Below are positions 1 to 64,000 of a DNA stretch of 64,000 nucleotides, piece by piece. The DNA is taken from contig NZ_FRBX01000001.1 in assembly GCF_900142715.1 (NCBI RefSeq), forward strand, positions 1-64,000, read 5' to 3'. Position 1 is the first letter of the stretch, and every line of letters begins with the position of its first letter. The position numbers were made by a program, and so were the translations under genes. The notes below the pieces were generated by a model. That model saw only the letters and a list, made by a program, of their open reading frames with translations, had not been told where the DNA came from and searched no databases. The stretch is from Flavobacterium pectinovorum (GTDB taxonomy: Bacteria > Bacteroidota > Bacteroidia > Flavobacteriales > Flavobacteriaceae).

Positions 1-92
1 GGGGCTCACCTCTTCCCATCCCGAACAGAGTAGTTAAGCCCGCCTGCGCAGATGGTACTGCAGTTATGTGGGAGAGTATGTCGTCGCCTTTC
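1..92 (+). rRNA. rrf: 5S ribosomal RNA, 3' part (5' end outside window)
   Basis: The first 90 or so bases read as the body and 3' end of a bacterial 5S rRNA: the CCGAACAGAGTAGTTAAGCCC segment of the central loop/helix region, the GATGGTACTGC segment, and a GTGGGAGAGTATGTCGTCGCC-like 3' arm. The first 20 or so bases of the gene lie outside the window. A strong terminator follows immediately, so this is probably the end of an rRNA operon. The exact 3' end is estimated to within a few bases. Confidence 0.93.
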
Positions 93-100
93 TTTTGAAA

Positions 101-130
101 AACCCTATCCAATACGGATAGGGTTTTTTG
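101..130 (+). terminator. Rho-independent terminator of the rRNA operon
   Basis: CCCTATCC (103-110) and GGATAGGG (116-123) form a perfect 8-bp stem with a 5-base loop, followed by a run of T. It sits about ten bases after the 5S rRNA. Confidence 0.9.
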
Positions 131-597
131 TTTTTAAAACATTTTGAAATATAAAATCTTCTTATTTTGGAATTTAGAGCTAAAACAGATTAATTCAAAT
201 CTGTGCAACAACAAAATTTACGCATAAATGTTTAGTATAGTCTAAAAAGAAAAAAATCTACATTTCTGACACCTCTGAATTGTGATCTAAAACTTTTATT
301 TTGCATTAAAAGAGCCTGTCGGAAGCATTGGTGTTTCTGTTTATATGATTTGATAGGTTTATTCTCGTTCTAATATTGCATTGAATGATTTAAATCCCGA
401 TTGGTTGACTTTTTCATGCCATTTGATCGTCTGGAAAGATCAATGATTTTATTGGTTATCTTTTAAAGATATTATACAAATTCTGGTAGGCTATATGCTT
501 TTTAGATACCCGGAATTCAAATAATAACACAGACTCTGTCTTGATTGCTCAAACCATTTGATTTGTTCTTTTATATAAATGTAGTGACTAATAATTA
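131..597. other. Gene-free interval between rRNA operon and lipoprotein hydrolase gene
   Basis: AT-rich sequence with no open frame of convincing composition on either strand, and no recognisable tRNA, insertion sequence or long repeat. I see nothing supportable in it beyond spacer. Confidence 0.6.
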
Positions 598-603
598 TAA
601 AAA

Positions 604-627
604 AAAACTCCTAAGTAAGGAGTTTTG
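604..627 (-). terminator. Terminator of the minus-strand hydrolase gene
   Basis: ACTCCT (607-612) and AGGAGT (618-623) form a stem with loop AAGTA. Read on the minus strand it is followed by a long U run (the A tract at 598-606), and it lies about 40 bases past the stop codon of the minus-strand hydrolase. Confidence 0.85.
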
Positions 628-664
628 GTTACAATGTTAACTTTATTTTTTTAAACTTTTTAAA

Positions 665-1684
665 TTAAAATTTATCATTATTTACATCATTTACGAATTG
701 GATAACCCCATTCATAAAAACTTTTTGATCATCCCACATTGCTAAATGACTTCCATTAGGACAGTAAAGGTAACGTCCTTTTTGAACTAATTTACTTTGC
801 TCTTCCATTGCTTTTGGATCCATAGTGTCATATTTTGCCCCAATCATTAAAGTTGGTATTGTAAGTTCATGAAGACGATTCTTAATGTCCCATTTGGCTA
901 AACGCCCACTAATCCCGAATTCACTTGGTCCCTGCATCAAGGTATAGATCTCTCCATTTACATGTTTGCTGGCTCTGTTTAGACCATCCGGCCATTCTTT
1001 TAAGCGGCATAAATGTTCTTTATAGAAATTTGGGATAAGTAATTCCATGTAACGTGGATTATTGAAATCTTTTTTAGCTTCTAATGCTCTTATTTCTGCA
1101 AGAATTTCCGGTTTCATTTGTTTGGCTAATACTTCATCTGCATATTTTCCATATTCTGGAGCGCTGGCAACCATATTTGCGACTAATAGACCTTTTATGT
1201 TTTTTTGGTATTTTAAAGCATATTCCATAGCTAGAATTCCTCCCCAAGAATTTCCTAACACATAAAAGTTGTCTTTATCAGCACCAATTGCTTTTCGAAC
1301 TTGTTCTACTTCATCTACGAAACGCTCTGTTGTCCATAAACTACTGTCTTTTGGCTGGTCGCTGTAATATGATCCTAATTGATCGTATTCATAAAACTCA
1401 AAACCTTCACGTTGAAAATAGGTTTCGAAACACTCCATATATTCATGTGTCATGGCCGGACCACCATGTAATAATAAGATTTTTATTTTTGGATTCTTTC
1501 CAAAACGTTTTGTCCAGACTTTAAATTCCCCAACTGGTGTTTTAATTGGAATCATTTTTACTCCGGCTGATTCCACAGCGGTATTTTGACCATAGGTAAA
1601 ATAATCTGAAAGTGTTTGTGATTTATTTTCATTTTTACAGGAAATAAATAAAGCAACGAATGCTAGAAGGATGATAGAACGCAT
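665..1684 (-). CDS. Proline iminopeptidase-like alpha/beta hydrolase lipoprotein
   Basis: An alpha/beta-hydrolase of 339 residues, probably releasing N-terminal proline or short residues from peptides (proline iminopeptidase, peptidase family S33). The start chosen at 1684 gives a clean lipoprotein signal ending at Cys16 (LFISC); a frame-open extension to 1738 adds 18 residues without signal character. Visible features are the oxyanion LLLHGGPA segment, the nucleophile elbow GNSWGG with its serine, a helical cap, an Asp in AKYDTMD, and the catalytic-type His in NGSHLAMWD. The gene stands alone on the minus strand and is divergent from the fucosidase. Likely location is the periplasm or the inner face of the outer membrane. 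Substrate is inferred from family only; another small ester or amide substrate is possible. Confidence 0.85.
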   Translation of the reverse strand: MRSIILLAFVALFISCKNENKSQTLSDYFTYGQNTAVESAGVKMIPIKTPVGEFKVWTKRFGKNPKIKILLLHGGPAMTHEYMECFETYFQREGFEFYEYDQLGSYYSDQPKDSSLWTTERFVDEVEQVRKAIGADKDNFYVLGNSWGGILAMEYALKYQKNIKGLLVANMVASAPEYGKYADEVLAKQMKPEILAEIRALEAKKDFNNPRYMELLIPNFYKEHLCRLKEWPDGLNRASKHVNGEIYTLMQGPSEFGISGRLAKWDIKNRLHELTIPTLMIGAKYDTMDPKAMEEQSKLVQKGRYLYCPNGSHLAMWDDQKVFMNGVIQFVNDVNNDKF

Positions 1685-1804
1685 ATTTATAATTAAATTA
1701 TTAGTTTCTGGTAGATTTATTCTACATCTAAAATACAAATTTTAATTACACTTTGATATTTATGTTTTACGAAGAAAAAAATATCCCAATACTCTTTAAA
1801 AAAC

Positions 1805-1820
1805 GTCATTGGTCGAAATA
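1805..1820 (+). promoter_or_regulatory. Candidate operator motif, copy 1 (upstream of GH29)
   Basis: GTCATTGGTCGAAATA, 77 bases before the start of the first GH29 gene. The same pattern (GTCAT, two variable bases, GTC, then A/T) recurs at 4067, 8377 and 29811, each upstream of a plus-strand transcription unit of the glycan locus. Function is inferred from position and recurrence only. Confidence 0.5.
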
Positions 1821-1897
1821 CTATACAATCAAATACTCATTTACATTAAATTTATATTTTTAATTAGCTAACCACCAAAATTTTAATTGCAATCGTA

Positions 1898-3997
1898 ATG
1901 AAAAACCTTTTTCTTTTACTGAGTTTTTTTTGTTTACTATCATCATCTGTCAATAGTCAGGAATTGGTAAAATCTCCGGAACCTTTTGGTCCACTTCCTA
2001 CGCAAAAACAGATAGATTGGCAGGAAATGGAGTTTTATGCTTTTGTGCATTTCTCCTTAAATACTTTTACAAATAAAGAGTGGGGCTATGGCGATGAGTC
2101 TCCACAACTTTTTAATCCAACGAATTTAGATGTTCGTCAATGGGCGCGCGTGGTAAAGGCAGCCGGAATGAAAGGGATTATATTAGTAGCCAAACATCAC
2201 GATGGTTTTTGTCTATGGCCTTCTGCTTATACGGAACGTTCTGTCAAAAATTCTCCATGGAAAAATGGGAAAGGTGATCTTGTTAAAGAGTTAGCTGCCG
2301 CTTGCAAGGAATATGATTTAAAACTAGGCTTATATCTTTCGCCTTGGGATAGAAATCATCCGGAATACGGAAAACCAGAATATATTACTTACTTCAGAAA
2401 TCAGTTAAAAGAATTATTAACTAATTATGGTGATGTTTTTGAAATGTGGTTTGATGGTGCTAACGGTGGTGATGGATATTATGGTGGAGCAAACGAAACA
2501 AGAAAAATAAATACGCTTGAATATTATAATTGGGATGAAACTTATAAAATGATTTATGAGTTAGCTCCAAAAACATTAGTTTGGGGAGTTGGACCTGCCG
2601 AAGCAAGATGGATTGGAAATGAGGAAGGCCGGGCTGGAAAAACAAATTGGTCGCTTTTACGCCAGAAAGATGAATTGGCTGGTAAAGTACATTATACCGA
2701 ATTTATGTCAGGACATGAAAATGGTGAAAAATGGGTTCCAGGTGAGGCCGACGTATCCATAAGACCGGGATGGTTTTACCATAGTGTTGAAGATGACAAA
2801 GTGCGTCCTTTGGATGAAATGGTTGATATTTATTATGAATCTATTGGTCGAAATGCTACTTTATTATTGAATCTTCCTGTGGACAGAAGAGGTTTGGTTC
2901 ATGAAAATGATGAAGCAAGATTAAAAGAATTGGTGGCAACAATAAAAGAAGATTTTAAAACTGAATTATTGGCAGGAAGTAAAATAAGTGCCGATAATGT
3001 TAGAGGAAAGAGTAAAGAATTTACTGCCAAGAATGTTACTGATGGAAATAAAAATACATATTGGGCAACAGATGACAATGTAAAAACTGCATCAATTGTG
3101 TTTGAATTTGACAAACCTACAGCTATTGATCGTGTTTTGCTTCAGGAATATATAAAATTAGGACAGCGCGTTAAGGCTTTTAATATTGAAGCCAAAGTTA
3201 ATGGAAAATGGAAAACTATTGCAACTGAAACAACCATTGGTTACAAAAGAATTTTAAGAATTGACCGGGTTATTGCTTCGGCATTAAAAGTGAATATTAC
3301 AGATTCGAAAGCAAGTATTGTAATTTCAAATATTCAGGCTTTTAATGCACCTACTTTTGTTCGGATGCCGGAAATTCAACGTGATAGAAACGGAAATGTT
3401 ACTATGAAATCTGAAGAAGGAAATAGTATTTATTATACCGTTGACGGAAGTAATCCAACAACAAAAAGCACATTATATAAAGATATATTTAAATACAACA
3501 AAGCCGTTCAGATAAAAGCGGTTGCATTCAATAAAGAAGAAAAAATATATAGTGCTGTTAAAACGGCAAAGTATGGAATTTCTAAAGAAAAATGGAAAAT
3601 GGTAGCTGTTTCGAGTGGAGATTTAAATTCATCTATCAAAATAATAGATGGAAATCCAAATACAGATTGGGGATTTGGAAATGAAACCAATAAACTTCCG
3701 CAAGAAGTATCAATTGATATGGGAACAATTCTTAAAATTGCTGGTTTTACTTATGTTCCGCAGCAAGTTGGAAATAATCTTAATTTGATCTCAAAATATG
3801 AATTCTATACAAGTTTGGATAATGTAAAATGGACATTACAATCTGATGGTGAGTTTTCGAACATCAAAAATAATCCAATAGAACAAGTAAAAACATTTGC
3901 CGAAACAAAAGCAAGATACCTTCGTTTTGTAGCAAAATCTGCTGAAGGAAAAGGACAGACAGTTTCTATCAGCGAAATAAATGTAGTTGAAAAGTAA
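1898..3997 (+). CDS. GH29 alpha-L-fucosidase with C-terminal carbohydrate-binding modules
   Basis: A 699-residue exported enzyme expected to release alpha-linked L-fucose from glycans. The signal peptide covers about residues 1-20. The GH29 barrel covers about 22-345, with the family HHDGF signature (VAKHHDGFCLW) and the nucleophile Asp186 in the MWFDGA motif. It is much longer than a bare GH29 because of its tail: a first discoidin (F5/8 type C)-like domain at about 360-480, a short chitobiase/beta-hexosaminidase C-terminal-type domain at about 490-560 (YYTVDGSNPTTKS), and a second discoidin-like domain at about 570-699. It opens the glycan locus with its own candidate operator and is followed by the NagB fusion. 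A second GH29 lies at 23226. Linkage preference cannot be read from sequence. Confidence 0.92.
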   Translation: MKNLFLLLSFFCLLSSSVNSQELVKSPEPFGPLPTQKQIDWQEMEFYAFVHFSLNTFTNKEWGYGDESPQLFNPTNLDVRQWARVVKAAGMKGIILVAKHHDGFCLWPSAYTERSVKNSPWKNGKGDLVKELAAACKEYDLKLGLYLSPWDRNHPEYGKPEYITYFRNQLKELLTNYGDVFEMWFDGANGGDGYYGGANETRKINTLEYYNWDETYKMIYELAPKTLVWGVGPAEARWIGNEEGRAGKTNWSLLRQKDELAGKVHYTEFMSGHENGEKWVPGEADVSIRPGWFYHSVEDDKVRPLDEMVDIYYESIGRNATLLLNLPVDRRGLVHENDEARLKELVATIKEDFKTELLAGSKISADNVRGKSKEFTAKNVTDGNKNTYWATDDNVKTASIVFEFDKPTAIDRVLLQEYIKLGQRVKAFNIEAKVNGKWKTIATETTIGYKRILRIDRVIASALKVNITDSKASIVISNIQAFNAPTFVRMPEIQRDRNGNVTMKSEEGNSIYYTVDGSNPTTKSTLYKDIFKYNKAVQIKAVAFNKEEKIYSAVKTAKYGISKEKWKMVAVSSGDLNSSIKIIDGNPNTDWGFGNETNKLPQEVSIDMGTILKIAGFTYVPQQVGNNLNLISKYEFYTSLDNVKWTLQSDGEFSNIKNNPIEQVKTFAETKARYLRFVAKSAEGKGQTVSISEINVVEK

Positions 3998-4066
3998 AAT
4001 AAGACATCTCAATTAGAAGAAAATTTTTTTAAAGTTTCTAATTATGTCTTTTACCGAAGCTAACGG

Positions 4067-4082
4067 GTCATTAGTCGAATTT
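4067..4082 (+). promoter_or_regulatory. Candidate operator motif, copy 2 (upstream of nagB fusion)
   Basis: GTCATTAGTCGAATTT, 59 bases before the ATG of the NagB-LmbE fusion gene. It matches the copies at 1805 and 29811 at nearly every position. Confidence 0.5.
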
Positions 4083-4141
4083 TTAATTTTATCGGCAGAG
4101 TAATTCTTAATTTTATATTATAAATTAAATGAAACAGGCAA

Positions 4142-6055
4142 ATGATTAAAGAAGGCATAAATTTTAAAGAAGCTGGAAAATTCGAAGAAACTCGTTTTGA
4201 GAAGATTCATAACGTGATTTTCGAATCATCAAAAGAGGCTTCAATATTAGTTGCTCAGGAAATAGCAAACATAATTCAAAGAAAAGAAGAATTAAACGAG
4301 CCTTGTGTTTTAGGATTAGCAACAGGATCTTCGCCAGTAAAAGTTTACGAAGAATTGGTTCGCTTGCATAAAGAAGAAGGTTTGAGTTTTGCAAATGTAG
4401 TAACCTTTAATCTGGACGAATATTATCCAATGGATAAAAATAATATTCAGAGTTACTATCATTTTATGCATGAGCACCTTTTTAATCATGTTGATATTCA
4501 TCCGGAAAATGTAAATATTCCAGACGGAAAAATAAGTAATGAAGATTTACAACAATATTGTATCGATTATGAAATGAAAATTAAAGCCTACGGAGGTTTA
4601 GATTTTCAACTTTTAGGAATTGGAAGAACAGGTCATATTGGTTTTAACGAACCGGGATCTCACGTTAATTCAGGAACGAGAAGTATTACATTGGATCATT
4701 TGACTCGTACAGACGCGGCATCATCATTTTTAGGAATAGATAATGTACCTAGAAAAGCAATTACAATGGGAATTGGTACTGTAAAAAATGCCAAAAGAAT
4801 TGTACTTCTTGGATGGGGAATCAGCAAAGCTGAAATCATTAAAAAAACAATTGAAGGAAATATTTCTTCGCAAGTACCGGCAACGTATTTACAACAGCAC
4901 AACAACACAACTTTTGTTTTAGATACCGAAGCTTCATCAGAATTAACACGTGTAAAAACTCCCTGGTTGGTAAAATCAGTGATTTGGGACGAAGAGTTAA
5001 AACTGAAAGCTGTAGCCTGGTTAAGTGAATTGACGAAAAAACCTTTCCTGAAATTAACAGACAAAGATTATAACGATAACGGTATGTCTAGTGTGTTGAC
5101 GGAAGAAGGAACTGCATATGATTTGAACATTAAAATGTTTAATAAAATGCAGCAGACTATTACGGGATGGCCAGGTGGAAAACCAAATGCCGATGATACT
5201 TACAGACCTGAACGTGCAACGCCGGATAGAAAAAGAATTATCATTTTTAGTCCGCATCCAGATGATGATGTTATTTCGATGGGAGGAACTTTTGACAGAT
5301 TGGTAGAGCAGGGTCACGATGTGCACATTGCATATCAAACTTCAGGAAATATTGCAGTTTCTAACGAAGAGGCTTTAAAATTTGCTGAGATTTCGTTGTC
5401 ATTAAATCCGAACTCTTCTGAATCTGAAAAGATCATTAATTTTTTGAAAACCAAAAAGCACAATGATATTGATTCTTTAGAAGTTAGAAAATTAAAAGGA
5501 AGAATTAGAAGAAGCGAGTCTTTGGCTGCTACAAGATATTTAGGTTTACCGGATACGAATGTTAACTTTTTAGATCTACCATTTTATGAAACTGGAACAG
5601 TTAAGAAAAATAACCTTGGAGAGGCTGATATTCAAATTATGTGTGATATTATCGAAAGGATAAAACCACATCAAATATATGCAGCAGGAGATTTAGCAGA
5701 CCCTCATGGAACCCATAAAGTTTGTTTAGATAGTTTGTTTGAAGCTTTAAAAAGATTAAAGCACAAGAAATTTATGGACGAATGCTGGGTCTGGTTATAC
5801 AGAGGAGCGTGGCATGAATGGGAATCATACCAAATCGAGATGGCGGTTCCGATGAGCCCTGATCAGGTTCTTAAAAAACGTCATGCCATTTTCTATCACC
5901 AATCTCAAAAAGATGGAGTTATGTTTCAGGGAGATGATAGCAGAGAATTCTGGGTAAGAGTTGAAGATAGAAACAGATTAACAGCAGAAAAATATCATGC
6001 TTTAGGTTTGGCAGATTATTCAGCTATTGAGGCGTTCAAAAGATATTATTTTTAG
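4142..6055 (+). CDS. nagB: Glucosamine-6-phosphate deaminase fused to LmbE/PIG-L-type deacetylase domain
   Basis: A 637-residue cytoplasmic protein with two domains. The N-terminal part (about 1-300) is NagB, converting glucosamine-6-phosphate to fructose-6-phosphate and ammonia: GLATGSSP phosphate loop, the FNLDEYYP motif with Asp92, and GIGRTGHIGFNEPG. The C-terminal part (about 365-637) is LmbE/PIG-L-like, a zinc-dependent N-deacetylase fold with the metal-binding SPHPDDDV motif (His372) and a later DPHGTH. Single-domain NagB is about 260 residues; long fused versions occur in Bacteroidota. The pairing suggests coupling of deacetylation or a regulatory role to deamination of amino sugars, which fits GlcNAc release by GH20 and the glycosylasparaginase downstream. 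The activity of the second domain is unproven. No signal peptide is visible. Confidence 0.93.
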   Translation: MIKEGINFKEAGKFEETRFEKIHNVIFESSKEASILVAQEIANIIQRKEELNEPCVLGLATGSSPVKVYEELVRLHKEEGLSFANVVTFNLDEYYPMDKNNIQSYYHFMHEHLFNHVDIHPENVNIPDGKISNEDLQQYCIDYEMKIKAYGGLDFQLLGIGRTGHIGFNEPGSHVNSGTRSITLDHLTRTDAASSFLGIDNVPRKAITMGIGTVKNAKRIVLLGWGISKAEIIKKTIEGNISSQVPATYLQQHNNTTFVLDTEASSELTRVKTPWLVKSVIWDEELKLKAVAWLSELTKKPFLKLTDKDYNDNGMSSVLTEEGTAYDLNIKMFNKMQQTITGWPGGKPNADDTYRPERATPDRKRIIIFSPHPDDDVISMGGTFDRLVEQGHDVHIAYQTSGNIAVSNEEALKFAEISLSLNPNSSESEKIINFLKTKKHNDIDSLEVRKLKGRIRRSESLAATRYLGLPDTNVNFLDLPFYETGTVKKNNLGEADIQIMCDIIERIKPHQIYAAGDLADPHGTHKVCLDSLFEALKRLKHKKFMDECWVWLYRGAWHEWESYQIEMAVPMSPDQVLKKRHAIFYHQSQKDGVMFQGDDSREFWVRVEDRNRLTAEKYHALGLADYSAIEAFKRYYF

Positions 6056-6122
6056 TTAATTTTTTTACAATACAATAAATTATTTTTTAAATGGTTTATT
6101 TTGGTTAGTTACCTGTATGAAG

Positions 6123-6150
6123 ATGCGGCCTTTTGGCCGCATTTTTTTTG
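6123..6150 (+). terminator. Terminator after nagB fusion
   Basis: ATGCGGCC (6123-6130), loop TTTT, GGCCGCAT (6135-6142), then a run of eight T. A textbook intrinsic terminator about 65 bases after the stop codon. Confidence 0.92.
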
Positions 6151-6277
6151 CTTTTTTGTTTGTGAGTTTTACTGCAAAGAGTGCAAATATTTTTCGCATA
6201 GTGCGCGAAGATTTTTATCTGAAAGTAATTATAAGTTTTAGAAGTTCGCTAAGCTTGTAGAAGTTTAAACTCATTTT

Positions 6278-6345
6278 ATGTCATACTGAGCGTCCCGAAG
6301 CTTCGGGAGAAGGACAGCAAAGTGATTTCTCAATCAAAATAAAAA
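6278..6345. repeat. Dispersed Flavobacterium-type intergenic repeat fragment
   Basis: A GTCATACTGAGCG-type segment containing a perfect 14-base palindrome CCCGAAGCTTCGGG (6294-6307) and ending in GTGATTTCTC. It resembles one arm of the inverted repeat at 17257-17343 (GTCATTTCGACG ... GTGATTTCTC), so both probably belong to the same family of repetitive extragenic sequence. Confidence 0.5.
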
Positions 6346-6371
6346 AATATAAAAAGTTGCAATGACAAACC

Positions 6372-6403
6372 AACCCGACAGGTTTTTAAAATCTGCCGGG
6401 TTT
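6372..6403. repeat. Imperfect palindrome, extragenic
   Basis: AACCCGACAGGTTTT and ATCTGCCGGGTTT face each other around a short A/T centre with two or three mismatches. It is not followed by a clear T run on either strand, so it looks like an extragenic palindrome rather than a terminator. Confidence 0.5.
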
Positions 6404-6423
6404 AGAAACATACACGTCAAAAT

Positions 6424-6466
6424 AAAAAAACCTTTGTCAAAGTTTAAAACTTTGACAAAGGTTTTC
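6424..6466. terminator. Palindromic terminator, CTTTGTCAAAG family (copy 1)
   Basis: CCTTTGTCAAAGT (from 6431) and ACTTTGACAAAGG (to 6461) form a perfect 13-bp arm palindrome around a TTAAA centre. A tracts before it and T residues after it allow termination on both strands. It lies 27 bases past the stop codon of the minus-strand response regulator, for which it is the likely terminator. The same core recurs at 12658 and 23137. Confidence 0.75.
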
Positions 6467-6487
6467 TCATAATATAATAAGTAATTT

Positions 6488-7201
6488 TTAAATCGAAGAA
6501 TTCAAAATTCTCTGTTTTACATGATCAATATAGGATCTTCCAATTACATATCTAAGGCCTTCAATTTCAATGCTATTTCCTTCAACGGCATCAATTTTAT
6601 CAATTGCAATGGTGTAAGATCTGTGTATCCTTAAGAAATTTCTTTCAGGTAATAAATCGGTAAAGTCAGATAATGTACTGTGTATAATATATTTTCCTGT
6701 CAGGGTATTTATTTTTAAATAATCTTTTAAACTTTCGATCACTAAGATTTCATTAAAAAAGATTTTCTTCATTCTCTTCTTATCAATCTTAACAAATATA
6801 AAAGGACTTTCAGGGCTACTTTCTTGAGGAAGACTGCTGTTGCTGTTTAGTCTTTTGCTAATTTTGTTTAGCGTTTTCATTAACCTTGGAAATTCTATAG
6901 GTTTTACCAAATAATCCAAGACGTCCAATTCATATGTTTCTATTGCAAACTGACTGTAAGCACTTGTTATTACAAGTATCGGCGGATTATCCAGACTTTT
7001 TATAAAATTTATACCATCAAGAACCGGCATGTTAATGTCCAGAAAAATGACATCGACTTTGTTGTTTTTTAAAAAATTTAAACCTTCTATCGGATTACTA
7101 AAAGTATTTATAACCTCAAAATTTTCAATAGGCTCCAGATAGTTTTTGATAACATTAATCGCTAATGGTTCATCATCTATGATCAAACAGTTTATTTTCA
7201 T
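6488..7201 (-). CDS. LytTR-family response regulator
   Basis: A 237-residue cytoplasmic transcription regulator. The receiver domain (about 1-120) has the acidic pair in IIDDEP, the phospho-acceptor Asp55 in VIFLDINMP and the conserved Lys in VKP. A C-terminal LytTR DNA-binding domain (about 140-237) contains the FLRIHRSYTI segment and IGRSY near the end. It is the second gene of a two-gene minus-strand unit, 67 bases after the histidine kinase, its expected partner. The unit is divergent from the GH92-SSS-GH130 operon, and the kinase-GH92 intergenic space carries one of the four candidate operators, so control of the glycan locus is a reasonable inference. LytTR regulators typically bind direct repeats. 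Confidence 0.94.
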   Translation of the reverse strand: MKINCLIIDDEPLAINVIKNYLEPIENFEVINTFSNPIEGLNFLKNNKVDVIFLDINMPVLDGINFIKSLDNPPILVITSAYSQFAIETYELDVLDYLVKPIEFPRLMKTLNKISKRLNSNSSLPQESSPESPFIFVKIDKKRMKKIFFNEILVIESLKDYLKINTLTGKYIIHSTLSDFTDLLPERNFLRIHRSYTIAIDKIDAVEGNSIEIEGLRYVIGRSYIDHVKQRILNSSI

Positions 7202-7268
7202 TTTCGATTATTTTGGTGAGAGAAATAATTTTAGTAAGTATAGTTGGTAAAAAAGATGCTAATGCTTG

Positions 7269-8327
7269 CTAAGAGACCTTGATTACAAGCTTTACGACAA
7301 AAATATCCTTTTTATTTTTAAATGAAAGCTTATAGTCGTTTTTATTATAACCTAATTCGAGTCTTTTTTTGACATTCTCTAAACCTATACCACTAGACTT
7401 GTTAAAATTGTCCTTATGTTGCGTAATTTCGGGCATAGGATTACTAATAGTGAAATGCAGAAAATCTCCTTTTACCTTGAATTTGATATCAATTAATACT
7501 TTCCCTGTGTTTTTATTAACGCCATGTTTGAATGCATTCTCCAGAAACGTCAATAATATAATAGGGCTAATTTCTTTATCATGAATGTCTCCCGAAATTT
7601 CCATATTTACTTCCAGGCGATCATCGTTTCTGATTCTTTCTAAATCCAGATAATTTTGAATGCATAGTATTTCATTTTCTAAACTTTGTCTGGTGCTTTT
7701 TGTGTCATACAACATATAGCGCATTAATTCAGATAGTTTAAGAACGATTTTTGGCGTTTTGTTTGATTTTTCTACCGATAAGGAATAAATATTATTAAGC
7801 GTATTAAAGAAGAAATGCGGGGAAATTTGAGATTTCAAAAAAAGCAATTCGGTTTCTAACTGAGATTTTTCAAGATCTGTAACTCTTTTTTGTTCTTTCA
7901 AAAAGTCAAAAGTAATCTTAATTGCTGTAACAAAAGTCATCACATAAAGTTCTCCCATCATCATATCAATAGTATAATTGAGTGTCAATTTATCTATCGT
8001 TTCAGGGCCTTCGGGCCAAACTTCATGTGTTATTAATAAATAGGTAAGATTAAATTTCAAAACTACCATTATAAAGATAGCGCATAAAATAGAAATAACA
8101 TACTGCAGGTATTTCTTTTTATAAACCAAATTAGGCATCAAAACCAAAATATTCAAATAACATAACGCCATGTGAATTGGAAAACCCAACAAATTTGTTT
8201 TGAACGAATAACCATAATCATTAAAATAACTTCCCCATCTAAAAGTATTAAATATGAAATAAGTTAACCAAAATATAATGTGATACTGCAATTGAATGCG
8301 ATATAACCTGCTTGAATTTAAAATCAT
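7269..8327 (-). CDS. LytS/YpdA-type sensor histidine kinase
   Basis: A 352-residue inner-membrane sensor kinase. About four transmembrane helices fill residues 12-145, with little extracytoplasmic sequence between them. A His_kinase (PF06580-type) domain follows, with the phospho-acceptor His171 in QISPHFFFNTLN, then a reduced HATPase domain with an N-box FLENAFKHGV and a G-box-like SSGIGLENVKKRL. There is no separate sensor domain, so the signal is probably sensed in or near the membrane. It is expected to phosphorylate the LytTR regulator encoded just downstream. Transcription is away from the GH92 gene at 8449. The ligand cannot be read from sequence. Confidence 0.93.
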   Translation of the reverse strand: MILNSSRLYRIQLQYHIIFWLTYFIFNTFRWGSYFNDYGYSFKTNLLGFPIHMALCYLNILVLMPNLVYKKKYLQYVISILCAIFIMVVLKFNLTYLLITHEVWPEGPETIDKLTLNYTIDMMMGELYVMTFVTAIKITFDFLKEQKRVTDLEKSQLETELLFLKSQISPHFFFNTLNNIYSLSVEKSNKTPKIVLKLSELMRYMLYDTKSTRQSLENEILCIQNYLDLERIRNDDRLEVNMEISGDIHDKEISPIILLTFLENAFKHGVNKNTGKVLIDIKFKVKGDFLHFTISNPMPEITQHKDNFNKSSGIGLENVKKRLELGYNKNDYKLSFKNKKDIFVVKLVIKVS

Positions 8328-8376
8328 AATAATGTGACGTTTTGTGACTTTTTTTGATGTTTATCTAAGTTTATAC

Positions 8377-8392
8377 GTCATCCGTCTAAATT
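8377..8392 (+). promoter_or_regulatory. Candidate operator motif, copy 3 (kinase / GH92 divergent region)
   Basis: GTCATCCGTCTAAATT, 56 bases before the GH92 start and about 50 bases before the kinase start on the other strand. It is the most divergent of the four copies but keeps GTCAT-NN-GTC. Confidence 0.4.
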
Positions 8393-8448
8393 AGTTTTGG
8401 TAAAAGTCGTATTTGTTTAAATTTAAAGTTAAATTAAGATTGTTTTAT

Positions 8449-10692
8449 ATGAAGAAATTTACTCTGCTTGTTTTGTTCGTCATTTTGGTTACAAGTTGCA
8501 AAATAAATGTAAACAAAAATAACCAACAAGATAATTTTTTTACTAATCACGTAAATCCTTTTATTGGTACAGGTGGTCACGGACATACTTATCCGGGTGC
8601 AACTGTTCCGTTTGGAATGCTTCAGGTAAGTCCTGACAATGGCATTTCGAGCTGGGATTGGTGTTCAGGGTATCATTATTCAGATTCTATCGTTGCAGGT
8701 TTCAGTCATTTACACTTAAGCGGAACAGGAATTGGAGATTTGGCAGACATCTTATTTATGCCTACAAATAAAAAACTGGATTTAACTACAAAAACAACTT
8801 CACGAGATCAATTACCTTATAAATCAAAATACAGTCATGTTAACGAAAAAGCAACACCGGGCTCTTACCAAGTTTTTCTTGAAGATCCTAAAATCAATGT
8901 AGAATTAACTTCTTCACAACGCACCGCATTCCATAAATATACATTTGCTAAAAACGACAAACAATCTGTTGTAATCGATCTTGGTTTTGCAATTAATTGG
9001 GATAAAGCCTTAAAAACTTCCATAACAGTTGAAGATCAATTTACTATAAGTGGTTATCGATATAGTATGGGCTGGGCAAAAAATCAAAAAGTATTTTTTG
9101 TTGCAAAATTTTCAAAACCTATTACAGAATCTGTTTTATTGGCTAATAAACAAATAGTTACAGGTAAATCTGCAGAAGGAGAAAACACAGCAGCACAATT
9201 ATTTTTTGATGCCAATAATAATCAGGAACTATTTGTAAAAGTAGCTTTGTCATCTGTTAGTGTGGCTAATGCAAAAGACAATCTGGATGGCGAAAGTTCA
9301 AATTTTGAAAACACAAAAACAAAGGCAGCTAATATCTGGAATGCTGCTTTAAATAAAATAGAAGTCGAAACGCCGGTCGACTCATTAAAAACCATCTTTT
9401 ATACCGCGATGTTCCACACCCAAGTTGCCCCTGTAGCCTATAGTGATAAAAACGGTCAGTTTAGAAGAGAGGATGATCAAATTGTTACAGCAAAAGATTA
9501 TACCGCTTATTCGACCTTATCACTATGGGATACTTTTAGAGCCGAAAATCCTTTATTGACTTTATTGGCACCAAAGCAAACATCAGATATTGTAAACTCA
9601 ATGTTAGCGTATTACGATACTAAAAAAATATTACCGGTTTGGACACTCTACGCCAACGAAACAAATACAATGACAGGATATCATTCTATTCCGGTAATTG
9701 TTGACGCTTATCAAAAAGGTATAAAAGGTTTTGATGCCGAAAAAGCCTATCAAGCCATGAAAGTCACCATGATGCAGGACGAGCGCGGATTGAATTTTTA
9801 CAAAAAATACGGTTACATTCCGTATAATTTACTTGACGAATCTGTTACCATAACTTTAGAATATGCTTATGATGACTGGTGCGTGGCACAAATGGCAAAA
9901 GCTTTGGGTAAAACGGAAGATTATCAATTTTTCTTAAACCGTTCAAAAGCTTATCAATATTTATTTGATTCGAAAACCGGATTTATGAGAGGAAAATCAG
10001 AAGATGGAAAATCATGGAACGAACCTTTTGATCCAAAACATTCTAATCACAGAGAACACACCGATTATACAGAAGGAAATGCATGGCAACACAGCTGGTT
10101 TGTGCCTCATAATGTAGATGATTTTATTACGCTTCATGGAAGTAACGAAGTGTTTACAAAACGATTGGAACAGCTTTTTACAGAAAGTTCAGAAATCACA
10201 GGAAGCAATGTTTCTGCAGATATTTCAGGATTAATTGGTCAATATGCACACGGAAACGAGCCAAGTCACCACATTGCTTATATGTTTAATCACGCCAATC
10301 AGCCGTGGAGAACGCAATATTGGGTGCGTCATATTTTAGACACACAATACAACACAACACCAAACGGATTAAGCGGCAACGAAGATTGCGGACAAATGTC
10401 GGCGTGGTATGTTTTCAGTTCAATGGGATTATATCCAATGAATCCCGCTTCTGGCGAATACGAAATAGGAAGTCCGATTTTCGAAAAAGCAAAAATCAAT
10501 CTCGAAGGAGGAAAATCTTTTGTAATCGAAGCAGAAAATGTTTCAAACAAAAACTTTTATATACAATCGGCAACGCTTAACGGTGTTCCTTTCAATACAA
10601 CAGTCATTACCCATAAACAAATACTACAAGGCGGAATTTTGCATTTTGTGATGGGAGCTGAACCCAATAAAAACTGGGGAACAAAACACTAA
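8449..10692 (+). CDS. GH92 alpha-mannosidase lipoprotein
   Basis: A 747-residue exo-alpha-mannosidase of family GH92, a calcium-dependent inverting family acting on eukaryotic-type alpha-mannosides. The start at 8449 gives a lipoprotein signal ending at Cys17 (LVTSC); the open frame reaches 8413 but the extra 12 residues are not signal-like. Visible family signatures are VNPFIGTGGHGHTYPGA at the N terminus, the SLWDTFRAENPLL segment, TEGNAWQHSWFVPH, and GNEDCGQMSAWYVFSSMGLYP near the C terminus. It heads the operon with the symporter and GH130, so it probably supplies trimmed core glycan for import. It is paralogous to the GH92 at 24721 but clearly divergent, suggesting different linkage preference. 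Confidence 0.95.
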   Translation: MKKFTLLVLFVILVTSCKINVNKNNQQDNFFTNHVNPFIGTGGHGHTYPGATVPFGMLQVSPDNGISSWDWCSGYHYSDSIVAGFSHLHLSGTGIGDLADILFMPTNKKLDLTTKTTSRDQLPYKSKYSHVNEKATPGSYQVFLEDPKINVELTSSQRTAFHKYTFAKNDKQSVVIDLGFAINWDKALKTSITVEDQFTISGYRYSMGWAKNQKVFFVAKFSKPITESVLLANKQIVTGKSAEGENTAAQLFFDANNNQELFVKVALSSVSVANAKDNLDGESSNFENTKTKAANIWNAALNKIEVETPVDSLKTIFYTAMFHTQVAPVAYSDKNGQFRREDDQIVTAKDYTAYSTLSLWDTFRAENPLLTLLAPKQTSDIVNSMLAYYDTKKILPVWTLYANETNTMTGYHSIPVIVDAYQKGIKGFDAEKAYQAMKVTMMQDERGLNFYKKYGYIPYNLLDESVTITLEYAYDDWCVAQMAKALGKTEDYQFFLNRSKAYQYLFDSKTGFMRGKSEDGKSWNEPFDPKHSNHREHTDYTEGNAWQHSWFVPHNVDDFITLHGSNEVFTKRLEQLFTESSEITGSNVSADISGLIGQYAHGNEPSHHIAYMFNHANQPWRTQYWVRHILDTQYNTTPNGLSGNEDCGQMSAWYVFSSMGLYPMNPASGEYEIGSPIFEKAKINLEGGKSFVIEAENVSNKNFYIQSATLNGVPFNTTVITHKQILQGGILHFVMGAEPNKNWGTKH

Positions 10693-10726
10693 AACCACGT
10701 AACTAACTAAAAAACAAATAAAATTA

Positions 10727-12604
10727 ATGGACATTATTGACGTATCAATCATCGTAGCCTATATCCTCCTCTCCGTAGGAATAGGAATTTGGATTTCAAG
10801 AAAAGCATCAAAAGGTTTAGATGATTATTTCCTTGGAGGAAAAACAATTAAATGGTATTTCCTGGGATTAAGTAACGGATCTGGAATGTTTGATGTTTCA
10901 GGAACTTCCTGGATGATTGGCGTACTGTTTTTATATGGCGTAAAAAGTTTTATGTTTATGTGGCTGTGGCCGATATGGAATCAGATTTTTGTAATGATGT
11001 TCCTTGCAGTCTGGATCAGAAGGTCAAAAGTAATGACAGGTTCTGAATGGATTTTAACCCGTTTTGGGAGCGACAGAGCCGGAAAAGCATCTCATATTAT
11101 CGTTGCCATTTTTGCCATTATTTCTACAATTGGTTTCATCGCTTACTTTTTTGAAGGAATCGGGAAATTTGTAACCATTATTCTTCCTTGGGATTTAACG
11201 CTTCATTATGGCGATTTAATTCTCCTGACTTCAGAAAGATCTTATGCCTTAATAATTATTTTGTTAACTACAATTTACACCGTAAAAGGCGGAATGTTTT
11301 CTGTAGTCGCTACAGAAGTGGTGCAATATTTAATTATGATCGTTGCCGGAGTTTTAATCGCCGGTTACGCTTTTATCAACTATACAGATTTACAAATCAA
11401 TTCGGTTATTACAGAAGAATGGAAAAATGTTTTCTTCGGATGGCAGTTTGAGACCCAATGGGGTGATAAATTTCAAACCTTCAATAATTTAATTGATTCT
11501 GAAGGATACAAAATGTTTGGTGCTTTTATCGGAATGACATTGTTCAAAGGATTTTTTGCCAGTGTTGCAGGACCAACACCAAGTTACGATTTACAAAGAA
11601 TTCTTTCTACAAAATCTGTAAAAGAAGCCGCTTACATGAGTGGTTTTACCAACCTTATTTTATTCATTCCAAGATATTTATTAATTACCGGAATCGTAGT
11701 AATTGCATTGGTAAACCTTGCGCCGGAGTTAAATGCCAATACAGGTTTAACAGGAGCTGATTTAGAATTATTAATGCCAAAAGTTGTTAACTTATACATT
11801 CCCGTTGGAATAAAAGGAATTCTTCTTGCTGGTTTATTAGCCGCATTTATGTCTGGATTCTCTGCTTTTGTAAATGCAGGTCCGGCTTATATCGTAAATG
11901 ATATTTATAAAAAATACTTCAAACCCGTTGCAACAAACGAACATTACATTAAGGTAAGCCAGATTTCTTCTTTCCTTGTTGTTGGTTTAGGAGTTTTCAT
12001 GGGATTCTTTGCAGACTCAATTAATTCATTAACCTTATGGATTACAAGTGCTTTATACGGAGGTTACGTAGCAGCCAATTTCTTAAAATGGATTTGGTGG
12101 AGATTTAACGGCTGGGGTTATTTCTGGGGAATGTTCGCTGGATTAGTCGTAGCGTCTTTGCAATTTGCTTTAGGTCAGGCCAAAGGAAGTTTATCTGAAG
12201 GTTCATTCTTATTTGAGTTAGCGCATGTGCAGGCAATTTATCTGTTTCCTGTAATTTTTGGATTTTCTATTTTAGGATGTCTTTTAGGAACATTCTTAAG
12301 CAAGCCAACAGATATGGAAGTTTTAAGATCTTTTTACAAAAACGTAAGACCTTGGGGATTCTGGAATCCGGTTTATAAAACACTAAAAGCAGAAGACCTG
12401 ACTTTCGAAAAAAACAATGATTTCTGGACAGATATGCTTAATTGCGCCATCGGAATTGTATGGCAGTCGAGTATGATTTTACTTCCGATATTTTTCATCA
12501 TCAGAGATTATCCAAAAGCAATTACAGCATTAGTTGTGTTTTTGGTAACAACAACGATATTGAAATTTACGTGGTTAGATAAAGTTCGCAGAATAGAAGA
12601 TTAG
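10727..12604 (+). CDS. Sodium:solute symporter (SSS family), probable oligosaccharide importer
   Basis: A 625-residue inner-membrane transporter with about 14 hydrophobic helices. It belongs to the sodium/solute symporter superfamily (SGLT/PutP type): ISRKASKGLDDYFLGGK near the N terminus, a GLSNGSGMFDVSGTSWM unwound-helix-type segment, and AAFMSGFSAFVNAGPAYIVNDIYKKY, a family hallmark. It lies 34 bases after the GH92 and just before the cytoplasmic GH130 phosphorylase. In this context the likely substrate is the disaccharide or small oligosaccharide left after mannosidase action, such as Man-beta-1,4-GlcNAc; that assignment is inference from gene order. Confidence 0.92.
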   Translation: MDIIDVSIIVAYILLSVGIGIWISRKASKGLDDYFLGGKTIKWYFLGLSNGSGMFDVSGTSWMIGVLFLYGVKSFMFMWLWPIWNQIFVMMFLAVWIRRSKVMTGSEWILTRFGSDRAGKASHIIVAIFAIISTIGFIAYFFEGIGKFVTIILPWDLTLHYGDLILLTSERSYALIIILLTTIYTVKGGMFSVVATEVVQYLIMIVAGVLIAGYAFINYTDLQINSVITEEWKNVFFGWQFETQWGDKFQTFNNLIDSEGYKMFGAFIGMTLFKGFFASVAGPTPSYDLQRILSTKSVKEAAYMSGFTNLILFIPRYLLITGIVVIALVNLAPELNANTGLTGADLELLMPKVVNLYIPVGIKGILLAGLLAAFMSGFSAFVNAGPAYIVNDIYKKYFKPVATNEHYIKVSQISSFLVVGLGVFMGFFADSINSLTLWITSALYGGYVAANFLKWIWWRFNGWGYFWGMFAGLVVASLQFALGQAKGSLSEGSFLFELAHVQAIYLFPVIFGFSILGCLLGTFLSKPTDMEVLRSFYKNVRPWGFWNPVYKTLKAEDLTFEKNNDFWTDMLNCAIGIVWQSSMILLPIFFIIRDYPKAITALVVFLVTTTILKFTWLDKVRRIED

Positions 12605-12643
12605 ATAATTAGCCAATTAGATAATTAGTCGATTAGATAATTA
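12601..12643 (+). repeat. Short degenerate tandem repeat of a TTAGATAATTAG-type unit
   Basis: Three imperfect copies of a 15-16 base unit (TTAGATAATTAGCCAA, TTAGATAATTAGTCGA, TTAGATAATTAAAAG) starting on the stop codon of the symporter. Probably non-functional spacer. Confidence 0.6.
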
Positions 12644-12655
12644 AAAGAACTTCGA

Positions 12656-12691
12656 CAGCTTTGTCAAAGTTTTAAACTTTGACAAAGCTTA
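12656..12691. repeat. CTTTGTCAAAG-family palindrome (copy 2)
   Basis: AGCTTTGTCAAAGT and ACTTTGACAAAGCT flank a TTTAA centre, a perfect 14-base arm palindrome. It shares its core with the elements at 6431 and 23137. Here there is no strong T run, so it may be an attenuator, a transcript-end stabiliser or a repeat. It sits between the symporter and the GH130 gene. Confidence 0.65.
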
Positions 12692-12806
12692 ACAACCCGG
12701 TTTGTCATTCCGAGGAATGACAAGATTGCGCGGAGCTTCAAATTTCAGAACAACAAACAAAAAAACAGCAAACAAAAAACAAACTATAATAATAAAGAAA
12801 GAGAGC

Positions 12807-13772
12807 ATGAGTACAATTCCTTGGCAAGACAGACCCGAAAACAGTAATGATGTAATGTGGAGATATTCTGAAAATCCAATTATTGACAGATACGCAATTC
12901 CATCATCAAATAGTATTTTCAACAGTGCCGTTGTTCCTTTTGGAGACGGATTTGCAGGTGTTTTCAGATGTGATAACAAAGCAGTTCAAATGAATATTTT
13001 TGCCGGTTTTAGTAAAAACGGAATCGATTGGGACATTAATCATGAACCAATCGTAATGCAGTCTGGTAATACAGAAATGATAGAATCAGCTTATAAATAT
13101 GACCCACGTGTGGTTTGGATTGAAGATCGTTACTGGATCACTTGGTGTAATGGTTACAACGGACCTACAATTGGTATTGGTTACACTTTCGACTTCAAAG
13201 AATTTTTTCAGTGTGAAAATGCCTTTTTACCTTTCAATAGAAATGGAGTTTTGTTTCCACAAAAAATAAACGGAAAATACGCGATGTTAAGCCGTCCAAG
13301 TGATAACGGACATACACCTTTTGGAGATATCTGGATCAGTTACAGCCCGGATATGAAATATTGGGGAGAACACCGTTTGGTGATGAAACCATCTCCATTT
13401 GAGCAAAGTGCATGGCAATGTACAAAAGTTGGGGCAGGGCCAATTCCAATTCTTACCGAAGAAGGATGGTTAATGTTATACCATGGTGTTATCAATACTT
13501 GCAACGGTTTCCGTTATGCAATGGGAGCAGCACTTTTAGAAGAAAATGCACCAGATCAGGTAAAATACAGAACACAGCCTTATTTATTAGGACCTGCAGA
13601 AATTTATGAGCAAGTTGGAGACGTAGGAAATGTGGTTTTCCCATGTGCTGCTTTACATAACATCGAAGAAGATAAATTAGCCGTATATTATGGTGCAGCA
13701 GATACTGTTGTAGCAATGGCATTTGGTAAATTAAGTGAGGTAATTCAGTTTACAAAAGATAATAGTTTATAG
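12807..13772 (+). CDS. GH130 mannoside phosphorylase (probable beta-1,4-mannosyl-GlcNAc phosphorylase)
   Basis: A 321-residue cytoplasmic enzyme of family GH130. The start at 12807 gives [13 protein letters not shown], typical of the family's N terminus. An upstream in-frame ATG at 12702 would add 35 low-complexity residues that run through a repeat and is rejected. Family segments visible are [37 protein letters not shown] and [20 protein letters not shown]. No signal peptide is present. GH130 members of this length phosphorolyse beta-mannosides; the neighbours (two GH92, GH20, glycosylasparaginase) point to Man-beta-1,4-GlcNAc from N-glycan cores, yielding mannose-1-phosphate and GlcNAc. 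Substrate is inferred. Confidence 0.92.
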
Positions 13773-13780
13773 AAAAAAGC

Positions 13781-14851
13781 ATGCATTTAAAATTTAAATG
13801 GTTAACAGTTGTTTTAGTATTTTTTTCGATTGCGGGTTTTTCGCAATCGAAAAAAAATACCGTTATACCTAAAACTTACGTAGCGGGTAAAACTATAAAT
13901 CCAATTGTAATCGATGGAGACGAGTCTGATGCTGCCTGGAGCAAAACAGATTGGACAGATCTTTTTGAAGATATAGAAAATGGCATAAAGCCAAAATATG
14001 GAACAAAAGTTAAAATGCTCTGGGATGAAACCAATTTTTATATATTAGCAAAGCTTGATGAGCCACATGTTTGGGCAAATTTAAAACAACGCGACACCAT
14101 TATTTTTTACAACAACGATTTTGAAGTTTTCATTGATCCCGATAGCGACACTTTTAACTATTATGAATTAGAAATTAATGCTTTAAATACAGCTTGGGAC
14201 CTGTTTCTGTCAAAACCATATAGAGAAAATGATAACGTAGTATTAAATGACTGGAATATTCCGGGCCTGAAATCAGCGGTAAAAATCAACGGAACGCTTA
14301 ATAACCCAAACGATACAGATCAAGGTTGGGTATTAGAAATGGCAATTCCCTGGGCATCTTATAGAAAATCCTATAATGAGCAAAATGTACCCGAAGATAA
14401 ATTTTGGAGAGTCAATTTCTCAAGAGTTAATTGGCAGCATACCATAAAAGACGGAAGTTACGAAAGAAAGAAAGATGCCGAAGGAAAATTTTTACCCGAA
14501 TACAATTGGGTTTGGTCGCCAATGGGTGTAATCAATATGCATGAGCCGGAAAAATGGGGTTATGTTTATTTTTCTTCGAAAGAAGGAAAAGAGACCTTTA
14601 CAATTCCGCAGGAAGAAAAAGTGAGATGGGAATTGTACACCTTGTTCAGAGCTCAAAAAGAATATTATCAGAAGAATAAAACCTGGGCAAAATCAATACA
14701 AAATCTAACCAAAGAAGCCATTAGCGTCGACGGTAAAATTTTAAAACCAGTATTAGAAAATCACGCTTCAGGATATAATATTTCAGTAAAAAGCCCTTTT
14801 TCTAATCAAACATTGATCATAAGGGAAGATGGCAAAATAATATCAAAATAA
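13781..14851 (+). CDS. Secreted CBM9-like carbohydrate-binding protein
   Basis: A 356-residue exported protein with a signal peptide of about 21 residues and a family-9-type sugar-binding fold at about 35-260: IDGDESDAAWSKTDW, VKMLWDETNFYILAKLDEPHVWA, NNDFEVFIDPDSD and GWVLEMAIPW are typical of this superfamily. The C-terminal 90 residues have no domain I can name. It starts eight bases after the GH130 stop and ends seven bases before the next gene, so it is co-transcribed. It may present glycan or act with the GHL10-type lipoprotein that follows; catalysis is not evident. Confidence 0.85.
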   Translation: MHLKFKWLTVVLVFFSIAGFSQSKKNTVIPKTYVAGKTINPIVIDGDESDAAWSKTDWTDLFEDIENGIKPKYGTKVKMLWDETNFYILAKLDEPHVWANLKQRDTIIFYNNDFEVFIDPDSDTFNYYELEINALNTAWDLFLSKPYRENDNVVLNDWNIPGLKSAVKINGTLNNPNDTDQGWVLEMAIPWASYRKSYNEQNVPEDKFWRVNFSRVNWQHTIKDGSYERKKDAEGKFLPEYNWVWSPMGVINMHEPEKWGYVYFSSKEGKETFTIPQEEKVRWELYTLFRAQKEYYQKNKTWAKSIQNLTKEAISVDGKILKPVLENHASGYNISVKSPFSNQTLIIREDGKIISK

Positions 14852-14858
14852 ACCAACT

Positions 14859-15938
14859 ATGAAACTACCAAAACTATTACTTTTTTTATTAACGCTGAGC
14901 CTTTTTTCATGTGTTGAGAAAGAAGAACCAACCACTTTTAAATTTGGCGTATGGACAACTGCCGATCCTAAAAAATCAGATGCAGATTATACCAAAGAAT
15001 TTAAAAAATATAAAGATGGCGGAATAGATGAAGTACTAATCAATACATCAACAGACCCAAAACTCTTAAAAAGATTAGTGCCTCTGGCTACAAAAGAAGG
15101 CCTAAAAGTTCACGCCTGGATTATGGCTATGAACAGACCTGGAGATTCAATTGCATTACAGCATCCGGATTGGTATCAGGTTAGTAAAGACGGAAAATCT
15201 TGTTTTGATAATCGTCCTTATGTAGATTATTACCAATGGTTGTGTCCAACAAGACAAGAATCAAGAAATCATGTTTTAAATTTAGTTGAAGAATTAGCAA
15301 AAGTAGACGGAATCGAAAGCGTTCATTTAGATTATATTCGTTTTCCGGATATCTTTTTACCAATAAGTTTATTGCCAAAATACAACCTGGTTCAGGACAC
15401 AGAATTACCTCAATTCGACTTTTGTTATTGTGATGAATGTATCAAAGCATTCGAAAAAATTCATCATAAAAATCCAAAAAACAGTCATAACACTTCTATT
15501 GATATGGAGTGGAAAAACTTCAGATTAAATGCCATAAAAGCAGTTGTTGACGATGCGTATAAAATTGTTCACAAACACAATAAACAATTAACTGCAGCCG
15601 TATTTCCTTATCCTGAAATGGCAGATCATATGGTACGTCAGCGTTGGGACAAATGGAATATCGACGAAGTTTATCCAATGATTTACCATAGTTTTTATGA
15701 CGAAGAAATTGACTGGGTAGGTTACGCAACAAAACAAGGCGTTGCCGATTTAGAAGATAAAAAGACTAAAATCAATACAGGAATTTATATTCCGGGTTTA
15801 AAATCTGATAAAGAATTAAAAGAAGCGATTTTATTGTCAAAAGATAATGGAGCCACAGGAGTTTCGTTTTTTGACGGAAATGCTTTAACAGCAAGTAATT
15901 TAAAAACCATCAAAGAAACAAAAGACGGTTTAAAATAA
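14859..15938 (+). CDS. GHL10/GH10-like (DUF187-type) lipoprotein glycosidase, uncharacterised
   Basis: A 359-residue lipoprotein (signal ending at Cys18, SLFSC) with a TIM-barrel resembling the glycosyl-hydrolase-like GHL10/DUF187 group. Visible features are an HAWIMAMN strand, a GIESVHLDYIRFPD strand with Asp/Asp residues placed as in barrel active sites, a FDFCYCDECI pair of cysteine motifs, and WNIDEVYPMIYHSF. It follows the CBM9-like gene by seven bases and belongs to the GH92-SSS-GH130 operon. The reaction is unknown; the context suggests action on the same glycan or glycopeptide. Confidence in the fold is fair, in function low. Confidence 0.78.
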   Translation: MKLPKLLLFLLTLSLFSCVEKEEPTTFKFGVWTTADPKKSDADYTKEFKKYKDGGIDEVLINTSTDPKLLKRLVPLATKEGLKVHAWIMAMNRPGDSIALQHPDWYQVSKDGKSCFDNRPYVDYYQWLCPTRQESRNHVLNLVEELAKVDGIESVHLDYIRFPDIFLPISLLPKYNLVQDTELPQFDFCYCDECIKAFEKIHHKNPKNSHNTSIDMEWKNFRLNAIKAVVDDAYKIVHKHNKQLTAAVFPYPEMADHMVRQRWDKWNIDEVYPMIYHSFYDEEIDWVGYATKQGVADLEDKKTKINTGIYIPGLKSDKELKEAILLSKDNGATGVSFFDGNALTASNLKTIKETKDGLK

Positions 15939-15953
15939 AGAGTTAGAAGATTG

Positions 15954-16088
15954 TTTAACATATAGAAACATAGATTTAAATTAAAAGTCATTTTTATAAA
16001 TCCTATTTTTTTTCGCATACAACTATTAGATTTATTTTAAGTAAAAGGACTTTTTTATATATTGAGAACTATGTTTCTATGTGTTAAA
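15954..16088. repeat. Interspersed element with terminal inverted repeats, copy A
   Basis: The left end TTTAACATATAGAAACATAG (15954) and right end CTATGTTTCTATGTGTTAAA (16069-16088) are inverted repeats with a single mismatch over 20 bases. The 95-base interior is AT-rich and non-coding. Two more elements with the same ends lie at 17520 and 37300. It has the layout of a MITE or long extragenic palindrome. It lies between the GHL10 gene and the glycosylasparaginase; the right end is 63 bases from the latter's start. Confidence 0.7.
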
Positions 16089-16151
16089 ATAAATTGTAAA
16101 GAACTCAACAAAAATAAAATATCACAGGGATTTCAACTAAAAAATAAGCAT

Positions 16152-17177
16152 ATGTCAAATAGAAGAGATTTTATCAAAAAAACAACTTTAGGCACATTGG
16201 CCGTAAGTTCAGTTTTAGGCTATAGCGGATTTGCCAATAGCAGGGAAGATGAAAAAGAGGAAATAGAAAATCCTTTGAAAAAGACAAAAAAGCCAGTCGT
16301 AATTTCAACATGGAATCACGGTTTGCCAGCTAATCAGGAAACCTGGAAAGAATTAAAAGCCGGAAAATCAGCCTTAGATGCGCTTGAAGCCGGTATGAAA
16401 ATTCCTGAAGCAGATCCGAATGTCCGCAGTGTTGGTTATGGAGGATATCCGGATCGCGAGGGAAAAGTTACATTAGATGCCTGCATTATGGACCATAATA
16501 GTAATTGTGGTTCAGTATGTTTTTTACAAGGAATTATGCATCCCATTTCGGTTGCAAAAAGAGTGTTGCAAAACACACCTCACGTTATGCTGGCCGGACA
16601 AGGAGCCTTGCAATTTGCATTATCAGAAGGATTTAAAGAAGAGAACCTGTTAACTCCGGAATCTGAAAAAGACTGGAAAAAATGGTTAGAAGATTCAAAA
16701 TATAAACCCGTGATTAATATCGAAAATCACGATACGATAAGCATGCTAATGTTAGATCAAGATGGAAATCTTGCCGGAGGCTGTACAACAAGTGGCGCCG
16801 CCTGGAAAATGCACGGACGCGTTGGTGACTCCCCAATAATCGGCGCGGGTCTTTTTCTGGATAATGAAGTCGGCGCCGCTGCGGCAACTGGTTTAGGTGA
16901 AGCCGTTATTAGGACCGCAGGAAGTGCAATGGTTGTAGAATTAATGCGTCAGGGAAAATCGCCTTTTGACGCCTGTAAAGAAATTACAGAACGTATTTAC
17001 AACAAGCATAAAAACCACAAAGACATGGAATATCTTCAGGTTGGTTTTATCGCTTTGAATAAAAACGGAGAACACGCTGGTTACAGTTTAAGATCTGGGT
17101 TTAACTACGCCGTTTCTGACGACGAAAACGGACACAGAATGGAAGATGCAAAATTTAAAATGTCGTGGGATAAATAG
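16152..17177 (+). CDS. N4-(beta-N-acetylglucosaminyl)-L-asparaginase (glycosylasparaginase)
   Basis: A 341-residue Ntn-hydrolase that cleaves the GlcNAc-asparagine bond left after N-glycan and peptide trimming. The chosen start (16152) gives MSNRRDFIKKTTLG, a twin-arginine signal; the open frame runs 30 codons further into the repeat element and is rejected. The autoprocessing site is HDT in NHDTISMLMLD, making Thr195 the new N-terminal nucleophile. GGCTTSGAAWKMHGRVGDSPIIGAG and the two-glycine-rich ATGLGEAVIRT segments closely match the well-studied Elizabethkingia (Flavobacterium) meningosepticum enzyme, as I recall it. Periplasmic, exported folded by Tat. This is the strongest single indicator that the locus targets N-glycoproteins. 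Confidence 0.95.
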   Translation: MSNRRDFIKKTTLGTLAVSSVLGYSGFANSREDEKEEIENPLKKTKKPVVISTWNHGLPANQETWKELKAGKSALDALEAGMKIPEADPNVRSVGYGGYPDREGKVTLDACIMDHNSNCGSVCFLQGIMHPISVAKRVLQNTPHVMLAGQGALQFALSEGFKEENLLTPESEKDWKKWLEDSKYKPVINIENHDTISMLMLDQDGNLAGGCTTSGAAWKMHGRVGDSPIIGAGLFLDNEVGAAAATGLGEAVIRTAGSAMVVELMRQGKSPFDACKEITERIYNKHKNHKDMEYLQVGFIALNKNGEHAGYSLRSGFNYAVSDDENGHRMEDAKFKMSWDK

Positions 17178-17256
17178 GAATGCGATTATGGAACGCGGAT
17201 GACGCGGATTGAGCAGATAAAGCGGATTTTTTTTCCTGCGCATTTAATAACCTTTT

Positions 17257-17343
17257 TGTCATTTCGACGGCGGAGAAATCACATCCAGAGAGCGACGTAC
17301 TATATGTCTTCACTTTATGTGATTTCTCCGCCGAAATGACAAA
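17257..17343. repeat. Long imperfect inverted repeat
   Basis: The left arm (17257-17284, TTGTCATTTCGACGGCGGAG then AAATCACAT) and right arm (17317-17343) are complementary over about 26 bases apart from a three-base insertion. The 32-base centre is not symmetric. No T run follows. It is the same family as the partial element at 6278. It lies in the 480-base gene-free interval after the glycosylasparaginase, which also holds the elements at 17375 and 17520. Confidence 0.7.
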
Positions 17344-17374
17344 GTAGACGAAAATATTTCTTATGAAAATGATT

Positions 17375-17455
17375 GCCCTAGCCCCGATAGAAGTGGAAAT
17401 CCTTTTGTGTAATGAAATGGAGCAAAAGATTGCAACGGATAGCGGGATTTGCTCC
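17375..17455 (+). other. Candidate structured extragenic element
   Basis: GCCCTAGCCCCGATAGAAG (17375) with GGAAATCCTTTTG faces CAAAAGATTGCAACGGATAG then CGGGATTTGCTCC (to 17455). The two halves can pair as an interrupted hairpin: CCCCGAT with ATAGCGGG, ATCCTTTTG with CAAAAGATT. The strongly non-AT composition stands out from the surrounding spacer. I recall similar sequence as a common extragenic element in Flavobacterium, but could not check. Confidence 0.45.
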
Positions 17456-17519
17456 TAAAAAAATGATTTATCATAGAAATCGAAAAGACAAATTTTGCAG
17501 AAAATTGAATAAACTAAAA

Positions 17520-20797
<3,278 letters not shown>

Positions 20798-20804
20798 TTC
20801 AATT

Positions 20805-23126
20805 ATGAGGGTTTTAAAACCATTCCTTATCGTAATCTTCCTGACTGTTTTTAATTTCGGCTACAGCCAAAAAATATATACAGAAAAGGATATTCAGATT
20901 ATACCAAAACCAACGCAATTATTAATTAATAAAGGTGTTTTTGAATTTTCTGCTACTACAAAATTTGTAGCAGTTACAGATTTTCAAAAGGATATTTCAA
21001 ATGTTTTGATCAGTAAGTTTGAAAAAGCAGGAGGATTTCGTCCTCAGCTTTCTACGTCAGTTCCACAAAGTAATTTTATACAGTTTAAAGTTGATCAGAA
21101 TTTAGAAAAAGAAGCCTATATTTTGGATGTAAATTCTAAAAGTATCACGATTACAGCCAAAGGAAATGCAGGTTTTATTTATGCTTTAGAAAGTATCAGA
21201 CAATTACTTCCGGTTGTTATCGAAAGTAAAAATGCGCTGCCAAACCAAAAATGGCAAATTCCAAATGTGGTTATAAATGACAAACCTCGTTTTCAATGGA
21301 GAGGATTAATGCTAGATTTATCACGTCATTTCTTTGATAAAAACTACGTTATAGAAACCATAGATCGTTTAGCAATGCACAAAATGAATGTTTTGCATTT
21401 GCATTTAGTAGACGATCAGGGCTGGAGAATCGAGATAAAAAAATATCCAAAATTAACCGAAGTAGGAGCCTGGAGAGTGGATCAGGAAAACCTTGCCTGG
21501 AATGCAAGATTGACTACAAATCCGGATGAAAAAGGAACTTATGGCGGATTTTTAACACAGGAAGAATTAAAAGAAATCGTAAAATACGCAGCAACCAAAA
21601 ACATCGAAATTATTCCTGAAATCGAAATGCCGGCGCACGTAAGCAGCGCCATTGCATCATATCCGGAACTAGCTTGTTTTGATCAGCGTATTGGTGTTCC
21701 GTCAGGTGGATTATGGCCTATTACAGATATTTATTGTGCAGGAAAAGAAACTACATTTGAATTTTTGCAAAATGTAATTGATGAAGTGATTACCATTTTT
21801 CCATCAAAATACATTCATATTGGAGGTGATGAAGCGACAAAAACCAATTGGGAAAAATGTCCGAATTGTCAAAAAAGAATGAAAGATAACGGATTGAAAA
21901 ATACCCATGAACTACAAAGTTATTTTGTAAAGAGAATGGAAAAATACATCAATTCTAAAGGCAAAAAAATCATTGGCTGGGATGAAATATTAGAAGGTGG
22001 TTTGGCTCCAGATGCAACAGTAATGAGCTGGAGAGGAACACAAGGTGGAATTGATGCCACAAAACAAGGTCACGATGTGATCATGACTCCTGAATCTCCG
22101 TGCTATTTTAATTTTTATCAAGGCCCTCAAAATGAAGAACCTGTAGCTTTTGATGCTTATAATCCTTTGAATGAAGTGTACAAATTTGATCCTGTTGTTC
22201 CCGGAATGACACCGGAAGAAGCCAAACATGTTTTAGGCGGACAGGCAAATTTATGGGCAGAACATTTACCTGGACCAAAAGATTCAGAATATATGATTTT
22301 CCCGAGATTGGCCGCTTTATCAGAAACTTTATGGAGTACAAAAGAAAGCCGTAACTGGAATGATTTTACCCCAAGATTGATTTCGTTAATGCAGCGTTAC
22401 AATTATTTAGGAATCAATTATGCAAAAAGTGCTTATTTGGTAACTGCTTCTTCAACTGCAGATTTGGCTAAAAAACAAATTAATGTAACGTTGAAAAATG
22501 AGTTTCCAAACCCGGACATTCGCTATGTTTTGGGAGATAAAAACATCGAACATAATCCAATAAAATATACAAGTCCAATTGAATTTAAAGAAACTACTAT
22601 TCTTAAAGCATCTTTATTTCAGGATGATAAACCAGTTGGAAAAACATTTATAGATACTATTATTTTTCATAAAGGATTTGCCAAGAAAGTAAGTTACTTA
22701 ACTCCTTTTAATGATAATTACAAAGGAGACGGAAAAACGACGATGATCAATACCGTTAGGGGTTCGAAGAATTTTCATGACGGACAATGGCAAGCCTGGT
22801 TGGTAAACGATATGGAACTTGTAGTTGATCTTGAAAAACAAGAAAGTATTCAGGAAGTAACCATTGGAGCTTTAGAAAGTCAGGGCGCAGGAGTTAATTT
22901 CCCAACTCAGGTAAAAGTTTTGGTTTCTAATGATGGAATTACCTATAAAGAAGTTGGAAAAATAACACGTCCGTATGCTGCGAATGTAAGTTCGGAGTTG
23001 AAAGATTTTAAAATCAGTTTTGAAAAACGCAACGCAAGATTTGTAAAAGTAATTGCTTACAACTTAAAGAAAAGCCCAAAAGGAGAGTCTTCATGGTTGT
23101 TTGTTGATGAAATTTTAGTGAATTAA
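20805..23126 (+). CDS. GH20 beta-N-acetylhexosaminidase
   Basis: A 773-residue exported exo-beta-hexosaminidase with a signal peptide of about 21 residues. The N-terminal GH20b-type domain covers about 25-160, and the catalytic barrel about 165-525 with the Asp342-Glu343 pair in IHIGGDEATKTNW, which drives substrate-assisted catalysis. YKFDPVVPGMTPEEAKHVLGGQANLWAE is a further family segment. A chitobiase C-type domain and a discoidin-like domain (about 640-773) follow. It removes GlcNAc exposed by the preceding GH2. The released GlcNAc would feed NagB after phosphorylation; no GlcNAc kinase or NagA is in the window. Confidence 0.95.
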   Translation: MRVLKPFLIVIFLTVFNFGYSQKIYTEKDIQIIPKPTQLLINKGVFEFSATTKFVAVTDFQKDISNVLISKFEKAGGFRPQLSTSVPQSNFIQFKVDQNLEKEAYILDVNSKSITITAKGNAGFIYALESIRQLLPVVIESKNALPNQKWQIPNVVINDKPRFQWRGLMLDLSRHFFDKNYVIETIDRLAMHKMNVLHLHLVDDQGWRIEIKKYPKLTEVGAWRVDQENLAWNARLTTNPDEKGTYGGFLTQEELKEIVKYAATKNIEIIPEIEMPAHVSSAIASYPELACFDQRIGVPSGGLWPITDIYCAGKETTFEFLQNVIDEVITIFPSKYIHIGGDEATKTNWEKCPNCQKRMKDNGLKNTHELQSYFVKRMEKYINSKGKKIIGWDEILEGGLAPDATVMSWRGTQGGIDATKQGHDVIMTPESPCYFNFYQGPQNEEPVAFDAYNPLNEVYKFDPVVPGMTPEEAKHVLGGQANLWAEHLPGPKDSEYMIFPRLAALSETLWSTKESRNWNDFTPRLISLMQRYNYLGINYAKSAYLVTASSTADLAKKQINVTLKNEFPNPDIRYVLGDKNIEHNPIKYTSPIEFKETTILKASLFQDDKPVGKTFIDTIIFHKGFAKKVSYLTPFNDNYKGDGKTTMINTVRGSKNFHDGQWQAWLVNDMELVVDLEKQESIQEVTIGALESQGAGVNFPTQVKVLVSNDGITYKEVGKITRPYAANVSSELKDFKISFEKRNARFVKVIAYNLKKSPKGESSWLFVDEILVN

Positions 23127-23136
23127 ATACACACAG

Positions 23137-23171
23137 AAGCTTTGTCAAAGTTTTAAACTTTGATAAAGCTT
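23137..23171. repeat. CTTTGTCAAAG-family palindrome (copy 3)
   Basis: AAGCTTTGTCAAAGT and ACTTTGATAAAGCTT form a 15-base arm palindrome with one mismatch, sharing the core of the elements at 6431 and 12656. It sits between the GH20 and GH29 genes without a T run, so full termination is doubtful. Confidence 0.65.
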
Positions 23172-23225
23172 AGATTACGCATAAAACCAAAAAACAAAGA
23201 ATAATAAACAATAAACAGATTAAAG

Positions 23226-24710
23226 ATGAAAAGAGGAATATTCATAATCGCACTTTTATTTTCGGTTCAAATGTTTTCACAAGCCATTTACGAAGATGAG
23301 CGCTATGTACCGGAAACGGATCCGCTGGTGTTGAAAAATTTAGATGAATGGCAAGGCAAAAAATTCGGATTGTTAATGCACTGGGGAACATATAGTGAAT
23401 GGGGAATTGTAGAATCATGGTCTATTTGCCCAGAAGATTATGGATGGTGTGAGCGAAAAAAAGGAAGTAATCCAGCTAATTATAATCAATATGTAAAAGA
23501 TTATGAAGGCTTGAAAAAAACATTTAATCCAACCAAATTTGATCCTGCAAAATGGGCAAAAGCTGCTAAAAATGCCGGAATGAAATACATGGTTTTTACC
23601 ACAAAACACCATGACGGATTTAATATGTACGATACTAAATATTCTGATTATAAAGTAACTGACGCAGGATGTGCTTTTAGTACAAACCCAAAAGCCAATA
23701 TTGCCAAAGAAATTTTTAATGCTTTTAGAGCCGAAAATATTTCAACAGGAGCGTATTTCTCTAAACCAGACTGGCATAACGAAAATTACTGGGATCCTTA
23801 TTTTCCTCCTTTCGACAGAAACGTAAATTACGATCCGTCTTTATATCCTGAAAAATGGCAGAAATATGTTGATTTTACACACAACCAAATCTTAGAATTA
23901 TTATCTGATTATGGTAAAATCGATATTTTATGGTTAGATGGTGGATGGGTTAGAAAAAGAGACCAACAAAACCTAAAAGAAAACTACGAAGAAAAATTCG
24001 CAGAAAACGAATCTAAAAATGGTTTTATCAAACACAGAGTTGTAGATCAGGATCCTAAAATGGATGAATTGGTTGTAAAAGCCCGCCAAAAACAACCGGG
24101 ATTAATTGTAGTTGACAGAGCGGTTCACGGAAAAAATCAAAATTATTTAACTCCTGAAAATAGAGTTCCTGAAAAGACCTTGCCTTACCCGTGGGAATCT
24201 TGTATTACTTCTGGAGGTGGTTGGTCGTATACTCCGGATGCAAAATATTTAACAGGAAGACAAGGAATTCATATGCTTATTGATGTTGTTGCAAAAGGTG
24301 GAAATTTACTATTGAATGTTGCTCCAAGCCCTGAAGGAGAATGGCAGCAAGGTGCGTACGATTTATTGGCGGCTTACGGCGATTGGATGAAAGTAAACAG
24401 CACAGCGATTTATAACACAAAACCAATCGAACCTTTTAAAGAAGAAAATATTTGTATGACGCAAAACAAAACCGGAAATGTTTTCTTGTTTTATTTGGCT
24501 AAAGAAGGAGAAGATAAAATTCCTGCAACAGTTACAGTGAAAGCTATCAATCCTAAAAAAGGAACAAAAATTACGATGTTAGGTTCAAAAACGGCATTGA
24601 AATGGACAAAAGAAGCAGAAGGATTTAAAGTTGTAATTCCGGAAAACTTAAGAAATAATTTACCTTGTAAAGAGGCATGGACTTTAAAAATCGAAGCTAT
24701 TAACAGATAG
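23226..24710 (+). CDS. GH29 alpha-L-fucosidase (second, single-domain type)
   Basis: A 494-residue exported alpha-L-fucosidase with a signal peptide of about 19 residues. It has the GH29 barrel and a short C-terminal beta-sandwich only, unlike the larger enzyme at 1898. The family HHDGF motif appears as FTTKHHDGFNMYD, and the nucleophile is Asp238 in ILWLDGGW. It carries a longer N-terminal loop with ESWSICPEDYGWCERKKG that is absent from the first enzyme. Two dissimilar GH29s in one locus probably cover different fucose linkages (core alpha-1,6 versus antennary), which is inference. It is followed ten bases later by the second GH92. Confidence 0.93.
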   Translation: MKRGIFIIALLFSVQMFSQAIYEDERYVPETDPLVLKNLDEWQGKKFGLLMHWGTYSEWGIVESWSICPEDYGWCERKKGSNPANYNQYVKDYEGLKKTFNPTKFDPAKWAKAAKNAGMKYMVFTTKHHDGFNMYDTKYSDYKVTDAGCAFSTNPKANIAKEIFNAFRAENISTGAYFSKPDWHNENYWDPYFPPFDRNVNYDPSLYPEKWQKYVDFTHNQILELLSDYGKIDILWLDGGWVRKRDQQNLKENYEEKFAENESKNGFIKHRVVDQDPKMDELVVKARQKQPGLIVVDRAVHGKNQNYLTPENRVPEKTLPYPWESCITSGGGWSYTPDAKYLTGRQGIHMLIDVVAKGGNLLLNVAPSPEGEWQQGAYDLLAAYGDWMKVNSTAIYNTKPIEPFKEENICMTQNKTGNVFLFYLAKEGEDKIPATVTVKAINPKKGTKITMLGSKTALKWTKEAEGFKVVIPENLRNNLPCKEAWTLKIEAINR

Positions 24711-24720
24711 AAAAAAGATT

Positions 24721-26961
24721 ATGTTTTTAAACAAAAGGATCACTATAAAAACAGCATGTATTTTTTACATGCTGTTTTTTAGCATCAGTATTTTTGCACA
24801 GCAGCCCGCTGATTTTGTAAATCCGTTTATTGGAACTTCTAATTACGGAGCCACTTTTCCGGGTCCAATTGCGCCAAGAGGAATGGCAAGTATTAGTCCG
24901 TTTAATGTTGCCGGAAAGCAAAATAAATTGGAGAAAGACAGTCAGTGGCTTTCGAATCCTTATGTAAATGAAAATACATTTTTAACAGGATTCAGTCAGG
25001 TTAATATAAGCGGTGTTGGCTGTCCGGAGTTGGGTGTTTTAATACTAATGCCAACAACGGGAGCTGTTGAAACCAATCATTTAAAATACGGTTCGGCCTA
25101 TAGAAATGAAGTGGCAAAAGCTGCCTATTACAGTGTAGACATTGACAAATACAATGTAAAAGCCGAGTTTACGGCATCGAAAAGAGTTGGCGTAAGCAAA
25201 TTTACTTTCCCGAAAGGGCAATCGAATATTTTATTGAATCTTGGTTTAGGTTTAACCAATGAAGAAGGTGCGATGGTAAAAGTTGTTTCTTCGACCGAAA
25301 TTGAAGGAATGCGTTCTGTTGGTTCGTTTTGTTATAATAGTCCCGAAGATGCTTATCCGGTATATTTTGTGGCGAAGTTTTCTAAACCGGCAGATAAATT
25401 CGGCGTTTGGAAAAAGCCATCAAAATATGAAGGTACAGAAGCGCAATGGATGACCTACAACGGCAAAACCAGAATGATGGACAATACCATTAAAACGGTT
25501 GTTGGCGACAGTATTGGAACTTATTTTACCTATAAATTTAATAAACAGGAAACTGTTGAGGTAAAAATTGGAATTTCGTATGTGAGCATTGAAAATGCAA
25601 GAGAAAATTTAGAAAAAGAAACCGGAAACAAATCATTTGAAGCTGTTTATAAAGATACTTACAACGAATGGAACGAAGAACTTTCGAAGATTTTAGTTGA
25701 AGGCGGATCAGGAGACGATAAAACGATTTTTTATACCGCATTATATCACACTTTAATTCATCCCAATACTTTAAACGATTATAACGGAGAATATCCTGTA
25801 ATAAAAAGAACCAAGATTGCTAAAACCGAAGATACTCGTTATACCACGTTTTCTTTGTGGGATACGTATCGAAACATGCATCCGTTAACGTCTTTAGTTT
25901 ATCCTAAGCAACAATCTGATATGATAAAAAGCATGTTGGAAATGTATGATGAAAACGGCTGGCTGCCAAAATGGGAATTAAATTCGACAGAAACATTTAC
26001 CATGGTAGGCGATCCCGCGAGTATCGTTATCGTTGATGCCTGCTTAAAGGGAATTCAGGATTTTGATATTTACAAAGCGTATTATGCGATGTTAAAAGGT
26101 GCAGATCAAATCGAAAATAATCCGTTGCGTCCGGGACTAAAAGAATATATTGAAAAAGGGTATTTGTCAACTAATTATCGTGGACCGGTTTCGACCACAC
26201 AGGAATATAATACTTCAGATTATGCGATTTCACTTTTAGCGAAAGCTTTGGGTAAAAAAGATGATTATAACCGTTTTACGAAACGCTCATTATCCTACCG
26301 AAAATTATATGACAGCGATTTAAAATTACTTCGACCAAGAACGGCTAACGGAAAATGGTATGAACCTTTTGATCCTGTATCCGGGGCAAACTTTGAAGAA
26401 AATGTTGGTTTTATCGAAGGAAATGCGTGGCAATATGCTTTTATGGTGCCGCATGATATCAAAGGATTAATCAAATTAATGGGCGGTGAAAAAGAGTTTT
26501 CCGACCAATTGCAAAAAGTATTCGACATCAAACAATTTGATATGGCAAACGAGCCGGATATCGCCAATCCTTACTTGTTTAATTATGTAAAAGGAGACGA
26601 ATGGAAAGCGCAGGAAATGGTAAAAAAACTGGTGAAGGAATATTTTCAAAATAAACCAAAAGGATTGCCTGGAAATGACGATACCGGAACAATGTCGGCT
26701 TGGTTGGTATATTCTATGATGGGAATTTATCCAATTTCTCCAGGAGATCCAATTTATACGATTACAACGCCAATGTTTGATAAAATAACCATCAAGTTAG
26801 ATCCAAAATATTATAAAAAAGAAAATATTGTAATTGAAAAAGAAATCAATACTGATGGAAAAATCAATTCAATTGAATTAAACGGAAAAACACTAAATAG
26901 CTTTTTCATTTCTCATGAAGATTTTGTGAATGGAAAAACACTAAAAGTGATTCAAAATTAA
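24721..26961 (+). CDS. GH92 alpha-mannosidase (second)
   Basis: A 746-residue exported GH92 exo-alpha-mannosidase with a signal peptide of about 27 residues ending in FAQ. Family signatures are VNPFIGTSNYGATFPGPIAPRG, FSLWDTYRNMHPLTSLVYP, IEGNAWQYAFMVPHD and GNDDTGTMSAWLVYSMMGIYPISPG. Compared with the enzyme at 8449 it lacks the lipoprotein cysteine and has GNDD where the other has GNED, so the two may differ in linkage or rate. It is ten bases after the GH29 and 12 bases before the GH3, within one apparent operon. Confidence 0.94.
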   Translation: MFLNKRITIKTACIFYMLFFSISIFAQQPADFVNPFIGTSNYGATFPGPIAPRGMASISPFNVAGKQNKLEKDSQWLSNPYVNENTFLTGFSQVNISGVGCPELGVLILMPTTGAVETNHLKYGSAYRNEVAKAAYYSVDIDKYNVKAEFTASKRVGVSKFTFPKGQSNILLNLGLGLTNEEGAMVKVVSSTEIEGMRSVGSFCYNSPEDAYPVYFVAKFSKPADKFGVWKKPSKYEGTEAQWMTYNGKTRMMDNTIKTVVGDSIGTYFTYKFNKQETVEVKIGISYVSIENARENLEKETGNKSFEAVYKDTYNEWNEELSKILVEGGSGDDKTIFYTALYHTLIHPNTLNDYNGEYPVIKRTKIAKTEDTRYTTFSLWDTYRNMHPLTSLVYPKQQSDMIKSMLEMYDENGWLPKWELNSTETFTMVGDPASIVIVDACLKGIQDFDIYKAYYAMLKGADQIENNPLRPGLKEYIEKGYLSTNYRGPVSTTQEYNTSDYAISLLAKALGKKDDYNRFTKRSLSYRKLYDSDLKLLRPRTANGKWYEPFDPVSGANFEENVGFIEGNAWQYAFMVPHDIKGLIKLMGGEKEFSDQLQKVFDIKQFDMANEPDIANPYLFNYVKGDEWKAQEMVKKLVKEYFQNKPKGLPGNDDTGTMSAWLVYSMMGIYPISPGDPIYTITTPMFDKITIKLDPKYYKKENIVIEKEINTDGKINSIELNGKTLNSFFISHEDFVNGKTLKVIQN

Positions 26962-26973
26962 AAACACACAACT

Positions 26974-29634
26974 ATGTTACAATTAAGAATTAAAAAAACA
27001 GCCATTATCCTCGTAATGGCTGTAGGTTTTTTTAACCAGAGCCATGCGCAGAAAAAATACCCTTACCAAGATTCACAATTACCTGTTGAAGACAGGGTAA
27101 AAGACTTGTTAAGTAGAATGAGTTTGGAGGAAAAAGCCCGTCAAATGGATATGTACAGAGGTGAACTTTTTAAAGAAAAAGAAGATTTTTCTAAATCAAA
27201 ATCAGATGCTAAAATTGGAAAATTAGGAATTGGAGCCATTCATGATCTTTATCCGCGTTCGGCAAAAATGATCAATGATCTTCAAAGTGAAGTAATTAAA
27301 AATAACAAATGGGGAATTCCGGCACTTATTATGTGCGAGATGCTCCACGGATATCTGGATGACGGAAGTACGGCTTTCCCAATGAACATAGGTTTGGGTG
27401 CGACCTGGGACACAAGTGTTATGGACAAAGTAGGTAAAGTAATTGCCATGGAAGCCAGAGCACACGGAGTTCATTTTGGTTTAGGTCCGAATTTAGATTT
27501 AGGTCGCGAACCAAGATGGGGAAGGGTTGCAGAAACTTTTGGTGAAGATGCTTATTTAAACAGCGAGATTGGCTTGGCTATGATTAAGGGAATGCAGGGC
27601 GATGATTTAAGATCAGATCGTACTATAATTTCAGAACCAAAACACTTTGCTGTTCACGGAATTCCGCAAGCGGGGGGAAATTCATCTCCAATTTTAGTGG
27701 GAGAACGTTCGGCTCGTGAAGATCATCTTCCATCATTTGAAAAGGCATTTAGAAAAGGCGGCGCTTTAGGAACCATGTGTGCATATTCTGAATTAGACGG
27801 AATTCCTTGTGCTGCAAATCATTGGTTGTTGACGGATGTTTTAAGAAAAGAATGGGGTTTTAAAGGAATTGTAGTTTCAGATTTAGGCGCGATTAAATAC
27901 CTTCAAACGACACATTATGTAACGAACTCTCCAAAAGAAAGTATTAGAGAAGCGGTTGCTGCAGGAGTTGACATGCAATTTTATGATTTTACAAATGAAT
28001 TTTGGCAACAAAGCATCATAGAATTGGTAGGCGAAAAGAAACTGACAATGGAGCAAATTGACCGTGCTGCCGGCGGTGTTTTAAGGCTGAAATTTTTATT
28101 GGGATTATTCGAAAACCCATACACAGATAAAAACTTAATTAAAGAGCGTTTTCATACAAAAGAAAATCAGGAAGCTGCTTTAGAAGCGGGTCGAAAATCT
28201 ATTATCTTATTGAAAAATGATAATAATATTTTGCCTTTAAGCAAAGATATTAAGACAGTTGCCGTGATCGGACCAAATGCCGATGCATCGAGATTAGGGG
28301 GATATGCTGTAAAAAACAAAGTAGGAACTACGGTTCTTGAAGGCATTAAGCAAGTTGCTGGTGCAAAAACAAATGTGCTTTATGAAGAAGGTGTTTCTTT
28401 AATTGTAAAAGGACAAATTATTCCGTCGAAATTTTTATTTACTCCTGATGGTTCTCAAAACGGATTAAAAGGAGAATATTTCAACAATAGAAATGTAGAA
28501 GGAAATCCGGTATTAACGCGTATTGATAGTCAATTGGAATTTGACTGGCCTTGGTCTCCTGGCGATGGTGTTACAGATGATGATTTCTCTATTCGCTGGA
28601 CAGGTTATATTCAATCAGAAAAGTCATTTGACGGCTGGTTAGGCTTAAGTTCAGATGATGGAATCAGAATGTGGGTTGATGATCAATTGGTAATCGACAA
28701 CTGGACAAAAGGTGCTACAAGTATGGTGACAACGCCAAAAAATATTGAAGCAGGTAAAAAATACAAAGTCCGCATAGAAATGTGGGAAGGCGGTTGGGGA
28801 GCGAGAGCACACTTGCGTTGGAATCTGGAAAAAGTAAACTTTCAGCCGGCGATCGATATTGCTAAAAAAGCAGATGTTGCGATTGTGGTTTTAGGAGAAT
28901 CAAATGAATTGGTTGAAGAAAACAGAGACGTAGCGAGTTTAGACTTACACGGGATGCAGCAGGAATTGATCGAAGCGATTCAAAAAACAGGAACTCCTGT
29001 AGTTTGTGTGTTGTTAAACGGTCGACCACTTTCAACAAATTGGATTAGCGAAAATATTCCGGCACTTGTCGAAGCCTGGTTTCCGGGTGAAGCAGGAGGA
29101 AGAGCTGTGGCCGATGTTTTATTTGGAGATTATAATCCGGGAGGAAGATTACCAATTACAGTTCCAAAATCAGTTGGGCAGCTACCTATATATTATAACC
29201 AAAAACCATCTGCAATTCACAGATATGTTTCTGAAAGCGAAAATCCATTATACACGTTTGGTTACGGTTTAAGTTATACCAAGTTTGAATATTCAAATTT
29301 TGCTATCAACACGAAAGAAATTAAAGCCGATGGTGAATTGAAAGTAAGTGTAGATGTTAAAAATACAGGAAATTATGATGGAGATGAAGTCGTACAATTA
29401 TATATTAAGGATGTATATAGTAGTGTAACGACTCCAAGAAAAACATTAAAAGGTTTCAAAAGGTTGTTTATTAAAAAAGGCGAAACCAAAAAAGTAGAAT
29501 TTACATTAACGGTTGATGAATTATCTATCTGGAACAGAGAAATGAAGCGTGTCGTAGAGCCTGGTGACTTTGAAGTTATGGTAGGCGGGAATTCTACAGA
29601 TTTGCAAAAGTTAAATTTTAAGGTTGTGGAATAG
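26974..29634 (+). CDS. GH3 beta-glycosidase with inserted PA14 domain
   Basis: An 886-residue exported enzyme with a signal peptide of about 25 residues. It has the GH3 N-terminal barrel (about 40-370) with KHFAVHG and the nucleophile Asp303 in GIVVSDLGAI, and the alpha/beta sandwich (about 390-740) interrupted by a PA14 domain (about 480-620, GLKGEYFNNRNVEG ... GWGARAHLRW). A C-terminal fibronectin-III-like domain covers about 770-880 (GDEVVQLYIKDVYSSVTTPRK). GH3 enzymes of this layout are usually beta-glucosidases or beta-xylosidases, a poor fit to an N-glycan, so its substrate in this locus is an open question. It is the last gene before the SusC/SusD unit and is followed by a terminator. 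Confidence 0.94.
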   Translation: MLQLRIKKTAIILVMAVGFFNQSHAQKKYPYQDSQLPVEDRVKDLLSRMSLEEKARQMDMYRGELFKEKEDFSKSKSDAKIGKLGIGAIHDLYPRSAKMINDLQSEVIKNNKWGIPALIMCEMLHGYLDDGSTAFPMNIGLGATWDTSVMDKVGKVIAMEARAHGVHFGLGPNLDLGREPRWGRVAETFGEDAYLNSEIGLAMIKGMQGDDLRSDRTIISEPKHFAVHGIPQAGGNSSPILVGERSAREDHLPSFEKAFRKGGALGTMCAYSELDGIPCAANHWLLTDVLRKEWGFKGIVVSDLGAIKYLQTTHYVTNSPKESIREAVAAGVDMQFYDFTNEFWQQSIIELVGEKKLTMEQIDRAAGGVLRLKFLLGLFENPYTDKNLIKERFHTKENQEAALEAGRKSIILLKNDNNILPLSKDIKTVAVIGPNADASRLGGYAVKNKVGTTVLEGIKQVAGAKTNVLYEEGVSLIVKGQIIPSKFLFTPDGSQNGLKGEYFNNRNVEGNPVLTRIDSQLEFDWPWSPGDGVTDDDFSIRWTGYIQSEKSFDGWLGLSSDDGIRMWVDDQLVIDNWTKGATSMVTTPKNIEAGKKYKVRIEMWEGGWGARAHLRWNLEKVNFQPAIDIAKKADVAIVVLGESNELVEENRDVASLDLHGMQQELIEAIQKTGTPVVCVLLNGRPLSTNWISENIPALVEAWFPGEAGGRAVADVLFGDYNPGGRLPITVPKSVGQLPIYYNQKPSAIHRYVSESENPLYTFGYGLSYTKFEYSNFAINTKEIKADGELKVSVDVKNTGNYDGDEVVQLYIKDVYSSVTTPRKTLKGFKRLFIKKGETKKVEFTLTVDELSIWNREMKRVVEPGDFEVMVGGNSTDLQKLNFKVVE

Positions 29635-29730
29635 TATTTTCGACGAAGGGGAAAGTAAAATACGTAGTGTTTTAAGTGTTTTATTTCGAATTCCTTTAAG
29701 AAACTGATAAAACGTAAAGATTAATAATAT

Positions 29731-29780
29731 GTAACCCCTGAAAACGTAAGGATTTTAATAGTAAAATCAGGGGTTTTAAA
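29731..29780 (+). terminator. Terminator after the GH2-GH3 gene run
   Basis: AACCCCTGA (29733-29741) and TCAGGGGTT (29767-29775) pair across a partly self-complementary A/T loop, followed by T residues. It separates the GH3 gene from the SusC/SusD unit. Confidence 0.75.
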
Positions 29781-29810
29781 CAAAAGTTTGTCGAACACCT
29801 TTTCAAAGAT

Positions 29811-29826
29811 GTCATTTGTCGAAATA
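29811..29826 (+). promoter_or_regulatory. Candidate operator motif, copy 4 (upstream of susC)
   Basis: GTCATTTGTCGAAATA, 36 bases before the first ATG of the SusC gene (63 before the alternative). An extra TTTGTCGAA half-copy lies at 29787, 28 bases upstream in the same orientation, which would suit a regulator that binds direct repeats. Confidence 0.5.
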
Positions 29827-29862
29827 ATGATTTAGTTAACAAACGGGATCCTTAAATTTAAC

Positions 29863-32800
29863 ATGTTATTAACTCAAAAAACAACCTATATGATTAAAGA
29901 CGTACTAAAATTATTGTTGTTGGTGTGCTTGTTTGGATTTCAAAATCTTCATGCACAAACTTCAACAGTAAAGGGAATGATAACAGATGCTTCTAGCGGA
30001 ATTCCGATCCCTGGAGCAAATGTTGTCGTTAAAGGAACGAAAACTAGTGTATCAACAGATTTTGATGGTAAATTTAGTATCAATGTTCCCAATCAATCAG
30101 CAGTTTTAGTTTTCTCTTATGTTGGTTCTGCCTCAAAAGAGATTCCTGTTTCAGGACAAACTACTATCAATGTAACTTTAGGTGCAGATACGCATCAGTT
30201 AGGCGAAGTAGTAGTAACTGCTCTTGGTATTAAAAGAGAGAAAAAAGCGGTTACTTATTCTGCTCAGAACATTGATGTAGCTGAGGTATCTCAAGCTAGG
30301 TCTTTAAACGTTGCCAACTCACTTTCTGGTAAGGTAGCAGGACTTAACTATTCTACGACTTCAAATGGTGTAGGAAGTTCATCAAGAATTACTTTAAGAG
30401 GTAACAGGTCTCTTAATGGTAATAACCAACCATTATATGTAGTAGATGGTGTGCCAATTAGTAACGGAACTACAACTGGTAATCCTGATATTGATACAGG
30501 AGGAACTACACAGCCAGACGGTATTTCAAACATTAACCCTGAAGACATTGCTTCGATGACAGTTCTTAAAGGACCATCTGCTGCAGCACTTTACGGAAAC
30601 AGAGCGAGTAATGGTGTTATCATTATTACTACTAAGTCTGGTAAAGCTGGTAAAACTTCAGTTTCGTTGTCATCTAATTTTATGGCTTCTACAGCTTACA
30701 ATTTGACAAATTTCCAAAACGAGTACGGTCAGGGAGATGGAGGAGTTTATAACCCTATTTCTGTATCAAGCTGGGGAGGAAAATTAGACGGAAGACAAGT
30801 TGCGGCATGGCAGTTGCAACGTAATCCGAATTATGCAGGTCCTGCAACTACAGATTACAGCCCACAGCCAAACAATGTTATTGATTTTTATAAAACAGGT
30901 TATAATTTAGCAAATACATTATCTATCACTACCGGAAATGAAAAAGCACAAGGGTATTTCTCTTATACAAATACGCGTGCAGAAGGTATCGTTCAGGGTA
31001 ATGCTTTAGACAGACACAACCTTAACTTAAGATTGACTAGTAAATTATCTGATAAATTTTCTTTGGATGTAAAAACAAACTACATCGTTCAAAACATTGA
31101 TAATTTATTAAGAACAGGTGAGGAGTCTATTGGTACTTCAGCTTATTTATTGCCTCGTAGTATTAAATTTAATGAATACAGAGATTTTGAATATACTGAT
31201 GCTGCAGGTCAATTGCAACAAAATTACTTTATTGATGAAGCAGGTTCTCCAGGAGGAAATCCTTATTGGTCTGCATTACGTGACGATTCACGCGATGACA
31301 GAAGAAACAGATTCATTGGTCTTGCATCTCTTAAATACGATATTACAAATACGTTAAGTTTACAGGTAAGAACTGGTTTAGATCAAATGACTAACAAAAC
31401 AATTAGAAACAGATATGCAACCAGAGCATTTAACAACAACTTAGGTTCATATAGTGAATTCTATGAAACAGTAAGTGAATTTAATACGGATGCATTACTT
31501 TCTTATAAAGAGAAATTTGGAGATTTCACAATTGGTCTTAATGCTGGTGCCAACATGTTGAAACAGTCTAGTTCTTCTTTAACATCTGGAGGAGTTTTAA
31601 GCAAAAGAAACTATTTTTCTTTGATCAATGTTGCGACAGTTACATCAACTTCAGCAATGTCAGAAAAACAAGTTAACTCTGTTTACGGATTCTCTCAAAT
31701 TGGTTTCAGAAACTACTTATTCTTAGACATCACAGCTAGAAATGATTGGTCTTCTGCTTTACCTTCTCAAAACAGATCTTTCTTTTATCCATCAGCAGGT
31801 CTTTCAGCTGTAATCTCTGATATGGCTACTTTGCCGGAAGTAATCAGTTTTGCAAAAGTAAGAGCTTCTTACGCAAAAGTGGGTAATGATACAGATCCTT
31901 ATCAAACAAGTTCTCAATTATCATATATTGGTGGTAATGGTGGTATGTTGTATTCTCAAACTACAGCTGCAAATCCTAATTTAAAACCAGAGATGTCAAG
32001 TTCTTCTGAGTTTGGTGCAGATGTTAGATTCTTTAAAAATCGTTTAGGATTGGATTTTACCTATTTCCAAACAAAAACATCAGATCAGATTTTCTACATT
32101 AACACTCCTGAGTCTTCTTCAAAATCAAGAGCTGTATTAAACGGTGGAGATATCGAAAACAAAGGTATCGAGCTTACACTTACTGCAACTCCTATTCAAA
32201 CAGAGAATTTCTCTTGGGATGTTATGGCAAATTATGCTTCTTATAAATCTAAAATTACTTCTATCTATGATAACAGAGAGGAATTGGTTATTGGTGAAGG
32301 AAGATTGGTTAGAAGTAAAGTTGTGAAAGGTGGAGAGTACGGAGATTTATACATCAAAGGATTCCAAAGAACTCCAGATGGTCAAATGATTGTAAATGCT
32401 GCAGGTATACCTTTAGCAACTGATGATTTTAGTGTTCGTGCCGGTAACTTTAACCCGGACTGGACTGCAGGATTAAAAAATAATTTCAAATACAAAGATT
32501 TTTCACTAAGTTTCCTTGTTGATTTCAGAATTGGTGGAGAAGTGATTTCTTATACACAAGCAAGACAAGCTGGTTTAGGTGTAAGTGATATTACTTTGGC
32601 AGGAAGAGAAGGCGGAATTGTTGTTGATGGTGTTGTAGGAACGACTACTGGTGGTGTAACTACTTATGCTCCAAATACAACAAGTATTACAGCAGAACAA
32701 TATTGGACAGCAATCGGGCAAAGAACTCCGGTAGCAGAACCTTTTATTTATGATGCTACAAACATTAGATTAAGAGAACTTGTTTTTGGATATTCTCTTC

Positions 32801-32997
32801 CAAAACGTATGTTACAAAACACTGGTTTCGCAAGTATTGACTTCTCAGTAGTTGGAAGAAACTTATTTTTCTTCTTGAATGAAGCAAAATACTTTGACCC
32901 AGAAGCTGGAGCAGGTACAGGAAATTTACAAGGTATTGAATCTTTTAACATTCCTTCAACAAGAGAGTACGGTGTTAATGTAAGGTTTGGATTTTAA
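29863..32997 (+). CDS. susC-like: SusC-type TonB-dependent outer-membrane glycan transporter
   Basis: A 1044-residue outer-membrane importer. The signal peptide ends at LHAQ. A carboxypeptidase-D-type regulatory-like domain covers about 35-110 (VKGMITDASSGIPIPGANVVVKGT), followed by the plug with VVVTALGIKREKKAVTYSAQ and LNGNNQPLYVVDGVPI, and a 22-strand-type barrel ending in GVNVRFGF. The open frame starts at 29863, but the ATG at 29890 gives a more typical signal peptide and may be the true start. It is 26 bases ahead of the SusD partner. It imports oligosaccharides bound by SusD; the specificity is inferred from the locus. Confidence 0.96.
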   Translation: MLLTQKTTYMIKDVLKLLLLVCLFGFQNLHAQTSTVKGMITDASSGIPIPGANVVVKGTKTSVSTDFDGKFSINVPNQSAVLVFSYVGSASKEIPVSGQTTINVTLGADTHQLGEVVVTALGIKREKKAVTYSAQNIDVAEVSQARSLNVANSLSGKVAGLNYSTTSNGVGSSSRITLRGNRSLNGNNQPLYVVDGVPISNGTTTGNPDIDTGGTTQPDGISNINPEDIASMTVLKGPSAAALYGNRASNGVIIITTKSGKAGKTSVSLSSNFMASTAYNLTNFQNEYGQGDGGVYNPISVSSWGGKLDGRQVAAWQLQRNPNYAGPATTDYSPQPNNVIDFYKTGYNLANTLSITTGNEKAQGYFSYTNTRAEGIVQGNALDRHNLNLRLTSKLSDKFSLDVKTNYIVQNIDNLLRTGEESIGTSAYLLPRSIKFNEYRDFEYTDAAGQLQQNYFIDEAGSPGGNPYWSALRDDSRDDRRNRFIGLASLKYDITNTLSLQVRTGLDQMTNKTIRNRYATRAFNNNLGSYSEFYETVSEFNTDALLSYKEKFGDFTIGLNAGANMLKQSSSSLTSGGVLSKRNYFSLINVATVTSTSAMSEKQVNSVYGFSQIGFRNYLFLDITARNDWSSALPSQNRSFFYPSAGLSAVISDMATLPEVISFAKVRASYAKVGNDTDPYQTSSQLSYIGGNGGMLYSQTTAANPNLKPEMSSSSEFGADVRFFKNRLGLDFTYFQTKTSDQIFYINTPESSSKSRAVLNGGDIENKGIELTLTATPIQTENFSWDVMANYASYKSKITSIYDNREELVIGEGRLVRSKVVKGGEYGDLYIKGFQRTPDGQMIVNAAGIPLATDDFSVRAGNFNPDWTAGLKNNFKYKDFSLSFLVDFRIGGEVISYTQARQAGLGVSDITLAGREGGIVVDGVVGTTTGGVTTYAPNTTSITAEQYWTAIGQRTPVAEPFIYDATNIRLRELVFGYSLPKRMLQNTGFASIDFSVVGRNLFFFLNEAKYFDPEAGAGTGNLQGIESFNIPSTREYGVNVRFGF

Positions 32998-33023
32998 TTT
33001 TAATTTAAAAAAAGAGAGATAAT

Positions 33024-34625
33024 ATGAAAAATTATAAAATTAAAACAATAGGAGTTGTCGTGTCGATGCTCGCTGTTTTTTCAAGCTGTACTAAGGATTT
33101 TGATGAAATAAATACGAACAAAAATACCTTAACAGAAGATCAGTTAGATCAAACTCTTGCAGGTCCTGCGTTTGCGTCAGCATTATATGCAGGGATACAC
33201 AACGGTTCTTATTCATCTCCAGGAGTTGATGATCAGGGAACCTGGGGTATTGCAACAGGTATTTTACCATCAACGTTTACACAATATCTTAGTTGTGGAT
33301 ATGGTACAGAAAGAAATGCTTTCGTAAATGGTTATGAAGGACGTGGATGGTTAAGATTTTACACAGTTGCTGTACCAGCTTTGAACAATGCTATTAAAGC
33401 ATCTGAAGGAAATGCAGAAGCTCTTGCTGTATTGAAAATATGGAAAGTATTCATGTACAATCAAATGGTAGACGCTTATGGTCCAATTCCTTACACAGAA
33501 GCAGGAAATAATAAAGAAAAAGTACCTTATGATAGTGTAGATTTTATTTACGGAGATTTTTTCAAATTGTTAGACGAAGCAAATGCTACACTTAATAGTA
33601 CTTCTGTAACTACAGTGGCAGCACTTCAGCCAAATGACAGAGTGTATTCAGGAAATGTTGCAAACTGGAAAAGATTTGGTAACAGTATGAGATTACGTTT
33701 AGCCTTAAGAATTTCTGATGTAGATCCTGCAAAAGCAAAAACTCAGGCAGAAGCTGCAGTAGCTGCGGGTGTTATAGAAAATAATGAGGAAAGTGCTACT
33801 TTTAAAGTTAGTAATATTACACCAAACAACATGAATATGATTGTTAATGCATGGGGGTATTATATGACTGCATCTATGGAAAGTTTACTTGTAGGATATG
33901 GTGATCCTAGACTTGCTAAATGGTTCGCACCAGCTAATCCTACAGCTGCACCTGCAGCTCAATTTTATAGAGGTCGACCAGTTGGAGGTTTACAAGGTCA
34001 GTTTGGAACAACAACTTTCTCTATGTTTAATAATGACGTATTAGGAAGCGGTTCTAACGGAACTTTAAGCGAAACTAAAAATATTGAAATCTTCATGGCT
34101 TCTGAAAATTATTTAAGCAGAGCTGAAGGTGCATTGAATGGATGGAATATGAATGGTAGTGCACAATTTTTGTACGAGCAGGGGATTTCATTATCATTGA
34201 GACAATGGGGAATTACAGATCCAACTGCAATTGCTAATTATATTGCAGGAACATCTACACCATCTATACCATCTGCTGCAGCTCTTTACCCAACTATAGG
34301 GTTAGAAACAGTTCCGGTAACACTTCCTGTTGCATGGGATGCTTCTGAAGCAAACCAACGTACACAAATTGCAGTTCAAAAATATTTAGCAATATTCCCT
34401 GAATCTTGGGAAGCATGGGCTGACTTACGTAGAAGTGATGCAAAAGTAATCTACCCACCTATTAACACAGATAATGTTGAAGCAGGTGTTGGAAAAAGTT
34501 TAATGAAACGTGTAATCTTTGTTACAAACGAATACTCTTCAAACAGAGATGCCGTTACAGATGCTATCACAAAACTTGGAGGTCCTGACTCAGGTGGTAC
34601 AAGACTTTGGTGGGACATCAAATAA
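33024..34625 (+). CDS. susD-like: SusD/RagB-family nutrient-binding outer-membrane lipoprotein
   Basis: A 533-residue surface lipoprotein with the signal ending at Cys22 (VFSSC). It is of the SusD-like group that begins KDFDEINTNKNTLTEDQ just after the lipid anchor. Helical-repeat segments such as ALAVLKIWKVFMYNQMVDAYGPIPYTEA and NWKRFGNSMRLRLALRISDVDP are diagnostic, as is the C-terminal ESWEAWADLRRSD. It forms the lid on the SusC barrel and captures the glycan. It ends in a clear terminator, so the SusC/SusD pair is its own transcription unit. Confidence 0.95.
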   Translation: MKNYKIKTIGVVVSMLAVFSSCTKDFDEINTNKNTLTEDQLDQTLAGPAFASALYAGIHNGSYSSPGVDDQGTWGIATGILPSTFTQYLSCGYGTERNAFVNGYEGRGWLRFYTVAVPALNNAIKASEGNAEALAVLKIWKVFMYNQMVDAYGPIPYTEAGNNKEKVPYDSVDFIYGDFFKLLDEANATLNSTSVTTVAALQPNDRVYSGNVANWKRFGNSMRLRLALRISDVDPAKAKTQAEAAVAAGVIENNEESATFKVSNITPNNMNMIVNAWGYYMTASMESLLVGYGDPRLAKWFAPANPTAAPAAQFYRGRPVGGLQGQFGTTTFSMFNNDVLGSGSNGTLSETKNIEIFMASENYLSRAEGALNGWNMNGSAQFLYEQGISLSLRQWGITDPTAIANYIAGTSTPSIPSAAALYPTIGLETVPVTLPVAWDASEANQRTQIAVQKYLAIFPESWEAWADLRRSDAKVIYPPINTDNVEAGVGKSLMKRVIFVTNEYSSNRDAVTDAITKLGGPDSGGTRLWWDIK

Positions 34626-34665
34626 ATAAATAAAGTAAAGATAAAGAGGTTCGTTACTTTAAAGA

Positions 34666-34694
34666 TAAAAGGAGAGGTAACTCTCCTTTTGTTT
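34666..34694 (+). terminator. Terminator after susD
   Basis: AAAAGGAGAG (34667-34676), loop GTAA, CTCTCCTTTT (34681-34690), then T-rich sequence, about 40 bases past the SusD stop. Confidence 0.88.
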
Positions 34695-34819
34695 TATACG
34701 ACTATTTCTAAAATAGCCAAAAACAAAACAATGAAAACAGAATAATAAAAAAGGTTATCTCAATTTTAATGTGAGTCAATAAAAATGAAGAAAGAAGATA
34801 ACCAGCAAAAAATAAAATT

Positions 34820-36148
34820 ATGGCTAATACCAATAAACCATCCTCATCTAACCAAACCACATTAATACCAATACTAATTATTGCCGGACTATTTTTCATT
34901 TTTGGATTTGTAACCTGGATTAATGGCGCATTAATCCCGTTTATGAAAACAATAAACGAATTAACATCTGCGCAATCACTTTTAGTGGCATCTGCCTCTT
35001 ATATTTCGTTTGTGGTGATGGCTTTGCCGGCCTCTTATATTTTAAATAAAATTGGCTATAAAAAAGGGATGTCACTCGGATTGTTTATTATAGGATTAGG
35101 TGCTTTAATTTTTATACCAGCAGCTGAAGCGAGAACATATTGGATGTTTTTGATGGGTATTTTTATTCAGGGTACAGGAATGACACTATTACAAACGGCA
35201 TCAAACCCTTATATCACTATTTTGGGGCCAATTGATAGTGCTGCAAAACGCATTTCTATTATGGGTATTTGCAATAAAATAGCGGGTGCACTGGGATCTT
35301 TAATTTTTGGAGCAATCTTATTATCAGGAATTGATGAAATCCAACAAAAATTGAGTGTTGTAAACGCTACAGAAAAAGCACAATTATTAGATACGATGGC
35401 TGATAGTGTAGTAGCACCATATTTAATAATGGCTATTATTTTATTTGTTTTGGGAGTTTTAATTCTAAAAGCCCCCTTGCCAGATGTTGAAGCTGCACCA
35501 ATTGAAGAATCAAAAGAAGGCGAAACAACAAAAACAAGTATTTTCCAGTTTCCGCATTTATGGCTGGGCGTATTAACCTTGTTCATGTACGTTGGCGTTG
35601 AGGTTATTGCTGGAGATACTATTATTGCTTATGGTATTTCGTTAGGTTTTCCTGCAGCAGATGCTAAGTTCTTTACAACGTTCACTTTAATGGCAATGGT
35701 AGGTACTTATATTTTGGGTGTATTTTTAATTCCGAAATTTATTACTCAGGCTTTGGCTTTAAGAATAAGTGCTATTTTAGGCATCATATTTTGTTTTTGC
35801 ATTGTTTTCACTACAGGTTTTGTTTCCATACTTTTTGTGGCAGCATTAGGAATTGCAAATGCACTTGTTTGGCCTGCAATATGGCCATTAACATTAAAAG
35901 GTTTGGGAAAGTTTACCAAAACAGCTTCGGCATTGTTGATTATGGCAATTTCCGGAGGAGCAGTTATTCCGCCTTTATATGGAAAAATTGTAGATTTAAC
36001 CAAAGCCGATATGGTTTCGTTTGGAATCAATGATACTTTTGCAACAGCTCAAGCAGCTACAGAAGGATATTGGATTTTGTTGCCATGTTATATCATTATT
36101 TTATACTATGCTGTTTGGGGACATAAATTAGGCCTGAGCAAAAAATAA
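34820..36148 (+). CDS. Sugar MFS transporter, fucose permease (FucP/FGHS) family
   Basis: A 442-residue inner-membrane transporter with 12 predicted helices. It belongs to the fucose/galactose/glucose:H+ symporter branch of the major facilitator family: FFIFGFVTWINGALIPFMK at helix 1, FIQGTGMTLLQTASNPYITILGP in the first half and GIANALVWPAIWPLTLKGLGKFTKTASALLIMAISGGAVIPP in the second are all family marks. The same family includes FucP and NagP, so the cargo may be fucose (two GH29s nearby) or GlcNAc. No fucose isomerase, kinase or aldolase is in the window, so the choice is open. Confidence 0.92.
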   Translation: MANTNKPSSSNQTTLIPILIIAGLFFIFGFVTWINGALIPFMKTINELTSAQSLLVASASYISFVVMALPASYILNKIGYKKGMSLGLFIIGLGALIFIPAAEARTYWMFLMGIFIQGTGMTLLQTASNPYITILGPIDSAAKRISIMGICNKIAGALGSLIFGAILLSGIDEIQQKLSVVNATEKAQLLDTMADSVVAPYLIMAIILFVLGVLILKAPLPDVEAAPIEESKEGETTKTSIFQFPHLWLGVLTLFMYVGVEVIAGDTIIAYGISLGFPAADAKFFTTFTLMAMVGTYILGVFLIPKFITQALALRISAILGIIFCFCIVFTTGFVSILFVAALGIANALVWPAIWPLTLKGLGKFTKTASALLIMAISGGAVIPPLYGKIVDLTKADMVSFGINDTFATAQAATEGYWILLPCYIIILYYAVWGHKLGLSKK

Positions 36149-36221
36149 TCCCCGCCATTAAATTGAAAAGTGAGATTTGAAATTACCATTCAAATTTCAC
36201 TTTAAAAACTTTTACAATACA

Positions 36222-37268
36222 ATGATTTCAAAATTTTATTCAATACTACTATTCGTTTTGATAAGTATTACGTGTACTTCTCAAAAACAGAACCCACAAG
36301 CTTATAATATTAGAAATACTTTTATAACAGAAAAACCAATTACTACAAACAGTCACGCTGCAACTTTGGTCGAAATAAAACCAAATGAAATCATGGCGGC
36401 TTGGTTTGGCGGAAGTTACGAAGGTGCAAAAGACGTTGGAATTTATTTCTCAAACTATAAAAACAAAACCTGGTCTGCACCGCAAAACTTGATTAAACCT
36501 TTAATAAAGGAAAAAGACACTCTGGCTTGTTGGAATCCGGTTTTATTTAAAGCCAAAAGTAAAACCTTATACTTGTTTTATAAAGTCGGTAAAAATCCAA
36601 GAGAATGGTTTGGCGCTATGATTACTTCTAAAGATGATGGAACGACATGGAGCAATCCCGAATATTTACCAGAAGGTATTTTAGGTCCGATAAAAAACAA
36701 ACCGATTGAAGCAACGCCGGGAGTTATTTTATGCGGAAGCAGTACAGAAAGCGTAGAAAAAAACGAATGGAGAAGCCACGTAGAAACCTACACGGAAGCA
36801 ACCGGAAAGTGGGAGAAAATAAACATCGAAAACAAACAGAATTTCGATATTATTCAGCCAACGTTTTTGGTACATTCTGATAAAAAACTACAGATGTTGT
36901 TTAGAAGTAAACACAATAAACTAATTACAAGCTGGTCTGAAGATAGCGGTCAAAGTTGGAGTCAAACAGATAGTATAAATGTTGTGAATTCAAATTCAGG
37001 AATTGATGCTTTAAGTTTATCTAAAAAGTCTTTCCTGGTAGTTAATAACCCACTAAAACAAGGAAAAGACTGGTTCAACGGACGAAATGTATTAGATGTT
37101 GAACATTCAAAAGACGGAATTCATTGGCAAAAACTTTTCGACCTTGAATATCAACCCGAAGGAGAATTTAGTTATCCGGCTATTATCCAGACTTCAGATA
37201 AAAAAGTACATGTTTTGTATACGTATAATCGAAAATACATTAAACATGTAAGTTTTGATGTGAATTAG
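36222..37268 (+). CDS. BNR-repeat sialidase-like lipoprotein
   Basis: A 348-residue lipoprotein; the start at 36222 gives a signal ending at Cys18 (ISITC), and the extension to 36177 is rejected. It has a six-bladed-propeller type of sequence with Asp-box-like repeats SKDDGTTWSNP, SEDSGQSWSQ and SKDGIHWQKL. The arginine-containing F/Y-R-I-P motif of GH33 sialidases is not visible, and the N terminus (NSHAATLVEI ... AWFGGSYEGAKDVGIY) matches the BNR_2-type group instead. It could be a divergent sialidase or another exo-glycosidase built on the same fold. Its place after the transporter, in a complex N-glycan locus, makes sialic acid removal plausible but not shown. Confidence 0.8.
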   Translation: MISKFYSILLFVLISITCTSQKQNPQAYNIRNTFITEKPITTNSHAATLVEIKPNEIMAAWFGGSYEGAKDVGIYFSNYKNKTWSAPQNLIKPLIKEKDTLACWNPVLFKAKSKTLYLFYKVGKNPREWFGAMITSKDDGTTWSNPEYLPEGILGPIKNKPIEATPGVILCGSSTESVEKNEWRSHVETYTEATGKWEKINIENKQNFDIIQPTFLVHSDKKLQMLFRSKHNKLITSWSEDSGQSWSQTDSINVVNSNSGIDALSLSKKSFLVVNNPLKQGKDWFNGRNVLDVEHSKDGIHWQKLFDLEYQPEGEFSYPAIIQTSDKKVHVLYTYNRKYIKHVSFDVN

Positions 37269-37299
37269 ATAAATAGCATAACTCGTTGCTATAATTTGT

Positions 37300-37454
37300 T
37301 TTAACACATAGAAACATAGATTTATATTGAAATGAGTAAAAAAGAATATAAAAAGAAACTAGTTTCCCACACATAGTCCCAAAGAAACTATGTTTGTTAA
37401 TGCAAGTGAAACGCCTTTTTTTAAGCTACGAATACTATGTCTCTATGTGTTAAA
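37300..37454. repeat. Interspersed element with terminal inverted repeats, copy C
   Basis: The left end TTTAACACATAGAAACATAG (37300) and right end CTATGTCTCTATGTGTTAAA (37435-37454) are inverted with one mismatch. An internal GAAACTATGTTTG (37383) repeats part of the terminus. At 155 bases it is the longest of the three copies. It ends 13 bases before the M28 peptidase start. Confidence 0.7.
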
Positions 37455-37467
37455 TTAATAAACGCTT

Positions 37468-38451
37468 ATGATGAAACTTTTTAAAAATTCAAAATTTAAG
37501 ACCGTATTACTACTTACATTATTTGCCAATATTGCAATTAATGCTCAAAATGGAATCAATCCTAAAACATTTTACAAACACGATAAATATCTTTCGTCAG
37601 ATAAAATGCAAGGTCGTTTTCCTGGAACAAAAGGCAATAATGATGCAGCAGCTTATATCGAAAAATATTTTAAGAAATTCGGATTAAAAAACTTTAACGA
37701 TAGTTATTACCAATCTTTCAGTCTTTTTGTAAAAGAAGGTTTGAATAAAGTAAAATCAGACAGCGTTAAAACCCAAAACGTTGTCGGTTATATCGAAGGA
37801 TCTGATGAAAATCTAAAAAACGAATTTATCGTAATTGGAGCACACTACGATCATTGGGGTTGGGGCGGACAAGCATCCGGAAGTAAAAAGAAAGACGTTG
37901 TAGCGATTCACAACGGAGCAGATGATAATGCGTCCGGAGTTTCGGCTTTGTTGTGTATATTAGAAGAATTATCTAAAGCGAAAATCAAACCAAAACGAAG
38001 CATCATTTTTATTTCCTTTAGCGGAGAAGAAGAAGGTTTATTAGGCTCTAAATATTTCGTTTCGCATTTACCAGTCGAAAAAACCGCCGTAAAAGTAATG
38101 CTTAATATGGATATGGTGGGAAGATTAAATGCAGAAAAACAAATCTACATGGGTGGCGCCGGAACTTTCCCCGACGGAGTAGAACTAATGAAAAAACTAG
38201 GCGAAAACAGCGGACTCAATCCCGTAATTCACGCCGGAGAAGTTGGAGGATCTGATCATGTTTCGTTTTACAAATCGGAAATATCCGTAATAGGTTTCCA
38301 TACCGGAGGGCATCCGCAATATCATACTCCAGAAGATGATGTTGATTTAATTAACATTGATGGTGGAGCATTGGTGACTAAATATATTTATAATACTTTG
38401 ACTTCAATTGCTAATTATCAGCAAAAGCTCTATTTTATAAATCAAGATTAG
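37468..38451 (+). CDS. M28-family zinc aminopeptidase, exported
   Basis: A 327-residue secreted metallopeptidase with a signal peptide of about 26 residues ending in NAQ. All zinc-ligand segments of family M28 are present: GAHYDHWGW (His), NGADDNASG (bridging Asp), SFSGEEEGLLGS (Glu-Glu), NMDMVGRL (Asp) and GGHPQYHTPEDDVD (His). It lacks the PA domain of larger M28 members. It would release amino acids from the peptide part of glycopeptides, which suits a glycoprotein-degrading locus containing a glycosylasparaginase. The start may be either of two adjacent ATGs (37468 or 37471). It is the last gene of the glycan region. Confidence 0.92.
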   Translation: MMKLFKNSKFKTVLLLTLFANIAINAQNGINPKTFYKHDKYLSSDKMQGRFPGTKGNNDAAAYIEKYFKKFGLKNFNDSYYQSFSLFVKEGLNKVKSDSVKTQNVVGYIEGSDENLKNEFIVIGAHYDHWGWGGQASGSKKKDVVAIHNGADDNASGVSALLCILEELSKAKIKPKRSIIFISFSGEEEGLLGSKYFVSHLPVEKTAVKVMLNMDMVGRLNAEKQIYMGGAGTFPDGVELMKKLGENSGLNPVIHAGEVGGSDHVSFYKSEISVIGFHTGGHPQYHTPEDDVDLINIDGGALVTKYIYNTLTSIANYQQKLYFINQD

Positions 38452-38516
38452 GAGTTAAAAGACTTATTGATAGAAATAGGAAATAAACTAAAAGACATTA
38501 TAAATAATGAATTGAT

Positions 38517-38548
38517 AAAGTGTACATTTTTTGTGCACTTTTTTTATT
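38517..38548 (+). terminator. Terminator after M28 peptidase
   Basis: AAAGTGTACA and TGTGCACTTT pair (one G-T) around a T-rich loop and are followed by a T run at 38539-38546. It closes the glycan-utilisation region. Confidence 0.8.
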
Positions 38549-38552
38549 CTAA

Positions 38553-39002
38553 TTATGCCACAGCCAGCTTAATATTAGAATTAATTAATGACAAAGTTTG
38601 TGAATCTAACTGACCAGAAAAAAATGTATCTAAAACTTCCTTAAATACTGGGTCAGCATTTTCAACTTGTGAAAAAAGGCTCATGGATGAACGTAGTTTA
38701 CGAGCATCCAAATCTCCCAAAATAGACTCAATAGATTTTCTTTTAAAAGTCAGTAAAAGTTTTGAAATTTCTATAAGATGTTTTGCTAATACGGGATGCT
38801 GCAAAAATTCGCCAGCTTCCTTAAGATCATTTATAGCATAATAGTTTGCAATACTGCTAGTACCAAGTCCTTTTATTTGTGGAAAGATAAACCACATCCA
38901 ATGAGTTTGTTTTTTGCCTTTTTTGATTTCTGAAAGTGCAGTAAGATAAAGTTTATTTTGTGCATCTAAAAATCGCATTAAGTCAGTATCTAAGTAAACC
39001 AT
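38553..39002 (-). CDS. DUF1810 family protein
   Basis: A 149-residue cytoplasmic protein of the DUF1810 family. The hallmark segments are MRFLDAQNKLYLTALSEIKKGKKQTHWMWFIFPQIKGLG, then FLQHPVLAKHLIEI and SIESILGDLDARKLRSSMSLF. The family is widespread in bacteria without a settled biochemical role. It stands alone on the minus strand between the glycan locus and the secretion locus, and nothing ties it to either. The start at 39002 gives a full-length family member. Confidence 0.9.
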   Translation of the reverse strand: MVYLDTDLMRFLDAQNKLYLTALSEIKKGKKQTHWMWFIFPQIKGLGTSSIANYYAINDLKEAGEFLQHPVLAKHLIEISKLLLTFKRKSIESILGDLDARKLRSSMSLFSQVENADPVFKEVLDTFFSGQLDSQTLSLINSNIKLAVA

Positions 39003-39273
39003 TTGTATTGAATTTTAAAAGGATTCATAAAAGTTTTGAGCGTTCCTATGCTTGATTAAATAAAGTCTAATTTAATTTTTATTAATCAATTTAACAACAT
39101 GTCAAATGTAAATGCTGAATTCAATTTATTGTTTATATAATTTTAGTCACTTGTTATATAATAACAACTTTATAAGACTATCTTAACTTAATTAGTTGGT
39201 TTCTATCTTAAAATTTGACAACAATAGAAGAAAATTCGTGTTGGAATTATAAGAATAATTTTATATTAAAAAA
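39003..39273. other. Gene-free interval at the glycan locus / T6SS boundary
   Basis: AT-rich spacer between the start of the DUF1810 gene and the terminator of tssC. I see no open frame, repeat or attachment-site-like duplication in it. Confidence 0.55.
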
Positions 39274-39306
39274 CCCCAAAAAGCTTTAAAAAACTTTTTG
39301 GGGTCA
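39268..39306 (-). terminator. Terminator of the tssB-tssC unit
   Basis: CCCCAAAAAG (39274-39283) and CTTTTTGGGG (39294-39303) form a 10-bp stem; read on the minus strand it is followed by a T run. It lies about 30 bases past the tssC stop. Confidence 0.9.
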
Positions 39307-39333
39307 AAATAAATTTGATAGGTAAACGTATGT

Positions 39334-40698
39334 TTAAACCTGTTTGTAGTCACTATGCCAAACAGCTTCTTCTGGACCATCTCCTTTATGTCCATCTAAT
39401 TGAATTACAAAGCTTTTAGCTGGAAAATATGGTGTGATATGGATGTCTAATAAAATTCTGTCCTTTTGAGTTTTATCTTGTTCAATTTTCATCACTGTAA
39501 ATTTTTCAATAAGATTAGTTGGACCTTTAATTCCATCTAAAAACTTAATGATTTGGCTTCTTAAATCAGCTTCTGTTCTTGTTGTCCAGTTTTCAAAAGC
39601 TCTTCTGTTTAAAAAGTCGAAAAGTACTTTTGTAATGTGATCAAATACTCTTACTACAGAGTAAGTTTGTAAGCCTAAGTTGTCTCCGTTAAATAATGTT
39701 TTAGCAGAGAAAGCCATAATTTTACTATACTCATTTACCATTGGTACAAGACCCATTTTTTCAAGCTCTGAAATTTCGCTCTTTTTCAAATCAAAACGAA
39801 CACTTTCTACTTCGTTTAGACCTCCAAATTTTTTACCCGCAACAACCTGAGACATTAGCGTTTTGTAGATTTTACCTGCTAAAGAAGTGGATGGCGGTAC
39901 ATATAAATTATCTTCCTCTCCAACTTCATCATATTTACTTCTTCCCAGTAAATAGTTACAAGTCATGATTGTGTTAGATTTAAATACATCACCACCTGTA
40001 TGATTTGCATTAAAGAAAATATCTATAACGTCATCTGGAGTCTCAAGATCTTGAAAATCAGTTAATAATACCGTTTTGTTTTCGTGTGCTATTTTAGACC
40101 ATTTATCTAAAACAGCATTAGAACCTAAATAACCGGGTACTGAAAGAATGGAGTAGTTTTTTCTCAAATCTAGTCTGTCAAAATTTTGTTTTAATTCGTT
40201 TGAAACATAATCAATAAACAAAGTATTATCTAAATCTTTTAATTGAGATATATCTGCATTTACGATAGTTACATTTTTAATTTTATCGCTTTCAGCATTT
40301 TTATAGAATAAAGCGACACTGCGGTAAGATGTTTCCAGTTCTCTTGAAACATTTAATGCGTATTTTAAATTCCTGTTTAATGTTGAATCTGCAGATGTAG
40401 CTTTTGCATTTGCTACTTCAATCATAGATTCAACAGAATCGTTGCCTTTTAATAAATCCAACCATAACTCAAGTCTATTGGTTAGAGTTGTTCTCTCATT
40501 TTCCCATTGTGCATCATTAAGAAAAATATTTTTTCTCGCTTTTCTCGTAGGGTTTAAGTTTGACAATCCGTCGATTACATTTTCTAAAAAGGCAAAACCG
40601 CCATATTCATTTAATAAATTTATTTTGCTACCTTGTTCCTGTAGCAATTGTTCGGTTGAAGAACCATGACTTTTTTGTTCTTTAGTTTGAGTTGCCAT
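39334..40698 (-). CDS. tssC: T6SS contractile sheath large subunit TssC
   Basis: A 454-residue cytoplasmic protein that with TssB builds the contractile sheath. Sheath-family segments include the N-terminal linker FLENVIDGLSNLNPTRKARKNIFL, the NRLELWLDLLKGNDS region, RSVALFYKNA, FRFNVYKS-equivalent core segments such as YSKIMAFSAKTLFNGDNLGLQTYSVVRVFDHI, and a C-terminal handshake-strand end rich in DIHITPYFPAKSFVIQLDG. The length is slightly shorter than proteobacterial TssC (about 490). It overlaps nothing and follows tssB by two bases, both on the minus strand, divergent from the baseplate genes. Confidence 0.95.
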   Translation of the reverse strand: MATQTKEQKSHGSSTEQLLQEQGSKINLLNEYGGFAFLENVIDGLSNLNPTRKARKNIFLNDAQWENERTTLTNRLELWLDLLKGNDSVESMIEVANAKATSADSTLNRNLKYALNVSRELETSYRSVALFYKNAESDKIKNVTIVNADISQLKDLDNTLFIDYVSNELKQNFDRLDLRKNYSILSVPGYLGSNAVLDKWSKIAHENKTVLLTDFQDLETPDDVIDIFFNANHTGGDVFKSNTIMTCNYLLGRSKYDEVGEEDNLYVPPSTSLAGKIYKTLMSQVVAGKKFGGLNEVESVRFDLKKSEISELEKMGLVPMVNEYSKIMAFSAKTLFNGDNLGLQTYSVVRVFDHITKVLFDFLNRRAFENWTTRTEADLRSQIIKFLDGIKGPTNLIEKFTVMKIEQDKTQKDRILLDIHITPYFPAKSFVIQLDGHKGDGPEEAVWHSDYKQV

Positions 40699-40700
40699 AT

Positions 40701-41156
40701 TTATAGTTTATTGTTGTTAATTTCATTCTTAGCGTTTTCAAGTAATTCAATTATAGCCTCTTTAACAGCAGGGTCCTGAATAGCTTTAATTAATCCTCTG
40801 TTACTGGATAGTTGACGCACAATTTTATAAGCTTGTTCTTTTTCAGTATTTAATTTATTTAAAAAAGGACTATTCTCCTTAATTGATTTTGCTCCAAAAT
40901 CTCCTAAGTTTTGAAATACCATAGATTCATTTAAATCCGAACCTTCTTCAGTAGTAAATTCAAAATCTACACTTGGTTTGTACTTTTCAAACACAGCTTC
41001 TACTGTCTGCAAATCATACACAGCTTCGGGTCCCACCGGTTGCTCATTTGTAAGTTTTTGAATTAGTAATGTTCTGTTTGAAGGAATTTCTAAAATTGAT
41101 TCATTGGCATCAACCTTCACTTCATTGCCACCAATACCATAATTGAACATGCTCAT
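40701..41156 (-). CDS. tssB: T6SS contractile sheath small subunit TssB
   Basis: A 151-residue partner of TssC. The N terminus MFNYGIGGNEVKVDANESILEIPSNR is the Bacteroidota form, and the middle has VEAVFEKYKPSVDFEF, matching the conserved TssB segment in which tandem strands precede the coil. The C terminus is helical (AVKEAIIELLENAKNEIN). It is the first gene of the minus-strand unit and shares a 157-base divergent control region with tssE, so sheath and baseplate genes can be co-regulated. Confidence 0.94.
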   Translation of the reverse strand: MSMFNYGIGGNEVKVDANESILEIPSNRTLLIQKLTNEQPVGPEAVYDLQTVEAVFEKYKPSVDFEFTTEEGSDLNESMVFQNLGDFGAKSIKENSPFLNKLNTEKEQAYKIVRQLSSNRGLIKAIQDPAVKEAIIELLENAKNEINNNKL

Positions 41157-41313
41157 AATTTTATAAGATTTTTAGTTAATTTTGTAAAACTAATAAAAAA
41201 AAACTTCTAAATAATATTGATTTGTAAGTATTTTATTTGGATTTTTGTCGTACTATGTTAAAAAATTAGAAACACCATAATTTTTGTTAAAAAACAACTT
41301 AATATTTTTTAAG
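41157..41313. promoter_or_regulatory. Divergent promoter region between tssB and tssE
   Basis: A 157-base AT-rich interval between two divergent start codons; both T6SS core transcripts must start here or nearby. No repeated operator resembling the GTCAT motif of the glycan locus was seen, suggesting separate control. Confidence 0.55.
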
Positions 41314-41733
41314 ATGAAATATCTGAAATACCCCGTTAATTTTAAGTCTTTGCTTAAAGGTTCACAGGAGAATTTTTGTAAGATTGACGAGTCGATTGCG
41401 TACAATATTATGATGATAATTACAACTTCTTTTGGTGAGATTCCAGAGACACCAAGCTATGGCACGATTATTTGGGATTTAGAATTTAATCAACATATTA
41501 AAAAAAGAGACTGGGAAGATTTGGTCAGAAAATCATTATATGATTCAATTCAGGCTTTCGAAAAAAGACTAATTCTAAGTGAAGTTTCGATTTCTTTAGA
41601 TGAAATTAATGATAAAGAATTAGGTTCAAGTATTAGAAGAAAAGCGAATATAGTCGTAAAAGGTTCGATCATAGAAAGTTTAATTCCATTTAATTTTCAC
41701 ACAAAGTTGAATATTAGCCCAATTTCGCAATAA
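41314..41733 (+). CDS. tssE: T6SS baseplate wedge protein TssE (gp25-like)
   Basis: A 139-residue gp25/TssE-type baseplate protein. The start at 41314 gives MKYLKYPVNFKSLLKG; ten earlier in-frame residues lack support. Family features are the SIAYNIMMIITTSFGEIPETPSYGTIIWDLEF segment, corresponding to the gp25 core that starts sheath polymerisation, and VRKSLYDSIQAFEKRL. It is eight bases ahead of tssF and opens the plus-strand core operon. Confidence 0.92.
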   Translation: MKYLKYPVNFKSLLKGSQENFCKIDESIAYNIMMIITTSFGEIPETPSYGTIIWDLEFNQHIKKRDWEDLVRKSLYDSIQAFEKRLILSEVSISLDEINDKELGSSIRRKANIVVKGSIIESLIPFNFHTKLNISPISQ

Positions 41734-41741
41734 AATAAAAT

Positions 41742-43499
41742 ATGAAAGACGTTAAGTTTATCGAAATAAAGAACAGGATACAAAAAAAATGCCTGGAAAT
41801 TTGGGGAATTGAAGATATCAATATGGCAGATCCTTTGGTGATGATGTTATTAGATGTTTTTGTTCATGAACTTTATTATTTGTATCAGGAAGGAGTAGAA
41901 TCTGATAATAAAATTATCGAACGAATTGCCCAGGAGATCGTACCAAGTCAGTGGAATTTGCCAATGCCGGCTCATACTTTGGCAAGTACAACGGCTACCA
42001 AAGGTATTGTTATACTAAATAATGATACTGAATTTGTTGTAAAATCTGGAATGGTCACCAATGTTGATTATGATATCTATTTTACACCTTTTACAAATGA
42101 AAATATTGTAGAAGGAGAGATTAGTTTTCAAATGTATGACTCATTTTTAATAGATTCTTCAAAAACGGTACAGCATTTATCTGCACAAAATAAGGTTTTA
42201 GATCATCGTATTTGGGTTGGATTAGATGTTTCGAAAGAAAATCTGGAAAAACTTAATTCATTGAAATTTACTTTTATAACAGAAAACTCATCATTAGATA
42301 ACTTTTTACAATTTATAAAAGTAAAAGATTCTTTGGGGAATAATATTGAAATCGAAAATGAAACTTTTGAGGAAGTTCAGGATAATAAACATTATGCCGA
42401 AAATATAAAATCATTCTATAAAAATTCTATTTACAAAGTAAAGCTTAACGTAGAAAACCTGATCTACGAATCGATATTAAACAGATTTGAAATAGACAAA
42501 GAAGAGCTAAAAACCAGCAAAAAAGACACAGGATTGATTTGGTTAGAATTTATATTTCCTGAAATTTTTACTAAAACAGAATTCGATAAAATTCAAATAA
42601 AAATAAATACGTTTCCAATTGTCAATAGAAAGTTAAACAACAGAGTACATAATGCTCAGATCGAAGGGCGTCTTTTCCCGATGAAAGCAGAAAGGAATAC
42701 CCATTTTCTTGATGTAATGAAAATTTTTAACGAAAAAAACATTGAATTTACAAATGGTATAAAACAAGCTAATTCGCTTACCTCAAATACATTTACTATT
42801 TTTTATGGCGGATTAGAAAATTATGATTCGCGTAATGCAAAATTTTTTCTTAAAAAGTTAGCAAGGGCATTACGAGAAGATATTGGTTCTTTTTCTAATA
42901 TAAATGCAGATTATATTGATGCCACGATGACCAGAATCAACGAAGAACTTAATTCGATCGAAAGCAAAATTAATAGCAGTTACAGTCAGGTTAACGAGGA
43001 GGAAGTATATGCCTTAATTCATGAAACGGACAAATCTAAAATTCTTTATTACTCGTATTGGACTTCGAATGGACAAGTGGCCAATAATTTAAAAAAAGGC
43101 ACTGTTTTAAAGCAAACCTCTATATCCGAATTAGCTCAGGATTCTACCATTTTTGAAACAAGTTCAATCGGAGGGATTTACAGGAATAATAAGGTCGAGA
43201 AACTAATTAATTTGCGTTACGGGTTTTTGTCAAAAGAGCGCTTAGTAACCAAACAAGATATAAAATCAGCGGTGCACTATCATTTAAGAAATATTACTAA
43301 AGATGTTTTAATTACAGATGGAGTAGGGATAAGCAGCAATAGAAAACAAGGAGTATACAGAACCATTGATATCAAAGTTGTTTTACAGGAAAAATATGCT
43401 TTGCAGATAGAAAACAAGAAAAAAATAGAGATGTTTTTAAAAGAAACTTTAGAAAAACAATCGGTTATGAACATTCCGTTTCAAATTACAATTAATTAA
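41742..43499 (+). CDS. tssF: T6SS baseplate protein TssF
   Basis: A 585-residue TssF (VasA/ImpG) family baseplate wedge subunit. The N-terminal block with FVHELYYLYQEGVESDNKIIERIAQEIVPSQWNLPMPAHTLASTTAT and the later FPIVNRKLNNRVHNAQIEGRLFPM region are the family's characteristic parts. The C-terminal arm has KQDIKSAVHYHLRNITKDVLITDGVG. It works with TssG and TssE to form the wedge that docks on the membrane complex through TssK. It lies between tssE and tssH with eight- and four-base gaps. Confidence 0.92.
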   Translation: MKDVKFIEIKNRIQKKCLEIWGIEDINMADPLVMMLLDVFVHELYYLYQEGVESDNKIIERIAQEIVPSQWNLPMPAHTLASTTATKGIVILNNDTEFVVKSGMVTNVDYDIYFTPFTNENIVEGEISFQMYDSFLIDSSKTVQHLSAQNKVLDHRIWVGLDVSKENLEKLNSLKFTFITENSSLDNFLQFIKVKDSLGNNIEIENETFEEVQDNKHYAENIKSFYKNSIYKVKLNVENLIYESILNRFEIDKEELKTSKKDTGLIWLEFIFPEIFTKTEFDKIQIKINTFPIVNRKLNNRVHNAQIEGRLFPMKAERNTHFLDVMKIFNEKNIEFTNGIKQANSLTSNTFTIFYGGLENYDSRNAKFFLKKLARALREDIGSFSNINADYIDATMTRINEELNSIESKINSSYSQVNEEEVYALIHETDKSKILYYSYWTSNGQVANNLKKGTVLKQTSISELAQDSTIFETSSIGGIYRNNKVEKLINLRYGFLSKERLVTKQDIKSAVHYHLRNITKDVLITDGVGISSNRKQGVYRTIDIKVVLQEKYALQIENKKKIEMFLKETLEKQSVMNIPFQITIN

Positions 43500-43503
43500 A
43501 CTT

Positions 43504-45936
43504 ATGAACGAATTAGATTATAGTCCAAGCTTATTATCTGCAATTAAATCTGCTAAATCATTAGCAATTCAGGATGGTCACAGTACATATGGGGTAGCTC
43601 ATTTAGCGTATGCATTGTTATTTGAACCAACAGGATTAGTAGAAGTATTAAAATCACTATCTAAAGATATAGAGTATATAAAAGAATGGTTTGATGTGAG
43701 AAAAGAAGTGTACACTTCATCTCAAACCAATGATAATAGTATTACAAGTGATACCGAAGTTGAACACGTTTTTACAGAATCAAATTTCAATAAAATTAGA
43801 TTAGGGGCAGATTCTATCGATGCATTTTGTGTTTTTATTGCCATTATTAAACCCGGATTAGTTTATAGTGACAAACAAATTGATGGCTTAAACTTAAGCG
43901 ATAAAGAACTTTTGAAACACTTTGGACTTAGAAATAATCAAAAGAGTTTTAGTCTGGTAGACAATGCCGATGAGCAGGAAACGATCGACATTAGCTATTG
44001 CGATACTTTATATAAAAAAAATATTATTGAAGAGGGAAGCAGTATCATTGGCAGAAATAGAGAAGTTCGATTGATACTTGAAAATATAGAAAGATATGAA
44101 AACCATGGTATTTTATTAATTGGAGAATCCGGTATTGGAAAAACAAGTATTATCAAAAACCTTATTCACAATTTACACGAAACAGATCCTAATTTCTTTG
44201 AAGAAACACTTGTTTTATCTTTAAATGTTTCTAAACTCGTTGCAAATTGCAGTAATGAAAATGAGATTTCAAAAAAGCTTATTGAAATTTTCGAAAAATT
44301 ATCCAAAAACGGAAAAAGCATTCTTTTTATTGATGATATACAGGTATTGCTAAACTCATCAAACTCTAAATCAAATGCTGTCATCAATATTATTAATACA
44401 CAATTAACCCAGGGTGATATTAATATTATTGCCTCAATTGATGCTGATTCTTATAGAAAATCAATTGAAGGAACTACTATAAACGGAAAATTTGAGAACA
44501 TTTTTATTGAAGAGCTGGATTATTCTTTACTGGTTGAATGTTTGAATATTTATAAAAATAAATTAGAAAAACATTATAAAATAGCCATTAATGAAGAGGT
44601 AATACAGGAAGCAATTCATTTGTCTAAAAGATTTTATAAAGAAAAAAAACTGCCTTACGGAGCCATTGATTTATTAGACAGAACGGCTTCATCAGTAATT
44701 GTTTCCAATGCAAATTCATTAGTAGAAATTGTAAAAATAAAAGAACAGATAAAAGAATCTGATCCTGCTGATGAATCAAAAATGAGTTTGCTTGAAAAGG
44801 AAATATACAATCGAATAAGCTGTGTTGTAACCAGTAAAATCGATGTTACGGAAAATTCGAAAAGACAAAAAAATGAGCCGGTTACTTTTGAAGATATCGA
44901 GAAATTAGCATCGAACATTGAAAATATAGCAAAAGAAAAAATTACGGTTGTAACAAAATCTGAGATTCTGGCAGTGGTTTCTAATGCGACCGGGATACCG
45001 TTGGGAAAAATAAGCGCGGGCGAAAAAGAAAAGCTTTTAACAATTGAGGATAAATTGCAGGAAAGGGTAAAAGGACAATCGCATGCTATAAAAACGTTAT
45101 CCGAAGCTATTATCGAATCAAGAAGTGGTTTGAGTAATCCTAAACAACCTATTGGATCCTTCTTTTTCTTAGGACCAACAGGAACGGGAAAGACAGAATT
45201 GACAAAAACGCTGGCTGAATTGTTGTTTGATGATGAAAATGCGATGATTCGATTTGACATGTCAGAATTTAAAGAAGAACATTCGGCAGCTTTATTATAT
45301 GGTGCTCCTCCGGGATATGTAGGGTATGAAGAAGGAGGTATGCTGGTTAATAAAATTAGGCAAAAACCGTATTCAGTTGTACTTTTTGACGAAATTGAAA
45401 AAGCACACAGCTCTGTTTATGATGTGTTTTTGCAAATTATGGATGAAGGAAAAATTCATGATAAATTAGGACGTGAAGGAGATTTTTCTAATGCGATCAT
45501 CATTTTTACATCAAACATTGGAAGCCAATGGATTCAGGAGCAAATAGAAAGCGGTCATTTACCGACTTCTAATCAATTAATTGAGATTATGAGCCAGCAT
45601 TTCAGACCTGAATTTTTAGGCCGTTTGACAGAGGTTGTTCCATTTGCCCCTATCAATATAGAAATTGCCAAAGCCATTTTTAAATTACACTTAAATCGCT
45701 TGCAAGAGCAATTGATAAGCATCAAAAATATTTCATTTGATCTGTCAGATGGAGCTTTAGAATATCTGACAAATAAAGGATTTTCTAAAAAGTATGGCGC
45801 CAGACCTATTGCCGGAATCGTGAGAACGTATCTAAAGAAAACAATTTCAAAATTAATTATATCAGAAGCTATTCTTGAGAATGAAGCTATTGTTTTAGAT
45901 ATAAAAGAAGATGAGTTTATTTGGGGAAAAAAGTAA
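43504..45936 (+). CDS. tssH: T6SS sheath-recycling AAA+ ATPase TssH (ClpV)
   Basis: An 810-residue ClpB/ClpV-type disaggregase that disassembles contracted sheaths. A Clp N-terminal repeat domain covers about 1-145. AAA module 1 has Walker A GESGIGKT at 207-214 and Walker B ILFIDDIQ; AAA module 2 has Walker A GPTGTGKT at 557-564, Walker B VVLFDEIEKAH and the FTSNIGSQWIQ sensor region, followed by the C-terminal D2-small domain (KKYGARPIAGIVRTYLKKTISKLI). It is shorter than ClpB because the middle coiled-coil is small, as expected of ClpV. It lies three bases before tssG. Confidence 0.95.
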   Translation: MNELDYSPSLLSAIKSAKSLAIQDGHSTYGVAHLAYALLFEPTGLVEVLKSLSKDIEYIKEWFDVRKEVYTSSQTNDNSITSDTEVEHVFTESNFNKIRLGADSIDAFCVFIAIIKPGLVYSDKQIDGLNLSDKELLKHFGLRNNQKSFSLVDNADEQETIDISYCDTLYKKNIIEEGSSIIGRNREVRLILENIERYENHGILLIGESGIGKTSIIKNLIHNLHETDPNFFEETLVLSLNVSKLVANCSNENEISKKLIEIFEKLSKNGKSILFIDDIQVLLNSSNSKSNAVINIINTQLTQGDINIIASIDADSYRKSIEGTTINGKFENIFIEELDYSLLVECLNIYKNKLEKHYKIAINEEVIQEAIHLSKRFYKEKKLPYGAIDLLDRTASSVIVSNANSLVEIVKIKEQIKESDPADESKMSLLEKEIYNRISCVVTSKIDVTENSKRQKNEPVTFEDIEKLASNIENIAKEKITVVTKSEILAVVSNATGIPLGKISAGEKEKLLTIEDKLQERVKGQSHAIKTLSEAIIESRSGLSNPKQPIGSFFFLGPTGTGKTELTKTLAELLFDDENAMIRFDMSEFKEEHSAALLYGAPPGYVGYEEGGMLVNKIRQKPYSVVLFDEIEKAHSSVYDVFLQIMDEGKIHDKLGREGDFSNAIIIFTSNIGSQWIQEQIESGHLPTSNQLIEIMSQHFRPEFLGRLTEVVPFAPINIEIAKAIFKLHLNRLQEQLISIKNISFDLSDGALEYLTNKGFSKKYGARPIAGIVRTYLKKTISKLIISEAILENEAIVLDIKEDEFIWGKK

Positions 45937-45939
45937 GTT

Positions 45940-46845
45940 ATGGAACAGGATATTACAGTTTTAAAACAACAGCTTAATTTCAATTTAAGAGGTGAAATTC
46001 TTTTTTATGAATTGCAGAATATTCTAAAAGATGATACCGAAGTTTTTGTTAGGCACAAAGGTCTTTCAAAAAGAAACAATTCCAGAGATGCTATTGATAT
46101 CTCTTCAATGTTATATCAGGAAGATTCCAGATTTACCAAGGAAGCGCTTGTTCTGCATTTGGCGAAAAACAGCATTTACCATAATTTACCTGAACTGCTT
46201 TTTCATCCCTTGTCGGTTAGTAATCCTACAATGTCAAACAAAGAGATTGTAGAGGCAGTTAAAGAAAATAAGGAAACAGAGAATAATGCTCTAGATTTCT
46301 TTATGCCTTTTGATAATGAAATTTTCTTTGCTAATACTCATTATGCGATCAGAAGCTTACACTTGTTTCAGGACAAGATTGATTTGTTTCTAAATATAGT
46401 AGATGAACTAGTTGGTATTGATTTTAATTTATCTAAAGAACAAAAAAAGAATCTGTTCATTTATTTATGTGAGGCCGAAAAGCTAAAAGAAAATCTTCCG
46501 GAGCTGGAAAAAGTTTTAGAAATGCTATTGGGCAATGTAGTAAAACTAAAATATAAAAAACATGTATTTACGACATCTCCTTTTTTAAAATTAAGCGAAG
46601 GTACTTTAGGCTTTAATTTAGGACTTAGCGGAGCTGTAGAAAGTGAGATTGATGATGTTGAGGTAACCTTATATTTTGAAGGAAATATTGATTATTCCAT
46701 TTTAGAAAATAAAATGGAGCTTACCCGAAAAGTATTAGAGTATTTTCTTATTAGCAACAGAAAAGTTGACATTGTTTTTTTTAATAACTATCAATTAGGG
46801 ATAAAACTAAACGAAAACTATTTAGGTATAAATACCATTTTATAA
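45940..46845 (+). CDS. tssG: T6SS baseplate protein TssG
   Basis: A 301-residue TssG-like baseplate subunit. It is diverged from proteobacterial TssG, but the layout fits: an N-terminal segment with LNFNLRGEILFYELQNILKDD and VFVRHKGLS, a helical middle containing HYAIRSLHLFQDKIDLFLNIVDELV, and a C-terminal LGFNLGLSGAVESEIDDVEVTLYFEG region. Its position directly after tssH and near tssF supports the name. No TM or signal sequence. Confidence 0.85.
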   Translation: MEQDITVLKQQLNFNLRGEILFYELQNILKDDTEVFVRHKGLSKRNNSRDAIDISSMLYQEDSRFTKEALVLHLAKNSIYHNLPELLFHPLSVSNPTMSNKEIVEAVKENKETENNALDFFMPFDNEIFFANTHYAIRSLHLFQDKIDLFLNIVDELVGIDFNLSKEQKKNLFIYLCEAEKLKENLPELEKVLEMLLGNVVKLKYKKHVFTTSPFLKLSEGTLGFNLGLSGAVESEIDDVEVTLYFEGNIDYSILENKMELTRKVLEYFLISNRKVDIVFFNNYQLGIKLNENYLGINTIL

Positions 46846-46880
46846 TTTTTAAACTATAATAAAAGAGATAACATTCACTT

Positions 46881-47762
46881 ATGAATACAATACTACCCTT
46901 TTTTTTAAAATACCTTTTAGCGCCGTTTTTGATACTTATTATAACACTCATTATGAGTCAGTTTTCGAGTGTAAAAATAAAAGCCAAGGCGGCCATAATA
47001 TTTATTTTATGCTTTTCGCTTATAGCAGCTTTACCTTGTTTGTTTGCGTTTTTTAACAATGAGTTTATTTGGTTTGGCTTATTGTTTTCAGTATTATGGT
47101 ACTTAATACTCGGAGTTGGATTGTTGTACTTTATGGATTCTGCCTTATTTCAAAAGATAGAAATACAAAATAGTGCCCCGGCAAAAGTTTTTCTTTTTTT
47201 AATTGTAGCAATTCTCTCTTCCTGGATTTACTACCTGGTGTTTAATTATATCGCTATTTCCAGCTATGCTCATATCAGTATGCTTAATATCCTATGGTTA
47301 TTTGCGCCAATCTTTTTTCAGGAATCAAAGAAAAAATATTTACAGATTCCTGAGTCATTTTATGAATATTGGAGGGTTGGAAAAGAACGTAAAGACATTG
47401 AGTATTGGGACAATATTGATAAGTTTCGTTTAATGCAGGTATCAATACATATAAAGAAAAAAAGCAATTCTGAATTCTTTTCAAAATTTGATGTAAAAAT
47501 TGCCCAGGATGTTAATCTGGGTAATTGGTTTGATAAGTTTATTGAAGACCAAAATTATAGATTTCCCAATGATGCCATAGAATCCAGTGCCGAGCATGAA
47601 GATAAGGGATGGACTTTTTATACGGCAAAATATTTCAGTTTTCCTTTGTTTATCAGGAATCTGAGTCCTTATCAGACGATTTCAGAGGGTAAACTAAAAA
47701 ACAAACAAACCATTTTTGCTAAAAGAGTTACTTTGAAAAAACAAAATCCAATAGAGGAATAA
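46881..47762 (+). CDS. tssN: T6SS membrane protein TssN (Bacteroidota-specific)
   Basis: A 293-residue inner-membrane protein with about five hydrophobic helices in residues 5-155 and a soluble C-terminal domain (about 165-293) rich in charged residues, predicted cytoplasmic. TssN is part of the Bacteroidota TssNQOPR membrane complex that replaces TssJLM and links it to the baseplate; that role is established for Bacteroides fragilis. Here the gene sits between the baseplate genes and tssK. The family assignment rests on topology, length and locus position plus general resemblance. Confidence 0.82.
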   Translation: MNTILPFFLKYLLAPFLILIITLIMSQFSSVKIKAKAAIIFILCFSLIAALPCLFAFFNNEFIWFGLLFSVLWYLILGVGLLYFMDSALFQKIEIQNSAPAKVFLFLIVAILSSWIYYLVFNYIAISSYAHISMLNILWLFAPIFFQESKKKYLQIPESFYEYWRVGKERKDIEYWDNIDKFRLMQVSIHIKKKSNSEFFSKFDVKIAQDVNLGNWFDKFIEDQNYRFPNDAIESSAEHEDKGWTFYTAKYFSFPLFIRNLSPYQTISEGKLKNKQTIFAKRVTLKKQNPIEE

Positions 47763-47836
47763 TTAAGATGAATGTATTCAATACTTCATTATCTAAAATA
47801 AAACTAACTAATACCAGAATATAACACTTACCAATT

Positions 47837-48973
47837 ATGAAATCAAACATACATTTACCAATTAACTGGACAGATGGTGTAAAACTAACAAAAGACCATT
47901 TTATCAATAATTATTTCAATTTTATAACAATTGTCAGTGATTATAATAAAGTTCAGTTAAACAACTTTAATTATGGGGCTATTCAGCCAGCAGGTAATAT
48001 ATCTATAGATGTTGAAATAAAAATTGAAGGTGGACAATTAGTTGCCTATTTAAAAAAATGCGATGTAATTGCCAAAAACGGATATGTAATTTCTTACAAT
48101 CAGGATATTTATGGTACAAAACTTCCTGAAGCAAGTATCAATGCAAATGATTTAGACCGAAATTCTGCAGAGTATTATTACGTTATAGTTTCTATAAATC
48201 CTTATGATCTAATTCCTGTAGGTATTCCAGATCCGGAAATAATTCCGTTACATCATCCTCATGCGCTTCCGGAGATAAAGTTACATATTGTCAAAAAGAA
48301 TGAGGTGAATGATAATTTTTTATCCGGCTACTTTTTAATCGTAAAAAAATTAGCATTTCAAAACGGTACATTCCTTGACGACGGAAAATATATAGCTCCG
48401 GTTGTAAAAACAAAAAACAATGAAACTTTAAATCAATTCATTACAAAAGTTAATACCGAATTATATCAGTTAAACGATTTTTCGATAAAAATTCATAAAA
48501 AAAACGCGCACAGTTCCAGTAACAACAAATTAGTATCGAACACATTTAGTTTGTGTACCAAAATAATTGATTACTATGCAGAGCATTGCTTTTATCTTAA
48601 AAACATAGCTTCTGAAGAAGCTCCGGTGTATATGTTTGACAAAATAATTGTGTTGGCCAATCATCTTATCTCAACATTGACCCTAATGGACGACAAAGAG
48701 AAAGAAATGCTTTTACAATATTATTACGAATGGATTGATGTAAAACCGTCAGAATTACTTAGTGTATTGTTTGAAGCAAAAAGCGCTGTTTATGACCATA
48801 ATGACATTGCGCAAACACTGGAAAAACTAAATCAGTTTCTAGGGATTTTAAAACGCTTATGGCAAAAATTAAGCGAATTAGAATACATCGGAATCAGAAA
48901 AGAAAATATTGTAATTAGTGAAGAAACCAAAGTGTCAGCCCCAAAAAGCAATACGTGGTCAATACTAGATTAA
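47837..48973 (+). CDS. tssK: T6SS baseplate connector TssK
   Basis: A 378-residue TssK-type protein, connecting the baseplate to the membrane complex. The N-terminal shoulder begins INWTDGVKLTKDHFINNYFNFITIVSDYNKVQLNNFNYGAIQ, which matches the family's W-x-x-G-x-x-L-x-x-x-H-F start. A helical neck (about 265-355) with MFDKIIVLANHLISTL follows. It is somewhat shorter than the proteobacterial form (about 450), consistent with a different membrane-complex partner. It is ten bases ahead of the next gene. Confidence 0.88.
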   Translation: MKSNIHLPINWTDGVKLTKDHFINNYFNFITIVSDYNKVQLNNFNYGAIQPAGNISIDVEIKIEGGQLVAYLKKCDVIAKNGYVISYNQDIYGTKLPEASINANDLDRNSAEYYYVIVSINPYDLIPVGIPDPEIIPLHHPHALPEIKLHIVKKNEVNDNFLSGYFLIVKKLAFQNGTFLDDGKYIAPVVKTKNNETLNQFITKVNTELYQLNDFSIKIHKKNAHSSSNNKLVSNTFSLCTKIIDYYAEHCFYLKNIASEEAPVYMFDKIIVLANHLISTLTLMDDKEKEMLLQYYYEWIDVKPSELLSVLFEAKSAVYDHNDIAQTLEKLNQFLGILKRLWQKLSELEYIGIRKENIVISEETKVSAPKSNTWSILD

Positions 48974-48983
48974 ACATACAACT

Positions 48984-49475
48984 ATGAAACCACTTAATCA
49001 CGTTAAAATAGTCAGTAAAAAGCGCAAGTTTTTTATTATGTTTTTTATAACATTCGCTTTTGTTTTTGGTTGTCTCTATATCACGCTGATAACTGCAAAT
49101 AAAGGCGTTGCCGAGTTGGAGCAAAAACATAAATACTACAATGATATCGCAGTAAAACAAGGCGAAATGAACCTGCTCTTAGATGAAATATTAATAGAAA
49201 TCAACGATTTAAGATTTAAAGACAGAACCTTAAACGAGCGCAAAAACCTTCAGTCTCTCATCAATGAGAAAAGATTTGCTATCAATAATGAGATTCAAAA
49301 ATCAAAAACAAATTTGACAAATTCTTTTGTTTTATATGAAGAGTTTTTGGTCGAACTGCAACATATACAGACTAAAATTGACGTTTTGAAAGAAGCCGAG
49401 ACAAATTACGACATAAATAAAACTCAGCTTAAAAAATGTATTGATAAACACGATCAGGAAAATAAAAAAAAATAA
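48984..49475 (+). CDS. T6SS small single-pass membrane protein, TssO/TssQ position
   Basis: A 163-residue protein with a short basic cytoplasmic N terminus, one transmembrane helix (about 18-38) and a mostly helical, coiled-coil-rich periplasmic part with KQGEMNLLLDEILIEINDLRFKDRTLNERKNLQSL. Its place between tssK and the next small membrane protein matches the tssQ/tssO slots of the Bacteroidota membrane-complex genes. It has no lipobox. I cannot tell TssO from a TssQ-like replacement by sequence alone. Confidence 0.65.
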   Translation: MKPLNHVKIVSKKRKFFIMFFITFAFVFGCLYITLITANKGVAELEQKHKYYNDIAVKQGEMNLLLDEILIEINDLRFKDRTLNERKNLQSLINEKRFAINNEIQKSKTNLTNSFVLYEEFLVELQHIQTKIDVLKEAETNYDINKTQLKKCIDKHDQENKKK

Positions 49476-49484
49476 TCCCATTTT

Positions 49485-49955
49485 ATGAAGAAGGCAATAG
49501 AATTTGATGAAACATATTGGAAAAAGGTAAAATTCAACTTATTATTTATCATCAGTGCTTGTATTATATTTATTGTTGTTACCAAGTTTTTATTAAAAAC
49601 ACCCAATTTTAATAATACAGATATGCTCAACAGAATCAATGATTATGAAAAAATGCAGAAGATAAAAGTAGATTATGCTAATAAATCCAGAAAAATTTTC
49701 CAGACCATTGATACAATTAAATATGACATCAACCAGGTACAGCGTATTGATGAAGTAAAAAGAAGAATATCAGATTATAAGCGATTGTATAAGGATAACG
49801 AATTTCATTCGTCATATAACTTTTGTTTAATTGGCGGCAACCTGTTAAATGTTTTTTTAGAGATAAACCTTGAAGAAAGTACCGTGAAAAAGAACGATAC
49901 TCTTGTACAAACAAGTCTTAACGAATGTAAAGCAAATTTTAAAAATGAACATTAA
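49485..49955 (+). CDS. T6SS small single-pass membrane protein, probably TssO
   Basis: A 156-residue protein with an N-terminal cytoplasmic tail, one transmembrane helix (about 17-37) and a helical periplasmic domain containing two cysteines (SSYNFCLIGG and SLNECKANF) that could pair. It has the same size and topology as the preceding gene product but little direct similarity by eye. The last 11 bases (ATGAACATTAA) overlap the start of the PKD-protein gene, indicating translational coupling. The TssO assignment is by topology and order. Confidence 0.68.
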   Translation: MKKAIEFDETYWKKVKFNLLFIISACIIFIVVTKFLLKTPNFNNTDMLNRINDYEKMQKIKVDYANKSRKIFQTIDTIKYDINQVQRIDEVKRRISDYKRLYKDNEFHSSYNFCLIGGNLLNVFLEINLEESTVKKNDTLVQTSLNECKANFKNEH

Positions 49956-50883
49956 AAATAAAACAGTAGTTATCGTTTTGTTTTGTATTGCAATAATTTT
50001 GTTTATAGTGGCATTATTATTCCCGTACAATAAAAGATTAAGTAATCTTGATTTTTCAATATTAGACGATAACGATAATCATCAGTATGAATTAAATGAA
50101 AAATTATCTTTTAAGATAAATGACAGTACATTGATATCAGATAAAAAAGCAGTCTGGTATTTTGGTAACGGTGATTCGATTGTTAGTAAAGGAAGCGTAA
50201 ATTACACTTATGACAGAGCAGGCAAATACTTAGTAACACTCAAAATTGATAATAAATTCGATTTTTCAAAACAAATTAATATCGTCAATGGAAGAGCATT
50301 GACAGCAAAAGATTCTATTCCAAAAATATTTTGCTCAGAGTTTGGTTATGTAGGCGAAGAAATTGTGTTTACAGGATATTCGCCAAGTTCAAACAATTGG
50401 TATTGGGAATTTGGTGAAACCGGAACGATCGATTCTTATGAAAAGCAGGCTATTTATATTTTTACCCAACCCGGTATTTATACCGTAAAATTGGAAACAG
50501 ATAAAACCAGATATCCTATAACAAAAGAAATAGAGATTCTTCAATTGTACGAACCATTCAAAGAACCAGAAGTTGTAGATTCTGCAGGGATTGTTTTGAA
50601 CGATATAAAAAAGCGCCTGCAAATTATTGCCAATCTGGGCGCAAGGGATACAAGAATGTATAAAGAACAGGTTAATTACTTGAAAAATAAATACATCTGC
50701 AATGATTTATCTGATGTAGTAGTAGTGGTAAACGAAGAAAAATACAATGATTTTTTAAGTTATTGTCAGGGACTTCATTACTTAGACGGAAATTCTACTA
50801 TAATTCAGGAAGTAAAATTAGATACCATTAAATGCTTTAAGCAAATAAATGTTACTCAAAAAACTAAAAAACAAAGTAAATAG
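49945..50883 (+). CDS. T6SS membrane-complex PKD-domain protein, TssP-like
   Basis: A 312-residue protein. The start at 49945 is chosen because it overlaps the previous stop by 11 bases and gives a clean N terminus; the longer frame from 49903 lies inside the previous gene. One transmembrane helix (about 6-27) is followed by two PKD-type beta-sandwich domains: about 45-115 (VWYFGNGDS ... YTYDRAGKYLVTLKID) and about 130-200 (NWYWEFGETGT ... IYIFTQPGIYTVKLET). The C-terminal 100 residues are helical. It is expected to span the periplasm. It abuts tssR directly (stop TAG then ATG). Confidence 0.78.
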   Translation: MNIKNKTVVIVLFCIAIILFIVALLFPYNKRLSNLDFSILDDNDNHQYELNEKLSFKINDSTLISDKKAVWYFGNGDSIVSKGSVNYTYDRAGKYLVTLKIDNKFDFSKQINIVNGRALTAKDSIPKIFCSEFGYVGEEIVFTGYSPSSNNWYWEFGETGTIDSYEKQAIYIFTQPGIYTVKLETDKTRYPITKEIEILQLYEPFKEPEVVDSAGIVLNDIKKRLQIIANLGARDTRMYKEQVNYLKNKYICNDLSDVVVVVNEEKYNDFLSYCQGLHYLDGNSTIIQEVKLDTIKCFKQINVTQKTKKQSK

Positions 50884-53208
50884 ATGAAAATTAGTATTTT
50901 ACTTCGATATACCTCGTTGATTTGCTTATTGGTAACAAATGGTGTTTTTTCTCAGGTTAAAAATAGCACAAGTGTTATCGAAAAAACAGGAAAAACAGTA
51001 AACACTTATGATAATGAAAAGCAAAAAGAAAGTGAAAAATCACAGCTTAAATTAGTTTTTTCAGATAGAAGTGATAATAATATTTACGAAGAACCTTATG
51101 GTGCCAAAGTAAACAATAAAGCCAATATTTTGTCTCCAATGTATGTGATCGATGAAGATAAAAACTATTATGAGGTTGTGGTTGCAGATAAAAAATTGAT
51201 TGGAAAACCTAAAGGAACATTTTCCGTTTTACGCAGTAAAAAAAATCATTTTTCTAATGCAAAAGAAGTGCAGTATTTGGGTTGGATTAAAAAAGAAAAT
51301 GTCATTGAATACAGCAGGGCGATGCAAAATCAGGTCAATTTAAAGTATGTAAAATATTTTGTGGCTTCAAATACCTTAGACAACTTGTTTTCCAGTGGTA
51401 AAAATGTCAAAAAAAGCACACTTTTATTAAAGAACGATCCCAACTTAGAATCAGCATCTAAAAAAAATATCAAACTAAATGATTTTGTATATGTATATAA
51501 AATCAACAAAACCACCAATTCAGCCTTTGTATCAAATTTTGATGATGTTATGCCAAAAGACACAACCAATCTTAAATATGGCTGGGTTCCTTTGCAATAT
51601 TTGAATCCTATAGAAGATAATATGGTTGTCAGGCTGAATCCTGCAGATACGCTGCATTTTTCTTCAGGAAAAATTAATTTTCTGGCTAATGAATTGTACA
51701 AGAATACTTTTTTTGTAAATGAAAATCAGTCAAGTGATCCAATCAAGTTCGAAAGCACAAGTAAAATATCGCTGCCCATAAATGTTTGGAACCACGACAA
51801 AAACAAAATTACAAATTTAAAAGGCGATGATATTTCGATTAAAACCATCGAACAAATCGCTTTGGAAAGTAAAAATATTAATTTTTATTACGTTTTTGAG
51901 AACAACAACTCAACAAAGCAATATTTAAAAAAAACACTTTCGGCATTACAGAATCTTAAATTAACGACCAGTAGTGAATTGTATGCCAATTATAATTTTA
52001 CATATTCGTTTATAGCAAAAGGGAAATCTAAAAGTTATTATTTGATAAAATCCCAATCTTTTTCAAAATGGTTTGATTTAATAGAGAAAAGCATTAAGAC
52101 ACCGGATGAAATTTTGGATGAGAATATTTTACGCAACAGTAATACAAATATTAGCCAGTTTTTGAGTTCAGAAACAAATTTTGAAAATAACTTTTTTATC
52201 CTGACAGGTTTAGATGGATCTATAAACAACGTTTTACCGGATAGTTTCAATATTTTGGCAAAAAATAATGCTAAAATATTATTCATTATTTTTAAAAATG
52301 AAAACAATTCCGATAATCAGGATTTTATTCTGCAGAGTAAAATGTATTTAAGCGAGGCAAGTAGTGCCAATAAAAAAAATATTCAGAACTATTATGTTGA
52401 CCCAAAACTGATAGCAAAAAACGATGAGTTTATATACAATGGTGATGTAGATAATGATTATATCTACGATGCACCATTAAAAAGTAATTTTAACGGAGGT
52501 ATCATTTTTCCTAAATTAAATGGAGAGCTTACACCGGAAACTATCAATAAATCCATTGACAGCGTTATTAGTAAAACTATTAAAACAAATAATACATTAT
52601 TAAAATCACTGACACAATACAAAAATGAGTTTAGCTTTTTAAGAAGTCAGCCAAGCGGAACGATTAATAATCTTATTCAAAATTATCCTCGAAAAGACAG
52701 TACAAGCACCGACATACCCAAAAACTATAAAAGCGAAACATTTGTAATAAACGCAAAAGATACCCTTAACAGTAGTTTAGAAAACAAAGTCCATATTTTA
52801 CTGACCGAGAGCGAAATTAAGCAGCTTATAGAAAACTACAGAGAATTAATTAGCAAAGAATATACAAACGCAAATATTGATAAAGTCGAGATTTTAAGCT
52901 TTAGGGACAGATGTAAAATGTTTGCTAGTAAAATTAGACAAACTGAATCAATAAAAAACAGAAGTTCTTTGGCAGATTTACTTTATTACAAGACAAGAGT
53001 ATTTGTAAATAGCCCTGAGTTGCATGAAATAAGGATAAAAGATATTCGAAAGTTTAAGAAAAAACCGGACCAATTCAGAACAATTTTTACAACTTTAAAC
53101 AGTAAGGTTGAGGTTTTAGAAAAAATGCAGCGCAATAATACTTTTGAGGTTTTTGACGATGAATCTCAGACTAAATATTATTATATATCAAAAAAACTTC
53201 TATTATAA
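50884..53208 (+). CDS. tssR: T6SS membrane-complex protein TssR
   Basis: A 774-residue exported protein with a signal peptide of about 24 residues ending in FSQ. It is expected to be the large periplasmic/outer-membrane part of the Bacteroidota membrane complex. An SH3-like N-terminal part (about 55-150, NIYEEPYGAKVNNKANILSPMYVIDEDKNYYEVVV and GWIKKENVIEY) and a von-Willebrand-like or regulatory middle (IFVLTGLDGSINNVLPDS-type segment near 440) can be glimpsed, but I cannot name domains firmly. It follows the PKD gene without a gap. Confidence 0.82.
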   Translation: MKISILLRYTSLICLLVTNGVFSQVKNSTSVIEKTGKTVNTYDNEKQKESEKSQLKLVFSDRSDNNIYEEPYGAKVNNKANILSPMYVIDEDKNYYEVVVADKKLIGKPKGTFSVLRSKKNHFSNAKEVQYLGWIKKENVIEYSRAMQNQVNLKYVKYFVASNTLDNLFSSGKNVKKSTLLLKNDPNLESASKKNIKLNDFVYVYKINKTTNSAFVSNFDDVMPKDTTNLKYGWVPLQYLNPIEDNMVVRLNPADTLHFSSGKINFLANELYKNTFFVNENQSSDPIKFESTSKISLPINVWNHDKNKITNLKGDDISIKTIEQIALESKNINFYYVFENNNSTKQYLKKTLSALQNLKLTTSSELYANYNFTYSFIAKGKSKSYYLIKSQSFSKWFDLIEKSIKTPDEILDENILRNSNTNISQFLSSETNFENNFFILTGLDGSINNVLPDSFNILAKNNAKILFIIFKNENNSDNQDFILQSKMYLSEASSANKKNIQNYYVDPKLIAKNDEFIYNGDVDNDYIYDAPLKSNFNGGIIFPKLNGELTPETINKSIDSVISKTIKTNNTLLKSLTQYKNEFSFLRSQPSGTINNLIQNYPRKDSTSTDIPKNYKSETFVINAKDTLNSSLENKVHILLTESEIKQLIENYRELISKEYTNANIDKVEILSFRDRCKMFASKIRQTESIKNRSSLADLLYYKTRVFVNSPELHEIRIKDIRKFKKKPDQFRTIFTTLNSKVEVLEKMQRNNTFEVFDDESQTKYYYISKKLLL

Positions 53209-53218
53209 AATAAGCATT

Positions 53219-53995
53219 ATGGAGATTATGAATACGATAGAAATGACAAAACCTTTGCATGAAATAATTCTAGAGTTATTTTATTTTGAAAGCAAAGGAA
53301 AACCGTGTGAACTCACAAAAAATGAAATTTTATGGAGACTTAAAGATCCGGGCATTACTGAATATCAAATGGAAGAAGTGCTCAATTGGATGGTACATCA
53401 TAAAAAACTAACCGAAAGTCTGGGGGTTTATTCCCTGGATCGGTTTGAACTAATAGATTTAGAAGAAAAATTTAAAAACGAAAGATTGAATAAAGAGAAA
53501 AAACAAGAACCTATTTTTTTTACTAATTACAGTACCATAAACAATATTCATAGTGCGGTGAGACCAAAACCCATAGAGATAATTGTTCAGTACATTTTAC
53601 CAACGTTTTTACTTTCCTATATTGTTTTTATCTTTTTTTTGGTAAACAAGCTAAATAAAAGTTTTGAAGTCAATAACAGCAAAATTGAAGATGTAAGTGA
53701 GTTAACACTTAAAGAACCTAAAACCGGAGTTATTAAGAAAAAAGCGGCTTTATCAGACAAGGAGGTTAAGCGCCTGTTTTCTAATCAGCACCAAAATATT
53801 TTATATTTAAACAAAACGATTGATTCTTTACAAAAACAAGTAAACAAAATAAATGAAATCCATACAATTGCGACTTCTGATATAAAAACTCAGATAAATT
53901 CATTGCAGCCTCAGGTGAATGCTATCATCTTGCACATTACGGTTGTGCTTCTGGGATTTATTTTATTATTTTTTATGAAAAATATTATTAATTAA
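53219..53995 (+). CDS. Uncharacterised T6SS-locus protein: winged-helix-like N terminus plus two TM helices
   Basis: A 258-residue protein I do not recognise. The start at 53219 is ten bases after tssR; a longer frame from 53144 lies within tssR. Residues 1-80 look like a small helix-turn-helix/winged-helix fold (LTKNEILWRLKDPGITEYQMEEVLNWMVHHKKL). A linker leads to TM1 (about 121-143), then a periplasmic segment with a predicted coiled coil (about 185-232), then TM2 (about 235-255) at the C terminus. The topology would put both ends in the cytoplasm. It is co-directional with the membrane-complex genes and followed by a terminator, so it is likely the last gene of the operon and may be a clade-specific membrane-complex part or regulator. 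Confidence 0.75.
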   Translation: MEIMNTIEMTKPLHEIILELFYFESKGKPCELTKNEILWRLKDPGITEYQMEEVLNWMVHHKKLTESLGVYSLDRFELIDLEEKFKNERLNKEKKQEPIFFTNYSTINNIHSAVRPKPIEIIVQYILPTFLLSYIVFIFFLVNKLNKSFEVNNSKIEDVSELTLKEPKTGVIKKKAALSDKEVKRLFSNQHQNILYLNKTIDSLQKQVNKINEIHTIATSDIKTQINSLQPQVNAIILHITVVLLGFILLFFMKNIIN

Positions 53996-54097
53996 TATTT
54001 CACATTTAAAAAATCCATATAAATTCTCTGCAAGCCCTGCAAATACTGTATTCTTACATATTCTAATTTTCGTGAAAAAAATATTTTACTATTTTTG

Positions 54098-54214
54098 ATG
54101 AAAAAGATTACGAATAAACTTGTTTGTTTAATTTGTATTTGTATATTCGTACAAATTATTGATTGCGAATCACCCTCACCTTCCTACAAGAAGCAATTAA
54201 AAAAAGTACATTAG
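54098..54214 (+). CDS. Possible 38-residue small lipoprotein
   Basis: A short open frame ATG at 54098 to TAG at 54214. It begins MKKITNKLVCLICICIFVQ and continues IIDCESPSPSYKKQLKKVH: a basic start, a hydrophobic stretch, a weak lipobox (IIDC, Cys23) and a short charged tail. It sits between the last operon gene and the terminator at 54218, in the same direction. It could be a tiny lipoprotein attached to the T6SS or a chance frame; the lack of a second copy here leaves it uncertain. Confidence 0.35.
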   Translation: MKKITNKLVCLICICIFVQIIDCESPSPSYKKQLKKVH

Positions 54215-54215
54215 T

Positions 54216-54263
54216 ACAAAAAAGAGGTATTCTAAAATCATGTAGAATACCTCTTTTTTTTGT
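54216..54263 (+). terminator. Strong terminator closing the T6SS core operon
   Basis: AAAAAAGAGGTATTCTA and TAGAATACCTCTTTTTT form a 17-bp stem around AAATCATG, followed by more T. It lies 90 bases before hcp, so hcp needs its own promoter. Confidence 0.92.
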
Positions 54264-54331
54264 TAATACTAGTCATACAAAATAAAGAGGATTCTAAAAA
54301 AAAAACATTTTTTAACTTAATTATTTTTATT

Positions 54332-54727
54332 ATGGCATTTAAAGCAATTTTAGAATTCGAAGGAAACGAGTACCAAGTATTATTCTCAAAAGTCGATATG
54401 TTAAGACATACTGATGGTAAAGGAGCAGTTTCATCTGAAATTAAAGGAGGTAGATTAAACCTAAAATTAAAATCTACAGACAATACTACTGTTATCGAAC
54501 AGGCAGTAAACAGTCAGCACAAACCTGTAAGCGGAAAAGTAAAATTTTTCAAAGCAGATTCTGAACAAGTAATGAAAGAACTTTCTTTTGAAAATGCATT
54601 TATTGTATTCTTCAGCGAGCAACTTGATGCTATGGCAGAAACTCCAATGACTACTGAGATCACTTTCTCAGCAGAAAAAATTACATTAGGTAATGCAACA
54701 TTAGATAACAATTGGGCTAAAATCTAA
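54332..54727 (+). CDS. tssD: T6SS tube protein TssD (Hcp), Bacteroidota type
   Basis: A 131-residue Hcp-type protein forming the hexameric inner tube expelled with the effectors. The start at 54332 gives MAFKAILEFEGNEYQVLFSK; the earlier in-frame region includes the terminator and is rejected. The Bacteroidota form is recognised by FEGNEYQVL, SSEIKGGRLNLKLKSTDNT and ITFSAEKITLGNATLDNNW. It is monocistronic between two terminators, as expected for a protein needed in large amounts. Codon choice looks clean and regular, consistent with high expression. Confidence 0.94.
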   Translation: MAFKAILEFEGNEYQVLFSKVDMLRHTDGKGAVSSEIKGGRLNLKLKSTDNTTVIEQAVNSQHKPVSGKVKFFKADSEQVMKELSFENAFIVFFSEQLDAMAETPMTTEITFSAEKITLGNATLDNNWAKI

Positions 54728-54743
54728 TTTATCTCAATTATCA

Positions 54744-54776
54744 GGAAGCGGTCAAGCACCGCTTCTTGTTTTTATA
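54744..54776 (+). terminator. Terminator of hcp
   Basis: GAAGCGGT (54745-54752), loop CAAGC, ACCGCTTC (54758-54765), then T-rich sequence. Confidence 0.9.
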
Positions 54777-55063
54777 AAATCTTAGTGTTTTAAAATAGTA
54801 ATATTTTTTACTCATCTAACTTATAGGAGTTTTCTAACTATAAAGAAAATATCTGTAATTTTTTGAGAACTATTTGTGTGGTGATATTTTTTTTCTTCTT
54901 TTTTATACGGATGAGAAGAATAAAAATAAATAAGAATTATAAGATGTCAAACAAAAATTAGGCTAATCATTACTAAAAATGAGTAGTTGTCTAGCTGTAA
55001 TTTTATTTGTTCTTAATGCCTTGAATTGAAATGTATAAGGTAACTGATACTAAATAATAAGAT
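54777..55063. other. Gene-free interval between hcp and the membrane-protein gene
   Basis: AT-rich spacer. It should hold the promoter for the effector/immunity/vgrG group, but I cannot pick out a convincing -7/-33 pair. No repeat or long open frame seen. Confidence 0.5.
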
Positions 55064-55705
55064 ATGCAACAACAGGATTTTCTTTATAGTAATTTAGATA
55101 AGAACTTTTTATTGAAAAAGATGTTGTCTGGTATTTTATTCTTGATGCTATTTGGAATTTTTTATATGTATTCTTTTATTATATTGATGACTATTGAATC
55201 TATTGACAGGAATTTTTTAGCTGAATATTTCTATATAATGAGAGTAGGAATAGCAACATCTTTAAGTTGTATATTCATGTTTTTATTTTATGATAAAAAA
55301 AATCCTCTTTTATCTATTTCAAAATTACTTCTGCTATTATTTATTGCCAGTTCCTTTTCAGCTGTATTTGTCTATCTGTTTAAGAATAGCCCTTTTTGGG
55401 TTTTGAAATATTCTATTGGTATTATAACAGGACTTTTTTTTTATTTCATATATAAAAAAGAAAAAGGAAATAGTCTCTCAGGAGTAGTTTCACTATTTGC
55501 ACTTTTATTATGCGAAAATCTGGAGCGTTTTTTAATAATGGATCCCCCAGATTATCCATCAGTTTTATATATCAAATCATTTCCACATATATTTCTTTGG
55601 TGTGGAACAATTGTATTTGTTTTTTTCTCGTCGTATTTTTTTGCAAAAGGATTGTTGATCAAAAATAAATTTGTTAGTAGAAGCTCTAAAATATTGGTAA
55701 AATGA
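55064..55705 (+). CDS. Uncharacterised polytopic membrane protein
   Basis: A 213-residue very hydrophobic protein with about six transmembrane helices (near 22-43, 57-76, 84-106, 113-130, 137-152 and 172-193). I recognise no family. It lies between hcp and the putative effector gene, in the same direction, with gaps of 336 and 110 bases. Membrane-embedded proteins beside T6SS effectors are sometimes immunity proteins or transport aids, but no direct evidence links this one to either. Its base composition is more AT-rich than the T6SS core genes. Confidence 0.7.
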   Translation: MQQQDFLYSNLDKNFLLKKMLSGILFLMLFGIFYMYSFIILMTIESIDRNFLAEYFYIMRVGIATSLSCIFMFLFYDKKNPLLSISKLLLLLFIASSFSAVFVYLFKNSPFWVLKYSIGIITGLFFYFIYKKEKGNSLSGVVSLFALLLCENLERFLIMDPPDYPSVLYIKSFPHIFLWCGTIVFVFFSSYFFAKGLLIKNKFVSRSSKILVK

Positions 55706-55815
55706 AATAAAACCAACCTAAACCTAGTAAACGACCAAAATAATATTCTGAATAAACCGAAATAAGATATATGATTTAATGTGTATTGAAATATTTCAAA
55801 TTAATAAATTTTACC

Positions 55816-56679
55816 ATGGCCAAATCTTCATCCTCAGGAAAACATAAAAATGCCAGCTCATTAGGTGTTAAAGGTCCTCAATATAACAGGCAAACGGGTC
55901 AATGGGAAAATACAGATAAGTTGTCGGCGATGATGCAGCGAAGAAGCGTACAAGGCTATCGTGTTGCAGAAGATGTTAAATCTAAAAATTTAAGTTCAAC
56001 ATTTAAAAAGGAGAAACTTCTTCATCACGAGTTTTTGACAACAATAGCCATTGATATTTATGATTTTGCAAAAGCAAAAGGAGCATCTGGTAAGGGTGCA
56101 TTATTAGTTTTAGCGCAGGCAAGTTTAGAAAGCGGATATGGAGTATCTGCAATAAAAAACGGCGATTATAATTTATTTGGAGTAATGGGAAAACCTTCTA
56201 AAAGAAGTACCACCCACGGTAGTGTGAAAGATTATTCAAGCTTGGGAGGTTATCAGGCGGCTTTGACAGATTATTTTAATAAAATAAATAAAAACTGGAG
56301 TTATTTTTCAACAATAATAACTCAGGATAATATAACAGCAGATGATATTGATAAAGCTTTCAATACAGGAAAATATTATCCAACAGAAAAAGAAAGACAT
56401 GCTGGTAAATATACCTATAATGCCGATAAGGATAGTGCAGGTAAAAATCATTATGGAGAGCATTTATTAAATCAGATAAGCGATTTTAAAAAACGTTTTA
56501 AAAAGAGTTTAGACTATCAAGTTGAGGAAAATAAAGAAAGATTAAAGGAAATAAATGCCCTCTTAACAAACAACTCCATTTTATTCACAGATCCGGGAAA
56601 AATTAAACTAGAGGATGAAAAGAGATTACTTATTAGACAAAACGAAAAATTCAATTCTATTTCAAATGAAATTAACTAA
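55816..56679 (+). CDS. Glucosaminidase-domain protein, probable T6SS peptidoglycan-degrading effector
   Basis: A 287-residue protein with a glucosaminidase (FlgJ/GH73-type) domain at about 75-235: GALLVLAQASLESGYGVSAIKNGDYNLFGVMGK, where Glu105 is the likely catalytic acid, then YSSLGGYQAALTDYFNKI and GKYYPTEKERHAGKYTYNADKD. It has no signal peptide, unusual for a housekeeping wall hydrolase, and a 70-residue basic N-terminal region. It lies between hcp and vgrG and overlaps the next gene (a predicted lipoprotein) by 14 bases. Together these fit a T6SS effector that cleaves the beta-1,4 bond of peptidoglycan in target cells. The start at 55816 is preferred to 55786. The effector role is inferred. 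Confidence 0.82.
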   Translation: MAKSSSSGKHKNASSLGVKGPQYNRQTGQWENTDKLSAMMQRRSVQGYRVAEDVKSKNLSSTFKKEKLLHHEFLTTIAIDIYDFAKAKGASGKGALLVLAQASLESGYGVSAIKNGDYNLFGVMGKPSKRSTTHGSVKDYSSLGGYQAALTDYFNKINKNWSYFSTIITQDNITADDIDKAFNTGKYYPTEKERHAGKYTYNADKDSAGKNHYGEHLLNQISDFKKRFKKSLDYQVEENKERLKEINALLTNNSILFTDPGKIKLEDEKRLLIRQNEKFNSISNEIN

Positions 56680-57325
56680 TTTTTTTAAACTCAAAATAAT
56701 TTTAATTGTTTTTGTTTTTTTTGGATGTAATGCAAAGACCAAAGAAAAAGATATTTCAAAACAGATAGTCAAAAATGAGCAAAATAAATTAGAAATTGAC
56801 AGCCTTGAAGTTAAAGACAAGGTAGGAGCTTTATATACGATTAAGTATTATAATGATAGTATTCATATTAGTCAAAACAAAAAAGATATTATAAAAATAG
56901 GATATCTAAATCGATTCGATAAAGTATTTCCTTTAAATGGCCTGATTGTAAATGATAAATCCAGAGATTGTTATATCACAGATAATGAAATGCTTTTATT
57001 ACCATTAAGTGAGGTTAATAATAGAATAAATCTGATAGTAATTGATCTAATAAATAAAAAACAAATTAACTATCAATTTAAAGAGACATCCGATGATATC
57101 CTGACAACAGCTATCAATTCTTTTTATTTTAATGAAAAAAGCAAGATAATTATAAGTACAAATAGCTTGAATTATGAAGGAAAAACAACCGTTCATTATT
57201 ACAAACTAGGAAAAAAAACAATAACACATCAAGGAACTAAAGACCTGGATTTAACCGCTGAAATGCTTGAAAGCAATGAAGCTTTTTTTAAGTTTTTAAA
57301 TACAAATAACAATAATATTCCTTAA
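56666..57325 (+). CDS. Putative periplasmic immunity lipoprotein
   Basis: A 219-residue protein with a lipoprotein signal ending at Cys21 (VFFGC); the start at 56666 overlaps the effector stop by 14 bases (ATGAAATTAACTAA). A longer frame from 56615 lies within the effector gene. The mature protein is charged and beta-rich (YTIKYYNDSIHISQNKKD, YEGKTTVHYYKLGKK), with no family I can name. The translational overlap with a wall hydrolase that lacks a signal peptide, plus periplasmic anchoring, is the classic arrangement of a self-protection protein. It is 29 bases from vgrG. Confidence 0.72.
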   Translation: MKLTNFFKLKIILIVFVFFGCNAKTKEKDISKQIVKNEQNKLEIDSLEVKDKVGALYTIKYYNDSIHISQNKKDIIKIGYLNRFDKVFPLNGLIVNDKSRDCYITDNEMLLLPLSEVNNRINLIVIDLINKKQINYQFKETSDDILTTAINSFYFNEKSKIIISTNSLNYEGKTTVHYYKLGKKTITHQGTKDLDLTAEMLESNEAFFKFLNTNNNNIP

Positions 57326-57354
57326 GATTTGCTACTAATACAAAAAAATAAACT

Positions 57355-59124
57355 ATGACACCACCAACAATAATTTTTGGAATAGATTCTAAAAAAATAA
57401 GCCACTTTACCAGCATTGAGTTGGTACAAGTAATAAACGACCATCATCGATTTGAAATCCTTGTTCCACATGCTGCTGTAGAAAGCCCTTTGGCATATAC
57501 GCTCGAAAATGCACAGGCATGGTTAGGTAAGGTAGTACACATTGTGCTCGAAGAAAATAATAATTTTCTGGGAGTGGTTACCAATATAGATTTCGATCAG
57601 GAAGACGGACATTCGGGAAATCATATTGTGGTTTCAGGCTATTCTAAAACCATATTGTTAGAGTCTGGTGAAAAATTACATTCCTGGGAAGAACTATCTT
57701 TAAAAGACATCATAAAAGAGGTAATAAAAAATGGTGCTGGAGAGCAACTGCAAAATGATATCAATCCTGAATATACCAGTAAGATGGATTATCAGAATCA
57801 ATATCTCGAAACAGATTTTCAGTTCATCCAGAGATTAGCAAAACAATACAATGAATGGTTGTATTATGATGGTGAAAAATTAATATTCGGTAAACCAAAA
57901 AGCTTTGATAGTCCTATATCGTTAACGTACAATAGTGAGATTTCTAAACTAAAAATATCTGTGCAGGCAGTACCTAATAAATTTAGTGCTTTTACATACA
58001 ATGAAGGTGCTGATAAACGCTACACTGCAAAATCAAAAGACACAGTAAGCGGATTGCCAAAATTAGGTAATGAAGCATTTGCAAGCTCAAAAGAAGTGTT
58101 TGCAACACCTGCGTTTACGCATGGTATAGTGAGTACCGGTGATGATTTGGTTTTAGAATCTTTCTTAAAAAAGAAACAGGAAAGCGCAGCAGCCAATACT
58201 AATTATGTTTCAGCAACTACAAAAAACTCAAAACTAAAAGTAGGAAGTATTGTTACCATACAATCAAGTGTTTTAGAAAACTCAAGTATGTTGACACAAG
58301 AAGTAGGCTCTTTTATAATTACCGAAATTAGTCATTATGCAACACATTTGGGAGAGTATGAAAATAATTTCAGAGCCATACCTTCAAAAGTACTAAGCTT
58401 GCCGGAACCCGATGTTGCGTATCCAATTGCTCAAACACAGCAGGCTGTAGTAGAAAGCAATACAGATCCTCAAAATAAAGGAAGAGTGAGAGTTCAGATG
58501 CTTTGGCAGCAAGGTACTCAAATGAAAACCGCCTGGCTGCGTGTCATGACGCCGGATGCGGGTAGTAGTGATAAAGTAGGAACCAACCGAGGAATGGTAT
58601 TTATTCCGGATGTAGGCGATCATGTAATGGTACATTTTCGTTATGGTGATCCTAACCGACCTTTTATTTTAGGAAGTGTTTTTCACGGAAAAAGCGGCGG
58701 CGGCGGTGGAAAAGACAATAACAAAAGAAGCTTTGCCACAAGAGGCGGAACTTCGCTTGTTCTCGATGAAGAAAAAAACACCTTTACGGCAACAGATCCA
58801 AGTGGTAATATGATAATGCTTAACGGAGACGGAACAATGACTATTTATGCCCCAAATAAGGTTGATATACAATCAAAAGAAATAAACCTTATTGCTGATG
58901 AAAAAGTAAGCATTAGCGGAGTAAATGAAGTAAATGTTGACAGTAAAAAAGTACTCGTTTCCGGGACAGATGAAGTGACCGTTAAAAGTGATACCCAAAT
59001 TACGGATGAAGCACCAAGTATTAATATTAAAGGAAAAAATACAATTCTGGCAGAAGGAATGGTCGTTGATATAGATGGTAAAACTATGACTAACGTTAAA
59101 GGCGGAATCGTAAATTTAAATTAA
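57355..59124 (+). CDS. vgrG: T6SS spike protein TssI (VgrG)
   Basis: A 589-residue VgrG. The gp27-like N-terminal part covers about 1-350 (ETDFQFIQRLAKQYNEWLYYDGEKLIFGKP is its signature), followed by the gp5-like OB fold at about 365-450 (GRVRVQMLWQQGTQMKTAWLRVMTPDAG ... GMVFIPDVGDHVMVHFRYGDPNRPFILGSVFHGK) and a C-terminal beta-helical needle of repeating hydrophobic strands (VDIQSKEINLIADEKVSISGVNEVNVDSKKVLVSG). There is no added effector domain. It is nine bases ahead of the probable adaptor and would carry the PAAR-like/Rhs cargo on its tip. Confidence 0.95.
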   Translation: MTPPTIIFGIDSKKISHFTSIELVQVINDHHRFEILVPHAAVESPLAYTLENAQAWLGKVVHIVLEENNNFLGVVTNIDFDQEDGHSGNHIVVSGYSKTILLESGEKLHSWEELSLKDIIKEVIKNGAGEQLQNDINPEYTSKMDYQNQYLETDFQFIQRLAKQYNEWLYYDGEKLIFGKPKSFDSPISLTYNSEISKLKISVQAVPNKFSAFTYNEGADKRYTAKSKDTVSGLPKLGNEAFASSKEVFATPAFTHGIVSTGDDLVLESFLKKKQESAAANTNYVSATTKNSKLKVGSIVTIQSSVLENSSMLTQEVGSFIITEISHYATHLGEYENNFRAIPSKVLSLPEPDVAYPIAQTQQAVVESNTDPQNKGRVRVQMLWQQGTQMKTAWLRVMTPDAGSSDKVGTNRGMVFIPDVGDHVMVHFRYGDPNRPFILGSVFHGKSGGGGGKDNNKRSFATRGGTSLVLDEEKNTFTATDPSGNMIMLNGDGTMTIYAPNKVDIQSKEINLIADEKVSISGVNEVNVDSKKVLVSGTDEVTVKSDTQITDEAPSINIKGKNTILAEGMVVDIDGKTMTNVKGGIVNLN

Positions 59125-59133
59125 AAATTAGAA

Positions 59134-60483
59134 ATGAATAACGCTCACAATCCTATTGCTGTAAGGGTCGAAAACATTCAAAAAATATGGAATAAGACCA
59201 GAGCAGCCAAACCAAAAGCGCAAGTGTTTAGTATGGTTTGTTATACCGAAGATTATCCATTGGTAGATAGTTTCATTCGGTTAGAATCTTCCGCTTACGG
59301 CAGATCAGAGGATTCGTTTGTAGCTTTTTCAATTGATTTTTATGATAAAAAAGACTTTTACACCACTATTATAGAACAATGGATTCTGGCTTTTGATGAA
59401 GACCTGAAAAAAAACATTGGATGGAATTGGGAAGATTTTGCTTCTTTTAAAGCTGCTCTTCAGGAGATTGATAAATTAAGTGTTGCTGGCTTAAAAGATT
59501 TTTACATCAACATGCTGGTAAGTTTCAAAAAGTTTGAAGCGAGAACAGGCAATCTTTTAATTGTTAGTTTTTTAATAAAAAAAGTAAGCAGCCTTGATTT
59601 ACTAAATGAAAGCATAAAAGAACTGATAGTTTTATTGCCTGAAAATATAGGATTCCTGTTTCTTGATTATAAGGAAAGGCAACAATATAAGGAAGTGATT
59701 GCCTCAGTAAAAGAAAAAGGGATCATGATCGAAATTCCAAATCAGGAAATAAATAAAGCGTACAAAGAAATAGCCACACAAGGAAACCCAAACGATCCGC
59801 AGGTGCGCTATAGAAAATGTTTATTTGAAATAGGCGAAGCGGCAAAAGATAAAAAGCAGGAAAAAGTAAAAAAACTAGGCAACGAGCTTATAGACATTAG
59901 CAAGAGTACAGGAGAAACCAGTTTTTGGGCTTCCTCTTATCTTGTTTACGCCAGTTTTTTATTTCAGTTTAAAGATGAGCAGGAACTTATTCATCAATTA
60001 TTGGATAAAGGGATAAAAATAACAACACCTCTTTATAAGGACAAACAAGATATTGCAGGTATTTTGATGCAGCTGCTCATGTACAAAGGCTCACATTACA
60101 GTATCATGGGGAAACGCGATACTGCTATAGATTATTTTTTAAAACAAACAGTTATAGCCAAAGAAGTCCAGCAGGAAATGCAGGTAATAAATGGCTATAA
60201 TTATGCACTGTTATTGGCTGCAAAAAAACGAGACCAACAATATAGTGAAATTTTAAACGATGCCTTCGAATACGGATATGCCTTGACAGATGAAGTACTC
60301 AAAATCATCAATTTTACCTTTATAGCCAACAGTTATTTAGAAAATGACCCAAAAATTGATTATTCAGAAAAAGAAGCTATTTCGGACAGAATGAAGTCAA
60401 TTTTTGGAAAAAACTGGAAAGACAATCCAAAACAAATTGCAAAACAAATACAAGAGGAATATCAATTAAACAACACCTATTAA
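59134..60483 (+). CDS. Helical-repeat protein between vgrG and PAAR-Rhs, probable effector adaptor
   Basis: A 449-residue cytoplasmic protein. The N-terminal half (about 1-210) is an alpha/beta region with FSMVCYTEDYPLVDSFIRLE, and the C-terminal half (about 220-420) is a run of helices resembling tetratricopeptide repeats (EVKKLGNELIDIS-type, HYSIMGKRDTAIDYFLKQTVIAKEVQ). I recognise no named family. In other T6SS systems, proteins encoded between vgrG and a PAAR/Rhs effector are chaperones that load the cargo. Here it is nine bases after vgrG and two bases before the Rhs gene, strongly indicating co-translation and that role. Confidence 0.7.
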   Translation: MNNAHNPIAVRVENIQKIWNKTRAAKPKAQVFSMVCYTEDYPLVDSFIRLESSAYGRSEDSFVAFSIDFYDKKDFYTTIIEQWILAFDEDLKKNIGWNWEDFASFKAALQEIDKLSVAGLKDFYINMLVSFKKFEARTGNLLIVSFLIKKVSSLDLLNESIKELIVLLPENIGFLFLDYKERQQYKEVIASVKEKGIMIEIPNQEINKAYKEIATQGNPNDPQVRYRKCLFEIGEAAKDKKQEKVKKLGNELIDISKSTGETSFWASSYLVYASFLFQFKDEQELIHQLLDKGIKITTPLYKDKQDIAGILMQLLMYKGSHYSIMGKRDTAIDYFLKQTVIAKEVQQEMQVINGYNYALLLAAKKRDQQYSEILNDAFEYGYALTDEVLKIINFTFIANSYLENDPKIDYSEKEAISDRMKSIFGKNWKDNPKQIAKQIQEEYQLNNTY

Positions 60484-60485
60484 TT

Positions 60486-63400
60486 ATGTTATTGACCGAT
60501 AATCATTTGACTATGGTCGTAGGGATAGATATCCATTTTACTACCCTGCCGCCTTTTAATCCGTTTCATCCTTACATAGGTATTGTTATTGATCCAGCCG
60601 ATTATATTCCTTTTTTAGGTACCAGTGTACATGTCAACGGTTTTAAGAGAGGGAACTCAGACACAGGAGGAATCATTATTCCGCTGGTGCACATTCCACT
60701 TTTTACCCCGCCATGGCTTATGACGCCTATTATCGGTCATGAAAGCATGAACTTTTTTGCTTCCCAAACCGTTTTTTCAGACAGTACCAGAATGAGTCCA
60801 AAAGGACATATGTTGATGACTTGTAATGATATCGGGATTCCGTTATCGCTGTCGTTGGGAAAAACCAAAATAGGCAAAAAAATGCTTCCTTTTGCGCCAA
60901 CGCTTTTTGCGCCAACCTCATTTTCTTTGCCAATACCAACGGGAAAACCAGTAATGGTAGGAGGTCCTTATCCGCCCGACTGGGGAGGTATGCTAACCGG
61001 ATTACTGGCCAGTATAGGATTCAGTACCCTGATGAAATATGGAAAAAAAGCATTCAATAAACTTCTAAAAGGATCCGTTGGTCCCAACTGGCTAAGTAAG
61101 CTTTTGTGTAAAGCAGGTTTTGAGCCGGTAAACCTTATCAACGGAGCTGTAATCTACGAAGGCAGCGATTTTGACATCACAGGCCCGATAGTCCTTAATT
61201 GGGAACGTCGCTGGTACTCAGATTCTGAGTATATCGGATGGCTTGGTCACGGCGTGCATTGTGTATATGACAGGGCAGTAGAGTTATATCCGGAAGATGA
61301 TGCCTTGGGGCTTCGCATGGATGATGGAAGAATAGTGGCATTCCCGTCACTATTGCCCGAAGAAGAATTTTACCTGCGTCAGGAAAAAACAACCCTTAAA
61401 AGAACCGCAGACGGATATCAGGCATACGAGCATAAAAGCAAACTTTTTTATGATTTCACCCTTTTTGACGGTAAAAAATACCAGCTTACGCAAATAACCA
61501 ATAACGATGGGCTGTGCATTATTTTTGAATTTTCGGCATACCGTTTAAATAAAATTATCGATACCGCCGGCAGGGAAATAAAAGTAAGCACAATAAACGG
61601 ACTTATCCAGAAATTAGAATTGGAGGGACCGGAAGGAGACGAACTTTTGATCGCTTATGAATATGATGAGCATCAAAACATGTCTGCCATTATAGATGCT
61701 TTGGGTAAACCAACTGTTATTAAATTCCAAAACCATCTTATGGTGGAAAAAACAGATCGTAACGGACAGACTTTTTATTGGGAATATGATTCGCAAAACC
61801 GCTGTGTACACACTTGGGGCGATGGCGGATGGCAGGAAGGCTGGCTCGAATACCATCCCGAAGAAGGCTATAACCTTGTAACGGATGCCAACGGAGCGGT
61901 AACCACCTACTATTATGAGCCCAGCCAACTGGTAACCCAGGTAAAAGACCCTATGGGCAACAGCATTTTTTATGACTATACCGAGTTTATGGAACTCTAT
62001 CGAGAAATCGATCAGGAAGGCCGAATCACCGGGTTCATTTACGACGAAAAAGGCAATAAAACAGGTACTGTTTACCCGGACGGCACAGAAGAAATGATGA
62101 TTTATGATGACGAGAACCGCCCATCGATTGCCATTGATCCCGAAGGACAAAAGACCATTTATTTGTACCATGCCCAAAACCCGAACCAGCTAAAAACCAT
62201 AATTGCACCGGACAAAACCAGTACCCATTTTACTTATAATGCTGACGGACTTTTAGCAACCGTTGCCAAGAATAATAACGAACTCGAACTGGTTTACGAC
62301 GAGCAGTACAACCTTATTGAATGGCGTGAAAACGAAAAGAAACTAAAAACATGGGAGTATGACCATCGTGGTCGCGTACGGGCGATCTACACTCCAATGC
62401 AAATGGCAGATTATTTTAGCTATGACGCTCTGGACAGAGTAAGGCAAATTGTAGAGAAAGACAGTAACGTAATACAGTTTAGCTACGATAGTTATGATGA
62501 TGTAGTAGCCTTAAAAGACAATAAAAACAGCATTAAGTTTACCTACACACCATTAGGAAGCCTTTCTACAAGAGAGCAAAACGGCGTAAAAGTTCGTTTT
62601 GACTACGATAAGATGGAACAGCTTGTTGGGATTAAAAACGAAGACCACGAAGCCTATTATTTTACAAGAAACAAAGCCGGATACATTGTAAAAGAAACTG
62701 CTTTTGACGGTATCGAAAAAAAATACAGCCGCAACCTTGCCGGAGAAGTCACGCGAATAGACCACGGAGACGGAAAATATACCGAATACGAGCAGGATGC
62801 CCTAGGGCGTATTACCAGGGCCGATTACCATGACGGTACCTGGGAAACCTATACCTACAATAAAAACGGACAACTGATAGAAGCCGTTAACCAAAATGTA
62901 AGCATCTACTTTGAGCGAGATGCCGTTGGTCGCATCATAAAAGAAACCCAGAAACAACAGCTCGATGCCAATGAAAATGGTATAACCCTGACATCAACTT
63001 ACAATGTTTTAGGACAGCGTACCAATTTAAGCACCAGTCTTGGCGCAGATATAAACACGCATTACAACCAAAAAGGAGAACTTGAGCGTATAGAAGCGCA
63101 AAGTAACGAACTTAAGGAACAGCACCAGGCTTGGGAAACTACCCTGAAACGTGACGAATCAGGGCGTGAAATAGAGCGTTTTGCCACAGGCGGGCTTCAC
63201 ATAAAAACCAGCTATAACAACAGCGGCAAGCAAAAAGAACAGGAAGTATTTGCCAATGGCAAACGCACCGGAGCGCGTTTTTATAACTGGGACACCAACC
63301 AGCAATTAAGAAGCGCGGTAAACCAAATGACCCAAAGTTTGACCTATTTTGATTATGACGATTTTGGAAACCTTGCCAAAGCCAGTTATGATGGAAAAGA

Positions 63401-64000
63401 AGAGCTGTACAAAACCCCTGATGCAGTGGGTAATTTATACAAAACTGCTGACCGCAGTGACCGTAAATACGGCAAAGGCGGGAAGCTGCTGAAAGACGAA
63501 AAATATTATTACAAATACGATAAGCTGGGGAATTTAATACACAAAAGCCCCCGTGATATTACCCAACCGCTTGTTTTTGAAAAAGCAACAAACTTCTTTG
63601 ATAAACTTCTAGGTAATAAAGCCGAAGAAGCAAGTTTACAAGAAGAACATGAGCAGTGGCAGGACGGAGATACCGCATATACCTGGCTCGCAAACGGAAT
63701 GCTCGAAAGCGTAACCAACCCGGATGGAAAAGTAGTAAGTTTTGAATACGATGCACTTGGAAGACGTACGGCAAAAATTGCAAACAAAGAAATAAATCGT
63801 TATGTTTGGGATGGAAATGTTCTTATTCATGAGTGGAAATATGATTTAAAAGAGAGACCAAAACTTATCGTTAGTGATGATGATTTGGTTTACGATAAAC
63901 CTGAGCCAATTGAAAATTTAGTTACTTGGGTGTATGAAGGTGGAAGTTTTGTGCCAAGTGCTAAGATTGTTGGCAACAACAAATTTTCTATCATTAATGA
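60486..64000 (+). CDS. PAAR-like/Rhs-family polymorphic toxin carrier, 3' end outside window
   Basis: An open frame from 60486 through the window end (at least 1171 residues, no stop). The N terminus is a PAAR-like spike-tip domain (about 1-165) with GIDIHFTTLPPFNPFHPYIGIV and FKRGNSDTGGIIIPLVHIPLF and a short hydrophobic pair. A DUF6531-type start of the Rhs shell follows (EPVNLINGAVIYEGSDFDI), then a long series of YD/Rhs repeats (YDEHQNMSAIIDALG, YDEKGNKTGTVYPDG, FSYDALDRVRQIVEKD and many more), ending in YVWDGNVLIHEWKYD near the window edge, typical of the approach to the Rhs core end. The toxin domain must lie beyond 64000. The GC content is visibly higher than in neighbouring genes. Confidence 0.93.
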   Translation, partial: MLLTDNHLTMVVGIDIHFTTLPPFNPFHPYIGIVIDPADYIPFLGTSVHVNGFKRGNSDTGGIIIPLVHIPLFTPPWLMTPIIGHESMNFFASQTVFSDSTRMSPKGHMLMTCNDIGIPLSLSLGKTKIGKKMLPFAPTLFAPTSFSLPIPTGKPVMVGGPYPPDWGGMLTGLLASIGFSTLMKYGKKAFNKLLKGSVGPNWLSKLLCKAGFEPVNLINGAVIYEGSDFDITGPIVLNWERRWYSDSEYIGWLGHGVHCVYDRAVELYPEDDALGLRMDDGRIVAFPSLLPEEEFYLRQEKTTLKRTADGYQAYEHKSKLFYDFTLFDGKKYQLTQITNNDGLCIIFEFSAYRLNKIIDTAGREIKVSTINGLIQKLELEGPEGDELLIAYEYDEHQNMSAIIDALGKPTVIKFQNHLMVEKTDRNGQTFYWEYDSQNRCVHTWGDGGWQEGWLEYHPEEGYNLVTDANGAVTTYYYEPSQLVTQVKDPMGNSIFYDYTEFMELYREIDQEGRITGFIYDEKGNKTGTVYPDGTEEMMIYDDENRPSIAIDPEGQKTIYLYHAQNPNQLKTIIAPDKTSTHFTYNADGLLATVAKNNNELELVYDEQYNLIEWRENEKKLKTWEYDHRGRVRAIYTPMQMADYFSYDALDRVRQIVEKDSNVIQFSYDSYDDVVALKDNKNSIKFTYTPLGSLSTREQNGVKVRFDYDKMEQLVGIKNEDHEAYYFTRNKAGYIVKETAFDGIEKKYSRNLAGEVTRIDHGDGKYTEYEQDALGRITRADYHDGTWETYTYNKNGQLIEAVNQNVSIYFERDAVGRIIKETQKQQLDANENGITLTSTYNVLGQRTNLSTSLGADINTHYNQKGELERIEAQSNELKEQHQAWETTLKRDESGREIERFATGGLHIKTSYNNSGKQKEQEVFANGKRTGARFYNWDTNQQLRSAVNQMTQSLTYFDYDDFGNLAKASYDGKEELYKTPDAVGNLYKTADRSDRKYGKGGKLLKDEKYYYKYDKLGNLIHKSPRDITQPLVFEKATNFFDKLLGNKAEEASLQEEHEQWQDGDTAYTWLANGMLESVTNPDGKVVSFEYDALGRRTAKIANKEINRYVWDGNVLIHEWKYDLKERPKLIVSDDDLVYDKPEPIENLVTWVYEGGSFVPSAKIVGNNKFSIIN

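Follow-up and report, generated by a model that had tools for sequence, protein, structure and literature searches.

The last gene of a type T6SS-iii operon of Bacteroidota in Flavobacterium pectinovorum encodes a real, uncharacterised and lineage-specific component of this secretion system, with an N-terminal domain that belongs to Pfam family DUF5457 (PF17540). The gene closes the operon, is co-inherited with one T6SS-iii clade, joins a winged helix to two transmembrane (TM) helices and is under strong constraint centred on the winged helix. The protein is best explained as a lineage-specific accessory subunit of the T6SS-iii envelope complex, in which the winged helix would act as a cytoplasmic docking module (probability about 0.55). 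So far, the envelope complex of the Bacteroidota T6SS is known from studies of B. fragilis as five proteins, TssNQOPR, and the only one of them that reaches into the cytoplasm is TssN, which binds TssK (PMC10781749). An additional membrane protein, strictly co-inherited and with a cytoplasmic domain of its own, would show that the make-up of this complex differs from lineage to lineage and would offer a testable candidate for baseplate docking. It also gives a concrete functional setting to DUF5457, a family without described function, on which no paper was found in the literature searched.

The window, that is, the whole stretch of 64,000 nucleotides that was analysed, contains the gene as an intact open reading frame of 258 codons, present as a single copy in the F. 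pectinovorum genome. The ATG at 53219 coincides with the start of the conserved part in the orthologues; an alternative TTG start at 53144 was rejected, as all that the longer frame adds is the end of tssR in a different reading frame. The operon has the order tssE-F-H-G-N-K-Q-O-P-R-DUF5457, with tssB-tssC divergent, and the labels of tssK, tssG and tssQ were assigned by position and size, after PMC10781749. The features of the region are listed below.

46881-47762, + strand: tssN, for a subunit of the membrane complex, in contact with the baseplate in B. fragilis (Pfam TssN, E 3e-67)
47837-48973, + strand: tssK, baseplate (position between tssN and tssQ as in PMC10781749; size)
48984-49475, + strand: tssQ (position; single N-terminal TM helix; profile similarity to TssO)
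49485-49955, + strand: tssO (Pfam TssO, E 2.6e-30)
49936-50883, + strand: tssP, with PKD domains (Pfam PKD; position and PKD content as in PMC10781749)
50884-53208, + strand: tssR, the constant upstream neighbour, with a 10 bp gap (Pfam TssR, TssR_M, TssR_VWA and TssR_C)
53219-53995, + strand: DUF5457 gene, 258 amino acids, winged helix and two TM helices, last of the tss operon (open reading frame; PF17540, E 5.8e-34; conserved position; purifying selection)
53252-53503, + strand: winged-helix domain, residues 12-95, predicted to be cytoplasmic (AlphaFold2 models; VIA-align Z about 10 to MarR/PadR/ArsR winged helices)
53570-53662, + strand: region of TM helix 1, residues 118-148 (hydropathy; model helix)
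53756-53920, + strand: long helix before TM2, residues 180-234, predicted to be periplasmic and probably coiled-coil (model helix 180-257, pLDDT 80-90; heptad score)
53921-53983, + strand: TM helix 2, residues 235-255 (hydropathy 2.7; model helix)
54218-54259, + strand: terminator-like hairpin at the operon end, before hcp (17 pairs and a T tail; 1 found against 0.4 expected)
54332-54727, + strand: hcp (tssD), beyond the terminator (open reading frame; 94-98% identical in close relatives)

The gene had been described as the last of its operon, which agrees with its start 10 bp after tssR and with the strong terminator-like hairpin that follows at 54218-54259; the T6SS setting and the oddity of a winged helix combined with two TM helices had also been rightly recognised. 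Its dN/dS of about 0.03-0.06 indicates purifying selection equal in strength to that on the tss genes, and it is therefore not a chance open reading frame. Within the same block, the family profiles of TssQ and TssO aligned over 160 columns with 97% probability (hhalign), and these adjacent genes look like paralogues.

Pfam DUF5457 covered residues 9-97 of the protein with 116.5 bits (curated cut-off 25.2 bits), and the model spans the winged helix alone, without the TM and helical part. The Pfam scan gave no match to Tss families, the NCBIfam scan no meaningful match, the sequence search of the PDB no real relative, and PADLOC weak matches only. Structure prediction, which had been proposed as a check, was performed twice with AlphaFold2, from close relatives in the first run and from sequences down to 24% identity in the second, and both gave a winged helix, a TM helix and a long helix running into TM2. 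The models gave the elements of a winged helix (H13-25, E31-33, H34-41, H48-60, E64-67, E70-73 and H75-94, in the order H1-S1-H2-H3-S2-S3), with a pLDDT mostly of 70-89. A flexible linker at 95-117 (pLDDT <50) leads to the TM helix at 118-148, residues 149-175 are disordered, and a single continuous helix extends from 180 to 257, with its final ~20 residues forming TM2. Overall confidence was moderate (mean pLDDT 68-71, pTM 0.32-0.33), and therefore the domains are to be trusted and their mutual arrangement is not. Hydropathy placed the beginnings of the TM segments near residues 121 and 235, and the two-TM layout was present in all intact orthologues. Structural comparison with VIA-align matched residues ~6-101 to the winged helices of MarR, PadR and ArsR proteins, with Z about 9-10 and an rmsd of 1.6-5 over 70-97 residues. 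The winged-helix-like N terminus and the two TM helices of the original prediction were thus borne out by Pfam, both models, VIA-align and hydropathy.

The periplasmic coiled coil proposed for the same protein held in part. The long helix is there, and the heptad score was significant in the six Flavobacterium copies tested (p 0.0015-0.0075) but not in two of four copies from other genera; because the pattern is significant in the Flavobacterium copies and not in all orthologues, helix 180-234 is likely, and not proven, to be a coiled coil. Its periplasmic placement is a prediction that rests on the two-TM layout and the positively charged C-terminal tails.

The comparison of genomes revealed that the gene is strictly linked to tssR. 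Among 398 Flavobacterium genomes, TssR (counted as true at >190 bits) was found in 20 and a strong DUF5457 match in 13. All 13 matches lay directly downstream of tssR, in 13 of the 20 TssR genomes and in none without TssR (hypergeometric P 9e-20, a value that ignores kinship, the genomes not being independent). The remaining seven TssR genomes carry a T6SS-iii of a second type, with tssH behind tssR and no DUF5457 gene beside it. Two conserved peptides, searched for in about 85,000 species genomes, gave 12 loci, several of them from the same species as in the 398-genome sample, all in Flavobacterium and all with the order tssR-DUF5457-hcp; tssN-K-Q-O-P was also upstream in 11 of the 12. The family-level search added three more Flavobacteriaceae genera, with DUF5457 at 98-107 bits and tssG-N-K-Q-O-P-R-DUF5457 in each; the orthologues in other genera have diverged to 24-28% identity and their position is unchanged. 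A plasmid of Tenacibaculum finnmarkense carries tssK-Q-O-P-R-DUF5457-tssD, and the record's own annotation of the orthologue also reads DUF5457. The linkage to tssR that was to be checked is therefore general among the strong matches, the peptide-scan loci, the three genera and the plasmid, and homologues do not lie mainly outside T6SS loci: the sole outlier is a diverged relative in a mobile element of a single genome.

Across 296 genomes sampled from the phylum, none of the DUF5457 matches above the cut-off lay outside Flavobacterium; TssR was present in other families, with tssH or other genes after tssR. A search of the open reading frames of 14 non-carrier T6SS loci with a full-length profile found no diverged copy; the mobile-element protein of genome G414 was the single clear relative there. 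Weak DUF5457 matches were rejected as chance hits or generic winged helices; they lay in TonB receptors, a TPR protein, a replication-type protein and a nucleotidyltransferase. Some further observations concern individual loci. The plasmid with the T6SS-iii locus of the DUF5457 clade (CP116296.1, locus L123) belongs to a fish-associated T. finnmarkense, and its tssH appears split into two open reading frames. One F. branchiophilum contig holds tssR-DUF5457-hcp only, without tssQ, tssO and tssP there; tandem genes of 254-278 codons lie upstream (L063:3103-8516), and tssG and tssN are on another contig.

For ALTERNATIVES, two less probable alternatives to a docking subunit were retained, namely a regulator of the ToxR kind and an assembly factor that acts transiently, and roles as cargo, effector or immunity protein were disfavoured. 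What the winged helix binds bears most directly on the first of these. Between genera, the winged helix was 33-45% identical, as compared to 5-41%, mostly <25%, for the other segments; as the best conserved part, it should therefore hold most of the selected function, with the membrane part kept as architecture. Its conserved residues include W39, E53 and W57. Of the solved structures with this fold, most bind DNA. The Foldseek E-values for the winged helix were weak (best 0.005), and the list contained both DNA-binding proteins and winged helices that belong to protein complexes, including Nse1-Nse3-Nse4, APC/C and O-methyltransferases, and therefore the fold alone does not decide between binding of DNA and binding of protein. 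A sequence-specific DNA reader is expected to keep a basic, conserved helix. The protein has the winged-helix fold of such readers and lacks this mark: the net charge of the domain is -5 to +2 and mostly acidic, and the putative recognition helix (helix 3) is TEYQMEEVLNW in Flavobacterium, with a net charge of -1, and TERQIREVLDW or a similar sequence in the other genera, with +1 to +2; at one position, Glu in the former gives way to Arg or Lys in the latter. On the evidence of the residues, this acidity and the charge swap argue against DNA binding.

A membrane-tethered one-component regulator with the ToxR/CadC layout would sense the assembly of the envelope complex through its periplasmic helix and switch the transcription of tss, hcp or effector genes through its winged helix. 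Such a regulator would account for a fold nearest to the MarR/PadR/ArsR transcription factors (Z about 10), for the ToxR-type order of N-terminal cytoplasmic winged helix, TM helix and extracytoplasmic part, and for a conserved AT-rich block in the divergent tssB/tssE promoter, but hardly for a mostly acidic domain with a charge swap in its putative recognition helix, nor for a gene that is the last of a structural block instead of standing apart. Moreover, the AT-rich region upstream of the operon gave no convincing palindrome or inverted repeat as operator, in a scoring made without shuffled controls, and the block is equally kept in a genome where the DUF5457 gene is broken (G569). We therefore regard a regulator as unlikely. 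The original prediction had offered both signalling to transcription and docking to the baseplate; docking fits better, because the domain is mostly acidic, the charge of helix 3 is swapped, no clear palindrome was seen and the promoter block persists alongside a broken gene.

A second alternative, judged slightly less probable still, is a post-translational factor of assembly or firing (chaperone, timing or stop) that would make transient contact and not be a stoichiometric subunit. In the TssR tree, all DUF5457 carriers fell in one clade (SH-aLRT 100) with a single non-carrier, and the TssP tree agreed. The carrier label requires two changes on the tree as compared to about 11 in shuffles, and the simplest reading, on a tree whose root was not inferred, would be that the gene was gained once, at the base of the clade, and lost once. 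In the non-carrier (G736), tssR closes the operon, behind it stand a hairpin-like sequence and a DUF5916 gene that is unrelated, and the family-level search reported no DUF5457 match in this genome. One Flavobacterium copy, in genome G656 (L071:11540-13582), is disrupted by an IS3-like insertion, and that of G569 (L068:6124-6899) has a T7 instead of a T8 tract, which shifts the frame and may be a sequencing or assembly error; in both, no damage is apparent in the neighbouring tss genes examined. The T8 tract was also considered as a site of phase variation, and this was rejected, one genome with T7, possibly a sequencing error, being too little. Disrupted or lost copies beside intact tss genes indicate that the protein is not indispensable in every strain. 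Loss or breakage in three members of the carrier clade is what would be expected of a modulator, as is the absence of the gene from other T6SS-iii clades, and two-TM anchoring with a long helix is compatible with it; yet core-like purifying selection and the fixed adjacency to tssR fit a structural part equally well, and on the present observations a transient factor is indistinguishable from an accessory subunit.

The structure of the operon further supports association with the membrane complex. In 21 loci, cargo of 0.6-5 kb occupies the tssH/G, tssN/K and tssK/Q junctions of some strains, and 0.2-1.3 kb separate DUF5457 from hcp, while the tssQ/O, O/P, P/R and R/DUF5457 gaps never exceed 85 bp. 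The uninterrupted tssQ-O-P-R-DUF5457 block indicates that the gene moves together with those for the complex's periplasmic part. The cargo at the tssH/G, tssN/K and tssK/Q junctions, some of it with an Hcp-like part, was seen in loci L069, L067, L071, L123, L066 and L070, and these junctions may be favoured for insertion. That the gene encodes an effector, an immunity protein or some other cargo placed after tssR by chance is very improbable and in practice refuted: variable effector-like cargo does occur after hcp, and immunity proteins can be small membrane proteins, but the gene lies before the terminator inside the structural operon, keeps its position and architecture across five genera while the downstream cargo differs, and has a dN/dS as low as that of core genes.

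An accessory subunit that docks through its winged helix is thus the most likely of several mechanisms, at somewhat better than even odds. The two TM helices, with the long periplasmic helix between them, would anchor the protein in the inner membrane beside TssN, TssQ, TssO, TssP and TssR, and the N-terminal winged helix would face the cytoplasm as a protein-docking module. Its target would most plausibly be the cytoplasmic domain of TssN or the TssK baseplate, and docking would stabilise or position the baseplate-envelope assembly. Membership in the complex, binding of protein rather than DNA, and the partner are each what we infer from these data. More tentatively, and with less than even odds, the protein may be a sixth subunit of the envelope complex in the DUF5457 clade, with a winged helix turned from DNA to protein docking, and so connect the baseplate to the membrane complex by a second route, alongside TssN.

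Comparison with known systems places the protein near the membrane complex and outside its described membership. Its gene is encoded with tssN, tssQ, tssO, tssP and tssR in a T6SS-iii locus, in the same uninterrupted tssQ-O-P-R block, and the product resembles the TssNQOPR proteins as an inner-membrane protein with a long helix between anchors. In contrast, it is outside the five described subunits and absent from the described B. fragilis complex and from other T6SS-iii clades, which work or persist without DUF5457. Profile comparison (hhalign) of the winged helix with TssK and TssN, and of the C-terminal half with TssQ and TssO, gave a probability of <=3.5%, i.e., no detectable similarity to any of the four.

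In PMC10781749, no homologues of the membrane complex are reported outside T6SS loci. TssR-like proteins were observed beside genes for an ABC-transporter ATPase and an FtsX-like permease at L096:8618-11119 (-), L097:8473-10995 (+) and L098:8759-11281 (+), with the TssR N-terminal barrel and VWA domains and, in those scanned, TssR_C or TssR_M too; no other recognisable tss gene was found within 19 kb. These loci may be an exception to that statement or a hint of the origin of TssR. For DUF5457 itself, the outlying relative in genome G414 (L077:9356-10120, -) shares the winged helix, two TM helices and long helical linker (DUF5457 35 bits, above the cut-off), but is 24% identical and is surrounded by genes for mobilisation (MobC, relaxase) and for conjugation (T4SS coupling protein). 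It adjoins a DUF4062 gene, about 850 kb from the tssR of G414, and is possibly a defence or element-borne membrane protein; no convincing counterpart was found in other clade-2 genomes. A two-TM winged-helix module can therefore occur outside the T6SS, and the T6SS protein may be an adopted module.

Regulators of the ToxR/CadC type have a cytoplasmic N-terminal winged helix, a TM helix and an extracytoplasmic sensing part. The DUF5457 protein shares the cytoplasmic N-terminal winged helix, TM and extracytoplasmic part and differs in its two TM helices, its mostly acidic winged helix and its place inside a structural operon; the OmpR-type Trans_reg_C family gave no Pfam match, although the fold is a related winged helix. 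In RodZ, the HTH domain of a membrane protein binds MreB and RodZ itself, not DNA (PMC6946637). The N-terminal cytoplasmic HTH-type domain on a membrane protein is common to both, whereas the HTH of RodZ is of the XRE type and not winged, and RodZ has a single TM helix and is not linked to the T6SS. RodZ is not a relative; it is a precedent for a membrane-anchored HTH that binds a cytoplasmic polymer, and the analogy covers the working principle only.

What the first reader, a model, noticed from the sequence alone, without database searches (positions are those of the whole stretch)
59134..60483. Unnamed TPR-like probable adaptor between vgrG and PAAR-Rhs
It is spaced nine and two bases from its neighbours and has a two-part architecture (alpha/beta N half, helical-repeat C half). 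It resembles no DUF4123, DUF1795 or DUF2169 adaptor I know, so it may define a Bacteroidota loading-chaperone family.
Basis: inference. Interest (0 to 1): 0.58.

Follow-up and report, generated by a model that had tools for sequence, protein, structure and literature searches.

The report
T6SS Rhs adaptor with pseudo-ATPase fold
Between the spike gene and the toxin gene of a Flavobacterium protein-injection machine lies a gene for an unnamed helper protein that probably loads the toxin onto the spike and looks like a dead ATPase joined to a helical binding scaffold.

Summary
The gene is real, at the stated coordinates, with 9- and 2-base gaps, and under purifying selection. It has no Pfam, NCBIfam or PHROGs match above chance. 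Relatives in 10 clusters at 50% identity (18-86% to the window protein) lie directly after vgrG with rhs following in 25 of 25 tabulated loci. The C half is TPR by family profile (E 6.5e-8). The N half, folded alone (pLDDT 77.7), matches AAA+/STAND nucleotide-binding domains (Z 12.3 over 173 residues), but 0 of 14 members keep a Walker A and no sequence profile supports the relation. The protein co-varies with the Rhs N-terminal module and the VgrG tip, not the VgrG body, while toxin ends change freely. In one natural chimera the VgrG tip, this gene and rhs are of another type together. Best reading: a toxin-agnostic, NTP-independent adaptor that seats the Rhs tip module on its VgrG. The partner's 'PAAR' label has no profile support. 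Function is untested, and linkage could explain part of the co-variation.

The parts
59134..60483 (+). the probable adaptor gene (449 aa)
59134..59775 (+). residues 1-214: AAA+/STAND-like nucleotide-binding-domain fold without Walker A
   Evidence: AF2 of this part alone pLDDT 77.7, pTM 0.78; VIA-align Z 12.3 to 8bob_C; Walker A in 0 of 14 members; no sequence support
59776..60480 (+). residues 215-449: TPR helical repeats
   Evidence: family profile against PDB, E 6.5e-8 to LGN TPR over profile positions 244-416; helices in the low-confidence model
57355..59124 (+). cognate VgrG (589 aa)
   Evidence: PF04717 and PF05954
58702..59121 (+). last 140 residues of VgrG (tip), which co-vary with the adaptor
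   Evidence: Mantel rho 0.56 against -0.14 for the rest of VgrG
60486..64000 (+). Rhs effector gene, cut by the window end; 60486-64658, 1390 aa, in the genome
   Evidence: PF05593, PF20148
60486..61115 (+). Rhs N-terminal module (210 aa) in the place where a PAAR tip would be; no PAAR or DUF4150 profile match
54260..54727 (+). Hcp/TssD of the same T6SS cluster
   Evidence: PF17642, E 1.7e-37

Best explanation
A dedicated cytosolic adaptor/chaperone of a Bacteroidota T6SS spike module. Its TPR half and its nucleotide-binding-domain-like half form a scaffold that holds the N-terminal tip module of the Rhs effector and helps seat it on the tip of the cognate VgrG before firing. It needs no NTP (Walker A is gone), it does not care which toxin sits at the Rhs C-terminus, and one copy may serve orphan Rhs copies elsewhere in the genome. 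Shown: gene order, co-occurrence, co-variation with Rhs module and VgrG tip, independence from the toxin end, TPR by profile, loss of Walker A. Predicted: the AAA+/STAND-like fold. Inferred: physical contacts, chaperoning, release before firing, service in trans.
For: Directly after vgrG and before rhs in 25 of 25 loci, in 10 clusters at 50% identity. In 12 of 12 genomes with the Rhs module, of a 249-genome genus sample. Mantel: adaptor vs Rhs module 0.67 (p 0.0003), vs VgrG tip 0.56 (p 0.0003), vs VgrG body -0.14 (p 0.78). L045: VgrG body 87% but tip 30%, adaptor 22%, Rhs module 34%; L039: VgrG 34%, adaptor 45%, Rhs module 86%. Toxin ends alike in only 2 of 45 pairs with adaptors 79-98% identical. 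No DUF4123 or DUF2169 match and no DcrB match over cut-off in 22 genomes with the gene. No stretch of the protein hydrophobic enough to suggest a membrane helix (maximum 19-residue mean 1.34). Known precedent: DUF2169 chaperones co-occur with vgrG and non-canonical tip domains (PMC11883445, abstract and one section).
Against: No experiment. The three co-varying pieces are contiguous, so hitch-hiking by linkage could give the pattern. Seven of 19 Rhs-module copies have no adaptor beside them. In L103 the Rhs frame lacks the module although the adaptor is there. The window protein alone gives no TPR hit. The AAA+/STAND call rests on models from 11 near-identical sequences, Foldseek E for the N half no better than 1.1e-3 and TM-score 0.50 to 8bob_C, and has no sequence support. 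The DUF4123 search had no control genome over the cut-off.
Confidence: 0.68

Rival explanations
1. Spike-assembly factor in the manner of Tvp proteins: it is needed to assemble this VgrG variant's spike as such, hence the machine that uses it, with effector loading only a by-product.
For: Co-variation with the VgrG tip remains after the Rhs module is taken into account (partial rho 0.33, p 0.007); Tvp accessory proteins are needed for assembly of T6SSs with their VgrG-PAAR spike (PMC13373197, abstract and passages); in L103 the Rhs lacks the module.
Against: The link to the Rhs module is the stronger one (0.67; 0.55 given the tip), and in L037 a second vgrG in the same stretch has no such gene.
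Confidence: 0.17
2. Co-secreted spike component or cargo: the protein travels with the spike instead of staying behind.
For: Same operon; secreted T6SS adaptors are reported (RIX, PMC10435454, title and start of abstract only).
Against: No toxin-like or spike domain found.
Confidence: 0.06
3. A STAND-like sensor or regulator that links T6SS firing or expression to a signal.
For: Predicted NBD plus TPR resembles STAND proteins such as 6mfv, Z 9.6.
Against: 0 of 14 members have a Walker A; I saw no DNA-binding or other output domain; tight position between vgrG and rhs.
Confidence: 0.04
4. Immunity protein for the Rhs toxin.
For: Immunity genes lie beside rhs genes; in gut Bacteroidales GA1 loci the gene before the PAAR-Rhs gene is labelled 'immunity family 10' (PMC4714493, passage; whether it is related to this family was not tested).
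Against: Toxin ends are alike in only 2 of 45 pairs while the adaptors are 79-98% identical.
Confidence: 0.03

Closest known systems
DUF2169 chaperones and Tvp complexes (PMC11883445; PMC13373197)
   Same: Encoded with vgrG and a non-canonical tip domain, required there to form the VgrG-tip complex; the present gene has the same kind of linkage.
   Different: No DUF2169 match (0 of 22 genomes); the partner module is not DUF4150 by profile; predicted fold is NBD plus TPR.
DUF4123 adaptors (Tap/Tec; recalled, and named in PMC13373197)
   Same: Small gene next to vgrG and an effector, thought to bridge a VgrG C-terminal part and cargo.
   Different: No DUF4123 match.
DUF1795 (Eag) chaperones
   Same: Load effectors with an N-terminal tip domain onto VgrG (PMC13373197 passage).
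   Different: No match over cut-off; 449 aa with a TPR half, against the 127-position DcrB model.
Pvc15 AAA ATPase loader of Photorhabdus virulence cassettes (PMC11495950)
   Same: AAA-type fold used to associate payloads with a contractile injection device (abstract).
   Different: Pvc15 has tandem AAA domains with a working ATPase; here one NBD-like domain, no Walker A, plus TPR; no homology claimed.
STAND proteins such as MalT (8bob_C; that chain C is MalT is recalled) and 6mfv
   Same: Predicted NBD fold (Z 12.3 and 9.6) followed by helical repeats.
   Different: No Walker A, no detectable sequence similarity in the NBD, no winged helix or output domain seen in the model.

Membership tests
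DUF4123 adaptor | PF13503 match | tested here: not met
   No match in the window protein at E<=1 or in 14 members at E<=0.01. Genome search 0 of 22, but its control gave none of 14 over the cut-off.
DUF2169 chaperone | PF09937 match | tested here: not met
   0 of 22 genomes with the gene, control E. coli over cut-off.
DUF1795/Eag (PF08786, DcrB) | PF08786 match | tested here: not met
   genome search 4 of 22 weak (E 1e-4 to 2e-3), 0 over cut-off, none of the four at the adaptor locus by coordinates.
TPR superfamily | TPR profile match and helical repeat fold | tested here: met
   Family profile to LGN TPR E 6.5e-8; TPR models hit up to 3 of 14 members each, best E 1.2e-9; the window protein alone has none at E<=0.01.
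AAA+/STAND NTPase | Walker A (P-loop) motif | tested here: not met
   0 of 14 members.
AAA+/STAND NTPase | NBD fold | tested here: met
   Predicted model only: all 50 listed VIA rows are AAA+/STAND-type chains by title, best Z 12.3; pLDDT 77.7.
AAA+/STAND NTPase | sequence profile match | tested here: not met
   Profile of 7 N halves against PDB and 7 members against Pfam: no AAA+/STAND hit.
T6SS effector adaptor (functional class) | genetic linkage with vgrG and effector | tested here: met
   25 of 25 tabulated loci.
T6SS effector adaptor (functional class) | binds VgrG and effector; needed for delivery; not secreted | not testable with these tools
   Needs bench work; co-variation is indirect.
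PAAR or DUF4150 tip (partner Rhs module) | PF05488 or PF13665 match | tested here: not met
   0 of 11 modules in Pfam at E<=0.1; DUF4150 0 of 22 genomes over cut-off; hhalign with 8 canonical PAAR proteins, probability 0.7%. Fold not tested.

The most novel reading that the evidence does not exclude
A T6SS adaptor family, unnamed in the libraries searched, built from an AAA+/STAND-type nucleotide-binding domain that has lost its P-loop, joined to TPR repeats. It chaperones a non-PAAR tip module of Rhs effectors, is exchanged between strains as one cassette with the VgrG tip and the Rhs, and serves several Rhs copies from one gene: a pseudo-ATPase loader, convergent in role with the active AAA loader Pvc15 of extracellular injection systems.
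Probability: 0.45. Interest if true: 0.7.

Novelty: new variant of a known kind. Interest (0 to 1): 0.56.

Why it matters
The papers found here do not describe how Bacteroidota T6SSs load large Rhs toxins; one states that the Agrobacterium adaptors Tap-1 and Atu3641 are absent from Bacteroidales T6SS (PMC10470768, passage). This family gives a concrete, testable candidate, a way to find Rhs effectors by their neighbour, and a natural chimera that points to the VgrG tip and the Rhs N-terminal module as the matching surfaces. A dead ATPase-like domain reused as a loading scaffold would be a further, unrelated route to the job done by DUF4123, Eag and DUF2169 proteins.

Tried and rejected
Single-sequence scans of the window protein in Pfam, NCBIfam, PHROGs and PDB gave only chance-level hits. 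Searches of viral contigs, plasmids and phages found no relative. The phylum search with the broad profile A3 reported 48 of 392 genomes, but 41 of them match only the TPR half; of these I read two (L104, L105), and a second, TPR-only hit in G088 (L106), none in a T6SS context; the 41 were dropped, the other 39 unread. The genome search misses divergent members: G533 was found only by hmmsearch in its Rhs locus, so prevalence figures are lower bounds. Sequence proof of the AAA+ relation failed; an AAA_16 scan of the own genome was meant to supply sequences for a profile comparison, which I did not run. hhalign of the Rhs module to canonical PAAR failed. An immunity role was rejected on toxin independence. 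The co-variation test used 13 of 25 loci; dropped were 11 near-duplicates of kept rows and L103, which has no Rhs module; without two more near-duplicates the pattern holds. Its split of the adaptor at residue 214 in every row is crude, and the stronger links of N half with Rhs module (0.86; C half 0.53) and C half with VgrG tip (0.63; N half 0.51) are only suggestive. L044 was left out because the gene there is in three frames, as its rhs is in pieces. VIA-align looks only at Foldseek's own candidates, so other folds are not excluded. The third Foldseek job and the 'viral' library were not used. No Proteobacteria were searched with the family profile.

Full report
WHAT IS THERE. The window is part of a 5.61-Mb genome (G000, contig C4). 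Ten named loci with 80-84% identical copies are titled Flavobacterium in nine cases and [Flexibacter] sp. in one. Around 43.5-64 kb lies a T6SS cluster: a ClpV-like ATPase (my reading of the sequence), Hcp/TssD at 54260-54727 (PF17642), a glucosaminidase-domain protein, VgrG at 57355-59124, the gene in question at 59134-60483, and an Rhs gene from 60486 that is 1390 aa long in the genome. Gaps are 9 and 2 bases. The window gene and 10 close copies are open and equal in length; dN/dS against the window gene is 0.056-0.083 (dS 1.2-1.9, near saturation) and 0.04-0.10 in four closer pairs.

FAMILY AND GENE ORDER. The single protein finds 4 of 100 relative genomes (the window's own included). A 13-row profile finds 15 of 249 genus genomes and 5 of 392 phylum genomes; a 14-row profile finds full-length members in 7 of 392 phylum genomes, one (G342) in the same class but not the same order. 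I tabulated 25 loci, the window and 24 more (18-86% identity to the window protein, 10 single-linkage clusters at 50%). vgrG is directly upstream in 25 of 25, with -4 to 17 bases between. The next ORF is rhs in 21, rhs after one 99-aa ORF in three (L035, L041, L042), and rhs after two small ORFs in one (L045). Caveats: in L034 the Rhs module and core are in separate ORFs, in L005 vgrG is in two ORFs, and L007, L043 and the window end inside rhs. A further locus, L044, has the gene and its rhs both broken. In L037 another vgrG of the same stretch, followed by an unrelated ORF, has no copy.

CO-OCCURRENCE. The Rhs N-terminal 210-aa module is found in 12 of 249 genus genomes, 19 copies. Eleven of the 12 were positive for the adaptor; the twelfth, G533, has a divergent adaptor in the same place, missed there and found by hmmsearch (E 1e-24). 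Twelve of the 19 copies have the adaptor directly upstream (broken in G629). The other seven (G000 C5, G338 C54, G627 C8, four in G559) have neither vgrG nor adaptor beside them in the stretch read, and all lie in genomes with an adaptor elsewhere (only 1.3 kb upstream was available for G338 C54). This suggests, but does not show, that one adaptor serves several Rhs proteins. Four genomes have the adaptor with a more divergent Rhs N-terminus (G058, G494, G651, G664).

CO-VARIATION. On 13 of the 25 loci, Mantel tests of alignment-score distances give: adaptor vs Rhs module rho 0.67 (p 0.0003); adaptor vs last 140 residues of VgrG 0.56 (p 0.0003); adaptor vs the rest of VgrG -0.14 (p 0.78); adaptor vs Rhs module given the tip 0.55; adaptor vs tip given the module 0.33. 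In L045 the VgrG body is 87% identical to the window's, identity falls to about 30% between residues 390 and 450, and the adaptor (22%) and Rhs module (34%) are of another type. In L039 VgrG is 34% identical but the adaptor 45% and the Rhs module 86%. So VgrG tip, adaptor and Rhs start appear to travel as a cassette. Linkage alone could produce part of this, since the three are contiguous. The toxin ends do not follow: among ten close loci with adaptors 79-98% identical, 2 of 45 pairs have clearly alike Rhs C-termini (scores 348 and 668; next best 78). That argues against an immunity role.

ARCHITECTURE. The full-length AF2 model is poor (pLDDT 57.8, pTM 0.43) but shows alpha/beta to about residue 204 and helices after; its best Foldseek match is 8bob_C, E 2.6e-4, rmsd 12.9. 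The C half is TPR by sequence: the family profile hits LGN/GPSM2 at E 6.5e-8 over positions 244-416, and TPR models hit some single members, not the window protein. The N half folded alone is better (pLDDT 77.7, pTM 0.78). Foldseek ranks RdrA, 8bob_C and ORC chains first, none at E<=0.001, TM-score 0.50 to 8bob_C. VIA-align gives 8bob_C Z 12.3 (rmsd 3.4, 173 aligned), 2qen Z 12.1, TnsC 8fcu_Q Z 12.0; all 50 listed rows are AAA+/STAND-type chains by title, among them ORC, MuB, BrxC, CED-4 and NB-ARC. That 8bob_C is MalT is recalled; its title names the maltose system. No member has a Walker A (0 of 14), and no sequence profile supports the relation. I therefore call it AAA+/STAND-like in predicted fold, not an NTPase.

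PARTNER. 'PAAR' for the Rhs N-terminus has no profile support: no such match in the window Rhs, none in 11 modules, DUF4150 over cut-off in 0 of 22 genomes (4 weak), hhalign probability 0.7% against 8 canonical PAAR proteins (the profiles are shallow). Canonical PAAR genes exist in 6 of the 22 genomes, in G000 on another contig. By eye the module has a DxH...PH..G...V.V.G pattern reminiscent of PAAR; a lead only. In L103 the Rhs frame lacks the module, and a stand-alone PAAR lies in the stretch.

KNOWN SYSTEMS. In 22 genomes with the gene: DUF4123 0; DUF2169 0; DcrB/DUF1795 4 weak, 0 over cut-off. Controls over the cut-off: none of 14 for DUF4123, so that negative is weak; E. coli for the other two. 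Nearest in role are DUF2169 chaperones, linked to vgrG and non-canonical DUF4150 tips (PMC11883445: abstract, opening and one results section), Tvp complexes (PMC13373197: abstract and passages), and Pvc15 (PMC11495950: abstract). Nine paper searches (listings) and passages of PMC3482391, PMC4714493, PMC10470768 and PMC5524665 showed no description of such a protein. The library lacks most subscription papers and holds no bioRxiv preprints, so a description elsewhere is not excluded. In gut Bacteroidales GA1 loci the gene before the PAAR-Rhs gene is called 'immunity family 10' (PMC4714493); whether it is related was not tested.

VERDICT. Real, conserved, and most likely a dedicated adaptor for Rhs loading, of a family unnamed in the libraries searched, with an unexpected pseudo-ATPase-like half. 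Function and contacts remain to be shown.

Noticed in passing
L045 (G664:C1:2228500-2246500), vgrG at 9904-11670 (-): Natural chimera: the first 390 or so residues of this VgrG are close to the window's (87% over the body), the tip, adaptor and Rhs start are of another type, with two small ORFs between adaptor and rhs.
   Followed up: partly
L065 (G000:C5:354000-368500), 8678-12813: A second, orphan Rhs with the same N-terminal module in the window's own genome, in two overlapping frames, without vgrG or adaptor beside it.
   Followed up: partly
L066, L067, L068 (G559): Four orphan full-length Rhs genes with this N-terminal module in one genome that has a single detected adaptor gene.
   Followed up: partly
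L035 8288-8587 (-), L041 9297-9596, L042 9343-9642, L045 7991-8622 (-): Small hydrophobic-looking ORFs (90-108 aa) between adaptor and rhs, only in loci with the longer, divergent Rhs N-terminus; role unknown.
   Followed up: no
window 55786-56679 and 56615-57325: Glucosaminidase-domain protein (PF01832) followed by an overlapping ORF without family match; both recur together upstream of vgrG in several relatives. Possibly a separate effector and immunity pair.
   Followed up: no
L044 (G629:C1:879000-897000), 7414-13039: Adaptor gene in three frames and its rhs also in pieces, as if both decayed together.
   Followed up: no
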